Shown here: piece by piece, positions 1 to 64,000 of the stretch | Layout: each line of letters starts with the position of its first letter | How positions within the stretch are numbered: position 1 is the stretch's first letter | Source: Olsenella porci | GTDB lineage: Bacteria > Actinomycetota > Coriobacteriia > Coriobacteriales > Atopobiaceae | Length of the DNA stretch: 64,000 nucleotides | Reading direction: 5' to 3' | Assembly: GCF_009695875.1 (NCBI RefSeq) | Contig: NZ_VUNC01000003.1 | Span: 124,001-188,000, forward strand | Notes under the pieces: model-generated | The model's input: only the letters and a program-made list of their open reading frames with translations | What the model was told of the DNA's origin: nothing | Databases searched by the model: none | Made by a program: the position numbers and the translations under genes

Positions 1-134
1 CCTGCCATCTGGCAGTACCTGGCATTGACGAAGGCATAACGTGAATTCAATACGCGACTTCCGTCGTCGCTCAAAATGATTTCGAAGACGGCGTAGGGAA
101 GCGGAATCTCGTTGAAGTCATCTACTTGGTACAT
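1..134 (-). CDS. N-terminus of a PAS-like sensor protein (partial)
   Basis: Only the first 44 or so codons lie in the window; the gene runs off the left edge. Reading leftward from the ATG at 134 gives a start that includes NEIPLPYAVFEIIL and then RYAFVNARYCQMA. This pattern (short lead, PLPYAVFEI, then a VN.RYC.M segment) resembles the first strands of PAS domains found at the front of many signalling proteins, including GGDEF and LuxR types. The catalytic or output part is not visible, so whether it is a diguanylate cyclase is unknown. The frame stays open upstream of the ATG, so a longer protein is possible, and the ribosome site is weak (a run of G about 8 nt upstream). It is divergent from the pel operon, which is c-di-GMP linked, so a role in that signalling is possible but only inferred. 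Confidence 0.45.
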   Translation of the reverse strand, partial: MYQVDDFNEIPLPYAVFEIILSDDGSRVLNSRYAFVNARYCQMA

Positions 135-587
135 CGACAGGCCCCCAAAGAAGCCTTGGGTTCTGTTGGCAGTTCGTCTCTCCGTAACAATATAGTCAAT
201 AGAACCCAAGCTCCGGGGTGGAAGTGGCTGCGGGTCAATGCAGCCTCGGCCCGTCTCCGGAAGCGCCTGCCGTACCCGTCGCGGCGCAACCGGGTCCGCC
301 GCAACCTTGGGAAGCCACGGGACGGCATGTATCCGAGGTTGCTTGGTGGTGGAGCATCGCCCGCTTTGACGTGTATTCAGGCGTTGGAATTTTGCTTCCG
401 TTCCCGATTCGGTCTCGTTTGTACGAGACGCACGTGTTTGAACGACCCTTGGGAAGTGGTAAGTCTTACGATAGATATGTGAAGAGACGTTGAATGTCGA
501 GCATCCGTTTTTGCCTGACATTGGGCAGAGACGGATTACGGCAGGCGGATGGACGGAGGCACCGTTGGCAGATGACAGGAAGGTGGC
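135..587. other. Intergenic region between divergent genes
   Basis: No convincing gene was seen; short open frames here have poor ribosome sites and no recognisable protein. The AT-richer stretch at 180-210 could hold the promoter of the leftward gene. A perfect 7-bp dyad, GTCTCGT-N4-ACGAGAC, lies at 412-429, about 160 bp before the pel-type operon, and could be an operator or small hairpin. No promoter could be assigned with confidence. Confidence 0.4.
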
Positions 588-590
588 GTG

Positions 591-2282
591 ATGGCGATGA
601 TCACGCGCAGGATGTTCCTGACCATGTCCTCGATGTTTGCCACCGTGTTAGTGCTCTTTTTGGGAACGACCGAAGCCCATGACCTTCAGGTGAGCTCGGG
701 CGAGAGGGTGCCCCCCAAGGGCCCTGGCTCTGCCGGTAGCGATTTTGATGTACGCGAGGTCGACGACATCGCGGAGCTCTCGGAGCGGGACGTGGTGTTC
801 GTGGGTAGGTCCCAGGTCCTGGAGCGCACTGCCGAGGAGTGGTGCCGCCTTGGTCGCAGGCACCTCGTGAGTGCGCTGCGCGCAGAGGACCTGCAGGGAA
901 AGAGCATCGCTGCCATGGTGCTCGTGCAGGGATCGGGGCTGTCCGAGAACGGGGTAGACGCCCTTTGCAGCCTTGCCGACAGGGGAAACACCATCGTGTT
1001 CATGGACCTTCCCCCCGCCTCGTTCGTCGAGTCCCAGTGGAGGCTCTCCGGCCTCCTGGGAGTGCGCGAGGTGCGTGACAACAGCGTCAGGATCGAAGGC
1101 TATCACCTGTTCTCCGGCTTTCTCCTGGGTGGCGAGACCATCTATGGGACAACGGCTCGGGAGGAGAGGCTGCAGGACCTGAGCCTCTCCATCCCCTGGT
1201 ATGTCACGCTGGACGGCTGCGAGACCTACATGGTCGGCATGATGGGGGAGAACTTCGATGACGAGGACCAGAACCAGTACCTTCCGGCGGTGATCTGGCG
1301 CTGCGGGCTGCGCAAGGGCAACGTGTTCGCCGTCAACGGGGACTTCATGCAGGATGACCTTGCGGGCATGGGCATCCTGTCGGCCATGCAGTATGCGGGC
1401 AGCGACTACGTGGTTCAACCCGTCGTCAACGCGCAGGTGTTCTCCGTTCTGGACTTCCCCGGATCGGAGGATGGCAACGAGAGGAGGATGAGCGAGGTCT
1501 ACGGTCGCTCCCAGACGGGCGTTCAGCAGAAGATCATGTATCCGTCACTCTCCACTCTGATGGCGGACACCGATACCGTCATGACCGACCTCTGGTCTGG
1601 GGACGATAGCTCGCAGCTCTATCGGGATTCCCTGCGTGAGTTGGGGGAGACGAGCGGCGAGATGGGCATCTCCTTCAGGCAGGGCACGTCTAGCGTGCAT
1701 CACGACTTCCTGACGGCATACGCGCCGGACTCCTCGCCGCTGCCCCAGAGCGTTCGAACGAGGGTCCTTCCCCAGGCATCGGGGGAGGACGTCGTCTCAT
1801 ACGTAAGCGATGACGTCACGGGACAGCGGGTCACCTCGGTTCCCTCGGAGTTCACCTATAGCGCCGACCTCGCGCTCAAGGGCAGCGAGACGATGCTTGC
1901 CTATGCCGGGGCGATGCTCGACGGTCACAAGCCGCTCTGGCCTAAGACCACGGACGACGAGTGGCAGAACTACTTCCGTCGCGTCTCGGCAAACTACGCA
2001 ACCTACTGGAAGCCCTTCTCATCGTTCTCGCGCGTCAGCGCGTCGGAGGCAGATGCGAGAATTCGCACCTTCCTGCACATCGACCTGGGGGTGGAGGAGA
2101 AGGACGGGTCCGTCTGTCTTGCCAGTGGGGTGTCCGACCCCTCCTACTACCTGTTGCGCACGCACGGCAGCAAGCCGGTGGGCGTCACGGGTGGGTCGGT
2201 CACGCAGATAGAGAAGGATGCGTGGCTGTTGAGGATGGAAGGCTCGAGCATGTCCTTCAAATGGCGGGAGGAGGCGCAATGA
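591..2282 (+). CDS. Exported DUF2194-like protein of the pel-type operon
   Basis: First gene of the exopolysaccharide operon, about 563 aa. The start carries a twin-arginine-like stretch (TRRMFL) followed by a hydrophobic segment to about residue 25, so the protein is probably exported or membrane-anchored. The rest is soluble, with no clear catalytic motif that I can name. Its length and place directly before pelF and pelG match the DUF2194-type proteins found in Gram-positive pel-like loci, which are suspected to act on the polysaccharide outside the cell (a PelA-like role); that assignment is inference. AGGAAGG at 577-583 fits the ATG at 591 best (7-nt spacing), though the GTG at 588 is possible. 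Its stop overlaps the pelF start (ATGA). Confidence 0.6.
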   Translation: MAMITRRMFLTMSSMFATVLVLFLGTTEAHDLQVSSGERVPPKGPGSAGSDFDVREVDDIAELSERDVVFVGRSQVLERTAEEWCRLGRRHLVSALRAEDLQGKSIAAMVLVQGSGLSENGVDALCSLADRGNTIVFMDLPPASFVESQWRLSGLLGVREVRDNSVRIEGYHLFSGFLLGGETIYGTTAREERLQDLSLSIPWYVTLDGCETYMVGMMGENFDDEDQNQYLPAVIWRCGLRKGNVFAVNGDFMQDDLAGMGILSAMQYAGSDYVVQPVVNAQVFSVLDFPGSEDGNERRMSEVYGRSQTGVQQKIMYPSLSTLMADTDTVMTDLWSGDDSSQLYRDSLRELGETSGEMGISFRQGTSSVHHDFLTAYAPDSSPLPQSVRTRVLPQASGEDVVSYVSDDVTGQRVTSVPSEFTYSADLALKGSETMLAYAGAMLDGHKPLWPKTTDDEWQNYFRRVSANYATYWKPFSSFSRVSASEADARIRTFLHIDLGVEEKDGSVCLASGVSDPSYYLLRTHGSKPVGVTGGSVTQIEKDAWLLRMEGSSMSFKWREEAQ

Positions 2283-3703
2283 GAATCTGCATGGTGGCGG
2301 AGGGCTGCTACCCCTACGTGGTGGGCGGCGTCTCCAGCTGGATTCACAGCATGATCAAGGCCTTTCCCCAGCACGAGTTCGTCATCCTTGCGATCGTTGC
2401 CGACCGCTCCTACCGCCACCGGTTTGTCTACGACCTTCCAGACAACGTAAGCGGCGTCTATGAGGTGTACCTCAACGACCTCGATTGGTACTCAAAAAAG
2501 CGGAGGGGGAAGCCCCGCCTCTCAAAGGGGGAGCGAGCCGCGCTGAGGTCGCTCATCTTCAACGAGGACGTTGACTGGGACACCGTCTTTGACATCTTCC
2601 AGCATAAGGACCTTTCGATTAACGACCTGCTCATGGGAGAGTTCTTCCTTCGTTGCGTCGTCGACTACTACGACGAGAACTATCCCGAGATCGTCTTCTC
2701 CGACTTCCTCTGGACCATGCGCTCGATGTACCTGCCCCTGTTCCTTGCCCTCAAGAGCGAGGTTCCCCAGGCAGACCTCTACCACTGCGTGGCAACCGGC
2801 TACGCCGGGGTGCTCGGGGCGATGGCGCAGCGAAAGTACCACTGTGGGCTTCTGGTTTCGGAGCATGGCATCTATACCAGGGAGCGCGAGGAGGAGCTGA
2901 TCAAGGCATCCTGGGTGCAGGGCGTGTACAAGAACATCTGGATCGAGCAGTTCTACAAGATGTCCCAGCTCGCCTATGACCGCGCCGACGTGGTCACGTC
3001 CCTCTACCAGGGTGCCCATCGTCTTCAGATTGAGCTTGGCTGCCCGGAGGAGAAAGCCATCGTCACTCCCAACGGGGTGGACATGTCGCACTTTGAGGAC
3101 ATCCCCCAGAAGACTGAGGAGGACCGCCAATTCGTCAACGTTGGAGCCGTCATCAGGGTTGCCCCGATCAAGGACGTCAAGACGCTCATAGCTGCCTTCT
3201 CGTTTGCCCGGAAGCAGGTTCTGAACCTGAGACTATGGATTATGGGACCCTACGAGGAGGAGAGGAAATACGCGGACGAGTGCTTCGAGATGGTTCGCTC
3301 GATGGGTCTCGAGGACGAGGTTGTGTTCACGGGCCGCGTTGACGTGACACGGTACCTGGGACGTATGGACTTCACCATTTTGACCAGCATCTCGGAGGGC
3401 CAGCCCCTGACGGTGCTCGAGAGCTTCTCCGCCAAGAGGCCGGTGATCGCCACCGACGTGGGCTGCTGCCGAGAGCTCCTGTACGGCAACGACGACGGAA
3501 TAGGGCCTGCCGGGATACTGTGCCATGTGATGGGCGTGGACGAGATCGCGGACGCGATGGTCACCCTCGCCGAGCATCCCCAGATGCGCCATGACATGGC
3601 CGCCAACGGCTACGAGAGAGCCAAGCGCTTCTATCGGCTCGACCAGATGAAGGAGACCTATCGGGGCCTCTACGACGCCTTTGAGCAGGGGGAGGCAAGA
3701 TAG
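2279..3703 (+). CDS. pelF: PelF-like GT4 glycosyltransferase
   Basis: A 474-aa cytosolic glycosyltransferase of the GT-B/GT4 type. It begins MRICMVAEGCYPYVVGGVSSW, the typical PelF start with the glycine-rich acceptor loop, and has the C-terminal nucleotide-sugar half with TSISEGQPLTVLESFS (E-x7-E motif) and RPVIATDVG. In Pseudomonas PelF uses UDP-GlcNAc to build the Pel polymer; the substrate here is inferred from the family. The start at 2279 overlaps the previous stop by 4 nt and has GGGAGGAGG just upstream. A longer frame runs further upstream but would overlap the first gene entirely and is not supported. The adjacent PelG gene strengthens the call. Confidence 0.9.
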   Translation: MRICMVAEGCYPYVVGGVSSWIHSMIKAFPQHEFVILAIVADRSYRHRFVYDLPDNVSGVYEVYLNDLDWYSKKRRGKPRLSKGERAALRSLIFNEDVDWDTVFDIFQHKDLSINDLLMGEFFLRCVVDYYDENYPEIVFSDFLWTMRSMYLPLFLALKSEVPQADLYHCVATGYAGVLGAMAQRKYHCGLLVSEHGIYTREREEELIKASWVQGVYKNIWIEQFYKMSQLAYDRADVVTSLYQGAHRLQIELGCPEEKAIVTPNGVDMSHFEDIPQKTEEDRQFVNVGAVIRVAPIKDVKTLIAAFSFARKQVLNLRLWIMGPYEEERKYADECFEMVRSMGLEDEVVFTGRVDVTRYLGRMDFTILTSISEGQPLTVLESFSAKRPVIATDVGCCRELLYGNDDGIGPAGILCHVMGVDEIADAMVTLAEHPQMRHDMAANGYERAKRFYRLDQMKETYRGLYDAFEQGEAR

Positions 3704-5146
3704 ATGGCCGGCATAGGAATCTCGCTCAACCGAATCTTCAAGAAGAACACCCTGGGAACGGACCTCTACGGATTTGCCTACAGCACCATCTCGACCGTGG
3801 CCCCCATGTTCGCCGTCATCGGTGCCATCATCATCTCGCAGATGATCCTGCACTTCGAGACCGTGTCGTACGCCTCGCGAGAGCTGTTTGCCGACACGAT
3901 CCTGTACATGTTCATCTTCTCGCTGCTCTGCGCCTCTCCCTTCAACGCGGTCCTGTCCCGCTACCTCTCCGACACGATCTTTGAGGAGAGGTACGAGGAC
4001 ATCCGCCCTTGCTACTTTCTCGGTCTGCTCCTGAACGTTGTTCTGGGCTGCCTCTTGGGCATCCCGTTCTGCGTTCACGAATACGTGGTGGGTGGGGTCC
4101 CCCTCTACTACGTGTTCACGGGATATGCAGGCTTCATGGGGCTTCTCCTCGTGTTCTACTCCATGCTCTACCTGTCCATCACCAAGGGCTACCGGCGCAT
4201 CTCGCTGTTCTTCGCAATCGGCATGGCGGTGGCGGTCTTGCTGTCGTTCGTGCTCCATCACGTCCTCGGCTTCGATGCCTCCTACGCGCTGCTCCTCTCC
4301 ATGGCCATCGGGTTTCTGATGATTGCGAGTCTCGAGGTCGGCCTGATCAACTCGTACTTTAGGGAGTCGAGCGGAAACTACCGCGGCGTGCTCGCCTACA
4401 TGCGCCAGTATCCGTCGTTGGTCATCGCGAACTTCCTGTATACCCTCGGACTGTTCGTGCATAACTTTGTGTTCTGGACGGCTCCCGACCACCTGGTTTT
4501 GGTGGGGTCCTTCGTCACCAACATGACCTACGACATGGCGACCTGCCTTGCCATGTTTACGAACATCTCCGCCACCGTGATCTTCATCAGCGAGGTCGAG
4601 ATGCATTTTCACGAGCGCTACAAGGCTTACTCCGAGGCGGTCATCGGTGGCAGGCGTCACGACATAGAGAACGCAAAGAGGATGATGTTCCTCCAGCTGA
4701 GGGCACAGCTCATGGACCTGGTTAGGATCCAGTTCATCATCACCGTAGCCGTCTACTTTGTGGTCAGCCTCGTCATGCCGCACGTGTTCCTCGACGGGGA
4801 GCTGCTTCGAGTCTACCCCGCGCTGGCGGGGGGCTACTTCATCCTGTTTGTCATGTATGCCGAGATGCTGTACCTGTACTACTTCAACGACACAAAGGGC
4901 GCCGTCCTCATGTCGCTAGTTTTCGCCCTCGTCACGCTCCTCGGCGCGCTCTGGTCCATGCATCTCCCGCAGATCCTTCATGGGTTGGGCCTGGTTCTTG
5001 GGGCGGCCGCCGGCTTTACCGTGGGTTACCTGCGCCTGCAGTGGATCGAGAGAAACCTTGACACGCACATCTTCTGCAGGGGGAGCATCTTGAGGAGGGG
5101 ATACGGCCATAAACCAGACTCCTACTGGAGGGTGCCCCGTGAGTAG
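3704..5146 (+). CDS. pelG: PelG-like polysaccharide membrane transporter
   Basis: A 480-aa polytopic membrane protein with about 12 hydrophobic segments. It starts MAGIGISLNRIFKKNTL, a characteristic PelG beginning, and the large hydrophobic body resembles MOP-superfamily flippases. In the Pel system PelG forms the inner-membrane synthase/transport complex with PelD, PelE and PelF, and all four partners are present in this operon. It begins immediately after the pelF stop, with GGGGGAGGC inside the end of pelF as the ribosome site. The last 8 nt overlap the next gene, so translation is likely coupled. Confidence 0.88.
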   Translation: MAGIGISLNRIFKKNTLGTDLYGFAYSTISTVAPMFAVIGAIIISQMILHFETVSYASRELFADTILYMFIFSLLCASPFNAVLSRYLSDTIFEERYEDIRPCYFLGLLLNVVLGCLLGIPFCVHEYVVGGVPLYYVFTGYAGFMGLLLVFYSMLYLSITKGYRRISLFFAIGMAVAVLLSFVLHHVLGFDASYALLLSMAIGFLMIASLEVGLINSYFRESSGNYRGVLAYMRQYPSLVIANFLYTLGLFVHNFVFWTAPDHLVLVGSFVTNMTYDMATCLAMFTNISATVIFISEVEMHFHERYKAYSEAVIGGRRHDIENAKRMMFLQLRAQLMDLVRIQFIITVAVYFVVSLVMPHVFLDGELLRVYPALAGGYFILFVMYAEMLYLYYFNDTKGAVLMSLVFALVTLLGALWSMHLPQILHGLGLVLGAAAGFTVGYLRLQWIERNLDTHIFCRGSILRRGYGHKPDSYWRVPRE

Positions 5147-6305
5147 GACTGATCCTGCAAGGATGGGGGAGGCAAACGTGCGTCTGCTCGCAGCCCTGCG
5201 TCAGAGCCTTCGACCACGGCCAGGCCTATCGCCCACGTCGCTTGGCGATGCGGTGCTGGACGAGGCGGAGTGGCACGAGGTGCTCCCGCTGCTCTATCCG
5301 GTCTGCCATGCCGACCGCGTGCAGAGGGCGGCGGAGATGAACGTCCATCTCTTCTACAGGCTCCTCTTCTTGGGCAAGTATGCGATCCGCACGCTCAAGG
5401 GCGCCGGCATGCAGGTCCTCGTCCTCAAGGGTGTCTCGGTCGCGAGATGGTACCCCACGCCGGAGCTGCGCCCCTCGTCTGACGTTGACCTGCTCCTTTG
5501 TGACTCAAGCCGGCTGGACGAAGCCCTCAGGGTGCTGGAGGACGCTGGCTTTGTCGTGCTGGGCGAGCAGAATGCCCACCATCACGTTGCCCTCTCCCTG
5601 GATGGGTTGCAGGTGGAACTGCACACCAGCCTGGTCGAGGCATTTGACGACGCCAGGATAAACGATGCCATCCGCTCGATAACGTCGGGCTTCGCGGGAC
5701 GCATGGAGAGCTTCTCGTTCCTAGGCATGGACTGGCCCTGCGCGTCTCCTGCCGACCAGGCGTTCTGTCTGGTCCTGCATGCGCTCCAGCACTATCTGCG
5801 CTCGGGGTTTGGCCTCAAGATCCTGGCAGACTGGGTCATCTTCTGGGATCGCGGCATTCCCGAGGAGGAGAGGCGCGCGTATCGCGAGATGTGCCGCGAG
5901 TGCGGCATCCTCGAGTTCTCCGAATACCTCTCGTCAACCTGCGTTGCCTATCTGGGCATGCGGGGGGAGCAGACCGTGTGCGACGAGGACTGCGCCCTGC
6001 TCATGCAGGACATCCTCTGCTCGGGGGCCCACGGGAAGTCGAGCAACGCACGCATGGTCGCGCTGCGAGGGACGGGGCTCGCTGACTACGCCCGTGAGTT
6101 TCATCACCAGATGCGCCTGAACTATCCCGAGGCAAGCAGGGTCGTCCCGCTCTGGCCAGCCCTGTGGCTGAGCACGCTCTTTAAGTTTTTCTACAATAAC
6201 CGCAAGGTGAGACACACCACGCTGGGCAACGTACTCGCTGAGACCAGGGAGCGTAGCGAGGTCTCCGCCAAGATGCACCTGTTTGAGCGGGGGTCAGACC
6301 GATGA
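5139..6305 (+). CDS. NTP_transf_5-type nucleotidyltransferase-like protein
   Basis: About 388 aa, soluble. The central part has VLKGVSVARWYPTPELRPS followed by SDVDLLL, the G..S/DxD pattern of the nucleotidyltransferase fold, with a third acidic position further on (VELHTSL). This matches the PF14907-type family, known from peptide-maturation cassettes and exopolysaccharide loci, where it occurs with PqqD-like and HprK-like proteins; its reaction there is mostly unknown. It is not part of the classical pel set, yet it sits inside the operon with overlaps on both sides (8 nt with pelG, 4 nt with the PqqD-like gene). The start chosen is the GTG at 5139; the ATG at 5163 is an alternative. Confidence 0.75.
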   Translation: MSRTDPARMGEANVRLLAALRQSLRPRPGLSPTSLGDAVLDEAEWHEVLPLLYPVCHADRVQRAAEMNVHLFYRLLFLGKYAIRTLKGAGMQVLVLKGVSVARWYPTPELRPSSDVDLLLCDSSRLDEALRVLEDAGFVVLGEQNAHHHVALSLDGLQVELHTSLVEAFDDARINDAIRSITSGFAGRMESFSFLGMDWPCASPADQAFCLVLHALQHYLRSGFGLKILADWVIFWDRGIPEEERRAYREMCRECGILEFSEYLSSTCVAYLGMRGEQTVCDEDCALLMQDILCSGAHGKSSNARMVALRGTGLADYAREFHHQMRLNYPEASRVVPLWPALWLSTLFKFFYNNRKVRHTTLGNVLAETRERSEVSAKMHLFERGSDR

Positions 6306-6565
6306 GAGAAGGTTATGTCGTGCGGAAGGCAGCTGGGCGGTACTGGCTTATCGACGTTGCCCAAAACGGGCATCCCTACCACGCCCCGCTAGTCCTGAAC
6401 GAATCCGGGGCAAAGATGGCGGACCTCTTTCTCAAGGGCATGGACGAGGGAGAGATGACCGCAAGACTCAGCGAGGATGGGGGCGTGGACCAGACGGTGG
6501 TCCGTGGCGATGTCCGCGACTTCGTCCACTCCCTCGGCGAGTACATGAATTCAGGTGTCAAATGA
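6302..6565 (+). CDS. PqqD-family small protein
   Basis: An 87-aa protein beginning MREGYVVRKAAGRYWLID, with the segment ESGAKMADLFLKGMDEGEM and then a helical end. This is the winged-helix PqqD pattern (beta strands, then N-x-x-G/A-x-x-x-W/F-x-L/x helix). PqqD proteins are the leader-peptide binding (RRE) parts of peptide-modifying systems; they deliver a precursor to an enzyme. Here the gene is wedged between the nucleotidyltransferase and the PelD fusion with ATGA overlaps on both sides, so it is co-translated with pel genes. No radical-SAM partner is present in the window, which favours the HprK/nucleotidyltransferase type of cassette. Confidence 0.75.
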   Translation: MREGYVVRKAAGRYWLIDVAQNGHPYHAPLVLNESGAKMADLFLKGMDEGEMTARLSEDGGVDQTVVRGDVRDFVHSLGEYMNSGVK

Positions 6566-8733
6566 GAGTTCTCGTAGCGGGTGGCACATGCGATCTGATT
6601 AATCGGCTGATTGCTGACCTCAAGAAAAACGGCCATCAGGTCTACCTTCTCACAGGCGCCCGGCGCAAGGGCGATTGGTACGAGGAGACATTCGTTCGGT
6701 ACGACTTTCCCTACGATGAGCCCAACATGCACGAGGTCTTTGCCAGCGTCGACCCGGACGTCGTCATCTACATGGGTGCCTTTGATGCGCACTACACGTG
6801 GGAGGACGAGGGCGACGCATCCGCCTACCTGGGAGGGCTGACCAACCTCCTCATGGCCTTCGCGCGGCAGAAGAGGGGGCGCTTCCTCTACCTCTCGTCG
6901 GAATGCGTCCTCCTTGACGCGCATACCGAGACCGTGGGGGAGGACGTTCGGCCCGACGCGAGAGACGACAAGGGCATGACGGTTGGCCTTGGTGAGCTCA
7001 TGACCGCGGGCTTCCACCATTGCAGGAACCTGGATGCCGCGGTCGTGCGCCTGAACGGGCTGTATCACGTCCCCTCCTCCCTCTGCGAGGTTCGTGGTCC
7101 CATTGAGCGGATGTGCCTCTCCGCCCTTAACGAGAAGAGGGTCACGTTTCATGAGGACACGACGCTCACGGGGCTCTATCAGGCGGATGCCCTGTACTTT
7201 CTCCTGAACCTCGTATCCCGAGAGGGTGCCTTGAGGCAGAGCCTGTACCAGATTGGCTCCATGGCTCGCACGCCGGAGGAGGAGGTTGCCGCGCTGGTGT
7301 GCAAGTCCTGCGAGCGCTACGGCATCCAGGACGTTGCCCCCCAAGGGGAGGGCGCCCAGGCGTCAGAGGTTCTGTTGGGCAACGACCGCTTTGAGGGGGA
7401 GTTTGGAATCAATCGCCTGGTGCCCCTGGAGGATGGCATCGACACCATCGTCCACACCATGTCCCAGCACCCGGAGCGCTACCAAGGCGAGCCTGCGAGG
7501 AGGGAGGGGGAGAACAAGCTCCTCACCCTGCTCAGGGCGGCGCTTCCGTTTGTCGAGAGCGTGGCCGTGTTCCTGCTGGTCACCTGGCTGCGCCAGACGT
7601 TCGGTGGCACGGAGTACCTCAAGTACATCGACCTCTACTTCCTCTACGTCCTGTTCTTCGCCCTGCGCTACGGGCAGCAGCAGGCGGTGTTCGCCTCGGT
7701 CCTTGCCTCGGCGGCGGTGCTGGTCGGCAACTTCCATCAGGCTGGCTTTGCCAGCCTGATGGGTTATGCCGACTACCTCTGGATCGCCATGGTCTTCGCC
7801 TTTGGCCTGGCATCCGGTTACGTGAAGGACCAGTTGACCAAGCGTGACGAGGAGGCAGACGAGGACCACGAGTACATGCAGGTCCAGATTGACGACATCC
7901 GAGCGATCAACGGGACCAACGTGCGCGTGAAGGACTCGCTGGAGGACCAGGTCGTGAGCGAGGTTGGCAGTATCGGCGAGATTTACGGAATCACCCGGTC
8001 GCTTGACCGCGCCGAGGGCATCGATGTGCTGTTCAGGGCTGCAGGGATCGTGGAACAGGTTCTTCGCGTGAATGATGTTGCCATCTACCTGGTCTCCAAC
8101 GACAAGTGGGCTCGCCTCATCGCCTCGACCAGCGACACGGCGCGGTCACTGGGCAACTCGTTTGACTACTCCAGGAAGAGGGAGATGTACGCGACGCTCG
8201 CCGACCACAACGTCTTCGTCAACCGCGGCTTGGAGGCGGGCCTTCCCCTCATGGCAAGCGCCCTTTACGAGGAGGACCAAATGCGTGCCCTCGTCTGCGT
8301 GTGGGGAATTCCTTGGAGCCGTCTCACGCTGGCAGAGTCAAACCAGCTTGCGGTGGTGTCTGCACTTATCCAGAACGCCGTCCTGCGCGCCAACCGCCTC
8401 ATCGAGCTACAACGAAGCCAGTATTACATTCCCGGCACCTCGGTCCTTAAGAAAGAAGCCTTCCAGCGGACCCTTGCGGCATATAAGAACGCGGCAGAGC
8501 ACAATCTCGTGACGATGGACGTAATCCAGATTGACAGGCCAAGGCGACATGCCAAGGCAACCAAGACTGCGTCGGCGGCGACGGGGCTTCTGAGGTCGAC
8601 CGACTACGTGGGTGTCGTGGACGGCAAGGTGTACGCGATTCTGACCAACACGACGAACAAGAACAACCAGATGGTGCTCGAACGCTTCCGGAGCGAGGGG
8701 TTCATTGCGACGGAGGCGAGTGACGAGTCATGA
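6562..8733 (+). CDS. pelD: Epimerase-like domain fused to PelD (c-di-GMP receptor)
   Basis: 723 aa. Residues 1 to about 290 resemble an extended-SDR sugar epimerase (starts MRVLVAGGT, later YLSSECVLL). The glycine motif is degenerate, and the usual Tyr-x-x-x-Lys pair appears replaced (MTVGLGE where Y...K is expected), so this part may bind but not convert a sugar nucleotide. Residues about 326-425 form a membrane cluster, followed by a charged helix, a GAF-like domain (about 460-605) and a degenerate GGDEF domain. In the latter the RxxD c-di-GMP site is kept as R678-S-T-D681, five residues before a ruined GGDEF (VDGKV, 686-690). This is the PelD arrangement. PelD senses c-di-GMP and switches on Pel synthesis. 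The start at 6562 overlaps the PqqD-like stop (ATGA). Confidence 0.82.
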   Translation: MRVLVAGGTCDLINRLIADLKKNGHQVYLLTGARRKGDWYEETFVRYDFPYDEPNMHEVFASVDPDVVIYMGAFDAHYTWEDEGDASAYLGGLTNLLMAFARQKRGRFLYLSSECVLLDAHTETVGEDVRPDARDDKGMTVGLGELMTAGFHHCRNLDAAVVRLNGLYHVPSSLCEVRGPIERMCLSALNEKRVTFHEDTTLTGLYQADALYFLLNLVSREGALRQSLYQIGSMARTPEEEVAALVCKSCERYGIQDVAPQGEGAQASEVLLGNDRFEGEFGINRLVPLEDGIDTIVHTMSQHPERYQGEPARREGENKLLTLLRAALPFVESVAVFLLVTWLRQTFGGTEYLKYIDLYFLYVLFFALRYGQQQAVFASVLASAAVLVGNFHQAGFASLMGYADYLWIAMVFAFGLASGYVKDQLTKRDEEADEDHEYMQVQIDDIRAINGTNVRVKDSLEDQVVSEVGSIGEIYGITRSLDRAEGIDVLFRAAGIVEQVLRVNDVAIYLVSNDKWARLIASTSDTARSLGNSFDYSRKREMYATLADHNVFVNRGLEAGLPLMASALYEEDQMRALVCVWGIPWSRLTLAESNQLAVVSALIQNAVLRANRLIELQRSQYYIPGTSVLKKEAFQRTLAAYKNAAEHNLVTMDVIQIDRPRRHAKATKTASAATGLLRSTDYVGVVDGKVYAILTNTTNKNNQMVLERFRSEGFIATEASDES

Positions 8734-9662
8734 ACCACGAGGTAGCAGTCTTTCTGCTGATACTGCTCGCGAACGCGATCGTCGTCGTGGCGTATCTGCT
8801 GGTTAACCTCCTGCGCAAGAAGAAGGCGTCCAGGAGTGGCCTGTTCCGCGCGATTGTCATGCTTGTCTGCCCGGTTTTCGGGCCACTGTTCTTCCTGTTT
8901 GGGTGGATATGCTTTCATGCCTTCTTCCATCGAAAGGTCGATCTTGAGGACGTCGTCTTCTCCAAGGAACGCGTGATGAGCTATAACGGCGCGGATGTGG
9001 AGAGGGAGAGGAACATGGTCCCCCTCAACGATGCGATGTCAGTCTCGGATAAGAAGTCGACCCGACAGCTCATGATGAGTATCGTTCGGCAAAACGAGGA
9101 GAATGCGCTCTCGGTCATCGCGAGGGGGCTCTCGAGCGATGACAGCGAGGTGGCGCACTACTCCGCGTCCGTGCTTCAGGAAACGCTCGACAAGTTTCGA
9201 GACAACACCAACCAGAAGGCCCTCAAGGTCAGAGAGGACCGCAAGCGGGAGAACAGGACACCCGAGGAGCGTCTTGCCTTCATCCAGGAGGTGCGAGACC
9301 TGTTTGACGAGCTCAATCACATGACCTCGCAGCACGTGGTGAGCCCAAGGGAGGAGCAGGCGTTCGTGGAACTCCAAGATGGTGTCGCGGGACTCCTCGA
9401 AGAGATGGACGCGATTCGTTCCGACGAGGTGTATCAGATCGGATCAAGGCTATTGGAGGTCAGCGACTACCCGGGCTGCTGGAAGTGGTGCCAGATGGCA
9501 GCCAAGCAGTTTCCCGATGTGCTGCCCACCTACAAGCTGCAGCTGCGCTATTACTATGAGACGGGCAAGCGCGAGGAGTTCCTCTCCATGCTCGGGGCCC
9601 TGAAGCAGTCGGACATTGCGGTCGATCACGAGACGCTGCAGATGATTCGCTTCTTTGCGTGA
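8730..9662 (+). CDS. pelE: PelE-like membrane/helical-repeat protein
   Basis: 310 aa. Two hydrophobic segments lie in the first 65 residues (LLILLANAIVVVAYLLVNLL and a second around FGPLFFLFGWICF). A long soluble, strongly helical region follows, ending in TPR-like helices (YPGCWKWCQMAAKQFP). In Pseudomonas, PelE has the same plan, transmembrane helices followed by TPRs, and joins PelD, PelF and PelG in the inner-membrane synthase complex. Its position right after the PelD fusion (ATGA overlap) supports the call. Sequence identity of PelE proteins is low, so the assignment rests on architecture and context. Confidence 0.72.
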   Translation: MNHEVAVFLLILLANAIVVVAYLLVNLLRKKKASRSGLFRAIVMLVCPVFGPLFFLFGWICFHAFFHRKVDLEDVVFSKERVMSYNGADVERERNMVPLNDAMSVSDKKSTRQLMMSIVRQNEENALSVIARGLSSDDSEVAHYSASVLQETLDKFRDNTNQKALKVREDRKRENRTPEERLAFIQEVRDLFDELNHMTSQHVVSPREEQAFVELQDGVAGLLEEMDAIRSDEVYQIGSRLLEVSDYPGCWKWCQMAAKQFPDVLPTYKLQLRYYYETGKREEFLSMLGALKQSDIAVDHETLQMIRFFA

Positions 9663-9680
9663 CGGGAAGGAGTCAAGCGT

Positions 9681-12059
9681 TTGGATATCGGCTGGCTCTC
9701 GCTCTTGCAGGCGACTGGCGTTTTGGTGCTGTACTCGGCCTGTGTAGTGCTCCTGCCGTACCTTGCGGCAGGCCGCGTGCTCAGAAGGTTCTCGCTCTCC
9801 CAGCAGTTTCTCATGGCCTTCACCGCGGGAAACTGCGCCATCATCAACATTGGGTACGTGCTGGAGCTCCTGCACATCTCAAACCGCATCACCTTGATTG
9901 CGCTCACCGCGGCGGTTGTCCTGTCAATTCGCACGTATGTGTATGAGATTGACTGGAAGCGATGGCTCGGGACGGCCTTTGACGGGCTGATTCGGCTGGC
10001 GCACGGCACGCTGCAGCTGCGCATGGTACTCCACGACATGCGTGACGCCCTGGGGCGGGCGCTCGGGTCTTTGGGGAGATGGGCCTGGGGCCAGGTGAGG
10101 CACAACCTCATCGACTGGGCGTTCATTCTCGCCTACGTCGCCTCCTGCTATTACGTGTTCGGTCACATGGTCATGCACTGCCTTGGCTACATGGCCTCGG
10201 ACGTGCCCGTTCACCTAGCCTGGATAAACCAGCTGTTCGAGAACAACCTGTTCTCGGGGGGCATCTACCCCATGGGGTACCACGTCGTCATCTATTACCT
10301 GTCTGCCGTGTTCGGCATCCCCGCGTACCTCATCCTGCGCCTTTTCTACTTCGTGCAGGACTTCTACATCTTTCTCATGCCGTTCGTCGTAGCTCGTTGC
10401 CTCTGCAAGAGCAGGTTCGCCTATGCGGGCCCCATCATCTGCATGGTGCTGACCGGGGCGTTTGAGCTTGCCTTCGACCAACGCTATTTTGCATCCCTTC
10501 CCGAGGAGTTCGGCATGCTCTTCGTCTATCCCTGCCTCTACTATGCGGTCAGGTTCTTCTACTGGCGGCATGAGGAGGTTCAGGGAGGGAGGCTCGCGCC
10601 CACGCTCAGGCAGGCGCACGGCCCGAGGGGATGGGTCCTGGGATGGCGGGAGTCGCAGTGGTGTCTCGCCTTTTTTGCCCTTGCCTTCGGCACGCTGCTG
10701 GCGGTGCACTTCTACGATGCCATAGCCGCCGGACTGATGTGCCTTGCAGTCGTCGTCGGCTTCATGGGTCGGTTCGTGCGAAAGGGCTATTTCCTCTCGG
10801 TCGTGAGGACGGTGGCGCTCTCGCTTTCCTTGGCCCTTTACCCCATGCTCATCTGCTTCGCACTCGGCACCCCGCTGCAGAACTCGCTGCGCTGGGGCCT
10901 TGATGTCATCAACAACGACGCCAGCACCCAGACCCAGGAATCCATGAAGGTTCAGGAGGACTCCACCAGCGTGGCGAGCGCCTCCTCGCGAGGGGGGACA
11001 GACGGCGCACGGGCCGATTCTGGTTCGGTTGCCTCCGTCGCGGCCGGCAGAGCGCCCGAGGCGGAGGAGCCATCTCCCACCACCCTCCAGGGCCTTGAAG
11101 GCAAGGTGCGAAAGCTCTACGCCGCCTTGAGAAGCGGGATAACCGTCACGTTTGCCGAGGATCCCGGCCAGCTGGCAGACGCCCTTCTCGCTTCTCTTGG
11201 CGTCCTCATCCTCTTGGGGATCGCGCACCAATGCATTCATGACTACCAGTACGGAGCGACCTTGGTTGCCTCGTCGCTTGGCGTCATCTTCCTTCTCCTG
11301 CTGCGGCAGGCAAACTCCCTCGGCCTCCCCCGCCTCATGGATGAGGTGAGAACCACGTACTTCCTGGTCTATTCGTTTCTCCTTGCCATCCCGCTCTGCG
11401 TGGACGCTGTCGTGGGTATTCTCGCCTTCGACCGCAGGGGAACGCTGCGCTCCGGGCTCTGCCTGGCATTCTCGTGCCTGATGATCGCCGCGCAGATTCA
11501 GACGGGCTACACCAAGGTCGACAAGAGCGACGAGCTTCAACGGCTGACCCAGATCATGCCCAACGGCAACATCATCGTTGCCTCAGATATCCTCAAGAGC
11601 GAGAAGCCATTTCACTGGACCATCGTCTCGGCCAACATCGAGACGGAGATGTACAGGTACCGTGGGTGGCACTACGAGATTGGGGACCTCCTGAAGAAGA
11701 TTGACGCGGGGGAGTCCTCCTACTTCGCCATCCCCACAGACGACGTGTACTTCTTCGTCGAGAAGAGGGCCAACTACTACTATAGCCAGCTTGACGGGCA
11801 ATACGCGAAGGTCTCCAAGGAGGCGGCGGGGGAGCCGCTGCCAGACATCTCCGGCCAGAGTGCCTACCGATTTCGCAATCGCGTCATTGTCATGTCAAAG
11901 CTCTACTACTGGGCACGCCGGATGCAGCAGCTCTATCCCTATGACATGACGGTCTGCTACGAGACGGACGACTTTATCTGCTTCCGGCTCCACCAGAACA
12001 CGTACCGTCTGGACGACCTGGGTATCGATTACCTTGACTACCTGGGCGAGCTCTCATGA
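9681..12059 (+). CDS. Large integral membrane protein, possible GT-C-like enzyme
   Basis: 792 aa from a TTG at 9681 with GGGAAGGAGT 8 nt upstream. About a dozen or more hydrophobic segments. After the first few helices a loop reads SDVPVHLAWIN and then IYPMGYHVVIYY; an Asp/His loop followed by a YP.G.H motif recalls GT-C-fold glycosyltransferases and DUF6541-type proteins, but I cannot assign a family firmly. A low-complexity Ser/Gly/Ala-rich loop occurs at about residues 425-475. The final 150 residues are soluble with no recognisable motif. It lies in the pel operon just before the DUF4832-like gene, overlapping it by 4 nt. It may glycosylate, polymerise or anchor the polysaccharide; this is inference from place only. 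Confidence 0.6.
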   Translation: MDIGWLSLLQATGVLVLYSACVVLLPYLAAGRVLRRFSLSQQFLMAFTAGNCAIINIGYVLELLHISNRITLIALTAAVVLSIRTYVYEIDWKRWLGTAFDGLIRLAHGTLQLRMVLHDMRDALGRALGSLGRWAWGQVRHNLIDWAFILAYVASCYYVFGHMVMHCLGYMASDVPVHLAWINQLFENNLFSGGIYPMGYHVVIYYLSAVFGIPAYLILRLFYFVQDFYIFLMPFVVARCLCKSRFAYAGPIICMVLTGAFELAFDQRYFASLPEEFGMLFVYPCLYYAVRFFYWRHEEVQGGRLAPTLRQAHGPRGWVLGWRESQWCLAFFALAFGTLLAVHFYDAIAAGLMCLAVVVGFMGRFVRKGYFLSVVRTVALSLSLALYPMLICFALGTPLQNSLRWGLDVINNDASTQTQESMKVQEDSTSVASASSRGGTDGARADSGSVASVAAGRAPEAEEPSPTTLQGLEGKVRKLYAALRSGITVTFAEDPGQLADALLASLGVLILLGIAHQCIHDYQYGATLVASSLGVIFLLLLRQANSLGLPRLMDEVRTTYFLVYSFLLAIPLCVDAVVGILAFDRRGTLRSGLCLAFSCLMIAAQIQTGYTKVDKSDELQRLTQIMPNGNIIVASDILKSEKPFHWTIVSANIETEMYRYRGWHYEIGDLLKKIDAGESSYFAIPTDDVYFFVEKRANYYYSQLDGQYAKVSKEAAGEPLPDISGQSAYRFRNRVIVMSKLYYWARRMQQLYPYDMTVCYETDDFICFRLHQNTYRLDDLGIDYLDYLGELS

Positions 12060-13345
12060 GGGGGAGACCCTGGGTCGCCCTGGCATTCGTCGCGGCGATT
12101 GGAGCGCTCATGCTGACGTGGTTCTGGAAGACGTGGTGGAAGGTCGAGGCGTTGCCGCTCTGCGAGGGCACCCAATGCGTGAGCTACCCCGGTCAGGGGA
12201 CGTACAAGATTCACGCAGTGCGCATCGACGAGGCGAACCACGATACGTACGACGGGGAGCAGCTGGTGATGCTCGAGGTCAACCTCAGCGCCTACCGTGA
12301 CGTTGCGCTGCCCCACACCGCGCTCGTGAACCTCCACAGCCTCCTCGACGCCGCCTCCTCCGGGGGGCGCAGGCTCATCCTGCGGTTCTGCTACGACTGG
12401 GATGGGCAGGCAGCGCTGCACGAGCCGTCCGACATCTCGACGGTGCAGACGCACATGCGCCAGGTCGCCGACGTGGTCAACTCCTATGCGGACAAGGTCG
12501 TGGTAGTGCAGGGCCTGTTCTGCGGGGACTGGGGAGAGATGCACGGCGGACACTTCTCCGGCGAGGCGTCGATGCTCCGACTGGCAGACACGCTGGGTGG
12601 CTGCCTCGACCCAAGCATCCCGCTTGCCGTTCGTACCGCGGGGCAGTATCAGTCGATCGTGCGCAACGACCCATCGCTGAAGGGGCGTCTCTCCCTCTTC
12701 AACGATGGGCTTCTGGGAAGCGCTACCGACCTTGGAACGTTCGACGCCGATCAGGAAGACGGGGGCCTGAGCCTGGAGAGAGTGGTCTCGGGGCAGCTAC
12801 CCTATGGTGGCGAGGTGGTCTCGACGGAAGAGACCGACTCGGGCGTTGTGAACCAGATGGAACACCTGAGGCAGCTCCACGTCTCGTACCTCAACGAGGA
12901 CTATGACCGGAACGTATGGGATGCCTGGGCTGCGGCGCAGTATGACGGAACCACGGTGGCACAGTATGTGAAGGCTCACCTTGGCGCGCGGTTCATGGTC
13001 AGTGCCGCGAACGTTAGGCAATCGTTTCTCTCGGACTGGACGACCGTGAGTGTGACCATCAAGAACACGGGGTTTTCCCGGGCATCCTCGAGCATCTCTG
13101 CCTGGCTGCGCCTCTCCGGGGGAGACGGGAGCCGGGACATCGCGCTCGCCGCGAACCTGCGGGAGGTGCCTTCCGGGGGCTCCCAAACCTATTCCGCCAC
13201 GCTCCCCCTCGACGAGGGGGCAGACGGGTATTCGGTCGCGGTCGTGCTCAAGGATGAGGCGGGAAACGAACTTCCATTGGCAAACCAAGGGTGCGAGGAC
13301 GGTGCCCTGACGGTTTTCGGGCTCAGTCACCTACGAGTCGGCTAA
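12056..13345 (+). CDS. Exported DUF4874/DUF4832-like glycosidase-fold protein
   Basis: 429 aa with an N-terminal membrane anchor (residues about 5-24, VALAFVAAIGALMLTWFW), so most of it faces outside. The body shows the ordered motifs of paired DUF4874 and DUF4832 proteins: RLILRFCYDWDG, VVVQGLFCGDWGEMHG, LFNDGLLGSATDLGTF and a late QMEHLRQLHVSYLN. These form a TIM-barrel-like enzyme fold of unproven activity. The C-terminal 90 residues look like a beta-sandwich. A role in trimming or binding the exopolysaccharide is likely from the operon context. The ATG overlaps the previous stop (ATGA). It is the last tightly coupled gene of the operon. Confidence 0.68.
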   Translation: MRGRPWVALAFVAAIGALMLTWFWKTWWKVEALPLCEGTQCVSYPGQGTYKIHAVRIDEANHDTYDGEQLVMLEVNLSAYRDVALPHTALVNLHSLLDAASSGGRRLILRFCYDWDGQAALHEPSDISTVQTHMRQVADVVNSYADKVVVVQGLFCGDWGEMHGGHFSGEASMLRLADTLGGCLDPSIPLAVRTAGQYQSIVRNDPSLKGRLSLFNDGLLGSATDLGTFDADQEDGGLSLERVVSGQLPYGGEVVSTEETDSGVVNQMEHLRQLHVSYLNEDYDRNVWDAWAAAQYDGTTVAQYVKAHLGARFMVSAANVRQSFLSDWTTVSVTIKNTGFSRASSSISAWLRLSGGDGSRDIALAANLREVPSGGSQTYSATLPLDEGADGYSVAVVLKDEAGNELPLANQGCEDGALTVFGLSHLRVG

Positions 13346-13378
13346 TCGCTCAAACCACAAACAATCGCTTGGAGGACC

Positions 13379-13387
13379 ATGGACTAA
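13379..13387 (+). other. Minimal two-codon frame with a ribosome site
   Basis: GGAGG at 13371-13375 is followed by ATG-GAC-TAA. No longer protein starts here. It lies in the 92-nt gap before the glycosyltransferase at 13438 and could be a remnant start, a ribosome stand-by site or chance. Confidence 0.25.
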
Positions 13388-13437
13388 ACTGAAAGTGTCC
13401 CGTAGGAAGACAGAGGGGTTAGTGGGAAGAGCACCCC

Positions 13438-14673
13438 GTGAAGAAGAAGCGACTGCTGTTCGTGATCAACACGCTGGGGATGGGTGGGGCGGAAGTCGCC
13501 TTGCTCCGTCTGCTGCGATGCATTGACCCGGCCGCCTACGACATCGACCTCTATGTGATGCTGGGGCAGGGTGAGCTGATCGACCGCCTCCCGCCCTACG
13601 TCCGGTTGGTCAACCATACGTTCCACCCCATCGACGTCCTCTCCTCCAAGGGTCGCAGGTGCCTGCTCAAGACCGTGCTCAGGTCCTGCCTCGTGCGCTG
13701 CTCGCTCCTCAAGAATGCGGGCTATCTGGCAAAGAACCTCATTCGCATGAGGAAGTCGGGAAGGGTTCATGCGGACAAGCTGCTGTGGAAGGTCGTTGCG
13801 GACTCCGCGCCTATGCCCGAGAAGCACTACGACCTCGCTGTCGCATTCTTGGAGGGTGGTTCTACCTACTTCGTTGCCACTCACGTGAGAGCGAGGCGCA
13901 AAGTCGCCTTCCTGCACATCTCCTATTCCGAGGCGGGAAACTCCGCAGATCTCGATCAGGGCTGTTATGACTACTTTGACCAGGTCTTTTGCGTGTCCAA
14001 CGAGGTGAGGGCCTCGTTCCTCTCCGCCTATCCCAACTATGCCGGCAAGACGAGGGTCTTCCACAACATCCTGAGTCCGAGCGAGATTAGGGAGAGGTCG
14101 CAGGAGGGCGAGGGCTTCTCCGATGCGTTCCCGGGGAGGCGCATCCTGACGGTCTGTCGCCTGGTCCCCCAAAAAAAGCTCGAGGTGTCCGTCGAGGCCA
14201 TGCGTCTGCTCAAGCAGCGGGAGGACCTCCCGGAAGTGCGCTGGTACGTGATGGGGGAGGGAAGGAGCCGTGCGAGGCTGGAGAAGGCGATCTACAGGGA
14301 TGGCCTAGAGGGCTGCTTCGTTCTGATGGGAACGCGGGACAACCCGTATCCGTACTTCAAAGAGGCGGACATCTACGTTCACTGCACGGCATACGAGGGG
14401 AAGAGCGTTGCCGTCGAAGAGGCCCAAATCCTGTCTAAACCCGTGATCGTCTCGGATGCCCCGGGAAACCGTGACCAGGTTAAGGACGGCTACGACGGCA
14501 TGCTCGTTCCACTCGAAGCCGAGCGGATTGCTGAGGCGGTGTCATGGATGCTGTTGAACCCATCGGCTGCCAAACAAATGGGCCTGCGCGCCTCTCAACG
14601 CGACTTCAGCGGTGGCGACCTGGCCTTGCTCCTGGAGGGGGGACCTGCGCCGGCAGAGGCGCTATGCTCGTGA
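13438..14673 (+). CDS. GT4-family glycosyltransferase
   Basis: 411 aa from a GTG, with only a modest ribosome site (GGGAAG). It begins KKKRLLFVINTLGMGGAEV, the classic GT4 start with a glycine-rich acceptor loop, and carries RILTVCRLVPQKK (the donor-domain entry) and CTAYEGKSVAVEEAQILSKP with E-x7-E. It is predicted to add a hexose or similar sugar from a nucleotide donor to a lipid-linked or polymer acceptor at the cytosolic face. It follows the pel operon after a 92-nt gap, so it may be transcribed with it or from its own promoter. The end (LLLEGGPAPAEALCS) is poor in conserved features, so a slightly altered C-terminus is possible. Confidence 0.85.
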   Translation: MKKKRLLFVINTLGMGGAEVALLRLLRCIDPAAYDIDLYVMLGQGELIDRLPPYVRLVNHTFHPIDVLSSKGRRCLLKTVLRSCLVRCSLLKNAGYLAKNLIRMRKSGRVHADKLLWKVVADSAPMPEKHYDLAVAFLEGGSTYFVATHVRARRKVAFLHISYSEAGNSADLDQGCYDYFDQVFCVSNEVRASFLSAYPNYAGKTRVFHNILSPSEIRERSQEGEGFSDAFPGRRILTVCRLVPQKKLEVSVEAMRLLKQREDLPEVRWYVMGEGRSRARLEKAIYRDGLEGCFVLMGTRDNPYPYFKEADIYVHCTAYEGKSVAVEEAQILSKPVIVSDAPGNRDQVKDGYDGMLVPLEAERIAEAVSWMLLNPSAAKQMGLRASQRDFSGGDLALLLEGGPAPAEALCS

Positions 14674-14726
14674 GATATGCAAGCGGGCGATTCAGCATGC
14701 AAGCTTAGGAAGTACGGTTTCGGTGG

Positions 14727-14855
14727 TATAACAGGGTTAATGTGGTGTCAGTTGGCTTTCAACAGTCAAGGAACGCGGCAGAATCTGCTTGCGGTGGGAA
14801 GCCAACTGGTGGCTTTACAGGAAGAGCGGAGCAAGCCGCAGGGGGAGAACAGAAA
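14727..14855 (+). promoter_or_regulatory. Promoter-like box and structured 5' UTR
   Basis: A TATAAC box at 14727-14732 is followed by a perfect 10-bp dyad, CAGTTGGCTT (14749-14758) with AAGCCAACTG (14799-14808). The 40-nt interval between them holds a smaller hairpin (GCAGA/TCTGC). This leaves about 120 nt of leader before the ATG at 14856. It does not match the c-di-GMP-I, fluoride or other riboswitch cores I could compare by eye. A ribosome site GGGGGAGA sits at 14840-14847. Confidence 0.45.
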
Positions 14856-15224
14856 ATGTACGAGAAGCCATTGATACTTAGGACCGAGGACCTCGCCGAG
14901 GGCATCTATGCCGCAAGTGGGTGCTATACGGCAACTGCCTACATTCACCAGACGCCCCAGACGGGTCGCGGAGACTACCGCATTCAGGTGAACGGTGTCC
15001 ACAAGGCCGATCACACCAAGGAAAAGCAGCGACTGACCATCTCGTTCAACATGCCCGTCAACTATAGCTCTTCGAACGGGACGCTGGTGAGCGGAGATGG
15101 AACGAGCACGCTTGTGATTGAGTATAGCTACCACCAAAACCCCTCCGACAACATTGGGCTCGGAGACCTTGTGGTCCGAGCTGATTCGGGGCTGGCTGTT
15201 ACCGGCGTCAAGATTACCGATTAG
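14856..15224 (+). CDS. Small YAASG-leader protein, candidate exported substrate
   Basis: 122 aa. The first 22 residues look like a peptide leader rather than a signal sequence: MYEKPLILRTEDLAEGIYAA then SG, followed at once by Cys-Tyr. There is no hydrophobic segment. The remaining 100 residues are rich in beta-strand patterns, Tyr, Ser and Gly (YRIQVNGVH, SFNMPVNYSSSNG, STLVIEYSYH), like a small extracellular beta-sandwich. I do not recognise a named family. It lies between the glycosyltransferase and the convergent ABC exporter/HprK-like genes, with its own 5' leader and a strong terminator. A leader ending in a small-residue motif beside a PqqD-like protein, a peptidase and an exporter suggests it is their substrate; this is inference. 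Confidence 0.6.
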   Translation: MYEKPLILRTEDLAEGIYAASGCYTATAYIHQTPQTGRGDYRIQVNGVHKADHTKEKQRLTISFNMPVNYSSSNGTLVSGDGTSTLVIEYSYHQNPSDNIGLGDLVVRADSGLAVTGVKITD

Positions 15225-15246
15225 GCGTCCTTTTTGCGACGATGTG

Positions 15247-15286
15247 GGGAGGCACGGGACTCTGTCCCCTGTGCCTCCTCTTTTTT
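15247..15286 (+). terminator. Intrinsic terminator
   Basis: A GAGGCAC.GG / CC.GTGCCTC stem followed by CTC and six T (15281-15286), 20 nt after the small YAASG gene. It ends rightward transcription. The leftward ABC exporter gene ends at 15339, on the other side of the gap. Confidence 0.85.
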
Positions 15287-15338
15287 GGTCGGCCGACCCT
15301 GCACCATGAGGCGGCCCAAGCGGGCTCTGTGCGTGGCG

Positions 15339-17099
15339 CTAGAACTCTCGAATGAGCTCATCGACCTCCTCTGGGTTTAGTGGCGTGCATCTTTGCCCAC
15401 GGATGCTGTAGACCCTCGTGCACATGGTGAGGACGGTCGGGCGGTGGGTCGTGACGACGCAGGCTCGGGGATACTCGTCGGTCATGATGTTGCGCAGCAC
15501 CTTGCGCTCGGTTGCAACATCTAGGGCGGAGCTCGCCTCGTCAAGCAGTAGGATGGGCGTCTTGCGAAGCAGGGCACGGGCGATGGATAGGCGCTGCGAC
15601 TGACCTTCCGAGAAGCCGCCGCCCCTCTCGCCGACCTCGGTGTTGATGCCGTCAGGCAGCTTCCGGACAAAGTCCCAGGCACAGGCGAGCTTGAGCGCCC
15701 GCTCGATCTGCTCGTCGGTGGCCTCGGGACAGACGTTGCGCATGTTCTGGGCGATGGTGCCCGAGAACATTGTGTTGCCCTGCGGAACGTAGGAGAACAG
15801 CCTTCGGGCGCCAGGGGTCATTGGCATGCGGTCGGTCCCGGAGGTCAGGAAGACGGCGCCCCGCTTGGGTCGGAGTAGGGCAAGCAGGAGGCGCAACATG
15901 GTCGTCTTGCCCTCTCCGGATGGTCCCACAAGGCCAATGACCTCGTGTGGACGAGCTTGGAACGAGGCGCCGCGAAACACCTCGGTCCCGTTGTGGTAGG
16001 CGTACCACACGTCCTCGGCGCTGATGCCGATACCGTCCGTGCGGTGTCTCTCCAAGAAGGCATCCGCCTCCGTGCGACCGCTGTAGTCCTCCTGTGGCAT
16101 CTCGACGATGTCCATCAGCCGCTTTGCGGAGGTGGTCAGGCTGATGAGCTGGGGAACCAGGCCCGACAGGCTGTTGATGGAGCCGGTGAGGTTTCCGGTG
16201 AGGGAGAGGAACATCGTCATGGTGCCGTATGTGATTGCCCCGGTCCAGACACGATAGATGCCCCAACCGTAGCAGCCGTACGTTACCGCCAGGCCAATAA
16301 GGCCCAACAGGAACGAGGTCATCATGTTGAGCTTGCTGTACGAGAGCTCCATTTCTATGTAGTTGCGTTGCAACTCCTTAAGGCGGTCAACGTAGAGTCG
16401 CACCAGGTCGAACGCCTTGATGGTCTGCATGTTGGAGAAGCTTTCCTGGTTGAAGCCGGTCATCTTAGCGTTCATGTCAGCATTCTTGATGTTCTGGCGC
16501 TTCATGCGCGAGAGCAGCGTCTTGGACATGAGCATGGAGAACGGGATGCCAATCATCGCAAACACGGCGAAGGTCCAATCGCTCCTGACCACGATGAGGA
16601 GGGTGCCCGCGAATTTGAACACGTTGATGATTGCGGTGGGGATGAAACTGAGGACGCCAGACGAGATGTTGGAGGCGTCGTTGGTCCAACGGGTGAGAAG
16701 GTCGCCCGTGTGGTAGCGAGAGACGGACTCCCAGTCGGTCACGAGGATCTTCGAGAAGATGTCGGCCTTGATCTCGGCATCGACCTGGTAGCTGATCTTG
16801 TTTGAGAAGTAGCTCGTGAACTGGTTCACCACGATGCTGCTCACAGACATGCCGATCATCCAGAAGAAGGTCCGAGCGAGCGCTCCCGTCTTCATCCCCG
16901 TGACGATGTCCACCATGTCGCGCGAGATGAGGCTCGAGACGAGCCCTAACAGCACCCCGCCCATGCCGAGGACGGTGTAAAAGACCATCTGCTTCCAGTA
17001 GCTTCGCGCGTAGGCATAGACCCAACGGACCTGAAGGCGCATCTCCTTCAGGCGACCCTCGCGAATGCGCTGGATGTAGAACTGTAGCTTCTCCCTCAT
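15339..17099 (-). CDS. ABC exporter (membrane domain plus ATPase)
   Basis: 586 aa half-transporter. Residues about 1-320 form the six-helix exporter domain (YWKQMVFYTVLGMGGVLLG onward). The ATPase half has Walker A GPSGEGKTT at about residues 391-399, the signature FSEGQSQRLSIARAL and Walker B ILLLDEASSALD. The family moves lipids, peptides or modified peptides out of the cell, probably as a homodimer. No N-terminal C39 peptidase is fused, so leader removal would need a separate protease; an S24/S26-type one lies at 18447. It follows the HprK-like gene on the same strand after 56 nt, probably in one operon. Tail-to-tail with the YAASG gene. Confidence 0.85.
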   Translation of the reverse strand: MREKLQFYIQRIREGRLKEMRLQVRWVYAYARSYWKQMVFYTVLGMGGVLLGLVSSLISRDMVDIVTGMKTGALARTFFWMIGMSVSSIVVNQFTSYFSNKISYQVDAEIKADIFSKILVTDWESVSRYHTGDLLTRWTNDASNISSGVLSFIPTAIINVFKFAGTLLIVVRSDWTFAVFAMIGIPFSMLMSKTLLSRMKRQNIKNADMNAKMTGFNQESFSNMQTIKAFDLVRLYVDRLKELQRNYIEMELSYSKLNMMTSFLLGLIGLAVTYGCYGWGIYRVWTGAITYGTMTMFLSLTGNLTGSINSLSGLVPQLISLTTSAKRLMDIVEMPQEDYSGRTEADAFLERHRTDGIGISAEDVWYAYHNGTEVFRGASFQARPHEVIGLVGPSGEGKTTMLRLLLALLRPKRGAVFLTSGTDRMPMTPGARRLFSYVPQGNTMFSGTIAQNMRNVCPEATDEQIERALKLACAWDFVRKLPDGINTEVGERGGGFSEGQSQRLSIARALLRKTPILLLDEASSALDVATERKVLRNIMTDEYPRACVVTTHRPTVLTMCTRVYSIRGQRCTPLNPEEVDELIREF

Positions 17100-17155
17100 G
17101 GCCCCTAGCGTTTTCCAGCCCTCTCCCTCGGGAAGCCGTGAATGGGCGGTGCCCG

Positions 17156-18349
17156 TTACCTGGCTCCCTCGCCGTCATCCAGCCAGGAGTCCACGGCATC
17201 CCTCATCAGGCGTGCTGCCGTAGGTCGTGTGGTCGCAGAGAGGCTCCAGACGGGGACTCGCTGCGCAAGCTCTTGCGAGAACCCCACGCAATCCCTGAGC
17301 ATCTGTTCGGTCCATAGGGGCGAGATGAGCCTCTGCATGGTCCGCAGCTGCTTCTGGTCCTCCCGAATAGGGATCAATCGGTCGGTCTTCCCACGGGTCA
17401 AGAGTATAACCCCGCCCAGGGGCACCTCCTGCGTGGTGGCAATGCCCGAGGTGCCGCACCACGGGATTCCGCAGACGCTCATGGTGTCTGCCCTGATGAG
17501 GTTGAGGTCGCCGTTAAGAACCGTCGCATAGCCCAGGGTCTCCCAGAGTCTCGCATGCGTCGACTTGCCCGTTCCGGACGGGGCGGAGACGAGCCACGCC
17601 TTCCCCCGGTATAGAAGGGAGCAGGAGTGCAGGGCATACATGCGCTCCTGCTCCGCACGAACGAGGAAGGGGAGGCGCAAGGCGTGGAACACCTCGAAGC
17701 GCAGGCGCTCCATCCCGTCCTCGTCATCATGGCAGACAGGGCTGACGTGAAGTGCCACCCGGCTCCCGTCCTTCGTGACGCGCACCAGCCGCACGTGGCG
17801 AAAGCCGGGGTATGCGAGCCGCCAGAGGTCGCCCTCGTCCAGAACGGCAAGCTGGTCGTTCTCCAACAGAACTCGTGCCCCAGGACACGGCCGGGGGAGC
17901 GCGAGGGTCACGGTGACGGTCTGGTCTGCAGTGCCCTTCCCCAAGGGGTCAGGGGTGGCAAACGGGATATAGCCTGCTGGGAAAAAGTTTGGCGAGCCCT
18001 GGAAGTCGATGGCAAGGTGCGCGATCTTGACTCTCTTGTAGTGGGGTTCCGCCGGGAAGCGGAGGGGTGCGGGACCATCCAGGAGGTGGCATCGCTCAAA
18101 GGAGCGCATGCAGGCCTCGAAGTCCGCCCGTGCCTCATCCAGCTGCTCCGGAGGAATCCGATCGTGCTGCACCCACGCGCGAAAGAGGTCCTCCGGCTTC
18201 TCGAAGTCGTCTGCGTGCGACCAGAGGAAGAGCGCGGTGTCGTTGACCTCGTAGGCACCCTGCTGGTCGACGATGCCCTGTCCAAACGGCAGCAGGTAGT
18301 CCCTTCCCGCCAACCTTGCGATGGAATAGCGGGGAGATTTCTTCTCCAT
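17156..18349 (-). CDS. HprK-related kinase-like protein
   Basis: 397 aa. The C-terminal half carries a P-loop in the HPr-kinase context (WLVSAPSGTGKSTHARLW), then LNGDLNLIRAD and IPWCGTSGIATTQEVPLGG, which match the HprK fold. The N-terminal 150 residues (YSIARLAGRDYLLPFGQG) are not the normal HPr kinase sensor domain. Such HprK-like proteins occur in lasso-peptide and exopolysaccharide-linked cassettes with PqqD-like and NTP_transf_5 proteins; in the paeninodin lasso system one phosphorylates the peptide. Here the substrate is unknown. Start: the ATG at 18349 has GGGAGG 5 nt upstream; the in-frame GTG at 18355 would lie inside that site. Divergent from the peptidase gene. Confidence 0.78.
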   Translation of the reverse strand: MEKKSPRYSIARLAGRDYLLPFGQGIVDQQGAYEVNDTALFLWSHADDFEKPEDLFRAWVQHDRIPPEQLDEARADFEACMRSFERCHLLDGPAPLRFPAEPHYKRVKIAHLAIDFQGSPNFFPAGYIPFATPDPLGKGTADQTVTVTLALPRPCPGARVLLENDQLAVLDEGDLWRLAYPGFRHVRLVRVTKDGSRVALHVSPVCHDDEDGMERLRFEVFHALRLPFLVRAEQERMYALHSCSLLYRGKAWLVSAPSGTGKSTHARLWETLGYATVLNGDLNLIRADTMSVCGIPWCGTSGIATTQEVPLGGVILLTRGKTDRLIPIREDQKQLRTMQRLISPLWTEQMLRDCVGFSQELAQRVPVWSLSATTRPTAARLMRDAVDSWLDDGEGAR

Positions 18350-18446
18350 TGTCACCTCCCGGCGCGTTGCCTTGTTAGGCAGATATCATAGTTCCACGGT
18401 GATGCGCCTCGGCCGTGTTCGAACACGGGGCTTTCGAAAAGAGGAG

Positions 18447-18941
18447 ATGGCGGCTCTGAAGCTCAATCCCGCAGGAGGGCGGAATCCGGAGGAGCTGCTT
18501 CGCGCGGGCCTCTCCATACAGGTCAGCCCCACCGGTTGGAGCATGTACCCCATGTTCGTGCCGGGCAGGGACTGGGCGGTGCTCGAGCCGATCGAGCCGG
18601 GATACCGCGTGGGGCGGGGGGACGTGATCCTCTTTCGCAGGAGGGGTGGCATCCTCGTGATGCACAGGGTGCTCTCCGCGAGGCCAGACGGTACCTTCTG
18701 GTTTGTGGGAGACAACCTCCCGGACATCGAGAGGGGCGTCGGGGCAGACCAGCTCATCGGCATCCTGACGGGCTTCACGCGCAAGGGTAGGGAGCACCGG
18801 GTAGACGAATGGACGTACCGGATCGCGAGCGCAGCCTGGCTGCTGCTTCGCCCCCTGCGTCCGTTGGGTCATCAGATCATGAGCTTGGCAAGGCGGCTCC
18901 TGCGGCGCGAAGGGCTGGCGTCTCGGCAGGCACGCCAGTAG
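18447..18941 (+). CDS. S24/S26-family peptidase, Ser/His type
   Basis: 164 aa from the ATG at 18447; in-frame upstream starts exist (for example 18402), and the ribosome site is uncertain. The motif PTGWSMYPMFVPG places the nucleophile at Ser32, and GDVILFRRRGGILVMHRV gives His73 where bacterial signal peptidase I has Lys. The HRV pattern is that of the SipW/ER-type signal peptidases. There is no N-terminal anchor; a weakly hydrophobic helix lies at about 120-145. Bacterial genes of this kind often accompany PqqD/HprK/exporter cassettes, which fits processing of an exported peptide such as the YAASG protein. That link is inferred from place. Confidence 0.72.
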   Translation: MAALKLNPAGGRNPEELLRAGLSIQVSPTGWSMYPMFVPGRDWAVLEPIEPGYRVGRGDVILFRRRGGILVMHRVLSARPDGTFWFVGDNLPDIERGVGADQLIGILTGFTRKGREHRVDEWTYRIASAAWLLLRPLRPLGHQIMSLARRLLRREGLASRQARQ

Positions 18942-19005
18942 TGCGTGTCGTGGGTGTCTCTGCGAGGTTTGCAAAGGCTCCTTGGCGAGGGGGTTCCTTC
19001 CCTCC

Positions 19006-20616
19006 CTACAGCCCGCCCAAGTCCTGGTCTTCCTGGCGTCCCTCGGGGAGGCCGCGCTTGCCGCGGCCGAGGGCCTTCAGGAACAGGGAATCCCTTGAGA
19101 CGAGCAGCTGAAGGGCGTACATGCCAAAGAACACGACCCCCGTGACGACCAGGCGCAGGAATATCTGAGACGTCGAGAGGCCGCTGCCGGTGAGGATGGA
19201 AACCGTGCATTGCACGATGCCGTGGGGTGTGAGGGGAATGCCCGTAATGACGCCCGTGCAGAGCGTTCCTGCAAGAAACGCGCAGACCCCGCTTGTCGTC
19301 GACAGTCCCAGATAGGTGAGGAGGCTCCCCAGGATCCCGGAGCGCACGCCGGGCTTGTTCAGGAGGTCGCGCGCCAGATAGAGCTGGGTGACAAGCACAA
19401 GGCTCTCTGCGATGAGCGTGGCAAGTGCCGAGCCCGTCGCACCTTGGGTGGGGATGAGGGCGAGGTTCAGGACAAAGTCTGCCACCGCGCCGACGGCCAC
19501 CGAGACGAGCACCTGGAGCTCCCGGTCGAGTGCCGTGAGAACCTGGATTCCGATGATGCCGGTAAGGCCGATGGGAATGACCGCGAAGATGATCACCCTC
19601 ATGCCAGGCACGGCGGGAAGGAACTGGCTACCTGCCAGAAACAGGACGGAATCCGTTGCCTCTGCAAAGAAATAGACGGAGAGGGGAAGGGACATCAAGA
19701 GGGAGGCTGACAGCGCGAGCGTCATGAGCCGTTCAAACAGGTCCCTCCTTCCCTGACGGACGTAGTAGGACATCCGGGGGAGAAGGACGTTTCCCAGGGA
19801 CGTGACGATGCTCGTGAGCATGAGCTTGACGTTCACCGCCGTCGTGTAGTAGCCGACTTCGGCATCGTTCTTCATGACGCCGAGCATCACCGTGTCGAGG
19901 TTGGCGAAGATGGAGCTCATGGCGCTCTGTGCGAAGAGGATGAAGATGGGCCGCAGGTGCCTCCTGAAGTTGTAACTCCCCCTGGGAAGGCGCTTGAGCG
20001 ATACGAGATGGTGCAGGCGAATGACATTGAGCGTGTTGGAGCCAACCCCGCCGAAGACGATGGTGGCGGCATAGATGCGGTAATCGGATGCCGTGTGCAC
20101 GAGCAGGAACATGGCAGCGACTGCCATGACCTTGAAGATGAGGGACCTGATCGTGATGTAGTCGTACTGCTCGAGCGCCTGGAATACCCAGCTCGAACCG
20201 ATTGTGTTGAAGATGACGTTGATGCCCTCGATGGCATAGAGGACCTTGTCCTGGGCGAGGCGCGGAACCATGAGGACCATGCCGGCGTAGGCGGCCATGG
20301 AGAGGACTAGCGAGACGCTGTTGATGATCAGGATCTCTTGGACGGTTTGCGACAGGAGGCCGGGGTTGTCGCGAACCTTGGCGCACGCACGTATTCCGTA
20401 CGTGGGGATGCCAAGGCAGGCAGCCAGATAGAAGTAGTTCGAGACCGAGATGGCAAAGTTGACCTTCCCATAGCCATCGGCGCCCAGGACCCTTGACACA
20501 TAGGGGAACGTGATAAGGGGGAGAATGGTGTTCAAGACCGTGAGCAGCAGGTTCATGACAAAGTTATAGCGAACCGAGTGAACCTTGAACGTACCCCTCT
20601 GTCCTTCGTCTCTCAT
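19006..20616 (-). CDS. Wzx-type polysaccharide flippase
   Basis: 536 aa with about 14 hydrophobic segments. It starts with a short hydrophilic stretch and then NLLLTVLNTILPLITFPYVS and RVLGADGYGKVNFA, the standard beginning of oligosaccharide flippases of the MOP superfamily. It would flip lipid-linked repeat units across the membrane. The C-terminal 25 residues are charged and disordered. It is convergent with the peptidase gene and divergent from the Stealth gene. Its substrate is probably a second surface glycan rather than Pel, since Pel uses PelG. Start at 20616; a later Met near residue 21 is possible. Confidence 0.85.
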   Translation of the reverse strand: MRDEGQRGTFKVHSVRYNFVMNLLLTVLNTILPLITFPYVSRVLGADGYGKVNFAISVSNYFYLAACLGIPTYGIRACAKVRDNPGLLSQTVQEILIINSVSLVLSMAAYAGMVLMVPRLAQDKVLYAIEGINVIFNTIGSSWVFQALEQYDYITIRSLIFKVMAVAAMFLLVHTASDYRIYAATIVFGGVGSNTLNVIRLHHLVSLKRLPRGSYNFRRHLRPIFILFAQSAMSSIFANLDTVMLGVMKNDAEVGYYTTAVNVKLMLTSIVTSLGNVLLPRMSYYVRQGRRDLFERLMTLALSASLLMSLPLSVYFFAEATDSVLFLAGSQFLPAVPGMRVIIFAVIPIGLTGIIGIQVLTALDRELQVLVSVAVGAVADFVLNLALIPTQGATGSALATLIAESLVLVTQLYLARDLLNKPGVRSGILGSLLTYLGLSTTSGVCAFLAGTLCTGVITGIPLTPHGIVQCTVSILTGSGLSTSQIFLRLVVTGVVFFGMYALQLLVSRDSLFLKALGRGKRGLPEGRQEDQDLGGL

Positions 20617-20901
20617 AGTCCTGAATCATGCCTCGGAATGCTCAGCGCTGCCCGTCCCGCATTGGCCCGGAAGTGCGGCGCCAGGAGGTGGGAGGCCGCA
20701 GGATGACCGGTTTGCCATGCCCTACGAGTTTAGAGGGTACTGCCCCGCTCCCTGCCGCGTTGAGGCTTGCGTGGTCTGTAGGGCAAAGGATGAGTGTCAG
20801 TGGTCCCTCTCTCCCAAGATACAATTGGTCGGGCGGGTGTTGGCCGTGCCGGCTGCGGCGCGTACGCCTGTTAGGGTTTTGCATCGCGGGCAAATCATCG
20901 G

Positions 20902-21999
20902 ATGGGGGCGATTGGTGCAATGTGTTCTGCCTCTTCCGCGTCGGTCGGCTCTCGCGCCTTCCCAGGCGACGAGGGTGTCATCGACTTCGTTGTCACCTGG
21001 GTTGACGGTTCCGACCCCGAGTGGCAACGGGCACATCGGCTTGCACGGTCTGTTTCGCAGCGCGTTCCCCATGTGCAAGTGGCCGAAATCGACGATGGAA
21101 GCCAGCGCTATCGCGACATGGGTACGTTGAGGTACTGGTTTAGGGGCGTCGAGAGGTTTGCGCCGTGGGTGCGTACCGTTCACCTGGTCACTAACGGTCA
21201 GGTTCCGGATTGGCTTGACCTTGGGAATGAGCGCCTCCATCTGGTGACGCACGACCAGTTCATGCCGCCTTCGTGTCTCCCAACGTTCAATTCCAACGCC
21301 ATCGAACTCTGCTACCACCTCATCCCCGGGTTGGCGGAGCACTTCGTCTCGTTCAACGATGACGTGTTTTTGGTTGGTCCCCTGGAGCCGTCAGACCTCT
21401 TCCGGGGTGGGCTGCCACGCGATATGCTGGCTTGCCAACCAGTCATCGCGAACCCGGCTAACCCCGTGATGTCTCACATCTACCTCAACAACTCGCTGCT
21501 GCTCTCGCGCCACTTTGCAAAGCGCAAGGTCATGCGAGAGCGGCCCGGCACGTTCTTCCACCTTGGGTATCCGCCCCGATACTTTGCCTACAACCTCGTG
21601 GAGCTTGCCTTTCCTCAGATGACGGGGTTCTTTACACCACATGGGCCAGCCGTGATGCTGCGCTCGACGTTCGACGAGGTTTGGAGGGAGGAGCCCGATG
21701 TCCTGGGTGCTACCGTCGCGTCGCGCTTTCGCGGGGACGACGACGTGAGCATCTATGTCCTGCAGGAGTGGCAGAAGCTCTCGGGAGGCTTTTGCCCCGC
21801 CAACGTCACGCGTCGCCTGGGCTATTACGCCTTCGAGTGCGACCGCGACCTCGACCGCCTGGAGCGCGACCTTGCGGGCGGTTCCCGCACCTTCGCGTGT
21901 GTCAACGATGGGGAGTGCAGCGACTTCGAGTCGCGTGCCGCTCGCGTGAGGTCGTTGCTCGAGCGCCTGCTTCCGGAGCCGTGCTCGTTCGAGAGGTAG
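20902..21999 (+). CDS. Stealth-family polysaccharide phosphotransferase
   Basis: About 365 aa. It shows the ordered conserved regions of Stealth proteins: CR1 (DFVVTWVDGSDPEW), CR2 (RDMGTLRYWFRGVERFAPWV, LPTFNSNAIE and HFVSFNDDVFL), a CR3-like region around LNNSLLLSRHF, and a CR4-like region with RGDDDVSIYVLQEW. These enzymes transfer sugar-1-phosphate to make phosphodiester-linked surface glycans and are related to GlcNAc-phosphotransferase. The gene is divergent from the flippase, so both may serve one glycan. The start is unsure: the ATG at 20902 has a poor ribosome site, and the ATG at 20920 is preceded by GGGGG. Confidence 0.85.
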   Translation: MGAIGAMCSASSASVGSRAFPGDEGVIDFVVTWVDGSDPEWQRAHRLARSVSQRVPHVQVAEIDDGSQRYRDMGTLRYWFRGVERFAPWVRTVHLVTNGQVPDWLDLGNERLHLVTHDQFMPPSCLPTFNSNAIELCYHLIPGLAEHFVSFNDDVFLVGPLEPSDLFRGGLPRDMLACQPVIANPANPVMSHIYLNNSLLLSRHFAKRKVMRERPGTFFHLGYPPRYFAYNLVELAFPQMTGFFTPHGPAVMLRSTFDEVWREEPDVLGATVASRFRGDDDVSIYVLQEWQKLSGGFCPANVTRRLGYYAFECDRDLDRLERDLAGGSRTFACVNDGECSDFESRAARVRSLLERLLPEPCSFER

Positions 22000-22033
22000 G
22001 AGAGAAGGCCGGACTGACCCGTATCGCTCAAAG

Positions 22034-22234
22034 TAGCAACTTCGGACACTTAGGCGGCCCTAAGTGTCCGAAGCTTCGGCCGGGGTAGCGACCTCGGACG
22101 GATAACGGGCCCTAAGTGTCCGAGGCTGCGGCCGGGGTAGCGATCTCGGACGGATAGCGGGCCCTAAGTGTCCGAGGCTGCGGCCGGGGTAGCGATCTCG
22201 GACGGATAGCGGGCCCTAAGTGTCCGAAGCTGCG
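22034..22234. repeat. 52-bp tandem palindromic repeat, about four units
   Basis: Units begin at 22034, 22086, 22138 and 22190. Each contains CTCGGAC, then about 18 nt, then GTGTCCGAGG or GTGTCCGAAG, so each unit folds on itself; the first unit holds CGGACACTTAGG / CCTAAGTGTCCG as a near-perfect palindrome. Units 2 to 4 are almost identical. A two-unit array with the same 52-bp period and core occurs at 31445-31538. Confidence 0.85.
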
Positions 22235-22296
22235 AGGGCGAGGGGGTGGTGCTGGGACCGAGGGTGCGGCTGCGCTGTCCGAGCCCGCTTCGATGC

Positions 22297-23208
22297 CTAG
22301 GCAAGCAACTGCGCGAGCTCCTCCGGCGCAAAGACGTAGTCGGCCCCGCAGAAGTGGCAGTGCACGTTGGCAGGCTCGCCCTTCTCCACCATGTCGCGCA
22401 TCTCGTGCTCGCCCAGCGCCATCACGCAGCGAGCCGCGCGATGGCGGTTGCAGCCGCAGTGGAACTCTGCGGGCATGGCGTCGAGCTCCCGGTAGTCCAG
22501 ACCGCGCAGGAGGTATCCCAGCATGTCCGACGGCGTCATGCCGTCCTCGAGCATCTGGGTGACGGACCTCACGCCCCTCAGGTTCTGCTCCAGCTCGTCG
22601 AGTACGTAGTCGTCATACCCAGGCATCGCTTGGATGATGAAGCCACCCGCCTGACGCACGGAGTAGTCCACATCCACGAGCACGCCCACGCCAAGCGAGG
22701 TCGGAATCTGCTCGCTCGCCGCGAAGTAGTAGGTGAGGTCGTCACCGATTTCTCCCGAGACCAGGCCGACGGTGCTGGAGTACGGCTCCATGTGCGAGAT
22801 GTCGTGCACGACGGTGAGCGTGCCGGGGCCAAGCGCGCCACCTACGTCCAGGTGAGAGTCCTCGCGCAGGGGCAGCCACGCGTTGGGGTTGTTAGCGAAC
22901 CCCTTTACCTGACCCTTGTTGTTTGCGGTCACGGTGAGGCCCCCGATGGGCCCGTCGCCGCGTACCTCCAGGGTGATGAGCTCGTCGTCCACCTTTGACA
23001 TTGCGCCAATCATCTGGCCTGCCATCATGAGGCGACCGAGGGCTGCGGTTACGACGCTGCTGGTGTGGTGGTGGTCGCTCGCCGCCTGGACGGTCTCGCG
23101 TCCGTTGATGGCAAACGCGCGAAGCTGGCCGTTGGCTGCTGTGCCACGGACGATGTGGTCGTGTGCGCGAACCTTCGCGTCTGCGAAGTCGATGATGTCC
23201 TCTGCCAT
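22297..23208 (-). CDS. hslO: Redox-regulated chaperone Hsp33
   Basis: 303 aa, the usual length. N-terminal half contains AASDHHHTSSVVTAALGRLM and LEVRGDGPIGGLTV, typical Hsp33 sequence. The C-terminal redox switch keeps both zinc-cysteine pairs, C-x-C in FHCGCNRHR and C-x-x-C in CHFCGADY. Under oxidative stress these form disulfides and activate ATP-independent holdase function in the cytosol. A good AAAGGAAGG ribosome site precedes the ATG. It appears monocistronic; a 52-bp repeat array lies just past its stop, and no terminator with a T-run was seen. Confidence 0.95.
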   Translation of the reverse strand: MAEDIIDFADAKVRAHDHIVRGTAANGQLRAFAINGRETVQAASDHHHTSSVVTAALGRLMMAGQMIGAMSKVDDELITLEVRGDGPIGGLTVTANNKGQVKGFANNPNAWLPLREDSHLDVGGALGPGTLTVVHDISHMEPYSSTVGLVSGEIGDDLTYYFAASEQIPTSLGVGVLVDVDYSVRQAGGFIIQAMPGYDDYVLDELEQNLRGVRSVTQMLEDGMTPSDMLGYLLRGLDYRELDAMPAEFHCGCNRHRAARCVMALGEHEMRDMVEKGEPANVHCHFCGADYVFAPEELAQLLA

Positions 23209-23445
23209 GGGGCCTTCCTTTCTCGCCTGTGTCCAGGCGCATGTTCAATGGCTAGATAGATACCCCAAAGTCGCGCTGTCATGGTGCGGGCGTTGTGACG
23301 TCGTAGGTTGCATATGGAGGGGGCAAACGCGGCTCGCGAACAAGGGGCAGAGCGCGCCGCTCGTCTCGTCCCGCCCCGTGCGTCATAGCCCCTCTGCCCC
23401 GCGGTCACGCGTCGTTGGCGCAGGCGACGGCATGGCACGCAATGG

Positions 23446-24672
23446 CTAGGACTCGTGGCGCCAGCCAATCTGTTGCAGCGAGTAGATGGACTTGTCCATG
23501 TTGAACAGGTAGGCGACCACGCATACCACGAAGAAGAGGGGCAGGTAGGAGTAGCCAAACACCTCGGTGCCAATGAGGATGGGGGCAAAGAGCGTGTTGG
23601 TTGCGGCTCCAAAGACCGCGGCATATCCGAGCGCTGCCACGAGGGGAGCGGGGAGACCTGCGAGGCCGGCGAGAGCGACACCCAGGGAGGAGCCTATGGC
23701 GAAGAGGGGAGTCACCTCTCCCCCCTGGAAACCAGCAGCCAGCGTGAGGATGGTGAGCGCGAACTTGAGGGCCCAGTCCCAGGGGAGGACCTGGTCTCCC
23801 GAGAAGCTCGCCGAGATGAGGTTGGTTCCCAGGCCGCAGTAGCGTCCCTGCCACAGGAGGAGGAACAGGAGGCTCAAGCAGACCCCCATGACCGCGATGC
23901 GCCTGACCGGGTGTTCAAGGTGCGCGGCCGCGATGGCCTTTGCCCACTTGAGGCACCAGGCAAAGAGACCGCCCACCACGCCAAACGCCACGCCGAGAAG
24001 CGCCACCCTCCCAAGCGTCGCCGCGTCCAGGGAGACGGGATAGGCAAGGACGACCTCGAACTTCTCCAGTCCGAGCGCCCGCGAGGTCCAGCTTGCGGCG
24101 AACGAGGCGGTGAGTGCGGGGAACAACGCCTGGTACTCGAGCCGGCCGGCAACCAAGACCTCGATGGCAAAGAGCGTTGCGGCGAGTGGCGTCCCAAACA
24201 GGCCCGCAAAGCCTGCCGCCATGCCCACGATCAGGAAGGTGTTGCCTGGGTTTTTGAACGGAAGCTTCCGTCCCACCCAATGCGAGAGGGTCGCGCCAAT
24301 CTGCACCGCGACGCCCTCGCGACCGGCGCTCCCGCCAAACAGGTGGGTGAGCCATGTGCCGCCCATGATGAGGGGAATCAGCCGCAGGGGGATGACGTTC
24401 TCCCTCCCCAGGCCAACGTCGAACACCAGGCTCATGCCGCGCCCGGTGTTCTTCCCCAGGCGCAGGTACGCCCATGCGATGAGCATGCCCGCCAGGGCGA
24501 GGAACGGCACCAGCTGGAACACGTGGGCGTCGCGGAACGCGGTGATCGCGATGAGGACGCGGCCAAACACCGCGTCGATGGAGCCGACCGCCACCCCGAT
24601 GGGGATGCCCACCGCCCCCAGCAGCAGGATGCCGCCGTAGCTCCCCAGGATGCGCCGTGTCCTCTCGTGCAT
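23446..24672 (-). CDS. CLC-family transporter, probable CLC-F fluoride/proton antiporter
   Basis: 408 aa from the ATG at 24672, preceded by GGGAGGGAGAGAGC. About 10-12 hydrophobic segments. It has the CLC gating motif in the form GGSAGREGVAVQIG and, late, GFQGGEVTPLFAIGSSLG; these are closer to the fluoride-specific CLC-F subtype (GREGT, GFKGGEVTPLF) than to chloride CLCs (GREGP). It would expel fluoride in exchange for protons. A fluoride riboswitch with an overlapping terminator sits in its 5' leader, which independently supports fluoride. The frame continues upstream of 24672, but that extension covers the riboswitch and is not protein-like. Confidence 0.88.
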   Translation of the reverse strand: MHERTRRILGSYGGILLLGAVGIPIGVAVGSIDAVFGRVLIAITAFRDAHVFQLVPFLALAGMLIAWAYLRLGKNTGRGMSLVFDVGLGRENVIPLRLIPLIMGGTWLTHLFGGSAGREGVAVQIGATLSHWVGRKLPFKNPGNTFLIVGMAAGFAGLFGTPLAATLFAIEVLVAGRLEYQALFPALTASFAASWTSRALGLEKFEVVLAYPVSLDAATLGRVALLGVAFGVVGGLFAWCLKWAKAIAAAHLEHPVRRIAVMGVCLSLLFLLLWQGRYCGLGTNLISASFSGDQVLPWDWALKFALTILTLAAGFQGGEVTPLFAIGSSLGVALAGLAGLPAPLVAALGYAAVFGAATNTLFAPILIGTEVFGYSYLPLFFVVCVVAYLFNMDKSIYSLQQIGWRHES

Positions 24673-24705
24673 GCTCTCTCCCTCCCGCCGGTGGTGCCGG
24701 CGCAC

Positions 24706-24741
24706 AAAAAAAGACCCCTGCCGCAGAGCGCGACAGAAGTC
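24706..24741 (-). terminator. Terminator controlled by the fluoride riboswitch
   Basis: Read leftward, GACTTCTGTCGC pairs along 12 positions (with G-U pairs) with GCGGCAGGGGTC, loop of 5 nt, then seven T (24712-24706). Its 5' arm is the 3' end of the riboswitch aptamer (GACTTCTG), so aptamer and terminator are mutually exclusive. This is the layout of a switch that turns the gene on when ligand binds. Confidence 0.85.
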
Positions 24742-24794
24742 ATCAGCCACAGGGCGGTTTGGGGCACGTGGCCCGGCGGGGAACCTCATCCCGC
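24734..24794 (-). promoter_or_regulatory. Fluoride riboswitch (crcB motif)
   Basis: Read leftward from 24794: GCGGGATGAGGTTCCCCGCC, then a short variable part, AAACCGCCCTG and TGGCTGATGACTTCTG. These are the conserved pieces of the crcB motif: GGNGATG at the 5' side, the AACCGC pseudoknot segment and GGCTGATGACTTCTG at the 3' end. It lies 62 nt before the start codon of the CLC gene, on the same strand. Ligand is known for the motif; its function here is inferred. Confidence 0.92.
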
Positions 24795-25028
24795 ATGGCC
24801 GGGAGGGACGGGCCCGTTCGCGGCGCACGGGGAGAGATGATACGCGAAACCGGGGCGAGACGGGCCGACTTTCTGGGATCGGGCCGCATCTGATGGCGTC
24901 CCGCCCGCGCGGCGCCCAATGGTCCCGGCCATCGGCCGAAGCGGTCGTGCGACGGAATCGCATCGCCTCCCGTCTCCTCCGAGGGCGCGTCCGGGGCCGC
25001 TCCGCCCCTGTCGCCCGTCCTGCCCGTC

Positions 25029-26426
25029 CTAGTACGTTCGGACGGGATGGAGGCGGATGTTGACGTATTGGATCACCATCAGGACCATGAGGACCGCCAT
25101 GACCGCCAGGTAGCCGTACACCGCGCCGTCAAAGCCGACCGTACGCACCATTGTGAAGCTCACCGCCGAGACCACCACCAGGCCCACCAGGTACACCTTG
25201 GTCACCGCCTCCTGGCGACGCAGCACCGTGATGATCTGGTACAGGAAGTCGACCACCGCGGACATGCCTCCTGCGACGATCATCAGGTACTGCTGCGTGC
25301 GGTAGGGCTCAAAGTCCAGGCCGTACAGCAAGCCCGTGATGCGGATTCCGATGATCGCGGCAATCGCCAGGAACACCACGGTCACCAGGGCGGCGGCGCC
25401 TATGACGGCGATAACGATGAGGTCGAAGCGCTTGCGGCCGTCAGGGTCGGCCCAGATCTTGGCCAGGCGCACGAGCTGCGGCTTGTACATGAACCCAACG
25501 GCCATGAGAATCGCCTGCGCTGGGAAGTAGATGGCGTTGAAGTAGAGCTGGTCGTCGTAGGGGAGAGGGCCCTCCATCGCAAACTTGGGGATCGCCTCGA
25601 TGAGCGCGAACAGGAACTGCGCGGCGAAGGCGGGGAAGCACTCCACGAACACCTCGCGCACCTCGACGGCCGCCCACCTGCGCGAGCGCGGGGTCTCGAA
25701 GTAGGCGAGGGGGATGGCGAGCAGGAGGAGCGAGGCAAAGCCCGCCACGGCCATGGCGATGCTCGCGACGGTGATGCTGCGGGTGAGGAACAGCGCCACC
25801 GTGAAGAGGGCGATCGCCCCGGCGCAGCGGACCCCCTGCGACACGCCGGCGAGCCACAGCTTGTCAAACTGCTGCAGGCGACCCTCGTACACGTCGGCGA
25901 GGGAGTCCGCCAGGCGGAACAACAGCGTGGCGTAGCACACCGAGAGCATCTCGTCCGAGTAGCCCCTCAGCGCGAAGTAGAGCCAGCCAGCCGCGACCAT
26001 GAGCAGGCAGGCGAGCGCGCGCTGGATCTGGTAGGCGCCGAAGGAATCCATCTCGTCGATGTCCGACACCTGGAAGGTCCGCACGCCATACAGGCCCACG
26101 AACTGCAGCAGGTTGGCGATCACGAACGCCATCGAGAACATGCCTGCCTGCTCCGCCCCCACCAGGTGGGTGCAGATCATGGTGAGAATGGGGAAGAGGC
26201 CGCCCCACAACGCAAGCCCGGCGGTGTTGTACATGTAGTCGCGGGTCTGGTCGTGGCCGGCGTACTGGGCCGTCTGGTCGGCAAGGGAGCCGGAGACGAC
26301 CGACGAGATGAGGCGGTCCCACCATGCGTTGGCAAGGCGCGCCAGCGCGGGAGGTCGCTTTGCCGCGCTCCTCTCCCTCCCCGCTGCCGACGCCCTCGCT
26401 GCCTGCTTCCTGTGGGGTATCTTCAT
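25029..26426 (-). CDS. Polysaccharide/lipid flippase-like membrane protein
   Basis: About 465 aa from the ATG at 26426 (MKIPHRKQ); the frame is open further upstream, but that part (to 26537) is not protein-like. After a basic N-terminal stretch there are about 12 hydrophobic segments. Sequences such as YMYNTAGLALWGGLFPILTM and AQFLFALIEAIPKFAMEG recall MOP-superfamily exporters encoded in surface-polysaccharide loci. The substrate is unknown. It stands apart from other glycan genes here, between the CLC gene and divergent ppc. The ribosome site is poor (a distant GGAG), so the start is tentative. Confidence 0.72.
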   Translation of the reverse strand: MKIPHRKQAARASAAGRERSAAKRPPALARLANAWWDRLISSVVSGSLADQTAQYAGHDQTRDYMYNTAGLALWGGLFPILTMICTHLVGAEQAGMFSMAFVIANLLQFVGLYGVRTFQVSDIDEMDSFGAYQIQRALACLLMVAAGWLYFALRGYSDEMLSVCYATLLFRLADSLADVYEGRLQQFDKLWLAGVSQGVRCAGAIALFTVALFLTRSITVASIAMAVAGFASLLLLAIPLAYFETPRSRRWAAVEVREVFVECFPAFAAQFLFALIEAIPKFAMEGPLPYDDQLYFNAIYFPAQAILMAVGFMYKPQLVRLAKIWADPDGRKRFDLIVIAVIGAAALVTVVFLAIAAIIGIRITGLLYGLDFEPYRTQQYLMIVAGGMSAVVDFLYQIITVLRRQEAVTKVYLVGLVVVSAVSFTMVRTVGFDGAVYGYLAVMAVLMVLMVIQYVNIRLHPVRTY

Positions 26427-26655
26427 GGGCCCGTATCGCTCCCAAGCATGTCTGGACGGCAATTTCGTACAATCGATTGTATCCCTGCGAGATGGGCGAG
26501 AGGCACTCTCCAAAATGTTGCAAGAGACCGTGAACATTGGGTTTCAGGCAGATGGAAGAGGGTACACGTGCGCACTCGCAGAGTATGGTAGACACCGCGA
26601 ATGCTTCCAAATCCCATGTATCCGCATGTAGGCGGTATGCAACAAAGGAGGAAGG

Positions 26656-29400
26656 TTGTCTCAGGCAATGAAGAACGACTCCACCTCTGGCCTGTCGGCG
26701 GAGGAGATGGAGAGGGCCCTGGCGCAGAGGGCGCTCCAGGACGTCAACGTGCCGGACGAGCTCAAGGACAACCTGGCGTTGTTCCTTCGTCTTGTCCGCA
26801 AGGTCATCAAGGAGCATGACCCCTCCATCCGAGATGCGTTCGACCGGCTACTCGAGGACTCCATCGTCGTCAACAACTCCGAGGACGCCAACGCCGATAG
26901 CGTCAACTCCGCGTTCAAGGATGCCGTCGACCTCCTCGACGGCATGGGCGTGGAGGACGTCACGGTCCTCATGCGTGCGTTCACCGTGTACTTCCACCTC
27001 GCTAATATCTGCGAGGAGAACTACCGTGTGGAATCGCTGCGCAAGCGCGAGCAGGAGATCCCGGTGGACTCCCCCGAGGACCCCATCAACGACATCACGG
27101 TGGCCTACCACCAGCTGGTCGACGAGTGCGGGCGCGGCAAGGCCATATCGCTTCTCAACCGCCTGGAGTTCCACCCCGTCTTCACGGCGCACCCCACCGA
27201 GGCCCGTCGCAAGGCGGTCGAGGGCAAGATCCGCCGCATCTCGGTGCTGCTCGAGGAGCGCCCGCGCCTTGGTGGCGTCTCGCTTGCCGAGAACGAGCGC
27301 CGCATGACGCAGGAGATCGACGCGCTGTTCCGCACGTCCCCCATCGCCATCAAGAAGCCGACCCCCGTGGAGGAGGCCGACACGGTCATCAACATCTTCG
27401 ACAGCACGCTGTTCGAGATGGTTCCCGAGGTGTACCGTCGCTTCGACGACTGGGAGCTGGGTGACAAGGCCGGCACCGTGCCCCCCATGTGCCCCGCGTT
27501 CTTCCACCCCGGCAGCTGGATCGGCTCCGACCGCGACGGCAACCCCAACGTCACCGCCAAGGTCAGCCGCCTGGTGAGCGAGAAGTACCGCGTCCACATC
27601 CTCGAAACGCTTGCCGCCCGCACCAACTACGTGGGCCGCAACCTCACCATGGACACCGACATCACTAGGCCCTCCAAGGAGCTCATGAACCTTTGGAGCC
27701 ACCAGGTGGAGATGAGCGAGGTCCTTACCAACCGCGCCCAGGCCATCTCGGCGTCCGAGATGCACCGCGCCGTGACTATGGTCATCGCGGAGCGCCTCAA
27801 GGCCACGATCGCCCGCACGGCTGACATCATGTACAACAACGCCGACGACTACATCGCCGACCTCAAGGTGGTGCAGCGCTCCCTCGCCGCGGGCGGGGCC
27901 GTGCGCGAGGCGTACGGGCCGATGCAGAACCTCATCTGGCAGGCGGAGACCTTTGGCTTCCACCTCGTGGAGATGGAGTTCCGCCAGCACTCCCTGGTCC
28001 ACAGCCGCGCGCTCGAGGACATCCGCGAGCACGGCCGCTGGGGCGAGCGCGGCAAGCTGCAGCCCATGACCGTCGAGGTCCTGGACACCTTCCGCGCCAT
28101 CGGTACCATCCAGCGCAGGAACGGCGTCAAAGCCGCTCGCCGCTACATCATCAGCTTCACCAAGAGCGCCCAGAACGTCGCCGACGTGTACGAGCTCGCT
28201 CGCCTTGCCTTCGCGCACGAGCGCGACGTGCCCACCCTCGACGTCATCCCCCTGTTCGAGCAGGTCGAGGACCTCGAGAACGCGGTCAACACGCTCAACG
28301 ACATCATCAAGCTGCCCGAGGTCCAGAAGCGCCTGCAGGAGACCGACCGCAAGATGGAGGTCATGCTGGGCTACTCCGACTCCTCCAAGGACGCCGGTCC
28401 CACCTCGGCCACGCTCGTTCTCCACGCAGCCCAGGCAAACATCGCCAAGTGGGCGGACGAGAACAACATCGACCTCGTGCTGATGCACGGCCGCGGTGGC
28501 GCCGTGGGACGCGGCGGCGGCCCGGCCAACCGCGCGGTCCTCTCGCAGCCCAAGGGCTCCGTCAACTGCTGTTTCAAGCTCACCGAGCAGGGCGAGATCA
28601 TCTTTGCCCGCTACGGGGACCCCACGCTGGCACGCCGTCACGTGGAGTCCGTCGCCGGGGCGACCCTGCTCCAGAGTGCTCCCTCCATCGAGGTCATCAA
28701 CACCGAGACCACGGAGAAGTACGCGGACGTCTCCGAGGCACTCGACCTCGAGTCGCGCAAGCGCTTTCTTGACCTTCTGCACACCGAGGGCTTTGCCGAG
28801 TGGTTCAGCACGGTGACCCCGCTCACCGAGATTGGCCTCATGCCCATTGGCTCGCGCCCCGCCAAGCGTGGCCTGGGCGCCAAGTCGCTCGACGACCTGC
28901 GCACCATTCCCTGGATCTTCTCCTGGTCGCAGGCGCGCACCAACCTCGCCGCCTGGTACGGCCTGGGTACGGCATGCGAGAAGTTCGGCGACCTCAAGAG
29001 GCTTCAGGACGCCTATGCGGAGTGGCCCCTCTTCACCACGTTCATCGACAACATCGAGATGTCGCTCTCCAAGACTGACGACCGCCTGGCGCAGATGTAT
29101 CTTGACCTGGGCGATCGCCCCGACCTCAACAAGAAGGTCATGGACGAGATGCACCTCACGCGCAAGTGGGTGCTCGCCATCACCGGCAACGAGTGGCCGC
29201 TGCAGCACCGTCACGTGCTGGGGCCCCTCATCCGCATGCGCCTGCCCTTCGTGAACGTGCTCTCCCTCGCCCAGGTGCGCGCCCTCGACGCGCTCCGCAA
29301 CAAGGGAGACAAGCTTACGCCCGAGGAGCGCGAGCGCTTCATCTACCTGATCCTCTGCACCGTCTCCGGCGTCTCCGCCGGCCTGCAGAACACCGGGTGA
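26656..29400 (+). CDS. ppc: Phosphoenolpyruvate carboxylase
   Basis: 914 aa, normal bacterial length. Conserved motifs in order: FTAHPTEARRK (catalytic His region), GSWIGSDRDGNPNVTA, GYSDSSKDAGP, MHGRGGAVGRGGGPANRAVL (bicarbonate/catalytic loop) and the invariant C-terminal QNTG. It makes oxaloacetate from PEP and bicarbonate, refilling four-carbon acids. The start is the TTG at 26656: AAAGGAGG lies 4-5 nt upstream, whereas the in-frame ATG at 26668 would be 16 nt away. A strong terminator follows at 29434, so it is monocistronic. Confidence 0.97.
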   Translation: MSQAMKNDSTSGLSAEEMERALAQRALQDVNVPDELKDNLALFLRLVRKVIKEHDPSIRDAFDRLLEDSIVVNNSEDANADSVNSAFKDAVDLLDGMGVEDVTVLMRAFTVYFHLANICEENYRVESLRKREQEIPVDSPEDPINDITVAYHQLVDECGRGKAISLLNRLEFHPVFTAHPTEARRKAVEGKIRRISVLLEERPRLGGVSLAENERRMTQEIDALFRTSPIAIKKPTPVEEADTVINIFDSTLFEMVPEVYRRFDDWELGDKAGTVPPMCPAFFHPGSWIGSDRDGNPNVTAKVSRLVSEKYRVHILETLAARTNYVGRNLTMDTDITRPSKELMNLWSHQVEMSEVLTNRAQAISASEMHRAVTMVIAERLKATIARTADIMYNNADDYIADLKVVQRSLAAGGAVREAYGPMQNLIWQAETFGFHLVEMEFRQHSLVHSRALEDIREHGRWGERGKLQPMTVEVLDTFRAIGTIQRRNGVKAARRYIISFTKSAQNVADVYELARLAFAHERDVPTLDVIPLFEQVEDLENAVNTLNDIIKLPEVQKRLQETDRKMEVMLGYSDSSKDAGPTSATLVLHAAQANIAKWADENNIDLVLMHGRGGAVGRGGGPANRAVLSQPKGSVNCCFKLTEQGEIIFARYGDPTLARRHVESVAGATLLQSAPSIEVINTETTEKYADVSEALDLESRKRFLDLLHTEGFAEWFSTVTPLTEIGLMPIGSRPAKRGLGAKSLDDLRTIPWIFSWSQARTNLAAWYGLGTACEKFGDLKRLQDAYAEWPLFTTFIDNIEMSLSKTDDRLAQMYLDLGDRPDLNKKVMDEMHLTRKWVLAITGNEWPLQHRHVLGPLIRMRLPFVNVLSLAQVRALDALRNKGDKLTPEERERFIYLILCTVSGVSAGLQNTG

Positions 29401-29433
29401 TTGACCTCGCTCCAGTGCGAGAGGCTATGTGAC

Positions 29434-29470
29434 GGGACCCCGCGGACTTCGTGTCCGTGGGGTCCCTTTT
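29434..29470 (+). terminator. Intrinsic terminator after ppc
   Basis: GGGACCCCGCGGAC / GTCCGTGGGGTCCC stem with a TTCGT loop, then TTTT at 29467-29470. It ends the ppc transcript. Confidence 0.92.
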
Positions 29471-29598
29471 GTGTGCCGAAGGTTCGCTCGCCATCTCTTA
29501 CGAACTCAGTCCAGCAACCTGACAAGGGCCTAATTTTGGCCTCCTAACCTTGAATCGCACTGAAGCGAGACCCAAGGACATGCGAAAGGGGCACTTGC

Positions 29599-31326
29599 AT
29601 GAGAAGGCAGCATTCTGACGCGACCGATGAGAGGGACAACCTAAAGATGGCGGGGAGGGGTGCGGCTGCCGTCGCCCTGGCGGCGCTCCTGACGCTTCCC
29701 GTGCCGGCGGTCGCGCTTGCGGGGACCGGACTCTCCCAGGGTGCGCAGGCTGAGGCCGCGACCGCCTCTGCCGGCCACGTCCTCATCGGCAAGGTGGGCA
29801 TTGAGGACTCTGACAACTTCGACGACGACGGCAACCCCGATCCCGACAAGGTTATCTACTCCTACGACGTCTACAGCGACGACGAGGGCGTCACGGCTAA
29901 CAGCTGGGGCGGCTACACCATCAACATCCAGAAGCTCAAGGACTACGTCTCGGCCCATGGTTACAAGTTCCAGGCCGGGCTCGTGGGCAATGTGAGCGTG
30001 TCCAAGTCCGACATCGGAAAGCTCAATCGCATCTACGCGGTCGTGAAGGACCCCAACGCCGCCCCTGCCGCTCCCACCGCCACCGACGTGGCGCAGGCAA
30101 AGGTCACCGTGCGGAGCGCCTCCGACGCCACCAAGTCCAAGGACTACTCCCTCACCGAGGGCACCTACCAGATTGGGAACGTGATCAAGACCGCCTCGGG
30201 CTACACCTGCGTGGTCACCCTGCCCGCGGACAAGCAGCAGTCCTACGTTGACCAGTTTGCCAAGGACGAGGGCGCCGACTTTGCGTCGCAGGGCTTCTCC
30301 CAGATCCAGTTCTACTTCTCGTACCAGGGCGGGGCCTGGACCAACACCACCACCGACCAGTACATCTACGTCCGCGACGCCGTCCACACCGTGACCGTCG
30401 AGCTTGGCTATGACGCCGACGGGGACGGCAAAGAGGACGCGCTGACCCTCTCCGCCAACGATGACAAGGCAATCTCGGGCAGCGAGCTCTACAAGCTCGA
30501 CAAAGCCACGAAGGGCGGGTGCTCCCTCAAGGCGCTGACCTTTGACGCGGATGGCAAGTACGCGTTCGATACCACGCAGAAGATCACCAAGGACACCACG
30601 CTTCACGCCCAGTGGCAGAAGAACGAGCACAAGCTCGTCGGCACCTTTGGTCTGGCAACCTACAAGGACGGCAAGCCCGACAAGACCGTCTTCTCGTTCG
30701 AGGCGTACGCGGACGATCCCGACGTAAAGCAGTTTGGCGGCCAGTACTGGGTCAGCACCCAGCGCATCCACGAGTGGCTCGACCAGAACTCCGACTACGC
30801 GACCACCTCGGTGATCCCCAGCACCAGCAGCAGCGGCTATCCCGTCTCCACCAACGAGGGCGCCGCGAAGACCGTCCTCTTCGAGGTCACCTTCAACGGC
30901 ACCCAGAAGGCCGAGACGGTCGAGATGTTCCGCCTGTACAACCCCAACTCGGGCGAGCACTTCTACACCAATAACGCGGCCGAGAGGGACCACCTGGTGA
31001 GCGTGGGCTGGAAGTCCGAGGGCACCGGCTGGACTGCCCCCAAGACGTCCAAGACCCCGGTCTACCGCCTGTACAACCCCAACGCGGGCGACCACCACTA
31101 CACCACCAGCGCCTACGAGCGTGACAGCCTCGTCAAGGCCGGCTGGAGGGACGAGGGCATCGGCTGGTACTCGGACGACGCCAAGGGCGCGCCCGTGTAC
31201 CGCGAGTACAACCCCAACGCCACCTCCGGCGCCCACAACTTCACGACCAACAAGGCCGAGGACGAGCACCTTGCCTCCGTTGGCTGGAACCAGGAGGGCA
31301 TCGCCTGGTACGGCGTGAAGCGGTAG
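29599..31326 (+). CDS. Secreted surface protein with DUF5648 repeats
   Basis: 575 aa. A signal peptide covers about residues 19-45 (AAAVALAALLTLPVPAVALA). Two similar domains (about 55-115, HVLIGKVGIED, and 347-410, HKLVGTFGLAT) flank a Listeria-Bacteroides-type beta repeat region (about 264-345) that ends in TTLHAQW. The C-terminus (about 442-575) has three DUF5648-type repeats: FRLYNPNSGEHFYT, YRLYNPNAGDHHYT and YREYNPNATSGAHNFT, each followed by a VGW/AGW.EGIGWY segment. There is no LPXTG motif, so retention at the wall may depend on the repeats. Role is unknown, perhaps adhesion or glycan binding. Ribosome site AAAGGGG precedes the ATG. Confidence 0.85.
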   Translation: MRRQHSDATDERDNLKMAGRGAAAVALAALLTLPVPAVALAGTGLSQGAQAEAATASAGHVLIGKVGIEDSDNFDDDGNPDPDKVIYSYDVYSDDEGVTANSWGGYTINIQKLKDYVSAHGYKFQAGLVGNVSVSKSDIGKLNRIYAVVKDPNAAPAAPTATDVAQAKVTVRSASDATKSKDYSLTEGTYQIGNVIKTASGYTCVVTLPADKQQSYVDQFAKDEGADFASQGFSQIQFYFSYQGGAWTNTTTDQYIYVRDAVHTVTVELGYDADGDGKEDALTLSANDDKAISGSELYKLDKATKGGCSLKALTFDADGKYAFDTTQKITKDTTLHAQWQKNEHKLVGTFGLATYKDGKPDKTVFSFEAYADDPDVKQFGGQYWVSTQRIHEWLDQNSDYATTSVIPSTSSSGYPVSTNEGAAKTVLFEVTFNGTQKAETVEMFRLYNPNSGEHFYTNNAAERDHLVSVGWKSEGTGWTAPKTSKTPVYRLYNPNAGDHHYTTSAYERDSLVKAGWRDEGIGWYSDDAKGAPVYREYNPNATSGAHNFTTNKAEDEHLASVGWNQEGIAWYGVKR

Positions 31327-31360
31327 CGAGGGTCGCGGCGCAGGTCACGAACCCAAGCGA

Positions 31361-31405
31361 GGGGAGCCCCGCAGGCCAGACGGCCCGCGAGGCTCCCTCT
31401 TTCTT
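31361..31405 (+). terminator. Intrinsic terminator after the surface protein
   Basis: GGGGAGCC..GC.GGCC / GGCC.GC..GGCTCCC imperfect stem followed by the T-rich tract CTCTTTCTT. Confidence 0.75.
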
Positions 31406-31444
31406 ACTCTTGCGTGCGCCCCTCCCGTGCCGCGATCCCCCCAC

Positions 31445-31538
31445 GCAACCTCGGACACATAGGTGGCGTTATCAGTCCGGCCTCGCTCCCGGGGCTGCAA
31501 CCTCGGACATATAAGTGGCGTTATCGGTCCGAGGTTGC
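31445..31538. repeat. Two units of a 52-bp palindromic repeat
   Basis: Units start at 31445 and 31497, exactly 52 bp apart. Each reads GCAACCTCGGACA, then TA.GTGGCGTTATC, then GTCCG; the second ends GTCCGAGGTTGC, making a full palindrome with its start. Same period and CTCGGAC/GTCCGAG core as the array at 22034. Confidence 0.8.
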
Positions 31539-31706
31539 GAGTATGCGAGGAAGTAGGACTCTGTAGCTCCTCGTGTGAGCAAAATGTCATAAGCCAAGTA
31601 ACATAATAGTCCGTCCGAATGGGCCAGCCTACCAATGGTTACCTGCGCAAATGGTGTTTACCGCAGAAAACTTGTCCCTTTGGGGTCCCGCATAGAAAGT
31701 AAACCC

Positions 31707-31738
31707 TATACTACTTTTACGAGTTAGGTGAAAGTAAC
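31707..31738 (+). promoter_or_regulatory. feo promoter with DtxR-like operator
   Basis: A -10-like TATACT at 31707-31712 is followed by GTTAGGTGAAAGTAAC (31723-31738), an imperfect copy of GTTAG-N6-CTAAC placed over the likely transcription start. Three other copies in the window precede iron or manganese genes (32387, 41591, 48820). A metal-dependent DtxR/IdeR/MntR-type repressor is the likely binder; none is encoded in the window. Confidence 0.6.
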
Positions 31739-31782
31739 TTCTCCCGTCGGCAGAAGTCGGCGGGCCAATGGGGGTGAGAGGG

Positions 31783-32064
31783 ATGGATGGCACGGTTATG
31801 GGAGACGTTCGGTCCGACAGCACCGCACAGGTCCATGTGACGGGCGCGCAGCTTCCGCTTGCCATGGTCCGCGAGGGCGAGACCGTGACCGTCGCGAAGG
31901 TTCGCGGTGGCCAGGACCTTCGACAACACCTCGCGGAGCTCGGCTTTGTGCCGGGCGGCACGGTCAAGGTCGTCTCGCGCGTGAACGGGGACGTGATCGT
32001 GGGCGTGAAGGGCGCCACCTTTGGCATCGGGCGCGACATGGCGATGAGGATCGTCACCTGCTAG
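31783..32064 (+). CDS. feoA: FeoA-domain protein (first copy)
   Basis: 93 aa from the ATG at 31783 with GGTGAGAGG upstream; an in-frame ATG at 31768 lacks a ribosome site. The SH3-like FeoA core is visible: PLAMVREGETVTVAKVRGG, LAELGFVPGGTVKVVSRVNG and GIGRDMAMRI. FeoA is a small cytosolic partner of FeoB for ferrous iron uptake. A 12-aa or so N-terminal extension is not part of the domain. It is followed after 67 nt by a second feoA and then feoB. The DtxR-like operator at 31723 suggests iron control. Confidence 0.88.
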   Translation: MDGTVMGDVRSDSTAQVHVTGAQLPLAMVREGETVTVAKVRGGQDLRQHLAELGFVPGGTVKVVSRVNGDVIVGVKGATFGIGRDMAMRIVTC

Positions 32065-32131
32065 CGCAGATTTCGACGTTAGGTTTCAATGGGCCGGCGA
32101 CTGCCGGCATTCATGTGGAAGGGGAAGTTGC

Positions 32132-32368
32132 ATGGCAACGCTTCGAGACGTGAAGGTGGGCGAGACCTGCACGGTCGCGCGCCTGACCGGCACCGGTGCG
32201 GTCAAGCGCCGCATCATGGACATGGGCCTCACCAAGGGCGCCAAGGTGTTCGTTCGCAAGGTCGCCCCGCTGGGCGACCCCATCGAGTGCACCGTGCGAG
32301 GCTACGAGCTGTCGCTTCGCAAGGACGAGGCGCAGGACGTGGAGGTCACCGACATCGCCAAGGCGTAG
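32132..32368 (+). CDS. feoA: FeoA-domain protein (second copy)
   Basis: 78 aa, complete FeoA domain: MATLRDVKVGETCTVARLTG, RRIMDMGLTKGAKVFVRKVA, GDPIECTVRGYELSLRK. It differs clearly from the first copy, so the pair is an old duplication and not an assembly repeat. AAGGGGAAG precedes the ATG. In FeoA-FeoA-FeoB clusters the two small proteins may have separate roles at FeoB. Another DtxR-like box (32387) lies between it and feoB, so feoB may also be read from its own promoter. Confidence 0.92.
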   Translation: MATLRDVKVGETCTVARLTGTGAVKRRIMDMGLTKGAKVFVRKVAPLGDPIECTVRGYELSLRKDEAQDVEVTDIAKA

Positions 32369-32386
32369 CCCCTTTTTGCCCTTTAA

Positions 32387-32402
32387 GTTAGCTGAGTCTA
32401 AC
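32387..32402 (+). promoter_or_regulatory. DtxR-like operator before feoB
   Basis: GTTAGCTGAGTCTAAC, a perfect 5-bp dyad with 6-nt centre, 92 nt before the feoB start. It is the best copy of the motif in the window and helps define the consensus. Confidence 0.6.
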
Positions 32403-32493
32403 AAATGTGGCTTGCGAGGTGGCAATAGTAAGACGCGGGAAACAATCCGACTATCCAACCGACGCGTCAGATGGTAGGAAAGAAAGGCGAGTA

Positions 32494-35157
32494 ATGGCAG
32501 AGAAGTACAACATTGCCCTGGCTGGTAACCCAAACTGTGGCAAGACGACGCTGTTCAACGAGCTCACGGGCTCCAACGGCTACGTGGGTAACTGGCCGGG
32601 TGTCACGGTCGAGAAGAAGATGGCAACCTGGAAGAAGGACCACGACGTCACGTTTGTGGACCTGCCTGGCATCTACTCCCTCTCCCCGTACTCCCCGGAG
32701 GAGGTCGTCTCTCGCGACTATGTGGTGAACGAGCGCCCCGACGCCGTGATCGACCTGCTCGACGTTACCAACATCGAGCGCAACCTGTACCTCACCACCC
32801 AGCTGCTCGAGGCCGGTCGTCCCGTGGTCGTAGGCCTCAACATGTGCGACCTGCTCAAGCAGCACGGCGAGACCATCGATGTCAAGGAGCTCTCGCACAT
32901 GCTCGGCGTTCCCGTTGTCGAGGTCTCCGCGCTCCGCAACCACAACCTTGACAAGCTCGTGAGGGAGGCCGAGAGGGCAGCCAAGGAGGGGACTCCCGCC
33001 AAGCCCCTGGAGTGCTTCTCGCCCGAGGTCGAGGAGGCTCTCGCCAAGATCGCGAAGGGCATCGAGGGGCAGTGCAAGCCCGAGCTCGTCCGTTGGTACG
33101 CCGTCAAGGTCTTTGAGCGCGACGTCGACGCCATCAAGCCCCTGGGCCTCACGGCTGAGGAGGTCAAGGCCTTCGAGCCTACGATCGAGGCGGTGGAGAG
33201 GGACCGCGACGACGACGCCGAGTCCATCATCACCGGCGACCGCTACGACTTCATCGCCAAGGTCATGGACCGTGCCGTGAAGAAGTCCGTGGGCGCGCTC
33301 TCGACCTCGGAGAAGATCGACCGCGTGGTCACCAACCGCATCCTGGGCCTTCCCATCTTCATCGCGGTCATGTGCCTGGTGTACTACATCGCCATCGGCA
33401 CCGTGGGCACCGCGGCGACCGACTGGGTCAACGACAACCTGTTCAGTGACGGCTTCTTCGTGAGCTCCGCCTCGCAGCAGCAGTACGAGTCGGACGAGGA
33501 GGCATGGTCCGACGCAAACTACGACGACATGATCTCGGGCTACATTGCCGCCGCCGCCGACAAGGGCGTGGACACCGACGGCGTCCAGGACGCCATCGAT
33601 GCCGACGAGCAGACCTCCGAGACCCAGGCGACCATCGAGAAGTTTGAGGCCGCAGCCAAGAAGGCCGACGTCGTCGCGACCGACGTCCCGGTGACCGACG
33701 GTGACGGCAACTTCGTGGACACCGACGGCAACATCATCACCAAGCTTGACTCCGACGGCAACCCCGTGCTCGCCTCGGGTCAGAAGCTCGAGACCCTCTC
33801 GACCGTCACCGAGGCGGACTTTGAGGACGCCCTCGACCACCCCGAACCCGACCAGCACGACTACGGCAACTTTGTGGACTCCATCCCCACCGCCGCGACC
33901 AACGCGCTTACTGCAGCAGGTGCATCTGACGTCGTGATCAGCCTCGTCGTCGACGGCATCATCGGTGGCGTGGGCTCCGTCCTGGGCTTCATCCCCCAGA
34001 TCTTCGTCCTCTTCATCCTGCTCTGCTTCCTCGAGGACTGTGGCTACATGAGCCGCGTGGCCTTCGTGATGGACCGCGTGTTCCGACGCTTTGGCCTCTC
34101 CGGGAAGTCGTTCATCCCCATGATCGTCTCGTCCGGCTGCGGCGTGCCTGGCGTCCTCTCCACCAAGACCATCGAGAACGAGCATGACCGCCGCATGACC
34201 GCCATGCTCACCACCATGATCCCGTGCTCCGCCAAGTTGCCGATCATCGCCCTGGTCATGGGCGTGCTGGTTGGTTCCGATAACGGCGCCTGGTGGGTTG
34301 CCCCCATGTTCTACTTCATGGGCGTCGTCGCAATCATCGTCTCGGCCGTCATGCTCAAGAAGACCAAGCCCTTCCAGGGTGAGCCCGTCCCGTTCGTGAT
34401 GGAGCTGCCCGACTACCATCTGCCCTCCGTCAAGAGCTGGATGCTGCACGTGTGGGAGCGCGTCTCCGCCTACGTCAAGAAGGCCGGCACGATCATCTTC
34501 GCCGCGGCCGTGGGCATCTGGGTCCTCTCCAACTTCGGCATCGCGGGCTGGGACGGCGGAAACGGCTCGTTTGGGTTCCTGCAGTCGATGGACGGGGCGC
34601 CCGACACCTACATGGACTACTCCATCCTCGCCGGCGTGGGCGGTGCCCTGAGCTTCATCTTCGCGCCGCTTGGGTTTGGCAACTGGCAGGCAACCGCGTC
34701 CACCATCTCGGCCCTCATCGCCAAGGAGAACCTGGTCTCCACGTTCGGCGTCCTCTACGGCCTGGGCAGCGCGACCGAGAACTCGGTGAGCATGTGGCAG
34801 GGCTTCGCCAACATGTTCACGATCGGCGGGGTGCTCCACGTTGGCGCCATGTGCGGCTTCGTTGCCTTCAACATGCTCTGCGCCCCCTGCTTCGCTGCCA
34901 TGGGCACCATTCGCAAGCAGATGGACGACCCCAAGTGGTTCTGGTTCGCCATTGGATACGAGTGCGGATTCGGCTGGGTCGTGGGCCTGCTCATCAACCA
35001 GTTCTACGAGCTCGCGGTGTTTGGCAACTTTGGTTTCTGGACCGTCGTGGCGTTTGCGCTTCTCGCCCTCATGCTGTTCCAGCTCTTCCGTCCCATGCCC
35101 AAGTGGGACAAGAAGGACGACAAGATCCTGGACAGCCTCTCGGAGGAAGCCGCGTAG
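32494..35157 (+). CDS. feoB: Ferrous iron transporter FeoB
   Basis: 887 aa from the ATG at 32494 (ribosome site AAAGGCGAG). The N-terminal G domain has G1 GNPNCGKTT at residues 11-19, VGNWPGVTVEKK, G3 DLPGIYSL and G4 NMCD. Membrane segments follow from about residue 280, with the FeoB motifs SSGCGVPGVLSTKTI and PCSAKLPIIALV. It moves Fe2+ across the membrane, gated by GTP. Unusual: between the first and second membrane helices (about residues 310-470) there is an acidic, Asp/Gly-rich stretch with TDGDGNFVDTDGN and DSDGNP. Most FeoB proteins have a far shorter loop there. The lengths before and after look normal. Confidence 0.96.
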   Translation: MAEKYNIALAGNPNCGKTTLFNELTGSNGYVGNWPGVTVEKKMATWKKDHDVTFVDLPGIYSLSPYSPEEVVSRDYVVNERPDAVIDLLDVTNIERNLYLTTQLLEAGRPVVVGLNMCDLLKQHGETIDVKELSHMLGVPVVEVSALRNHNLDKLVREAERAAKEGTPAKPLECFSPEVEEALAKIAKGIEGQCKPELVRWYAVKVFERDVDAIKPLGLTAEEVKAFEPTIEAVERDRDDDAESIITGDRYDFIAKVMDRAVKKSVGALSTSEKIDRVVTNRILGLPIFIAVMCLVYYIAIGTVGTAATDWVNDNLFSDGFFVSSASQQQYESDEEAWSDANYDDMISGYIAAAADKGVDTDGVQDAIDADEQTSETQATIEKFEAAAKKADVVATDVPVTDGDGNFVDTDGNIITKLDSDGNPVLASGQKLETLSTVTEADFEDALDHPEPDQHDYGNFVDSIPTAATNALTAAGASDVVISLVVDGIIGGVGSVLGFIPQIFVLFILLCFLEDCGYMSRVAFVMDRVFRRFGLSGKSFIPMIVSSGCGVPGVLSTKTIENEHDRRMTAMLTTMIPCSAKLPIIALVMGVLVGSDNGAWWVAPMFYFMGVVAIIVSAVMLKKTKPFQGEPVPFVMELPDYHLPSVKSWMLHVWERVSAYVKKAGTIIFAAAVGIWVLSNFGIAGWDGGNGSFGFLQSMDGAPDTYMDYSILAGVGGALSFIFAPLGFGNWQATASTISALIAKENLVSTFGVLYGLGSATENSVSMWQGFANMFTIGGVLHVGAMCGFVAFNMLCAPCFAAMGTIRKQMDDPKWFWFAIGYECGFGWVVGLLINQFYELAVFGNFGFWTVVAFALLALMLFQLFRPMPKWDKKDDKILDSLSEEAA

Positions 35158-35257
35158 CGAGCGAGTCATCGTCGGCTGGCGCCCGGTGCGCCAAGCCAGG
35201 GGCGCGTCGCCGGCGGACCGTCGGCGGCGTGCCCCCGTTGGAAGGGAGGGGTGCAAC

Positions 35258-35359
35258 ATGGACGAGCTCATTGCGGCGGCGCTTGCGGCGGGCGTCTCGC
35301 TTGGCTCCGTGCTGCTGAGGGATGTCTGCCTCAGGCGGGCTTCGGGGGAGGCTCGATGA
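35258..35359 (+). CDS. 33-aa small hydrophobic protein
   Basis: ATG at 35258 with GGGAGGGG 7 nt upstream, an excellent ribosome site. Product begins MDELIAAALAAGVSLGSVLL and ends RRASGEAR: one short hydrophobic helix with a basic tail. Its TGA overlaps the ATG of the AraC-type regulator (ATGA). It lies 100 nt after feoB. It may be a small Feo-accessory membrane peptide or a leader that couples translation of the regulator. No homologue is recognised. Confidence 0.5.
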   Translation: MDELIAAALAAGVSLGSVLLRDVCLRRASGEAR

Positions 35360-36273
35360 GCCGGACGGAAGCTTTCTGCCACGCAAGAAGGACGAAGGCT
35401 TGCCCCTGTGGCGGTCCCGCCTCGTCCTGCGTCGAGGTCCTCGACGGGGTGTGGCTCCTGTTGGTTGGCAGGGCGCCGCACTCTCGTGTCACGCTTCCGC
35501 AGGGGCCCAGTCCCCTCGACATGGTGGCGGTCAGCCACTGCAGGCGGGGCATCTGCCTGGCACGGCACGGTGAGGTTAACGAGGTCATCTGCCCCGGCGA
35601 GTCGTTTGTGCTCCGCCTGGCGGGGCAGGGGAGGGTCGACCTCGAGGCGGACTTCGAGGGGGTCATCGTCCTCGTCAACCCCGACCGCCTCGCGGGCGCC
35701 CCCCGCTCGTCGCTCGAGGAGTTCGACGTGGACCTGGAGGGGCTCGAGTCGGCGTTGTGGGGCGGCGGGTCCGGCTTCCGCCGGCTCGAGGGAGTGCCGC
35801 GCGTCCCCCACGTGCTCGTCGAGCTCATGGACTCCTCGGCGGGGGAGCGGGGCGGATACCGGCGCCTCAAGGTCATCGAGCTACTGCGCGAGCTGTCGGT
35901 GGTCGGCCGCGCGGACGCCGGATCGGATGTACCGCGGTCGGTTGGCCGCGCCAACCACGAGCGCGTGGCGTATCGCGCTCAGGCCATCATGACCGGCAAC
36001 CTCGAGACGCCCGTGACGATCCCCGCGCTCGCCCGTGCCTGCGAGACGTCGCCCACGGTGCTCAAGCAGGCCTTCCGCGAGGTGATCGGCGTGCCGGTGT
36101 ACACGTGGTACCGCTCCTATCGCATCCACGAGGCCGCCCGGCTCCTGGAGGACCGCGAGCGGAGCATCGCCGACGTCGCCGCGGAGGTGGGGTACTCCAA
36201 CCCCTCCAAGTTCACGAAGGCGTTCGCCGCCTGCATGGGAAAGACGCCCAGCCAGTGGAGGGCCTCGCTATAG
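35356..36273 (+). CDS. AraC-family transcriptional regulator
   Basis: 305 aa from the ATG at 35356 (GGGGGAG upstream, ATGA overlap with the small gene before it). The C-terminal 100 residues are the AraC double helix-turn-helix: MTGNLETPVTIPALARACE, SPTVLKQAFREVIGVPVYTW, then IADVAAEVGYSNPSKFTKAF and GKTPSQWR. The N-terminal 200 residues are a probable cupin-like sensor (CPGESFVLRLAG) with several Cys near the start (ACPCGGPASSC) that could bind metal or haem. Similar AraC regulators beside iron genes often control siderophore or haem uptake; the target here is not shown. Confidence 0.88.
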   Translation: MSRTEAFCHARRTKACPCGGPASSCVEVLDGVWLLLVGRAPHSRVTLPQGPSPLDMVAVSHCRRGICLARHGEVNEVICPGESFVLRLAGQGRVDLEADFEGVIVLVNPDRLAGAPRSSLEEFDVDLEGLESALWGGGSGFRRLEGVPRVPHVLVELMDSSAGERGGYRRLKVIELLRELSVVGRADAGSDVPRSVGRANHERVAYRAQAIMTGNLETPVTIPALARACETSPTVLKQAFREVIGVPVYTWYRSYRIHEAARLLEDRERSIADVAAEVGYSNPSKFTKAFAACMGKTPSQWRASL

Positions 36274-36458
36274 CGGGGCCCTCGTCCCTCTCGCCTAGTA
36301 AATGGAGCGAGGTGGCCAAGGCTTGGGCATCGGCTATCCTCTGCCGCCTGCCGTTGGGTTGCCCTCAGATGTATGCGGGGGTGATGGCGATTGCGTCCTG
36401 CCGCGTCGCATGGGTCCGCCGTGGTCCATCCTCTTTCAGGATGGAGAAAGGGGACCGC

Positions 36459-37007
36459 ATGGAGAAGAAGGCGTTTGCCTCCCGCTACCTCTGCCTTGCG
36501 TTCGTGCTCGCGGCGCTTGCCGAGGTCGCCGTGGTGGGAAGCCTGGTACTGGGGTCGTACCTGGGCATCGTCGTGGTGCTCGTTGCCACGGGGGTGCTCG
36601 TGATGGTCACGCTCGTGCGTGCCGTGCTGGCGTGGCGGCGGCTCGCCAAGGCTCACAGGGCGGGGACCGACGATGACGAGTCGCCGTTTGCTGAGGACCG
36701 CGTGGTCCTGCCCACGGTCGAGATGGGCAGGGAGGAGTACGACCGCCTGGTTGAGGTCTACGAGTCGCACATGGATGCCGCTGCGGCGCTGGAGCGCACC
36801 ATCCAGGTCACGAGGCGCGTCATGGGGTCCCAGAAGCTGCGAGGGCGCTTCAGGCACCTGCTGCTGAAGCGGCTCCTCAAGGAGGAGGACCATCTCGCGC
36901 GCCGTTCGATGGACCTTGCGGTGGAGCTTGCGGGCGCCATCAACGAGTCGCCCCTCGCGGACGGGGACGAGACCGACCCCGATGCCGATCTGGAGGAGCG
37001 CCTGTAG
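36459..37007 (+). CDS. Two-helix membrane protein of unknown function
   Basis: 182 aa; ATG at 36459 with GAGAAAGGGG upstream (an in-frame ATG at 36441 is less likely). Two hydrophobic helices fill about residues 8-55 (LCLAFVLAALAEVAVVGSLV and LGIVVVLVATGVLVMVTLV). The rest is charged and helical (EEYDRLVEVYESHMDAAAAL), ending in an acidic tail (DETDPDADLEE). No family is recognised. It follows the AraC gene on the same strand after 185 nt and precedes a long palindromic repeat. Confidence 0.65.
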   Translation: MEKKAFASRYLCLAFVLAALAEVAVVGSLVLGSYLGIVVVLVATGVLVMVTLVRAVLAWRRLAKAHRAGTDDDESPFAEDRVVLPTVEMGREEYDRLVEVYESHMDAAAALERTIQVTRRVMGSQKLRGRFRHLLLKRLLKEEDHLARRSMDLAVELAGAINESPLADGDETDPDADLEERL

Positions 37008-37037
37008 ACCCTGCCGCGTGGCTTTGCGGGGGGGGGT

Positions 37038-37197
37038 GCTGAGAAAAGTCGAGTTGTGGCAATCCGAGGTTGGCCTGTTCTGAGGGAAGACGAGTAGTGG
37101 CAGCAAACGAGGACAGAACGAGGGTGTCCCGCTGCCAATAGTCGCGATTCCCGGGCAGAGTCGGGCCTCGGATTGCCACAGCTCGAGATTCCTCAGC
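37038..37197. repeat. 160-bp nested palindromic repeat, copy 1
   Basis: Outer arms GCTGAGAAAAGTCGAG.. and ..CTCGAGATTCCTCAGC enclose GTGGCAATCCGAGG / CCTCGGATTGCCAC. Inside is a second, similar inverted pair (CTGAGGGAAGACGAGTAGTG and TGCCAATAGTCGCGATTCCC). The arms are related to each other, so the element reads A, A', revA', revA. An almost identical copy in the same direction lies at 39977-40136. Confidence 0.88.
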
Positions 37198-37521
37198 AGC
37201 TTACCCGCATGTGGGCCTCCAATCCGTGTGGGGCCGGGGTACCTTGGGCGTTCCGACTGTGACAACACGGCGCAGAGATTTTAAAGTGATCGGCTTCGGC
37301 ATCCATCAGCCTTGGCGTCCGCATGGCGCCAGCCTCGCCAGGACCCTCTGGACAAGCGGCGTCCGGTGCGGCGTCGTCGGGGTGCGTCGAGACGCGGTGA
37401 AGACGCGACCGTTTGGGCCATGTGACCGCGGGGAGTTGCCCCGCCATCCCCTGGAGCCATAGATTCGCCCCTTGACCTCCCGCTGCAGGGTCGGGAGGAA
37501 CGACAAGAGAGAGGACTGACC
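37198..37521. other. Intergenic region before the P-type ATPase pair
   Basis: No gene seen. Contains a somewhat AT-richer spot (GATTTTAAAGTGATC near 37277) that could be part of a promoter, and a TTGACC at 37471 with no clear -10. The ribosome site of the next gene (AGAGAGGA) is at its right end. Confidence 0.4.
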
Positions 37522-37821
37522 ATGGCTCATCACTTCTGGATCTTTGCAGGTGGCGCAGCCGCCGCCGGTGCCGTTGCGGGTCTTGCGACCTCAGGCATCC
37601 TCCACAGGGGTGCGGTCGCCGTCACGTCTGGCTGCATGCGTGTAGCCGACGCGGTGAGCACCGAGACGCAGAGCATCGTGGACGACGCGAGCGACGCGAC
37701 CGCCGAGGCGCGCCGCCAGGCCAAGATCGACGCCGCGGTGCGCGAGCGCATGGCGGAGCTCGAGAAGGGCGTGCGCGACGAGGTCATCGCGAAGGTCGAC
37801 GCCGAGGGGGCAGAGGCCTAG
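37522..37821 (+). CDS. DUF6110-like small membrane-associated protein
   Basis: 99 aa. One glycine/alanine-rich hydrophobic segment (FWIFAGGAAAAGAVAGLATS, residues about 5-25), then a helical, charged tail. The layout matches small proteins (DUF6110-type) that precede heavy-metal P-type ATPases in Firmicutes and Coriobacteriia. The His residues at 3-4 could take part in metal handling. It ends 3 nt before the ATPase ATG, so the two are certainly co-expressed. Function is not established; a helper or regulator of the pump is a guess. Confidence 0.7.
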   Translation: MAHHFWIFAGGAAAAGAVAGLATSGILHRGAVAVTSGCMRVADAVSTETQSIVDDASDATAEARRQAKIDAAVRERMAELEKGVRDEVIAKVDAEGAEA

Positions 37822-37824
37822 CAC

Positions 37825-39981
37825 ATGCTCTACTCTATCGTCTCGGACATTCCGGGGCGCCTAAGGCTTCGCTGCGGCGCGCGGCTCTTCGACGAGGGAG
37901 AGGCGCGCGGCATCGCGTACCGGCTGATGCGCACCCCGGGCGTCCGCCATGCCGAGGTCCATCCTGCCAACGGCTCCATCCTCGTGCGCTTTGACCCAGT
38001 GGCACGCGGTCGCGTGCTGCGGGTCGTCGACTCCCTCGACGTGCTGGCCCTCCCGAGCGAGGAGGTCGGCACCGAGGACTTCTGCACCGCCATCGAGGTC
38101 GCGGACGAGAACAACCGGTTCGCCCTGAGGGTGGGCAACCTCGTCGCCTGGCGACTCATCAGGCTGGCGCTCCTGCCCACGCCCCTGCGCATCGCTTGGA
38201 CCGTGGTGCGTGCCGCGGGCTTTGTGCGAGAGGGGCTTCGCAGACTCCTCGCGGGTCAGCTCACGGTGGAGGTCCTGGACGCCACCGCGATCGTGGCGTC
38301 GCTGCTGCGTGGCTCGTTCGCCGAGGCGGGCACGGTCATGTTCCTCCTCCAGCTCTCGGACGCCATGGAGACCCACGTGCAGAGCCGCGCGCACCTCGCC
38401 CTCAAGGAGGGTCTGGTGACGCGCGCCGAGAACGTGTGGCTCGTCGGGGATGACGGTGACGTGCGCATCTCGATGGCGGAGGTCCGTCGCGGGCAGGTGC
38501 TGCACCTTACCGCCGGCTCCGTGCTGCCCGTCGACGGCACTGTCGTGGACGGCGAGGGTAGCGTGGACGAGGCGTCCATGACGGGGGAGGCGCGCCCCGT
38601 CCGCAAGGCGGAGGGCTCCACCGTGTACGCTGGCACCGCCCTCCAGGACGGCGACCTCAGGGTGCGCGTCGACGCGCCTCCCGGTGCGTCCCGCATAGAC
38701 GGCATCGCGACGATGGTTGAGCGCTCCCAGGAGCTCAAGGCCAGCGTGCAGGGGAGGGCCGAGCGTCTCGCCGACGGACTCGTCCCCTACAGCTTCCTGG
38801 CCTTCTTCGCCATCTGGGGCGTTACGCGCAACATGACCAAGGCCATGACCGTCCTCATGGTGGACTACTCGTGCGCCATCAAGCTCTCGACCCCCATCGC
38901 CGTCATGAGCGCCATGGACGAGGCCTCCCGGCAGCGCATCGTGGTCAAGGGTGGCAAGTACCTGGAGGCCCTGGCCGCGGCTGACACGGTTGTGTTCGAC
39001 AAGACAGGCACCCTCACACACGCCTCGCCGCGCGTCGAGCGGGTCCTGTCGTTCGATGAGATGGATGAGGCGAGCGTGCTGCGCTACTCGGCCTGCATTG
39101 AGGAGCACTTTCCGCACAGCATGGCTCGCGCGATCGTGGAGGAGGCGCGCCGCCGCGGACTCCGCCACGAGGACGAGATGCACGCCGAGGTGCGGTACGT
39201 GGTCGCCCATGGCATCTCGACCACCGTGGACGGGGCCAACGCCGTTATCGGCAGCGCGCACTTCGTCTTCGAGGACGAGGGGGTGCCGCGCCCGGACGGC
39301 CTCGATGCCATGCTCGAGGAGGTGGCGCCGCGCTCCTCCGTCGTCTACCTTGCGATCGACTCGCGGCTGGTGGGCGCCATCTGCATCGGGGACCCGCTGC
39401 GCGAGGAGGCCCCGGCGGTTCTCGCCAGGCTTCGCCGCCTGGGTGTCCGCCGCCTTGTGATGCTTACGGGCGACTCGGAGCGCTGTGCGTCCCACGTTGC
39501 CGCCCACCTGGGGATAGACGAGTACCACGCGCAGGTCCTCCCCGAGGACAAGAGCTCGTACGTGACCACACTGCGTGACGGGGGTCACGTCGTGGTCATG
39601 GTGGGGGACGGCATCAACGATTCCCCGGCGCTTGCGACCGCCAACGTGAGCGTTGCCATGAGCGACGCGAGCGACATCGCGCGCGCGGTGGCGGACGTGA
39701 GCGTGCTCGACGCCTCGCTTGAGTCCCTCGTGACCATGCGCGTCCTCGCCCAGCGCCTCATGAGGCGGATTCACGACGACTACCACCTGATCGTCGCGCT
39801 CAACTCAGTGCTCATCGCGCTGGGCGTGGCGGGCGTCCTCCCGCTTACCACCGCGGCATACATGCACAATGGGTCCACGTTCGCCGTGGCGGCGCTCAAC
39901 ACCCGTCGCCTCCTGCCCCGCGGGCGCGAGGCGTGGCGTCTTGGGCTCCCTGATGCGGAAGCCCCAAGCGGAGGGTGCTGA
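37825..39981 (+). CDS. P1B-type metal ATPase with SCA membrane motif
   Basis: 718 aa. The N-terminus is an HMA-like fold (IVSDIPGRLRLRC) without a CxxC metal site. It has the P-ATPase motifs TGEARPV, the phosphorylation site D392-KTGT, the HP locus (EEHFPHSMA) and [13 protein letters not shown]. In the key metal-binding helix the usual CPC is replaced by S349-C350-A351 (YSCAIKLSTPIAV), which excludes a standard copper or zinc/cadmium pump; manganese, iron or another metal is possible. The paralogue at 56526 has normal CPC. Co-transcribed with the DUF6110-like gene. Its stop codon lies inside the second long palindromic repeat. Confidence 0.9.
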   Translation: MLYSIVSDIPGRLRLRCGARLFDEGEARGIAYRLMRTPGVRHAEVHPANGSILVRFDPVARGRVLRVVDSLDVLALPSEEVGTEDFCTAIEVADENNRFALRVGNLVAWRLIRLALLPTPLRIAWTVVRAAGFVREGLRRLLAGQLTVEVLDATAIVASLLRGSFAEAGTVMFLLQLSDAMETHVQSRAHLALKEGLVTRAENVWLVGDDGDVRISMAEVRRGQVLHLTAGSVLPVDGTVVDGEGSVDEASMTGEARPVRKAEGSTVYAGTALQDGDLRVRVDAPPGASRIDGIATMVERSQELKASVQGRAERLADGLVPYSFLAFFAIWGVTRNMTKAMTVLMVDYSCAIKLSTPIAVMSAMDEASRQRIVVKGGKYLEALAAADTVVFDKTGTLTHASPRVERVLSFDEMDEASVLRYSACIEEHFPHSMARAIVEEARRRGLRHEDEMHAEVRYVVAHGISTTVDGANAVIGSAHFVFEDEGVPRPDGLDAMLEEVAPRSSVVYLAIDSRLVGAICIGDPLREEAPAVLARLRRLGVRRLVMLTGDSERCASHVAAHLGIDEYHAQVLPEDKSSYVTTLRDGGHVVVMVGDGINDSPALATANVSVAMSDASDIARAVADVSVLDASLESLVTMRVLAQRLMRRIHDDYHLIVALNSVLIALGVAGVLPLTTAAYMHNGSTFAVAALNTRRLLPRGREAWRLGLPDAEAPSGGC

Positions 39982-40136
39982 GGAAAGTCGAGCGGTGGCA
40001 ATCCGAGGCCGGTCTGCGCTGAGGGAAGACGAGTAGTGGCAGCGAGCGAGGACAGAACGATGGTGTCCCGCTGCCAATAGTCGCGATTCCCGGGCAGAGT
40101 GGGGCCTCGGATTGCCACAGCTCGAGATTCCTCAGC
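39977..40136. repeat. 160-bp nested palindromic repeat, copy 2
   Basis: Same element as at 37038, same direction, with few substitutions; arms GCTGAGGAAAGTCGAG and CTCGAGATTCCTCAGC are nearly perfect. It begins inside the last codons of the ATPase gene, whose TGA (39979-39981) is supplied by the repeat. A lone 3' arm (GGATTGCCACAGCTCGAGAT and on) is repeated once more at 40161-40188. Confidence 0.88.
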
Positions 40137-40238
40137 CGCTCGCGCGCGGGCGCGCCGCGTGGATTGCCACAGCTCGAGATTCCTCAGCACCCCAACTCCG
40201 CGAGGCGCCCGCAAGCCGACCCCTGGGGCGCCTCGTCG

Positions 40239-41549
40239 TCAGCCCAGCAGGCCAATCACGTCGATGAACGTGACGGTGACGCCGATGGCGACCAGAACGA
40301 CCTTGGTCGCCGTCGAGTTCCGCCACCTGCCCATCACGCGCCTAGACGACGTGAGGTACACCTGCAGGAACACCGTGATGGGAAGCTGCAGGGAGAGGAG
40401 CGCCTGGCTCACCACCAGGCCCTGGAACGCGTTGGGCACCAGCAGGCACGCCAGCGCGGCGGCAGCCATGCATGCGACCACGCCCACGGAGGAGTGGCGG
40501 TCGTGGATGTCGTACTCCTCCCCAAACATGCCCGCGCTGATCGTCCCCGCGGCCATGGCGGCGGTGATGGACGACGAGAGCCCCGCAAGCAGGAGTGCCA
40601 ACGCAAAGGTGACGGTCGCCGCCTGACCCAGGATGGGGGAGAGGGTCTGCGCCGCCACCGCGAGGTCATCCACCACGATGCCACGCGCAAAGAACGTCGT
40701 GGCGGCCAGGATGACCATCGCCGAGTTGATGGCCCAGCCCACGCCCATGGAGAACAGCGTGTCCACGAACTCGTTTCTCAGGCGCTCGCGAACCACGTCG
40801 TCACCCCGCGCCTCGAAGTGTTGGCTCTGGATCACCTCGGAGTGCAGGAACAGGTTGTGGGGCATCACCACGGCGCCCAGGACGCTCATCACGATGGCGA
40901 GCGAACCCGACGGGAGGGCGGGCGTGACCCACGAGACTGCTGCCTCGCCCCAGCTCACGTCCACGAGCGCGAGCTCGACCAAAAACGAGATCCCGATGAG
41001 GGACACGAAGGCGATGATCCACCGCTCCACCCGCTTGTACGAGCTGCTCATGAGGAGGGAGAGGGACGCCGCGGCGACGAGGACGCTCCCCACGGGCAGG
41101 GGGAGGCCAAACAGCATCTGCAGTGCGATGGCTCCGCCCAGGACCTCGGCGAGTGCGGTGGCAACGGTGGCGAGGTAGGCGCTCGCCAGGATCAGGCGCG
41201 AGACAGGTCGCGGAAGGTGCGTGGTCGTGGCCTCCGCAAGGCACTGTCCGGTGGCGATGCCCAGGTGCGCGGCGTTGTGCTGCAGCATGATGAGCATGAT
41301 GGTGGAGAGGGTCACCACCCAGAGCAGCGAGTAGCCAAACTGCGAGCCTGCCGCCATGTTCGACGCCCAGTTGCCCGGGTCGATGAAGCCTACCGTCACC
41401 AGCAGGCCGGGGCCGATGCTCCTCAGGATCTCGAGGCCACCGTGCCCGCCCGTCCTCATGCCGCCAAACCTCCGCCGCAGGCGCTGCGGCAGCGTGTCTC
41501 TCGCCTGCTCTGAGTCGGTGGTCCCGTTGCTGACATTGGTCATGGTCAT
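40239..41549 (-). CDS. NRAMP-type manganese/iron transporter
   Basis: 436 aa, about 11 hydrophobic segments. The two NRAMP metal-site motifs are intact: D57-P-G-N in helix 1 (GFIDPGNWASN) and MPHN in helix 6 (AVVMPHNLFLHS), with the Met that selects transition metals over Ca/Mg. It takes up Mn2+ or Fe2+ with protons. A DtxR-like box lies 42 nt before the ATG, so metal repression is likely; MntH-type function would agree. The N-terminal 35 residues are hydrophilic. A lone repeat arm lies past its stop. Confidence 0.92.
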   Translation of the reverse strand: MTMTNVSNGTTDSEQARDTLPQRLRRRFGGMRTGGHGGLEILRSIGPGLLVTVGFIDPGNWASNMAAGSQFGYSLLWVVTLSTIMLIMLQHNAAHLGIATGQCLAEATTTHLPRPVSRLILASAYLATVATALAEVLGGAIALQMLFGLPLPVGSVLVAAASLSLLMSSSYKRVERWIIAFVSLIGISFLVELALVDVSWGEAAVSWVTPALPSGSLAIVMSVLGAVVMPHNLFLHSEVIQSQHFEARGDDVVRERLRNEFVDTLFSMGVGWAINSAMVILAATTFFARGIVVDDLAVAAQTLSPILGQAATVTFALALLLAGLSSSITAAMAAGTISAGMFGEEYDIHDRHSSVGVVACMAAAALACLLVPNAFQGLVVSQALLSLQLPITVFLQVYLTSSRRVMGRWRNSTATKVVLVAIGVTVTFIDVIGLLG

Positions 41550-41590
41550 GTCCCTTCGCGATTGGGCCTATTGTCTCGCAGGTCCAAAAA

Positions 41591-41606
41591 GTTAGGTTGA
41601 GTTAAC
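41591..41606 (-). promoter_or_regulatory. DtxR-like operator before the NRAMP gene
   Basis: GTTAGGTTGAGTTAAC on the given strand (a near dyad), about 42 nt before the leftward start codon. Reading leftward, TATCTAATAG just upstream can serve as -10, so the box overlaps the probable transcription start. Confidence 0.55.
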
Positions 41607-42149
41607 TATTAGATACCCGGTGGACGCCGTGCCATACGGGAGGGCTTCGTAGCTGTCGGGCGAGAGGGGCCAGGGCACTGTGCCTGCCACTCACGTCCGT
41701 TGGGTGCCCGGCTTGCCCGCCGGCAGCGAAGGCGCTTGCCACCCCGCAGCGGACGCGCTTCCGGAGGCACCGACCTCGCACCGCCCCGTGGACCGCGCGC
41801 CGTGGCTTGCCCCGCCCCCCCGGAGACGCTGGAATCGCGACGAGCCTGCGGCCCACCTCTGTGACCTGCCGGGACCTGGCAGCCGCTGGCCCAAACGGAC
41901 GCAGGCGAGAAAATCCCGCCCGTCTCCCCTTGTACAAGTTAGACATGGTGTACTCTATGTGCCAAGGAGTTAGCCAAGTAAAACACTTGCAGCAAGCGTC
42001 ATCTCCTTCCTGACGCAGGCGGACCCTCTCCCCGCAACGCGCTCAGGTTTTCCCAGGCGTCGCCGGCATCCCCCCTTTCCTATGCCGGCGACGCATTTTG
42101 AACTAGGCGAACCTGCGCCGTCCCCGGGCGGCGCGACACGGAGGTTCTG
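41607..42149. other. Long intergenic region between NRAMP and DUF3793 genes
   Basis: About 540 bp with no protein-like frame. It contains the perfect dyad CTTGTACAAG (41931-41940), followed by GTTAGACATGG, and at 41969 a weak operator half (GTTAGCCAAGTAAAAC), which may control the DUF3793 gene. TTGTAC with TACTCT 15 nt later is a possible but poor promoter. Confidence 0.4.
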
Positions 42150-42815
42150 ATGTGTGGAACGGGTGCCATGTCGGTGAGGGCGGATTCCGACAGCCTTGAG
42201 GGCTGCGACTCCCTAGAGAGCAGGGTCTGCCACGGCTTTGCCTGCACGTTCGTGCGGGCGGCAGGTGCGGTGATCGAGGGCGAGAAGCCCGCTGCGATCT
42301 TCTCCGTGCGCATCGAGCCCGCTGGCACCCCTCCCGGGCCGCAGACGCGCAATGCCCTGAGGGACGCCGTTCGGACCTACGAGGTCGAGCTCCCTCTCCG
42401 CGGCATCATCCTCATTGCGCTGGGCGAGCGCTCCAACAGGATCCAGCTCCTCGCGTACCGGCCAAACCTGGTTGCGGAGGTCCTGGGCGACCCGGCGACC
42501 CGCTCCTTCCTCAAGGGGCTTGGATATCCCGTTGACAACGTCGCAGAGTTCATGGGCACCCTCCGCAGGCGCCTCGCGGCACACCTGCGCGGCGAGGGAG
42601 TCCCCTTTCCCCACGAGATCGGCGTGGTCCTTGGCTATCCGCTGGAGGACGTCCTGGGTTACATGCACGGGGCAAGCGAGACGTGCCGTGGCCCCTGGAG
42701 GTCCTACGGGGACGCTCGGACGGCCGAGCTCCGCTTCTTGCGCGTCGCGTGCAGCGAGAGAGCGTGCAGGGAGCGCTTTGTCTCGGGGCTGACGTTGGAC
42801 CGCCTGCTCGCGTGA
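42150..42815 (+). CDS. DUF3793 family protein
   Basis: 221 aa, soluble. It matches the DUF3793 pattern: LAAHLRGEGVPFPHEIGVVL followed by GYPLEDVLGYM, then a cysteine-containing segment (SETCRGPWRSYGDARTAELR) and a C-terminal Cys pair (CSERACRERF). The function is unknown; the family is often encoded with flavodoxins and iron uptake genes, as here (a flavodoxin follows after 94 nt). The ATG at 42150 has GGAGG 5 nt upstream. A haem- or iron-related role is inferred only from neighbours. Confidence 0.75.
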   Translation: MCGTGAMSVRADSDSLEGCDSLESRVCHGFACTFVRAAGAVIEGEKPAAIFSVRIEPAGTPPGPQTRNALRDAVRTYEVELPLRGIILIALGERSNRIQLLAYRPNLVAEVLGDPATRSFLKGLGYPVDNVAEFMGTLRRRLAAHLRGEGVPFPHEIGVVLGYPLEDVLGYMHGASETCRGPWRSYGDARTAELRFLRVACSERACRERFVSGLTLDRLLA

Positions 42816-42909
42816 CCAGGGGACGGACGACGCAGGGGCGGCCGCACCCTGACGTCCACCGTCGCCCGCGCCCTCGTCACACGGACGAACATACACCCAA
42901 GGAGGAACC

Positions 42910-43314
42910 ATGAAGAACGTAGCGGTCGTGTACTGGACGCAGTCGGGAAACACCGAGGCGATGGCAAGCGCGCTGGCAGAGGGTGCGTCGACGGAGGCAA
43001 CGGAGGTCTCGTCCTTCTCGCCCGCCAGCGTGGCGGACTACGACGCCCTGGCATTTGGCTGTCCCGCCATGGGCTCGGAGGAGCTCGACCCCGACTTCGA
43101 GGAGGTGTGGAACGAGTGCGTTCCTCATCTGGGGGAGAGGCCCGTGGCGCTCTTTGGCAGTTACGACTGGGGCACAGGTGAGTGGATGGACACCTGGCGC
43201 CAGGCGGCCGAGGACGCGGGCGTCAACGTGGTGGACTCGGTTATCGCCAACCTCGAGCCGGACGACGAGGCGCTCGCCCGCCTGAGGGAGCTTGGGTCTC
43301 GGCTGGCGTCCTAG
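42910..43314 (+). CDS. Flavodoxin
   Basis: 134 aa, short-chain flavodoxin. The FMN phosphate loop is T10-Q-S-G-N-T15 (VVYWTQSGNTEAMA); the second and third loops are GCPAMGSEELD and FGSYDWGTGEW, both typical. It carries electrons in the cytosol and commonly replaces ferredoxin when iron is scarce, which fits its place among iron genes. Good ribosome site (AAGGAGGAACC). Probably co-transcribed with the DUF3793 gene. Confidence 0.93.
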   Translation: MKNVAVVYWTQSGNTEAMASALAEGASTEATEVSSFSPASVADYDALAFGCPAMGSEELDPDFEEVWNECVPHLGERPVALFGSYDWGTGEWMDTWRQAAEDAGVNVVDSVIANLEPDDEALARLRELGSRLAS

Positions 43315-43374
43315 CGGCGATGGTGACGGGAGTGCTCGAGAATCCGGTCTCCGCATGGACTGCGGGCTGGTGCT

Positions 43375-43485
43375 GCTTAAAGAATCCGGTGCTTGCATGA
43401 GTCACGAGCGGGGAGTGATTAGGGAACTCGGCGCTCGGCAGGATTCTGGGGTGCACGGCTCGTGCAAGCACCGGTGAAATTAAGC
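43375..43485. repeat. Long inverted repeat before eno
   Basis: GCTTAAAGAATCCGGTGCTTGCA on the left pairs with TGCAAGCACCGGTGAAATTAAGC on the right; the core CCGGTGCTTGCA / TGCAAGCACCGG is a perfect 12 bp, and GAG/CTC follows. The GCTTAA ends resemble the repeat at 44949. It lies in the 255-bp gap before enolase and ends 85 nt from its start. Confidence 0.8.
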
Positions 43486-43551
43486 ATCTCGCCTGCGAGT
43501 GAAATCGCGCTGCTCGTCTGGGTAAGAAGCAAAATGACAGAATGAAACTAA

Positions 43552-44859
<1,308 letters not shown>

Positions 44860-44891
44860 CGGCATCCCCTGAAGGAGGGCGGGCCATACGG

Positions 44892-44930
44892 GGCGGGACG
44901 CATGCCGATGGGTGTGCGTCCCGCCTTCGT
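44892..44930 (+). terminator. Hairpin terminator after eno
   Basis: GGCGGGACGCA / TGCGTCCCGCC stem (44892-44925) followed by TTCGTGTG. The T tract is weak but the stem is strong. Confidence 0.7.
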
Positions 44931-44948
44931 GTGTATTCGGCCGTGCAA

Positions 44949-45184
44949 TGCTTAAAGACCCTAGCCCTCGTGTTGATTTAGCGATGGTGTGCTTAGCGCC
45001 CCTAGGCCTCGTGTCGTTTTTTGTCCGTTCCCGTCACATGAGGGTTAGGGTGATTAAGCATTCCGTGCCAGAAATCAACACGAGGGCTAGGTTTGTTAAG
45101 CACGGGGCGGTGGAATCCGCATGGGGTCTAGCGCGGCTAAGCATTCCGCTCCCGAATCAACACGAAGGCCAGCGCGGCTAAGCC
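44949..45184. repeat. Nested palindromic repeat cluster
   Basis: Four related arms of about 31 bp: TGCTTAAAGACCCTAGCCCT.. at 44949 and TGCTTAGCGCCCCTAGGCCT.. at 44990 run rightward. ..AACACGAGGGCTAGG..TTAAGCA (45072-45102) and ..AACACGAAGGCC..GGCTAAGC (45153-45184) are their reverse complements. The order A, A', revA, revA' fills most of the eno-gpx gap. Confidence 0.8.
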
Positions 45185-45390
45185 TCTCCCATTCGTCTGT
45201 CACCCGCCCTGGCGACAAGGAGATTGCCACCGAATGCGCAACCTCGTATTCACTGCAGCGCCAGGCATTTCCTCGCGGCGGACTGGGCGCATCTCCGCCA
45301 CGTTCCCTGGTCGCATGGGCATGTCGCCCCCCTCGATGCCATCCTCCGACGTACCGGCGGGGATGTGGCGTACAGTTCGCGCGCGTGAAG

Positions 45391-45422
45391 ATTGCATGCA
45401 ATACAATTGCGCACAATAAAAT
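45391..45422 (+). promoter_or_regulatory. OhrR/MarR-type operator and promoter
   Basis: Two dyads, ATTGCATGCAAT (45391-45402, perfect) and ATTGCGCACAAT (45406-45417), lie 15 bp apart. A -10-like TAAAAT sits at 45417-45422, with TTGCAT at 45392 as a possible -35 (19-bp spacer). ATTG..CAAT boxes are typical for OhrR-like repressors, and such a gene is in this operon. Confidence 0.6.
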
Positions 45423-45441
45423 GTGCGGCAGGGGGAGGACA

Positions 45442-45480
45442 ATGGCCGCTAACGCCACGACCAAGGAGGGTCCCGCATGA
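45442..45480 (+). CDS. 12-codon leader frame coupled to the peroxidase gene
   Basis: ATG at 45442 preceded by GGGGGAGGACA encodes MAANATTKEGPA and stops at TGA overlapping the peroxidase ATG (ATGA). The AAGGAGG inside it is the ribosome site of the peroxidase gene. It may couple or buffer translation, or be chance. Confidence 0.35.
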   Translation: MAANATTKEGPA

Positions 45481-46022
45481 ACGACTACTTCGACTTCAGC
45501 GTCACCGCGCAGGACGGGAGCAGCGCTCCGCTCGACGCGTATCGCGGCAAGGTCCTGCTCATCGTCAACACCGCCACCGGGTGCGGCTTCACCCCGCAGT
45601 ACGAGGACCTCGAGCGCATCTACGCGGGCCATCACGACCAGGGGCTCGAGATCCTGGACTTCCCGTGCAACCAGTTCGCCGGCCAGGCGCCCGGGACCGA
45701 CGACGAGATCAACCAGTTCTGCTCGCTCAAGTTTGACACCAAGTTCCCGCGCTTCAAGAAGATCGACGTCAACGGCGAAGGCGCCGACCCGCTCTTTGCC
45801 GCGCTCGCCACCGAGGCCCCGTTCAAGGGGTTTGGCAAGGGGATCAAGGCGGCGGCCCTCTCGCGCTTTGCAAAGTCCAACGCCAAGAAGTTTGGCGACA
45901 AGGCGTATGTGATGTGGAACTTCACCAAGTTCCTGGTGGGCAGGGACGGCCACCTGGTCGCCCGCTTCGAGCCCACGGACGACATGGCAGACGTCGAGCG
46001 CGCCATCGAGGGGCAGCTGTGA
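45477..46022 (+). CDS. Glutathione peroxidase-family thiol peroxidase
   Basis: 181 aa. Family motifs: NTATGCGFTPQYEDLERIY with the peroxidatic Cys36 (not selenocysteine), LDFPCNQFAGQAPG and the catalytic Trp/Asn in MWNFTKFLVGRDG. Bacterial enzymes of this type usually take electrons from thioredoxin and reduce organic hydroperoxides. AAGGAGG is 7 nt before the ATG. Its stop overlaps the OhrR-like gene start (GTGA), so enzyme and peroxide sensor form one operon under the operator at 45391. Confidence 0.93.
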   Translation: MNDYFDFSVTAQDGSSAPLDAYRGKVLLIVNTATGCGFTPQYEDLERIYAGHHDQGLEILDFPCNQFAGQAPGTDDEINQFCSLKFDTKFPRFKKIDVNGEGADPLFAALATEAPFKGFGKGIKAAALSRFAKSNAKKFGDKAYVMWNFTKFLVGRDGHLVARFEPTDDMADVERAIEGQL

Positions 46023-46546
46023 CGTCCCCCCAGGCCCAGGCGGGGGAGAGGGGCGTCGCCCCCGTCGCAGCTGCCGCGCCATCCTGCGGCACGGGCGGCA
46101 CCGACCAGACGCCCACCCCCATCCGGCTGCAGGACCAGCTGTGCTTTCCGCTCTACGCCTGCTCAAAGGAGGTCGTGCGCCGCTATGCGCCCCTGCTCGA
46201 CCCCCTCGGCCTCACCTACACCCAGTACATCTGCATGATGGTGCTGTGGGAGGAGGGCGAGGCAACGGTCAGCCACCTGGGCGAGCGCGTGCTCCTGGAC
46301 TCCGGCACCCTCACCCCGCTGCTTCGCAAGCTGGAGGAGAAGGGCTACGTCACGCGCGAGCGGGGCATCCGCGACGCACGCCAGCTCATCGTTCGGCTGA
46401 CGCCCGAGGGAAGGGAGCTGGAGCGTCGGGCCGCCTCGGTGCCGCGCGGCATGCTCCAGTGCGTCGACCTGTCCATAGGGGAGGCCGCCGAGCTCAAACG
46501 CCTGCTGCTGAAGGTGCTGGGGCAGCTGCGACAAGACCAGCACTAG
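46019..46546 (+). CDS. OhrR-like MarR-family peroxide sensor
   Basis: 175 aa from the GTG at 46019. After about 36 low-complexity residues, the OhrR pattern begins: LQDQLCFPLYACSKEVVRRY with the reactive Cys at the usual place, then LTYTQYICMMVLWE, VLLDSGTLTPLLRKLEEKGY (winged helix-turn-helix) and VRLTPEGRELERRA. OhrR proteins repress peroxidase genes until the Cys is oxidised by organic hydroperoxides. It is translationally coupled to the peroxidase gene it most likely controls. The long N-terminal extension suggests the real start might be later, but no better ribosome site is visible. Confidence 0.85.
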   Translation: MTSPQAQAGERGVAPVAAAAPSCGTGGTDQTPTPIRLQDQLCFPLYACSKEVVRRYAPLLDPLGLTYTQYICMMVLWEEGEATVSHLGERVLLDSGTLTPLLRKLEEKGYVTRERGIRDARQLIVRLTPEGRELERRAASVPRGMLQCVDLSIGEAAELKRLLLKVLGQLRQDQH

Positions 46547-46570
46547 CCGGGGGAGAAAGGCGAGAGCGAC

Positions 46571-47842
46571 ATGACCGCGCCCCCATCACGTGGCGCGGTG
46601 GTCCGGCATGCCCCGTGCATGCCATGCGACAGAGGGAGATGGGCCGGAATGGCCGATGGCAATCAGGATGAGATGATGACAGGGTCGGACCCGGAGGGCG
46701 TGAGCGGGACCCGCGAGGGGGCGCTTCCCCCAACGGGACGCGAGGCGGCGATCGTGCGGGCGAGCGTGACGGGAATTGTCGCCAACGTCCTGCTGGCGGG
46801 CTTCAAGGCGGTGGTGGGGACCCTCTCGCATTCCATCGCCATCACGCTCGACGCGGTGAACAACCTCTCGGACGCGCTCTCGTCGGTCATCACGATCGTG
46901 GGGACCAAGCTCGCGGGACGTGCGCCCGACCACAAGCATCCCATGGGCTACGGGCGCGTCGAGTACCTCAGCGCGGCGGTCATCTCGGTCATCGTGCTGT
47001 ATGCCGGCGTCACGTCGGTCGTGGAGTGCGTGCGCAAGATCGTCTCGCCCGAGACCCCCGAATACACGCCGGTCGCGCTTCTGGTGGTCGCCGCTGGCGT
47101 GGTGGCCAAGGTCGTCCTGGGGCGCCACGTGAGGTCGGTGGGGCAGCGCTTCTCGTCCGACTCGCTGGTCGCCTCGGGAACGGACGCGCTCTCAGACGCA
47201 GTGCTCTCGGTCTCCACCCTTGCCGCCGCACTTGTCTACCTAGCGTTTGGCGTCTCGCTCGAGGCGTGGGTGGGCCTCGTGATCTCGGCGTTCATCGTGA
47301 AGGCGGGCCTTGACATGCTCTCGCAGACGCTGGGGCAGATCCTGGGAGAGCGCGTGTCGCCCGAGGTGGCCGAGACGGTCAAGGGCATCGTGGCCAAGGA
47401 CCCCGACGTCCTGGGGGTCTACGACCTCATCCTGCACAGCTATGGCCCCGAGCGCCTGGTGGGGTCGCTCCACGTCGAGGTGCGCGACACCATGGACGCC
47501 AATGCCATCGACGAGATGGACCGCCGTATCCAGGAGTCGGTGTATGCAAGCACCCAGGGCAAGGTCATCATAGTTGCCGTGGGGATCTACTCGCGCAACA
47601 CGAGCGAGTGTGTCACCGCGGTGAGAAACGACGTCACGCGCAGGGTCATGGCCCACGACCACGTGATCCAGATGCACGGTTTCCACCTGGACGAGGAGCG
47701 AAGGCTCATGGCATTCGACGTGATCATCTCGTTCGACGCCCCCGACCGGATGGGGGAGTACCGCCAGATCGTGAGCGAGGTGCAGGGGGCCTACCCGCAG
47801 TATCACGTAGACGTGACGCTGGACACCGACGTGAGCGACTGA
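46571..47842 (+). CDS. Cation diffusion facilitator (probable Mn/Zn exporter)
   Basis: About 423 aa from the ATG at 46571; the ATG at 46649 (residue 27) may be the real start, since residues 1-50 are not conserved-looking. Six membrane segments with two metal-site motifs: LDAVNNLSDALSS in helix 2 and SGTDALSDAVLS in helix 5 (both D-x-x-x-D, without His, as in manganese/iron-type CDFs), plus HPMGYGRVEYLS between helices 2 and 3. A soluble C-terminal domain of about 200 aa is longer than usual. It exports divalent metal using the proton gradient. It follows the OhrR-like gene after 24 nt, perhaps co-transcribed. Confidence 0.88.
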   Translation: MTAPPSRGAVVRHAPCMPCDRGRWAGMADGNQDEMMTGSDPEGVSGTREGALPPTGREAAIVRASVTGIVANVLLAGFKAVVGTLSHSIAITLDAVNNLSDALSSVITIVGTKLAGRAPDHKHPMGYGRVEYLSAAVISVIVLYAGVTSVVECVRKIVSPETPEYTPVALLVVAAGVVAKVVLGRHVRSVGQRFSSDSLVASGTDALSDAVLSVSTLAAALVYLAFGVSLEAWVGLVISAFIVKAGLDMLSQTLGQILGERVSPEVAETVKGIVAKDPDVLGVYDLILHSYGPERLVGSLHVEVRDTMDANAIDEMDRRIQESVYASTQGKVIIVAVGIYSRNTSECVTAVRNDVTRRVMAHDHVIQMHGFHLDEERRLMAFDVIISFDAPDRMGEYRQIVSEVQGAYPQYHVDVTLDTDVSD

Positions 47843-47903
47843 CGGCCGACGGGGTGGTCTGTCTGTCCTCGCCCCTCTCCCCTTTGCCATACGAGACAAG
47901 AGA

Positions 47904-47937
47904 ACGCCCCGGAGCGGTACATGCCGTTCCGGGGCGT
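47904..47937. terminator. Shared hairpin between convergent genes
   Basis: ACGCCCCGGAGCGG / CCGTTCCGGGGCGT with a TACATG loop, between the CDF gene and the leftward gpmA. T-runs are poor on both sides, but the stem is strong and can serve both strands. Confidence 0.65.
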
Positions 47938-47963
47938 CGTTGTGACTACGTGGGAGAGAGGCT

Positions 47964-48728
47964 CTACTTCTTGGCCTTGCCCTGGTTGGCGACGGCCTTG
48001 ATCTTCTTCTCGATGGTCTCGGGATCACCGATGTAGTGCTTGTCCAGGATGTTCCAGTCCTTGTCGAAGGTGTAGGAGCAGGGGACGCCGGTGGGGATGT
48101 TGACCTTCAGGATCTCGTCGGGAGTGAGGTGCTCGAGCTGCATCACCAGGGCGCGCAGGCTGTTGCCGTGGGCGGCGATGAGCACGCGCTTGCCGGCCTC
48201 CATCTGGGGCTTGATCTCCTCCTCGAAGTACGGCCACGCACGGGCGATGGTGTCCTTCAGGCACTCGGTGTAGGGGAGGTCCTCCTGGGGGACGTCACGG
48301 AACTGCGCCTGGACGTGCGGGTCGCGCTCGTCGCCCGGCTTGAGCGCGGGGGGCTGGACGTCGAAGGAGCGGCGCCAGATGAGCACCTGCTCCTCGCCGT
48401 GCTCCTCTGCCGCCTTGGCCTTGTTCAGGCCCTGGAGGGCACCGTAGTGGCGCTCGTTGAGGCGCCACGTCTTGTGCACGGGCAGCCAGGCGCGGTCAAG
48501 CTCGTCCAGCACGATGTTGAGGGTGTGGATGGCACGCTTGAGCAGCGAGGTGTAGCACACGTCGAAGTCGTAGCCCTGCTCCCTGAGGGCCTTGCCGCCT
48601 GCGGCCGCCTCCTCGCGCCCGGTGTCGGTGAGGTCGACGTCGGTCCAGCCGGTGAAGAGGTTGAGCTTGTTCCACTCGCTCTCGCCGTGGCGGATGATAA
48701 CAAGGTGCATGTTCTCGTCTTCTGCCAT
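47964..48728 (-). CDS. gpmA: 2,3-bisphosphoglycerate-dependent phosphoglycerate mutase
   Basis: 254 aa. Catalytic motif LVIIRHGESEWNKLNLFTGW with the phospho-accepting His, then TSLLKRAIHTLNIVLDEL, RLNERHYGALQGLNK and the second His in LIAAHGNSLRALVM. It interconverts 3- and 2-phosphoglycerate in glycolysis, one step before enolase. Of two close starts, the ATG at 48728 has GGAG at 7 nt; the ATG at 48734 is too close to it. Divergent from the FeoB-associated gene. Confidence 0.97.
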   Translation of the reverse strand: MAEDENMHLVIIRHGESEWNKLNLFTGWTDVDLTDTGREEAAAGGKALREQGYDFDVCYTSLLKRAIHTLNIVLDELDRAWLPVHKTWRLNERHYGALQGLNKAKAAEEHGEEQVLIWRRSFDVQPPALKPGDERDPHVQAQFRDVPQEDLPYTECLKDTIARAWPYFEEEIKPQMEAGKRVLIAAHGNSLRALVMQLEHLTPDEILKVNIPTGVPCSYTFDKDWNILDKHYIGDPETIEKKIKAVANQGKAKK

Positions 48729-48791
48729 TGCCATTCTCCATTCTTGATTGGAACTGCTGCCAACGGGCATGACGAGGTCATTTTATCTCAC

Positions 48792-48835
48792 TTGCTTGGT
48801 GCCTATATCGATGGGTATAGTTGACCTAGACTAAC
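48792..48835 (+). promoter_or_regulatory. Promoter and DtxR-like operator before the FeoB-associated gene
   Basis: TTGCTT (48792-48797), 18-bp spacer and TATAGT (48816-48821), overlapped by GTTGACCTAGACTAAC (48820-48835), a copy of the GTTAG-N6-CTAAC dyad. A repressor bound here would block the promoter of the gene at 48890. Confidence 0.6.
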
Positions 48836-48889
48836 TTATAGGTTGGCCACGGATTGCCGTCCAACCGTCTGGTATCAGGAGGTGCCGCG

Positions 48890-49099
48890 ATGATCGCCAA
48901 CATCCTCATAGTCGCCGTCGTCGGCGTTGCGCTCGTTCTGTGCATCCGCTCGCTCGCGAGGGGTGGGGGCGAGTGCTCCGACTGCTCGAGCGCCTCCACC
49001 TGCGCCGTCCACGCCACGGGCAAGGGCAAGTGCCCCGTGGCGGAGGACATGGTGCGCAAGGCGGACGCTGCACTTGGGAGTGGGAGCCACCGCTCCTGA
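48890..49099 (+). CDS. FeoB-associated Cys-rich membrane protein
   Basis: 69 aa from the ATG at 48890 with AGGAGG 7 nt upstream. One membrane helix (ILIVAVVGVALVLCIRSL) then a Cys-rich tail with spaced cysteines (GGECSDCSSASTCAVHATGK then GKCP). This matches the FeoB-associated family (PF12669), thought to help FeoB in low-oxygen iron uptake. It is 14 kb from feoB here, yet the DtxR-like box in front of both links them into one iron response. Confidence 0.85.
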   Translation: MIANILIVAVVGVALVLCIRSLARGGGECSDCSSASTCAVHATGKGKCPVAEDMVRKADAALGSGSHRS

Positions 49100-49316
49100 A
49101 CCGCTGCCCGACCTCGGGCGAGGGTATGCCTGGCTGCCGGCGGGAGGGGTCCCGACCGGCGCAGCTCGCCCCTCTCCCGCCGAGCCGCGCCATCGTCCCG
49201 CCCACGACCTCGGAAACAGAAGCGTAACGTCCGTATGTCAGCTTTAGTATGATGGGTCGTGCTGCATTGAAGGATTGTCGGCCGCGCGCTGCGCCCTCGA
49301 CAGGAGGAGGTCATTT

Positions 49317-50654
49317 GTGAGCGATAGAAACGTGGACTTCGTCCTCAGGACAGTCGAGAAGCGTGGGGTTCGCTTCGTCAGGCTGTGGTTCACCGACGTC
49401 CTGGGCAACCTCAAGTCGTTCGCGATCTCGTCAGAGGACCTCGAGGAGGCGTTTGAGGAGGGCATCGGCTTCGACGGCTCGTCCGTGGAGGGCTTTGTAC
49501 CCCAGCAGGAGTCGGACATGCTGGCATTCCCCGATCCCACCACCTTCCAGATCCTGCCCTGGCGCCCCGAGACCAAGGGCGTCGCCCGCGTGTTCTGCGA
49601 CATCAAGACTCCGTCGCGCGAGCCCTTCGAAGGCGACCCGCGCTCGTGCCTCGACCGCCTGGTGCGCGAGGTCGACGCAAAGGGCTACGTCATGAACGTG
49701 GGACCCAAGATCGAGTACTTCTACTTCGAGAACGACCACGACCCCATCCCGGTTGACAACGCCGGCTACTTTGACCTCACCTCCACGGACGTCTCGACCG
49801 ACCTCAGGCGCGAGACCACCCTCATGCTCGAGAAGATGTCCATCCCCGTGGCGTACTCGTACCATACCAGCGCGCCGTCGCAGAACGCCGTCGAGCTTCG
49901 CTACACCGAGGCCCGCAGCTGCGCGGACAACATCATGACCGCCCGTCTGGTGATCAGGCAGGAGGCCTTTGCCAACAACATGTTCGCCTCGTTCATGCCC
50001 AAGCCGCTCAACCACTGCGCGGGCTCCGGCATGTTCCTGTACCAGTCGCTGTTTGACCACGAGGGCAACAATCTGTTCTGGGCCCCCAAGACCCAGAACG
50101 ACGCGCACCTCTCCGAGCTCGCCCAGCACTACGTGGCGGGGCTGCTCAAGTATGCGCCCGAGTTCATGCTGGTCACCAACCCCACGGTCAACTCGTACAA
50201 GCGCCTCATCTCCAACGACGTGGTGCCCGTGTACGCCACCTGGGGCCGCAAGAACCGCACCGCCCTGGTGCGCATCCCCACGCACAAGCCGGGCAAGCAC
50301 CAGTCCACGCGCGTTGAGCTGCGCTGTCCCGACCCAACCGCCAACCCGTACCTCGCCATCGCCGTGTGCCTGGCGGCGGGCATTCGTGGCATCGAGGAGG
50401 AGCTGCCCCTGCCCAAGGAGTCGCCCGAGGACATCGACCGCATGAGCGAAGCGGAGCTGGAGCGCGCGGGCTTCAAGCGGCTTCCGCGCAACCTCAGCGA
50501 CGCGATCAAGGAGTTTGGCTCCAGCGAGCTCATGCGCGAGACGCTGGGAGACCACATCTGCGACTACCTCATCGAGCAGAAGTGGGCGGAGTGGGACGAG
50601 TACGCCGCCACCGTTACGGAGTGGGAGCGCAGGCACTACTACGCGGGCTACTAG
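49317..50654 (+). CDS. Glutamine synthetase-like protein, probable pseudoenzyme
   Basis: 445 aa from the GTG at 49317 (AGGAGGAGG upstream). By overall sequence it is a type I glutamine synthetase: GIGFDGSSVEGFVPQQESDM, FQILPWRPETKGVARVFCD, NAGYFDLTSTDVSTDLRRET, TNPTVNSYKRL and PDPTANPYLAIAVCLAAG. But nearly every metal or catalytic residue differs: K131 where E129 (E. coli numbering) is expected (GPKIEYFYF), T184 and A191 for E212 and E220 (YHTSAPSQNAVEL), F240 for H269 (GSGMFLYQSL), V302 for E327 (SNDVVPVY). It has no adenylylation tyrosine loop. Making glutamine is therefore unlikely; a sensing or new role is possible. A glutamine-type ABC transporter and a GlnR-like regulator follow. Confidence 0.85.
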   Translation: MSDRNVDFVLRTVEKRGVRFVRLWFTDVLGNLKSFAISSEDLEEAFEEGIGFDGSSVEGFVPQQESDMLAFPDPTTFQILPWRPETKGVARVFCDIKTPSREPFEGDPRSCLDRLVREVDAKGYVMNVGPKIEYFYFENDHDPIPVDNAGYFDLTSTDVSTDLRRETTLMLEKMSIPVAYSYHTSAPSQNAVELRYTEARSCADNIMTARLVIRQEAFANNMFASFMPKPLNHCAGSGMFLYQSLFDHEGNNLFWAPKTQNDAHLSELAQHYVAGLLKYAPEFMLVTNPTVNSYKRLISNDVVPVYATWGRKNRTALVRIPTHKPGKHQSTRVELRCPDPTANPYLAIAVCLAAGIRGIEEELPLPKESPEDIDRMSEAELERAGFKRLPRNLSDAIKEFGSSELMRETLGDHICDYLIEQKWAEWDEYAATVTEWERRHYYAGY

Positions 50655-50695
50655 GGGAGAGGGGCAAGAGCCTCTGTGCCAAGGAGTCTTGATGG

Positions 50696-50732
50696 CGGGG
50701 TCACTGGCAGTTGTGCCGGTGGCCCCGTTTTG
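50696..50732 (+). terminator. Intrinsic terminator after the GS-like gene
   Basis: CGGGGTCAC.GGCA / TGCC.GTGGCCCCG stem followed by TTTTGTT. The remaining gap to 51046 holds no gene; TTGAAC near 50990 and TATAGT near 51016 may form the promoter of the next operon. Confidence 0.85.
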
Positions 50733-51046
50733 TTGTGGGAGGTATCGTCTTCGGTGGTGTCTTGGATGCGCCCCGGGAATATGCCTGCGCCCGTAGGGTG
50801 GACGAATCTCTCGTCTGCTGTTGGATGCATCCAAGTTTGGTTGCTGACCTTAGCCTGTGGAAGGGCCCGTCCTTTTCGAGCGTGTTGCGAGTGACGAACG
50901 TGTTGGCAACGATGGGCTCCGACCGATTCCGGCACATTAAAGTATGAAAATACACGGGCGCGGGAGCCGCGTTCGCGTCTATCAAGCCTTGAACCTAGGA
51001 CTAGCAGGGCTTGATATAGTGTCCGCCAGCCTAGGAGGAAAACATT

Positions 51047-52499
51047 ATGCAAGAACTTGCATCAAGGAAGCCTCACCCAGGAGGACTGGTCGCAGGGGCA
51101 CTCGCGCTTGCCCTCGCGCTCGTGCTCGGTGGCTGCGGTTCCGCAACCTCAAGCTCCTCGACAGGACTCGACTCTTCCGGCATCACGACCGCTGCGGATG
51201 CGGGCGAGGTCGTGGTCAAGAGCGCCACGGCCCGTCCCAACGAGGATGGTGGCAGCAGCGTCTTTGGCGGTCAGGAGACACGTCTGACCTGGGAGGGCAC
51301 CGTCAACGTTGACTCGGGCATCACCGAGGTGACGCTCGCGCTTCCCGACGACGCGACCTTTGACGGCTCCACCACCCGCGTGACGGTGCTCGATGGCCTC
51401 AAGCGCGTCAACATCGATTCCACGACCTCCACGAGCGGCAACACCATCACCATCAAGTTCGCCGAGGCCATTCCCTCCGGGTCGCTCCTGCGCCTCGAGG
51501 TCACCAACATGAAGTTCCCCACCAAGGGTGGTTCGTACTCCGTCACCGGCACCTATGTGACCGGCACGGGCGAGAAGGCGGAGCTGGACGCATCGCCCAA
51601 GATCAAGATTACTGAGCTCACCACCACGCAGGCGATCGTCAACTGGCTTGATGGCCAAGCCTGGGTCTCCGCATGGAACTCCGTACCCTTCCTCAACATG
51701 TTCTTTAAGCCGCAGCTGCTCGTGACCTCGTTCCCGTCGCTGTTCTCCGGCTGGATCCTGTGCCTCATCATCATCCTGGTTGCGTTCCCGTTTGGCATCC
51801 TGCTTGGTCTGGTCTTCGCGTTCATGCGCATATCTAAGCACCGCTGGGTGCGTGCAATCGCGGCCATCTACGTCAACCTGCTTCGCGGCACGCCGCTGTT
51901 CCTGCAGATCTACATCGCGTTCTTCGGCCTGCCCATGGTCGGCATCAACATGGACAACAACATCCTCGGCATTATCGTGGTGGCCATCAACAGCTCCGCG
52001 TACCAGGCCGAGATCTATCGCGCCGGCATCCAGTCGATTCCCAAGGGCCAGTACGAGGCCGCAACCTCTCTCGGCATGACCTATCGTCAGACCATGACGA
52101 GCATCATCCTCCCGCAGACCGTCCGCCGCGTGCTGCCCACCGTCACGAGCGACTTCATCACGTCCTACAAGGACACCTCGCTCCTCTCGTCCGTGGGTGT
52201 CATGGAACTCATGATGTTCTCCAAGAACCTGACCACGGTCTCGGGCAACATCACGCCGTACATCGCGGCCGCCATCTACTACCTCATCATCACGCTGCCG
52301 CTGATCAAGGTCGTGGGCATCATCGAGAAGCGTCTCTCGGCAGACGAGAACGGCGAGGGCCCGCGTCCCAAGGACGACGACATGGAGACCGAGGACGAGT
52401 TCGAGGCTCCCGCCGCCGACGAGAAGGCCAAGCCCTCCGCGTTCCAGGCGCTTACCGCCCCGTTCCGTGCCCACACCCTTTCCGACGGAGGTGTCGAGG

Positions 52500-52510
<11 letters not shown>
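51047..52510 (+). CDS. Polar amino-acid ABC permease fused to a lipoprotein-like domain
   Basis: 487 aa. It begins with a lipoprotein-type signal ([17 protein letters not shown], Cys30), then a Ser/Thr-rich linker and a beta-rich domain (about 60-195, [20 protein letters not shown]). From about residue 215 it is a standard HisM/GlnP permease: [40 protein letters not shown] and the EAA loop [20 protein letters not shown]. The last 50 residues are acidic. No substrate-binding gene is adjacent. The outside domain may replace or dock one; its fold is unknown to me. AGGAGG precedes the ATG. It overlaps the ATPase gene by 11 nt. Glutamine or glutamate is the likely substrate from context. Confidence 0.85.
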
Positions 52511-53369
<859 letters not shown>

Positions 53370-53384
53370 GATCGCACCCCGCTT

Positions 53385-53412
53385 GCGCCCCGTCCCGAAG
53401 GGGGCGGGGCGC
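53385..53412 (+). terminator. Hairpin after the transporter operon
   Basis: GCGCCCCGTCCC / GGGGCGGGGCGC stem with a GAAG tetraloop, 15 nt after the stop. There is no T-run, so termination may be incomplete. A second dyad, ATAATCGGC / GCCGATTAT, lies at 53437-53474 before the next gene and may be an operator. Confidence 0.6.
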
Positions 53413-53556
53413 TGCGGAGAGTCGCTTGCGACTAGAAAATAATCGGCTGCTCTCGAGAGGGTGCGGCCGATTATGATATACATGGAACAGGTGTAAGGTA
53501 CGACCGTCTATTCCGCCAGAGGAATTCTCGGCCTCCTAAATGCGGGGGAGCTTGGA

Positions 53557-54231
53557 ATGCACCACAAGAATATCTTGCTCATATCCAATGGCTCACGTTA
53601 CCTCGAACGGATGCGCGAGCTCAAGCACGCGCTTGACGTATCCATCCTCCCCACCACGTCGGACACGTTCTCCCAGGCGGTCTCGTCGGGGCATGACTTC
53701 GACCTCGTGATCCTGGACATGCAGGGGCTAGGCAAGGAGACGCTTGCGAGCGTGGACTCCTACGTCTCTGACAATGGCTTCATCCCCACCCTCGTCATCC
53801 AGGAGGAGAGTGCACTCAGCAGCCTCCACCTCCCTGCGCAGGGGCGCAACGACTTCATCCTCTCGAGCGCGGGCGAGGCAGAGTTCGAGGTCCGCTGCGC
53901 GTTGCTGCTGTGGCCGGGGGAAGAGAGCGCCCCGTCGGACATCGTGACCGTGGACAATATGACCATCAACCTGGCCACGTACCAGGTCTACATCGACGAG
54001 CAGCCGGTCGACCTCACCCTCATGGAGTACTCGCTCCTCTCGTTCCTTGCCACGCATCCCTCTCGCGCCTACTCCCGTGAGACCCTGCTGCACCGCGTGT
54101 GGGGCTTCGAGTACTGCGGCGGCACCCGCACCGTCGACGTCCACATCCGTCGAGTCCGCTCAAAGGTGGGACCGCAGATCGCCTCGCACATCGTCACGGT
54201 CCGCGGCGTGGGGTACCTGTTCAAGCTGTAG
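53557..54231 (+). CDS. GlnR-like orphan OmpR-family regulator
   Basis: 224 aa. The receiver half is atypical: it starts NILLISNGSRYLERM without the paired acidic residues of a normal receiver, and TLVIQEES replaces the usual Thr region, although an Asp remains in VILDMQG. The C-terminal winged helix is very close to actinobacterial GlnR: PVDLTLMEYSLLSFLATHPS, LLHRVWGFEYCGGTRTVDVH and VTVRGVGYLFKL. GlnR is a phosphorylation-independent master regulator of nitrogen genes. No histidine kinase is adjacent. With the GS-like gene and a glutamine-type transporter just upstream, nitrogen control is likely. No ribosome site is strong; GGGGGAG lies 8 nt upstream. Confidence 0.8.
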   Translation: MHHKNILLISNGSRYLERMRELKHALDVSILPTTSDTFSQAVSSGHDFDLVILDMQGLGKETLASVDSYVSDNGFIPTLVIQEESALSSLHLPAQGRNDFILSSAGEAEFEVRCALLLWPGEESAPSDIVTVDNMTINLATYQVYIDEQPVDLTLMEYSLLSFLATHPSRAYSRETLLHRVWGFEYCGGTRTVDVHIRRVRSKVGPQIASHIVTVRGVGYLFKL

Positions 54232-54256
54232 CCTCCATCCTTACGTCGCCTTGCGC

Positions 54257-54293
54257 GTGCCCGTCCCCGTCGGGCTTGGGGGCGGGCACTTTT
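54257..54293 (+). terminator. Intrinsic terminator
   Basis: GTGCCCGTCCCC / GGGGGCGGGCAC stem followed by TTTTG, 26 nt after the GlnR-like gene. Confidence 0.88.
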
Positions 54294-54440
54294 GTGTAGC
54301 GAGATTCAGAAAACCAAAAGCGTTGTTCTCCATCAATGATGTGTGGGGTGCCCCGCCTCTTGAGCTGGGAGGTTGGGTAGAGACTGTGTGGCTACAGACA
54401 CATCCACTGCGACGCGATCGCACAAGAGGAGGGAGCTGCC

Positions 54441-55934
54441 ATGAGCAGCAACGAGGATGGGCGTCCACCAGTTCCTGGCATGGATGGGATGGACGGCGGC
54501 TCCGACGAGACGGTGAAGGCGACCCCCGTCTCCCCGGTCCCCGATGCAGCCGGCCAGACCGGTGAGGGCGGAAGTGCCACGCAGGGTCCCGACGGCGAGA
54601 AGCACAAGGGCAAGAAGCACGGGCACCACAAGATGAAGCCTGGTGTCAAGACCGCCCTGATCGGTGCGTGCTCGGGCGTCGTGGGCGCTGCCGCGATCGT
54701 CCTCGCGCTCAACGCGACCGGCGTGATCGGCAACCAGACGGTGACCACCACGAGTGGCTCCGGCCAGACCATCAACATCACCGCCAACTCCGAGGACGCG
54801 ACGGTCGCCAAGGCGGCTGCCGCCAAGGCGCTTCCCTCGGTCGTCTCGGTCAACGTGACCACGAGCGACGGCTCGGGCATCGGCTCGGGCGTCATCCTGG
54901 ACACCGAGGGCGACATCATCACCAACTATCACGTGGTTGACGGCGCCACAGCGGTGAGCGTGACCATCGACGGCAAGAGTTACGACGCCACGATCGTGGG
55001 GTCCGACGCGTCAAGCGACATTGCCGTCATCAAGGTCGACCTCAACGGCACGTCGGTGACCCCCATCGAGGTCGGCGACTCCGACAGCCTGGAGGTCGGC
55101 GACTGGGTCATGTCCGTGGGCAGCCCGTTCGGCCTCGACCAGTCCGTCTCGGCTGGCATTGTGAGTGCCCTCACGCGCAACCAGCTCATGGAATCGTCCT
55201 CGGGCGAGACGCTCTACACCAACCTCATCCAGACCGACGCCGCCATCAACCCCGGCAACTCGGGTGGCGCGCTGGTGAACGACGAGGGCAAGCTCGTGGG
55301 CATCTGCACGCTGTACTCGTCGAGCACGGAATCCTCCGCGAGCGTGGGCTTTGCCATCCCCGGCAACTACGCCGTCAAGATCGCCAAGGAGATCATCTCC
55401 GGCGAGACCGTGACGCACCCCTACATCGGCCTCACGATGACCACCGTCAACTCCCAGACCGCCTACCAGAACAACCTCAGCGTGAGCCAGGGCGCCCTGG
55501 TGGTCTCGGTCACCGACGGCAGCCCCGCGGCCGACGCGGGCATCCAGAAGGGCGACGTGATCACTGCCGTGGACGGCGAGGAGATCACGTCTGCCGACGG
55601 CATGATCCTCAACGTCCGCTCGCACGAGATTGGCGACAAGGTCAAGGTCACCTTCGTGCGCGATGGCAAGGAGCAGACAGTCGAGGTGACCCTGGGCTCG
55701 GACGAGGCGCTTCAGCAGGAGCAGCAGAGCCAGAGCCAGACCCAGACGCAGGGGACCGGCACCAACGGGAACACCGACTCCAACACCAACGGCAACGGCA
55801 CGGGCACAAACAGCGAGCAGCAGTACCTAGAGGAGCTCTACAACTACCTCTACAACAACGATCGCGGCGGCTCGTACGACACCAACGGCACCACGACGAC
55901 CACGGATTCGACCAGCGGGGCTGCGGCGGCGTAG
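54441..55934 (+). CDS. HtrA/DegP-type membrane-anchored serine protease
   Basis: 497 aa. A disordered acidic and His/Lys-rich N-terminus (about 65 residues) faces the cytosol, followed by one membrane helix (about 70-95). The trypsin-like domain has the triad His164 (TNYHVVDGA), Asp193 (SSDIAVIKV) and Ser274 (NPGNSGGALVN). A PDZ domain follows (about 335-415, SPAADAGIQKGDVITAVDG). The C-terminal 80 residues are low complexity (Gln, Asn, Thr, Gly). It degrades or refolds damaged proteins outside the membrane. Ribosome site GGAGGGAG; flanked by terminators on both sides, so it is a single-gene unit. Confidence 0.93.
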   Translation: MSSNEDGRPPVPGMDGMDGGSDETVKATPVSPVPDAAGQTGEGGSATQGPDGEKHKGKKHGHHKMKPGVKTALIGACSGVVGAAAIVLALNATGVIGNQTVTTTSGSGQTINITANSEDATVAKAAAAKALPSVVSVNVTTSDGSGIGSGVILDTEGDIITNYHVVDGATAVSVTIDGKSYDATIVGSDASSDIAVIKVDLNGTSVTPIEVGDSDSLEVGDWVMSVGSPFGLDQSVSAGIVSALTRNQLMESSSGETLYTNLIQTDAAINPGNSGGALVNDEGKLVGICTLYSSSTESSASVGFAIPGNYAVKIAKEIISGETVTHPYIGLTMTTVNSQTAYQNNLSVSQGALVVSVTDGSPAADAGIQKGDVITAVDGEEITSADGMILNVRSHEIGDKVKVTFVRDGKEQTVEVTLGSDEALQQEQQSQSQTQTQGTGTNGNTDSNTNGNGTGTNSEQQYLEELYNYLYNNDRGGSYDTNGTTTTTDSTSGAAAA

Positions 55935-55959
55935 CCAGGCAAGGCAAGCTTATCCAAGC

Positions 55960-56003
55960 AAGGGGAGAGGCTCGGGGGCACGTTCCCTCGGGCCTCTCCC
56001 CTT
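55960..56003 (+). terminator. Intrinsic terminator after the HtrA gene
   Basis: AAGGGGAGAGGC.CG.GGG / CCCTCGGGCCTCTCCCCTT long stem, then GTGTTT. The following copper promoter starts only 5 nt later. Confidence 0.85.
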
Positions 56004-56007
56004 GTGT

Positions 56008-56065
56008 TTGACAGGTACCCCTATGGGGTATATCCTTCAGGCGTAGGAAATACCCCCAGGGGGTA
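56008..56065 (+). promoter_or_regulatory. Copper-responsive promoter with two CsoR operators
   Basis: A perfect -35 (TTGACA, 56008-56013), 17-bp spacer and -10 TATCCT (56031-56036). The spacer is filled by the dyad TACCCCTATGGGGTA (56016-56030). A second dyad, TACCCCCAGGGGGTA, lies at 56051-56065 near the transcription start. GC-rich TACCCC..GGGGTA dyads are the known CsoR-type operator form, and csoR follows. Confidence 0.88.
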
Positions 56066-56086
56066 ATGTGAGAAGAAGGAGCCACG

Positions 56087-56461
56087 ATGGGCGAAGTGGA
56101 GTCGAGCGCCAGGGGTGCCAACGCGACGCCAGCGGGATGCTGCTGCGGGGAGGCCACGGGAACGGGGCAGGGTTCCGCTCCACGCATGAAGAGCATGCCT
56201 CGCTCCCCTGAGGTCAAGCGAAAGCTCGATGCGCGCATCAACCGCGTGACCGGGCAGCTCAATGGCATTCGCACCATGATCGACGACGACCGCTACTGTG
56301 GCGACGTCCTGGTCCAGCTGGCGGCCGTCGAGAGCGCGGTGAAGTCAATCTCCCGCGAGGTCATGCGCGACCACCTGGAGACCTGCGTCACCGAGCGCAT
56401 ACGCAGGGGAGACGACGAGGTCGTGGACGAGGTCATGCAGTTGTTCAAGAAGTTCATGTGA
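56087..56461 (+). CDS. csoR: CsoR-type copper-sensing repressor
   Basis: 124 aa. After a 35-residue extension that includes a CCC cluster (AGCCCGEA-like, possibly metal-binding), the four-helix CsoR core begins: [40 protein letters not shown] and [13 protein letters not shown]. The copper ligands Cys-His-Cys of the family are present (YC, DH, TC). With Cu(I) bound it leaves DNA and lets the operon be read. AAGGAG precedes the ATG. It represses its own promoter and copA through the two dyads at 56016 and 56051. Confidence 0.94.
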
Positions 56462-56525
56462 GGCATCGGTACCAACAATGATGGGTTTGCGCGGCGTCGG
56501 TGCCGCGAGGGGAGGCATGCGTCTG

Positions 56526-59165
<2,640 letters not shown>

Positions 59166-59210
59166 CCGGGTGAGAGTGGCGCGGCCAGGGCGGTCGCAAC
59201 CCATCCTACA

Positions 59211-59246
59211 GGGGGACCAGGTCACGTGCCTGGTCCCCTCTCTCTT
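59211..59246 (+). terminator. Intrinsic terminator after copA
   Basis: GGGGGACCAGG / CCTGGTCCCC stem with a TCACGTG loop followed by TCTCTCTT. Confidence 0.88.
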
Positions 59247-62585
<3,339 letters not shown>

Positions 62586-62936
62586 GCCCACGCGCGTGCC
62601 GCCGCGCCTCGACGTGGTGGTGGCACGCGCGCCGGTCGTGCCCCCGCGCTCCAAGGGGACGCCGAATCCCGTCGGGTCCTCTCGCAAGACGGGGCCCCGT
62701 CCCTCTCGTCTGCATGAATACTTCCTGAAATCCAATATCTTGCGAGTGGGGGAGAGGGACGCGGATGCGTTGTCGCGCCCCGTTCAGCCGCCCGTTTGTT
62801 TCGTCGTGGCTACGAGAAGGTGACGCGGCTTTGTCATGTTCACGGAGCGGGGGCGTCGTAATCGGCGCGAAACCAAGCGGGTTATATGATTCCAAACCCA
62901 CAATGGAATCAGTGCCACTAGGAAACGGGAGAGGCA
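62586..62936. other. Intergenic region between ligA and gltB
   Basis: No gene seen. A perfect 14-bp palindrome GACGGGGCCCCGTC lies at 62688-62701 and may be part of a weak terminator. TATATGAT at about 62883 could be the -10 of gltB; no good -35 was found. Confidence 0.4.
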
Positions 62937-64000
62937 ATGAGCTATAGCGAACTGTCCGAGGGCGTGAGGGACCTCGAGAAGAGGGGGCTGTACCGCCAGG
63001 AGTTCGACCACGACGCCTGCGGCATCGGCGCACTGGCGCAGATTGACGGCAAGCGCAGCCACGCCATCGTGGACGACGCCCTGTCGGTGCTCCTCAACCT
63101 CGAGCATCGTGGCGGCAAGGGGCTGGAGCACAACACCGGCGACGGCGCGGGAATCCTGTTCCAGGTGCCTCACCGCTTCTTCCGCAAGGAGGCGCAGCGC
63201 TGGGGCCAGATCCTCCCGGAGGAGGGCGACTACGGCGTCGCGATGCTCTTCTTCCCCCAGGACGACGCGGGTGTCGCGGCAGCCAAGCGCGTGTTTGAGG
63301 AGGGCTGCGCCGAGGAGGGCGTGCCCCTGCTGTTCTGGCGCGAGGTCCCCGTGGACGCGCATGACCTGGGCGAGACGGCGCGCGACTGCATGCCCACCAT
63401 CCTGCAGGCGTTCCTCGCCCGTCCCGAGGGCGTCGAGCGCGGCGACGACTTCGAGCGCCGACTGTACGTGTGCCGCCGCACCATCGAGGGCAGGGCGAAG
63501 GCCGAGCACGCGCTGGAGGGCAAGATCTTCTACGTGTGCTCCATGAGCTCGCGCACGATCGTCTACAAGGGCATGCTCGTCGCCACCCAGATGCGCCGCT
63601 TCTTCCTCGACCTCAACGACGCCGCCGTGGAGAGTTCGCTCGCCCTGGTGCACTCGCGCTACTCCACCAACACCACCCCCAGTTGGGAGCGCGCGCACCC
63701 CAACCGCCTGATCATCCACAACGGCGAGATCAACACGCTGCGCGGCAACGTCAACTGGATTCGCGCCCGCGAGCCGAACCTGTACTCGCCCGTGCTGGGC
63801 GAGGACCTCAAGAAGGTCGTCCCCATCATCGACCGCGAGGGCTCCGACTCCGCGATCCTGGACAACGTGCTCGAGTTCCTGCACGTCAACGGCTGGGAGC
63901 TCCCGCGCGCCGTCACGCTCATGCTCCCCGAGCCCTGGGACCACAACAAGGCCCTCTCGCGCCAGCGCCGCGCCTACGACGCCTACCTCTCCATGCTCAT
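62937..64000 (+). CDS. gltB: Glutamate synthase large subunit (partial)
   Basis: The first 354 codons are in the window; the gene runs off the right edge. The N-terminal amidotransferase domain has the nucleophile Cys28 in DHDACGIGALAQI, preceded by a short propeptide as in GltB, then NLEHRGGKGLEHNTGDGAGI, LVHSRYSTNTTPSWERAHPN and IIHNGEINTLRGNVNWIRAR. It transfers the glutamine amide to 2-oxoglutarate with reduced cofactor. GGGAGAGG precedes the ATG. It adds to the nitrogen-related genes at 49317-54231; the synthase and FMN domains lie outside the window. Confidence 0.95.
   Translation, partial: MSYSELSEGVRDLEKRGLYRQEFDHDACGIGALAQIDGKRSHAIVDDALSVLLNLEHRGGKGLEHNTGDGAGILFQVPHRFFRKEAQRWGQILPEEGDYGVAMLFFPQDDAGVAAAKRVFEEGCAEEGVPLLFWREVPVDAHDLGETARDCMPTILQAFLARPEGVERGDDFERRLYVCRRTIEGRAKAEHALEGKIFYVCSMSSRTIVYKGMLVATQMRRFFLDLNDAAVESSLALVHSRYSTNTTPSWERAHPNRLIIHNGEINTLRGNVNWIRAREPNLYSPVLGEDLKKVVPIIDREGSDSAILDNVLEFLHVNGWELPRAVTLMLPEPWDHNKALSRQRRAYDAYLSML

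Follow-up and report, generated by a model that had tools for sequence, protein, structure and literature searches.

The window analyzed is a single stretch of DNA of 64,000 nt. A homologue of type I glutamine synthetase (GSI), referred to here as pseudo-GS, is encoded in it upstream of an amino-acid ABC transporter and an OmpR-type GlnR orthologue. The features of the locus are listed below.

49213..49228, + strand: exact GlnR box GAAAC-n6-GTAAC, 89-104 bp before the pseudo-GS start codon (consensus from PMC3087709)
about 49302..49309, + strand: ribosome-binding site of AGGAGG type, AGGAGGAGG region (from sequence)
49317..50654, + strand: predicted GSI pseudoenzyme, 445 aa, GTG start (translation, Pfam, alignment, AlphaFold2 model)
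50694..50729, + strand: terminator-like hairpin of 16 pairs, 3' of the pseudo-GS gene (count compared with shuffles)
51047..52510, + strand: polar/glutamine-type amino-acid ABC transporter permease with an N-terminal lipoprotein-like region
52467..53369, + strand: ABC transporter ATPase, GlnQ-like
53557..54231, + strand: OmpR-type GlnR orthologue with a degenerate receiver domain (PDB matches, Pfam, motif check)

Both GS domains of pseudo-GS were detected at full length by Pfam (PF00120 Gln-synt_C, 340 bits; PF03951 Gln-synt_N, 103 bits), corresponding to the beta-grasp N domain and catalytic C domain of the GSI fold family. The protein scored 403 bits against the NCBIfam GlnA equivalog, below the cut-off of 429. 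The closest solved relative was M. mazei GS, with ∼43% identity and no alignment shift near the sites. An AlphaFold2 model was built from a 41-sequence alignment (pLDDT 87.7, pTM 0.90) and gave a TM of 0.92 to M. mazei GS (8s59). The lowest-confidence inner stretch of the model was residues 293-300, beside the glutamate flap. The initial annotation of a GS homologue with its fold kept was borne out by the two full-length domains and by the model.

Active-site residues were read against M. mazei GS. E129, E212, E220, H269 and E327 of E. coli are replaced in the window by K131, T184, A191, F240 and V302, and pseudo-GS keeps E131 (as E133), E357 (E334), D50 (D53) and every active-site arginine. 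The two Mg2+ sites, E129/E131/E212/E220/H269/E357, read K/E/T/A/F/E. Pseudo-GS belongs to the GSI fold family but lacks four of the six metal ligands that define a GS enzyme. The initial annotation had listed these four ligands and a flap Glu as replaced, and each was found exactly as given. V302 is almost confined to this genome and is not part of the shared trait, since 39/43 family members keep Glu there. Displacement of the ligands to shifted positions was rejected; the alignments have no gaps around any of the sites, and the entire sister clade is in accord. Judged from these residues, pseudo-GS is almost certainly without catalytic activity. The frame is open and preceded by the AGGAGG-type site, as initially described. 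The hairpin also exists, but with 4 terminator-like hairpins found in the region against 3.4 expected from shuffles there is no excess, and the terminator is at chance level.

Orthologues of pseudo-GS were located in 129/140 Atopobiaceae genomes (99/101 of high quality), and a GS orthologue in 359/397 genomes of the order Coriobacteriales. Atopobiaceae (f1) has the named members Olsenella, Parafannyhessea and Atopobium; a second family (f3) was taken, on rank and size, as Coriobacteriaceae/Collinsella. Ligands were read in fetched loci. E212, E220 and H269 were absent from every orthologue examined in these two families and present in all others examined, save one E220Q. Replacements in the two families were S/A/T/G for E212, G/A/S/C/T/V for E220 and F/Y/L for H269, almost without exception, the exception being one L058 copy with R. 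E129 is mostly K/R in Atopobiaceae and often still E in Coriobacteriaceae; E327 is retained in most Atopobiaceae and lost in Coriobacteriaceae. The rest of the order has intact ligands with scattered partial losses (E129K/E327T in L104, E129A/E327G in L109, E220Q in L113). Outgroup orders carry two GSI genes, both ligand-intact, of which copy A, the orthologue, is 54-58% identical and copy B 47-50%.

A quick likelihood tree with SH-aLRT support placed Atopobiaceae and Coriobacteriaceae in one clade (100%) and the order together with copy A in another (99%), with copy B separate. Because the two families form one clade, the three core ligands (E212, E220, H269) would most simply have been lost once, on one branch. 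In Olsenella phocaeensis (L069, G043) the full pseudo-GS gene is immediately preceded by a partial second copy, and a different contig carries one more fragment; no ABC transporter was found in L069. Two other Atopobiaceae genomes (G079, G080) hold an extra GSI-type gene of ∼40% identity, one with an in-frame TAG.

The initial annotation had raised the matter of a second, normal GS in the genome. A type III GS (GSIII) of 713 aa with catalytic motifs intact by eye is present in the same genome, and therefore the cell has another GS. Nearly every member of the order that was tested has GSIII, and no outgroup genome does, a distribution that fits the idea that GSIII freed GSI from its enzymatic task. 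No GSIII match was obtained in G315 (locus L109), where the GlnR-linked GSI is without E129 and E327; this organism is possibly a glutamine auxotroph, or represents another, independent route to a pseudo-GS.

In Streptomyces and mycobacteria, OmpR-type GlnR acts as global regulator of nitrogen metabolism. The product of 53557-54231 gave best PDB matches to 8hig and 8hih, the GlnR proteins of Amycolatopsis and M. tuberculosis. It has a winged helix, known GlnR as its nearest relative, and a receiver without a phospho-pocket: the acidic pair and the conserved Thr/Lys are absent and no Response_reg domain was detected by Pfam. The window GlnR ends ...YLFKL and has no C-terminal tail.

In the window, pseudo-GS and GlnR lie 2.9 kb apart with the amino-acid ABC transporter (51047-53369) between them, and therefore they do not form one operon. 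The permease is an unusual fusion: its N-terminal region of ∼200 residues begins like a lipoprotein signal and matches DUF2808 weakly. The transporter separates the pair in most Atopobiaceae; the two genes are still adjacent in L046, L060, L061, L063 and L065. GlnR lies directly downstream of the GS orthologue in 26/29 loci of the order outside Atopobiaceae, in 9/10 copy-A loci of other orders in the class and in 10/13 loci from other Actinomycetota classes, with gaps commonly of 0-125 bp and often of 0-30 bp. It adjoins none of the 10 copy-B paralogues. Pairs of GSI and OmpR-type GlnR in other Actinomycetota classes (L173-L183) have near-zero spacing, and no description of pairs of this type was found in the literature searched.

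Among 101 high-quality Atopobiaceae genomes, pseudo-GS and GlnR were both present in 99, both absent in 2 and never found singly (p 2e-4); the two co-absences are weak as independent events, because neighbors can be lost in one deletion or missed through one assembly gap. The one-contig genome G272 (family f4) has no GlnR and only a weaker GS match. A link to the regulator at 53557 had been proposed initially, and at the level of the genome it is strong despite the intervening transporter, through phylum-wide adjacency, joint loss and the GlnR box. No prior description of pseudo-GS, or of GS paired with OmpR-type GlnR, was found in the open-access literature.

GlnR boxes were defined by the Streptomyces GlnR consensus, GTnAC-n6-GAAAC (PMC3087709). 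The site at 49213-49228 is a predicted GlnR-regulon promoter box, and the window contains no other exact a/b box. Of 40 family loci, 17 have an exact box in the 300 bp upstream of pseudo-GS, where 0.14 would be expected; these boxes typically lie at −80 to −120. Relaxed boxes were located within 200 bp at 25/40 loci, with 0.6 expected. The loci are related, and the counts are not independent events. Across 618 kb of loci 24 exact boxes were found, 18 before pseudo-GS and 3 before GlnR. Since the boxes recur before pseudo-GS across the family loci, GlnR very probably controls the pseudo-GS gene.

Boxes of the form GWAAC-n6-GWAAC numbered 5 in the window's own genome and 7 in the reversed control, giving no genome-wide enrichment; another of these boxes precedes a transporter-like gene. 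Control of the backup GSIII by GlnR was unsupported, with boxes before GSIII in 2/14 Atopobiaceae (same genus) and none in the window's genome. In an outgroup order, GSI copy B, with its ligands intact, has an exact box 74 bp upstream at L117 and L119, which suggests that GlnR controls the active GS there.

Taken with the erased metal sites, these results point to pseudo-GS as a nitrogen-status sensor and regulatory partner of OmpR-type GlnR, a reading that we consider probable and in which ligand binding and contact with GlnR are both supposed. Candidate ligands were compared with those of active enzymes. Glutamine feedback in active GSI acts through Arg62 in B. subtilis (PMC9249791) and R66 in M. 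mazei (PMC11957540), and some archaeal GSI read 2-oxoglutarate at an inter-subunit pocket (PMC10799026, PMC11957540). The 2-oxoglutarate residues of M. mazei GS are F24, R26, S38, R87, R172, R173 and S189 (PMC11957540). All seven are present in the window protein, and each in 39-43 of 43 family members. Retention across the pseudo-GS clade was 94% (p 0.001 against random columns, 0.015 residue-matched). Copy A retains 100% of these residues. In copy B the figure is 59%, with His in place of R26 throughout and Lys in place of R173 in most copies. When only the columns that active relatives conserve are considered, the background retention is 79%, and 7/7 is not significant alone; retention by itself is therefore weak, and it is the contrast with copy B together with the erased metal sites that makes it informative.

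The feedback arginine R62/R66 is lost in pseudo-GS (P/S/T/A; Pro in the window) and also in some other members of the order. Because this arginine is lost and the 2-oxoglutarate site kept, 2-oxoglutarate appears, from the residues retained, more likely than glutamine as the ligand. PII usually serves as the 2-oxoglutarate sensor. It was found neither in the window's genome nor in 13/26 other Atopobiaceae tested (14/27 in all), where pseudo-GS and GlnR remain.

In a rather unlikely alternative, which nevertheless has residues in its favor, GlnR would still be the partner, as in a Bacillota-like system, but the former active site of pseudo-GS would sense glutamine or glutamate, or else a nucleotide. 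The glutamate-pocket arginines are also retained in pseudo-GS: R321, R339, R344 and R359 (glutamate-pocket/phosphate), with E131 (or D) and G265, are kept in nearly all Atopobiaceae, as are the adenine-site residues. Bacillota GS works by active-site glutamine sensing with an unrelated GlnR (PMC9249791). Against this, mutation of the glutamine-locking arginine, which pseudo-GS lacks, abolishes feedback in M. mazei GS (PMC11957540), and neither the window protein nor the Coriobacteriaceae-like family has kept E327, the glutamine-amide contact. The proposal of a glutamine or ATP sensor in the initial annotation is only partly supported, with the pocket arginines in its favor and the loss of the feedback arginine and the survival of the 2-oxoglutarate site against it.

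A GS-family ligase with different chemistry, such as a gamma-glutamyl ligase with another metal geometry, had also been suggested. Substrate and nucleotide pocket residues, metal ligands apart, are retained, and GS-like enzymes acting on other substrates are known in Actinomycetota (GlnA2-4). This option is improbable because both Mg sites are broken; 3-4 of 6 ligands have become non-ligating and variable residues, a pattern of lost constraint rather than of a newly conserved site, and what the gene accompanies is a regulator rather than a catabolic pathway.

There is a slim chance that pseudo-GS is a structural or moonlighting protein that senses nothing (a filament, store or scaffold; compare lens lengsin), its link to GlnR reflecting inherited gene order and autoregulation. 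The conserved fold and the separation of the pair by the transporter in most Atopobiaceae would fit such a role. Even where the pair is separated, however, a GlnR box persists in the promoter, and the genes continue to be present or absent together.

Pairwise dN/dS was determined, with medians of 0.29 in Atopobiaceae and 0.20 in Coriobacteriaceae against 0.15-0.21 in active relatives; by this measure pseudo-GS is constrained, slightly relaxed relative to the active enzymes. These values and the presence of the gene in nearly all family genomes uphold the initial view that it is kept by selection. A decaying pseudogene, for which the slight rise in dN/dS and the partial second copy in Olsenella phocaeensis (L069) might speak, was rejected on the open full-length frame conserved in almost all family genomes, the single ancient origin and the purifying selection.

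The sensor reading, with pseudo-GS as partner of GlnR, may be set out as follows. The ancestral state would be a ligand-intact GSI encoded as a pair with GlnR, an arrangement still seen in Eggerthellaceae-like families, in other orders of the class and in other Actinomycetota classes. In the order, the synthesis of glutamine would have passed to GSIII. In the ancestor of Atopobiaceae and Coriobacteriaceae, GSI could then have lost its Mg2+ sites while keeping its fold and its inter-subunit 2-oxoglutarate pocket. The putative pseudo-GS oligomer would shift conformation with nitrogen status, most likely through 2-oxoglutarate, which is high when nitrogen is scarce. In one state it would bind GlnR and switch its DNA binding, the contact and the direction of control both being presumed, and GlnR would in turn control the pseudo-GS promoter. 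Any such contact must differ from that in Bacillota, because GlnR has no C-terminal docking tail. The joint claim, that pseudo-GS senses for GlnR and does so through 2-oxoglutarate, is put forward tentatively.

A pseudo-GS kept with GlnR throughout a family amounts to a natural separation-of-function experiment, and points to GS as a sensor. The pair also offers a simple test system for sensing, with no activity expected and PII often absent. If the reading is true, it describes a bacterial GS pseudoenzyme of clear ancestry and a second, independent invention of GS-to-regulator signaling beside that of Bacillota. More speculatively, GS might serve as a pure 2-oxoglutarate receptor for GlnR that replaces PII in gut Coriobacteriales, with the GlnR-paired GSI as the nitrogen sensor ancestral to this family of regulators in Actinomycetota; this we regard as possible but doubtful.

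Four known systems were compared. Lengsin, a vertebrate protein (PDB 2j9i), has a GSI-type fold without GS activity. Pseudo-GS gave only a weak sequence match to it (E 3.5e-5), and lengsin differs in being an animal lens protein of independent origin, unlinked to nitrogen control. The 2-oxoglutarate-activated GSI of methanogens (M. mazei, M. thermolithotrophicus) are alike in giving the best structural match (TM 0.92) and in the seven 2-oxoglutarate residues (PMC11957540, PMC10799026). They differ in being active, with intact metal ligands and no OmpR-type GlnR partner.

Actinobacterial GlnR, an orphan response regulator of the OmpR family, is alike in providing the best PDB matches, in its degenerate receiver and in its GTnAC/GAAAC boxes (PMC10704036). 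Its signal input was still given as unknown in a 2023 review, and Streptomyces glnR has no co-localized sensory gene (PMC10704036). The window-type GlnR, in contrast, pairs with a GS or pseudo-GS.

Bacillota GlnR (MerR type) is unrelated to OmpR-type GlnR. The Bacillota GS-GlnR/TnrA system is alike in that a GSI is encoded with a nitrogen regulator named GlnR, and there the regulator reads the state of GS (PMC9249791). The Bacillota enzyme (GSI-alpha) is active, uses Arg62 for feedback and receives the C-tail of GlnR in its active site, whereas pseudo-GS looks dead, Arg62 is lost (Pro) and the GlnR tail is absent. The pseudo-GS-GlnR pair resembles the Bacillota GS-GlnR circuit in outline and is not a member of it, differing in both the tail-docking and the feedback features.
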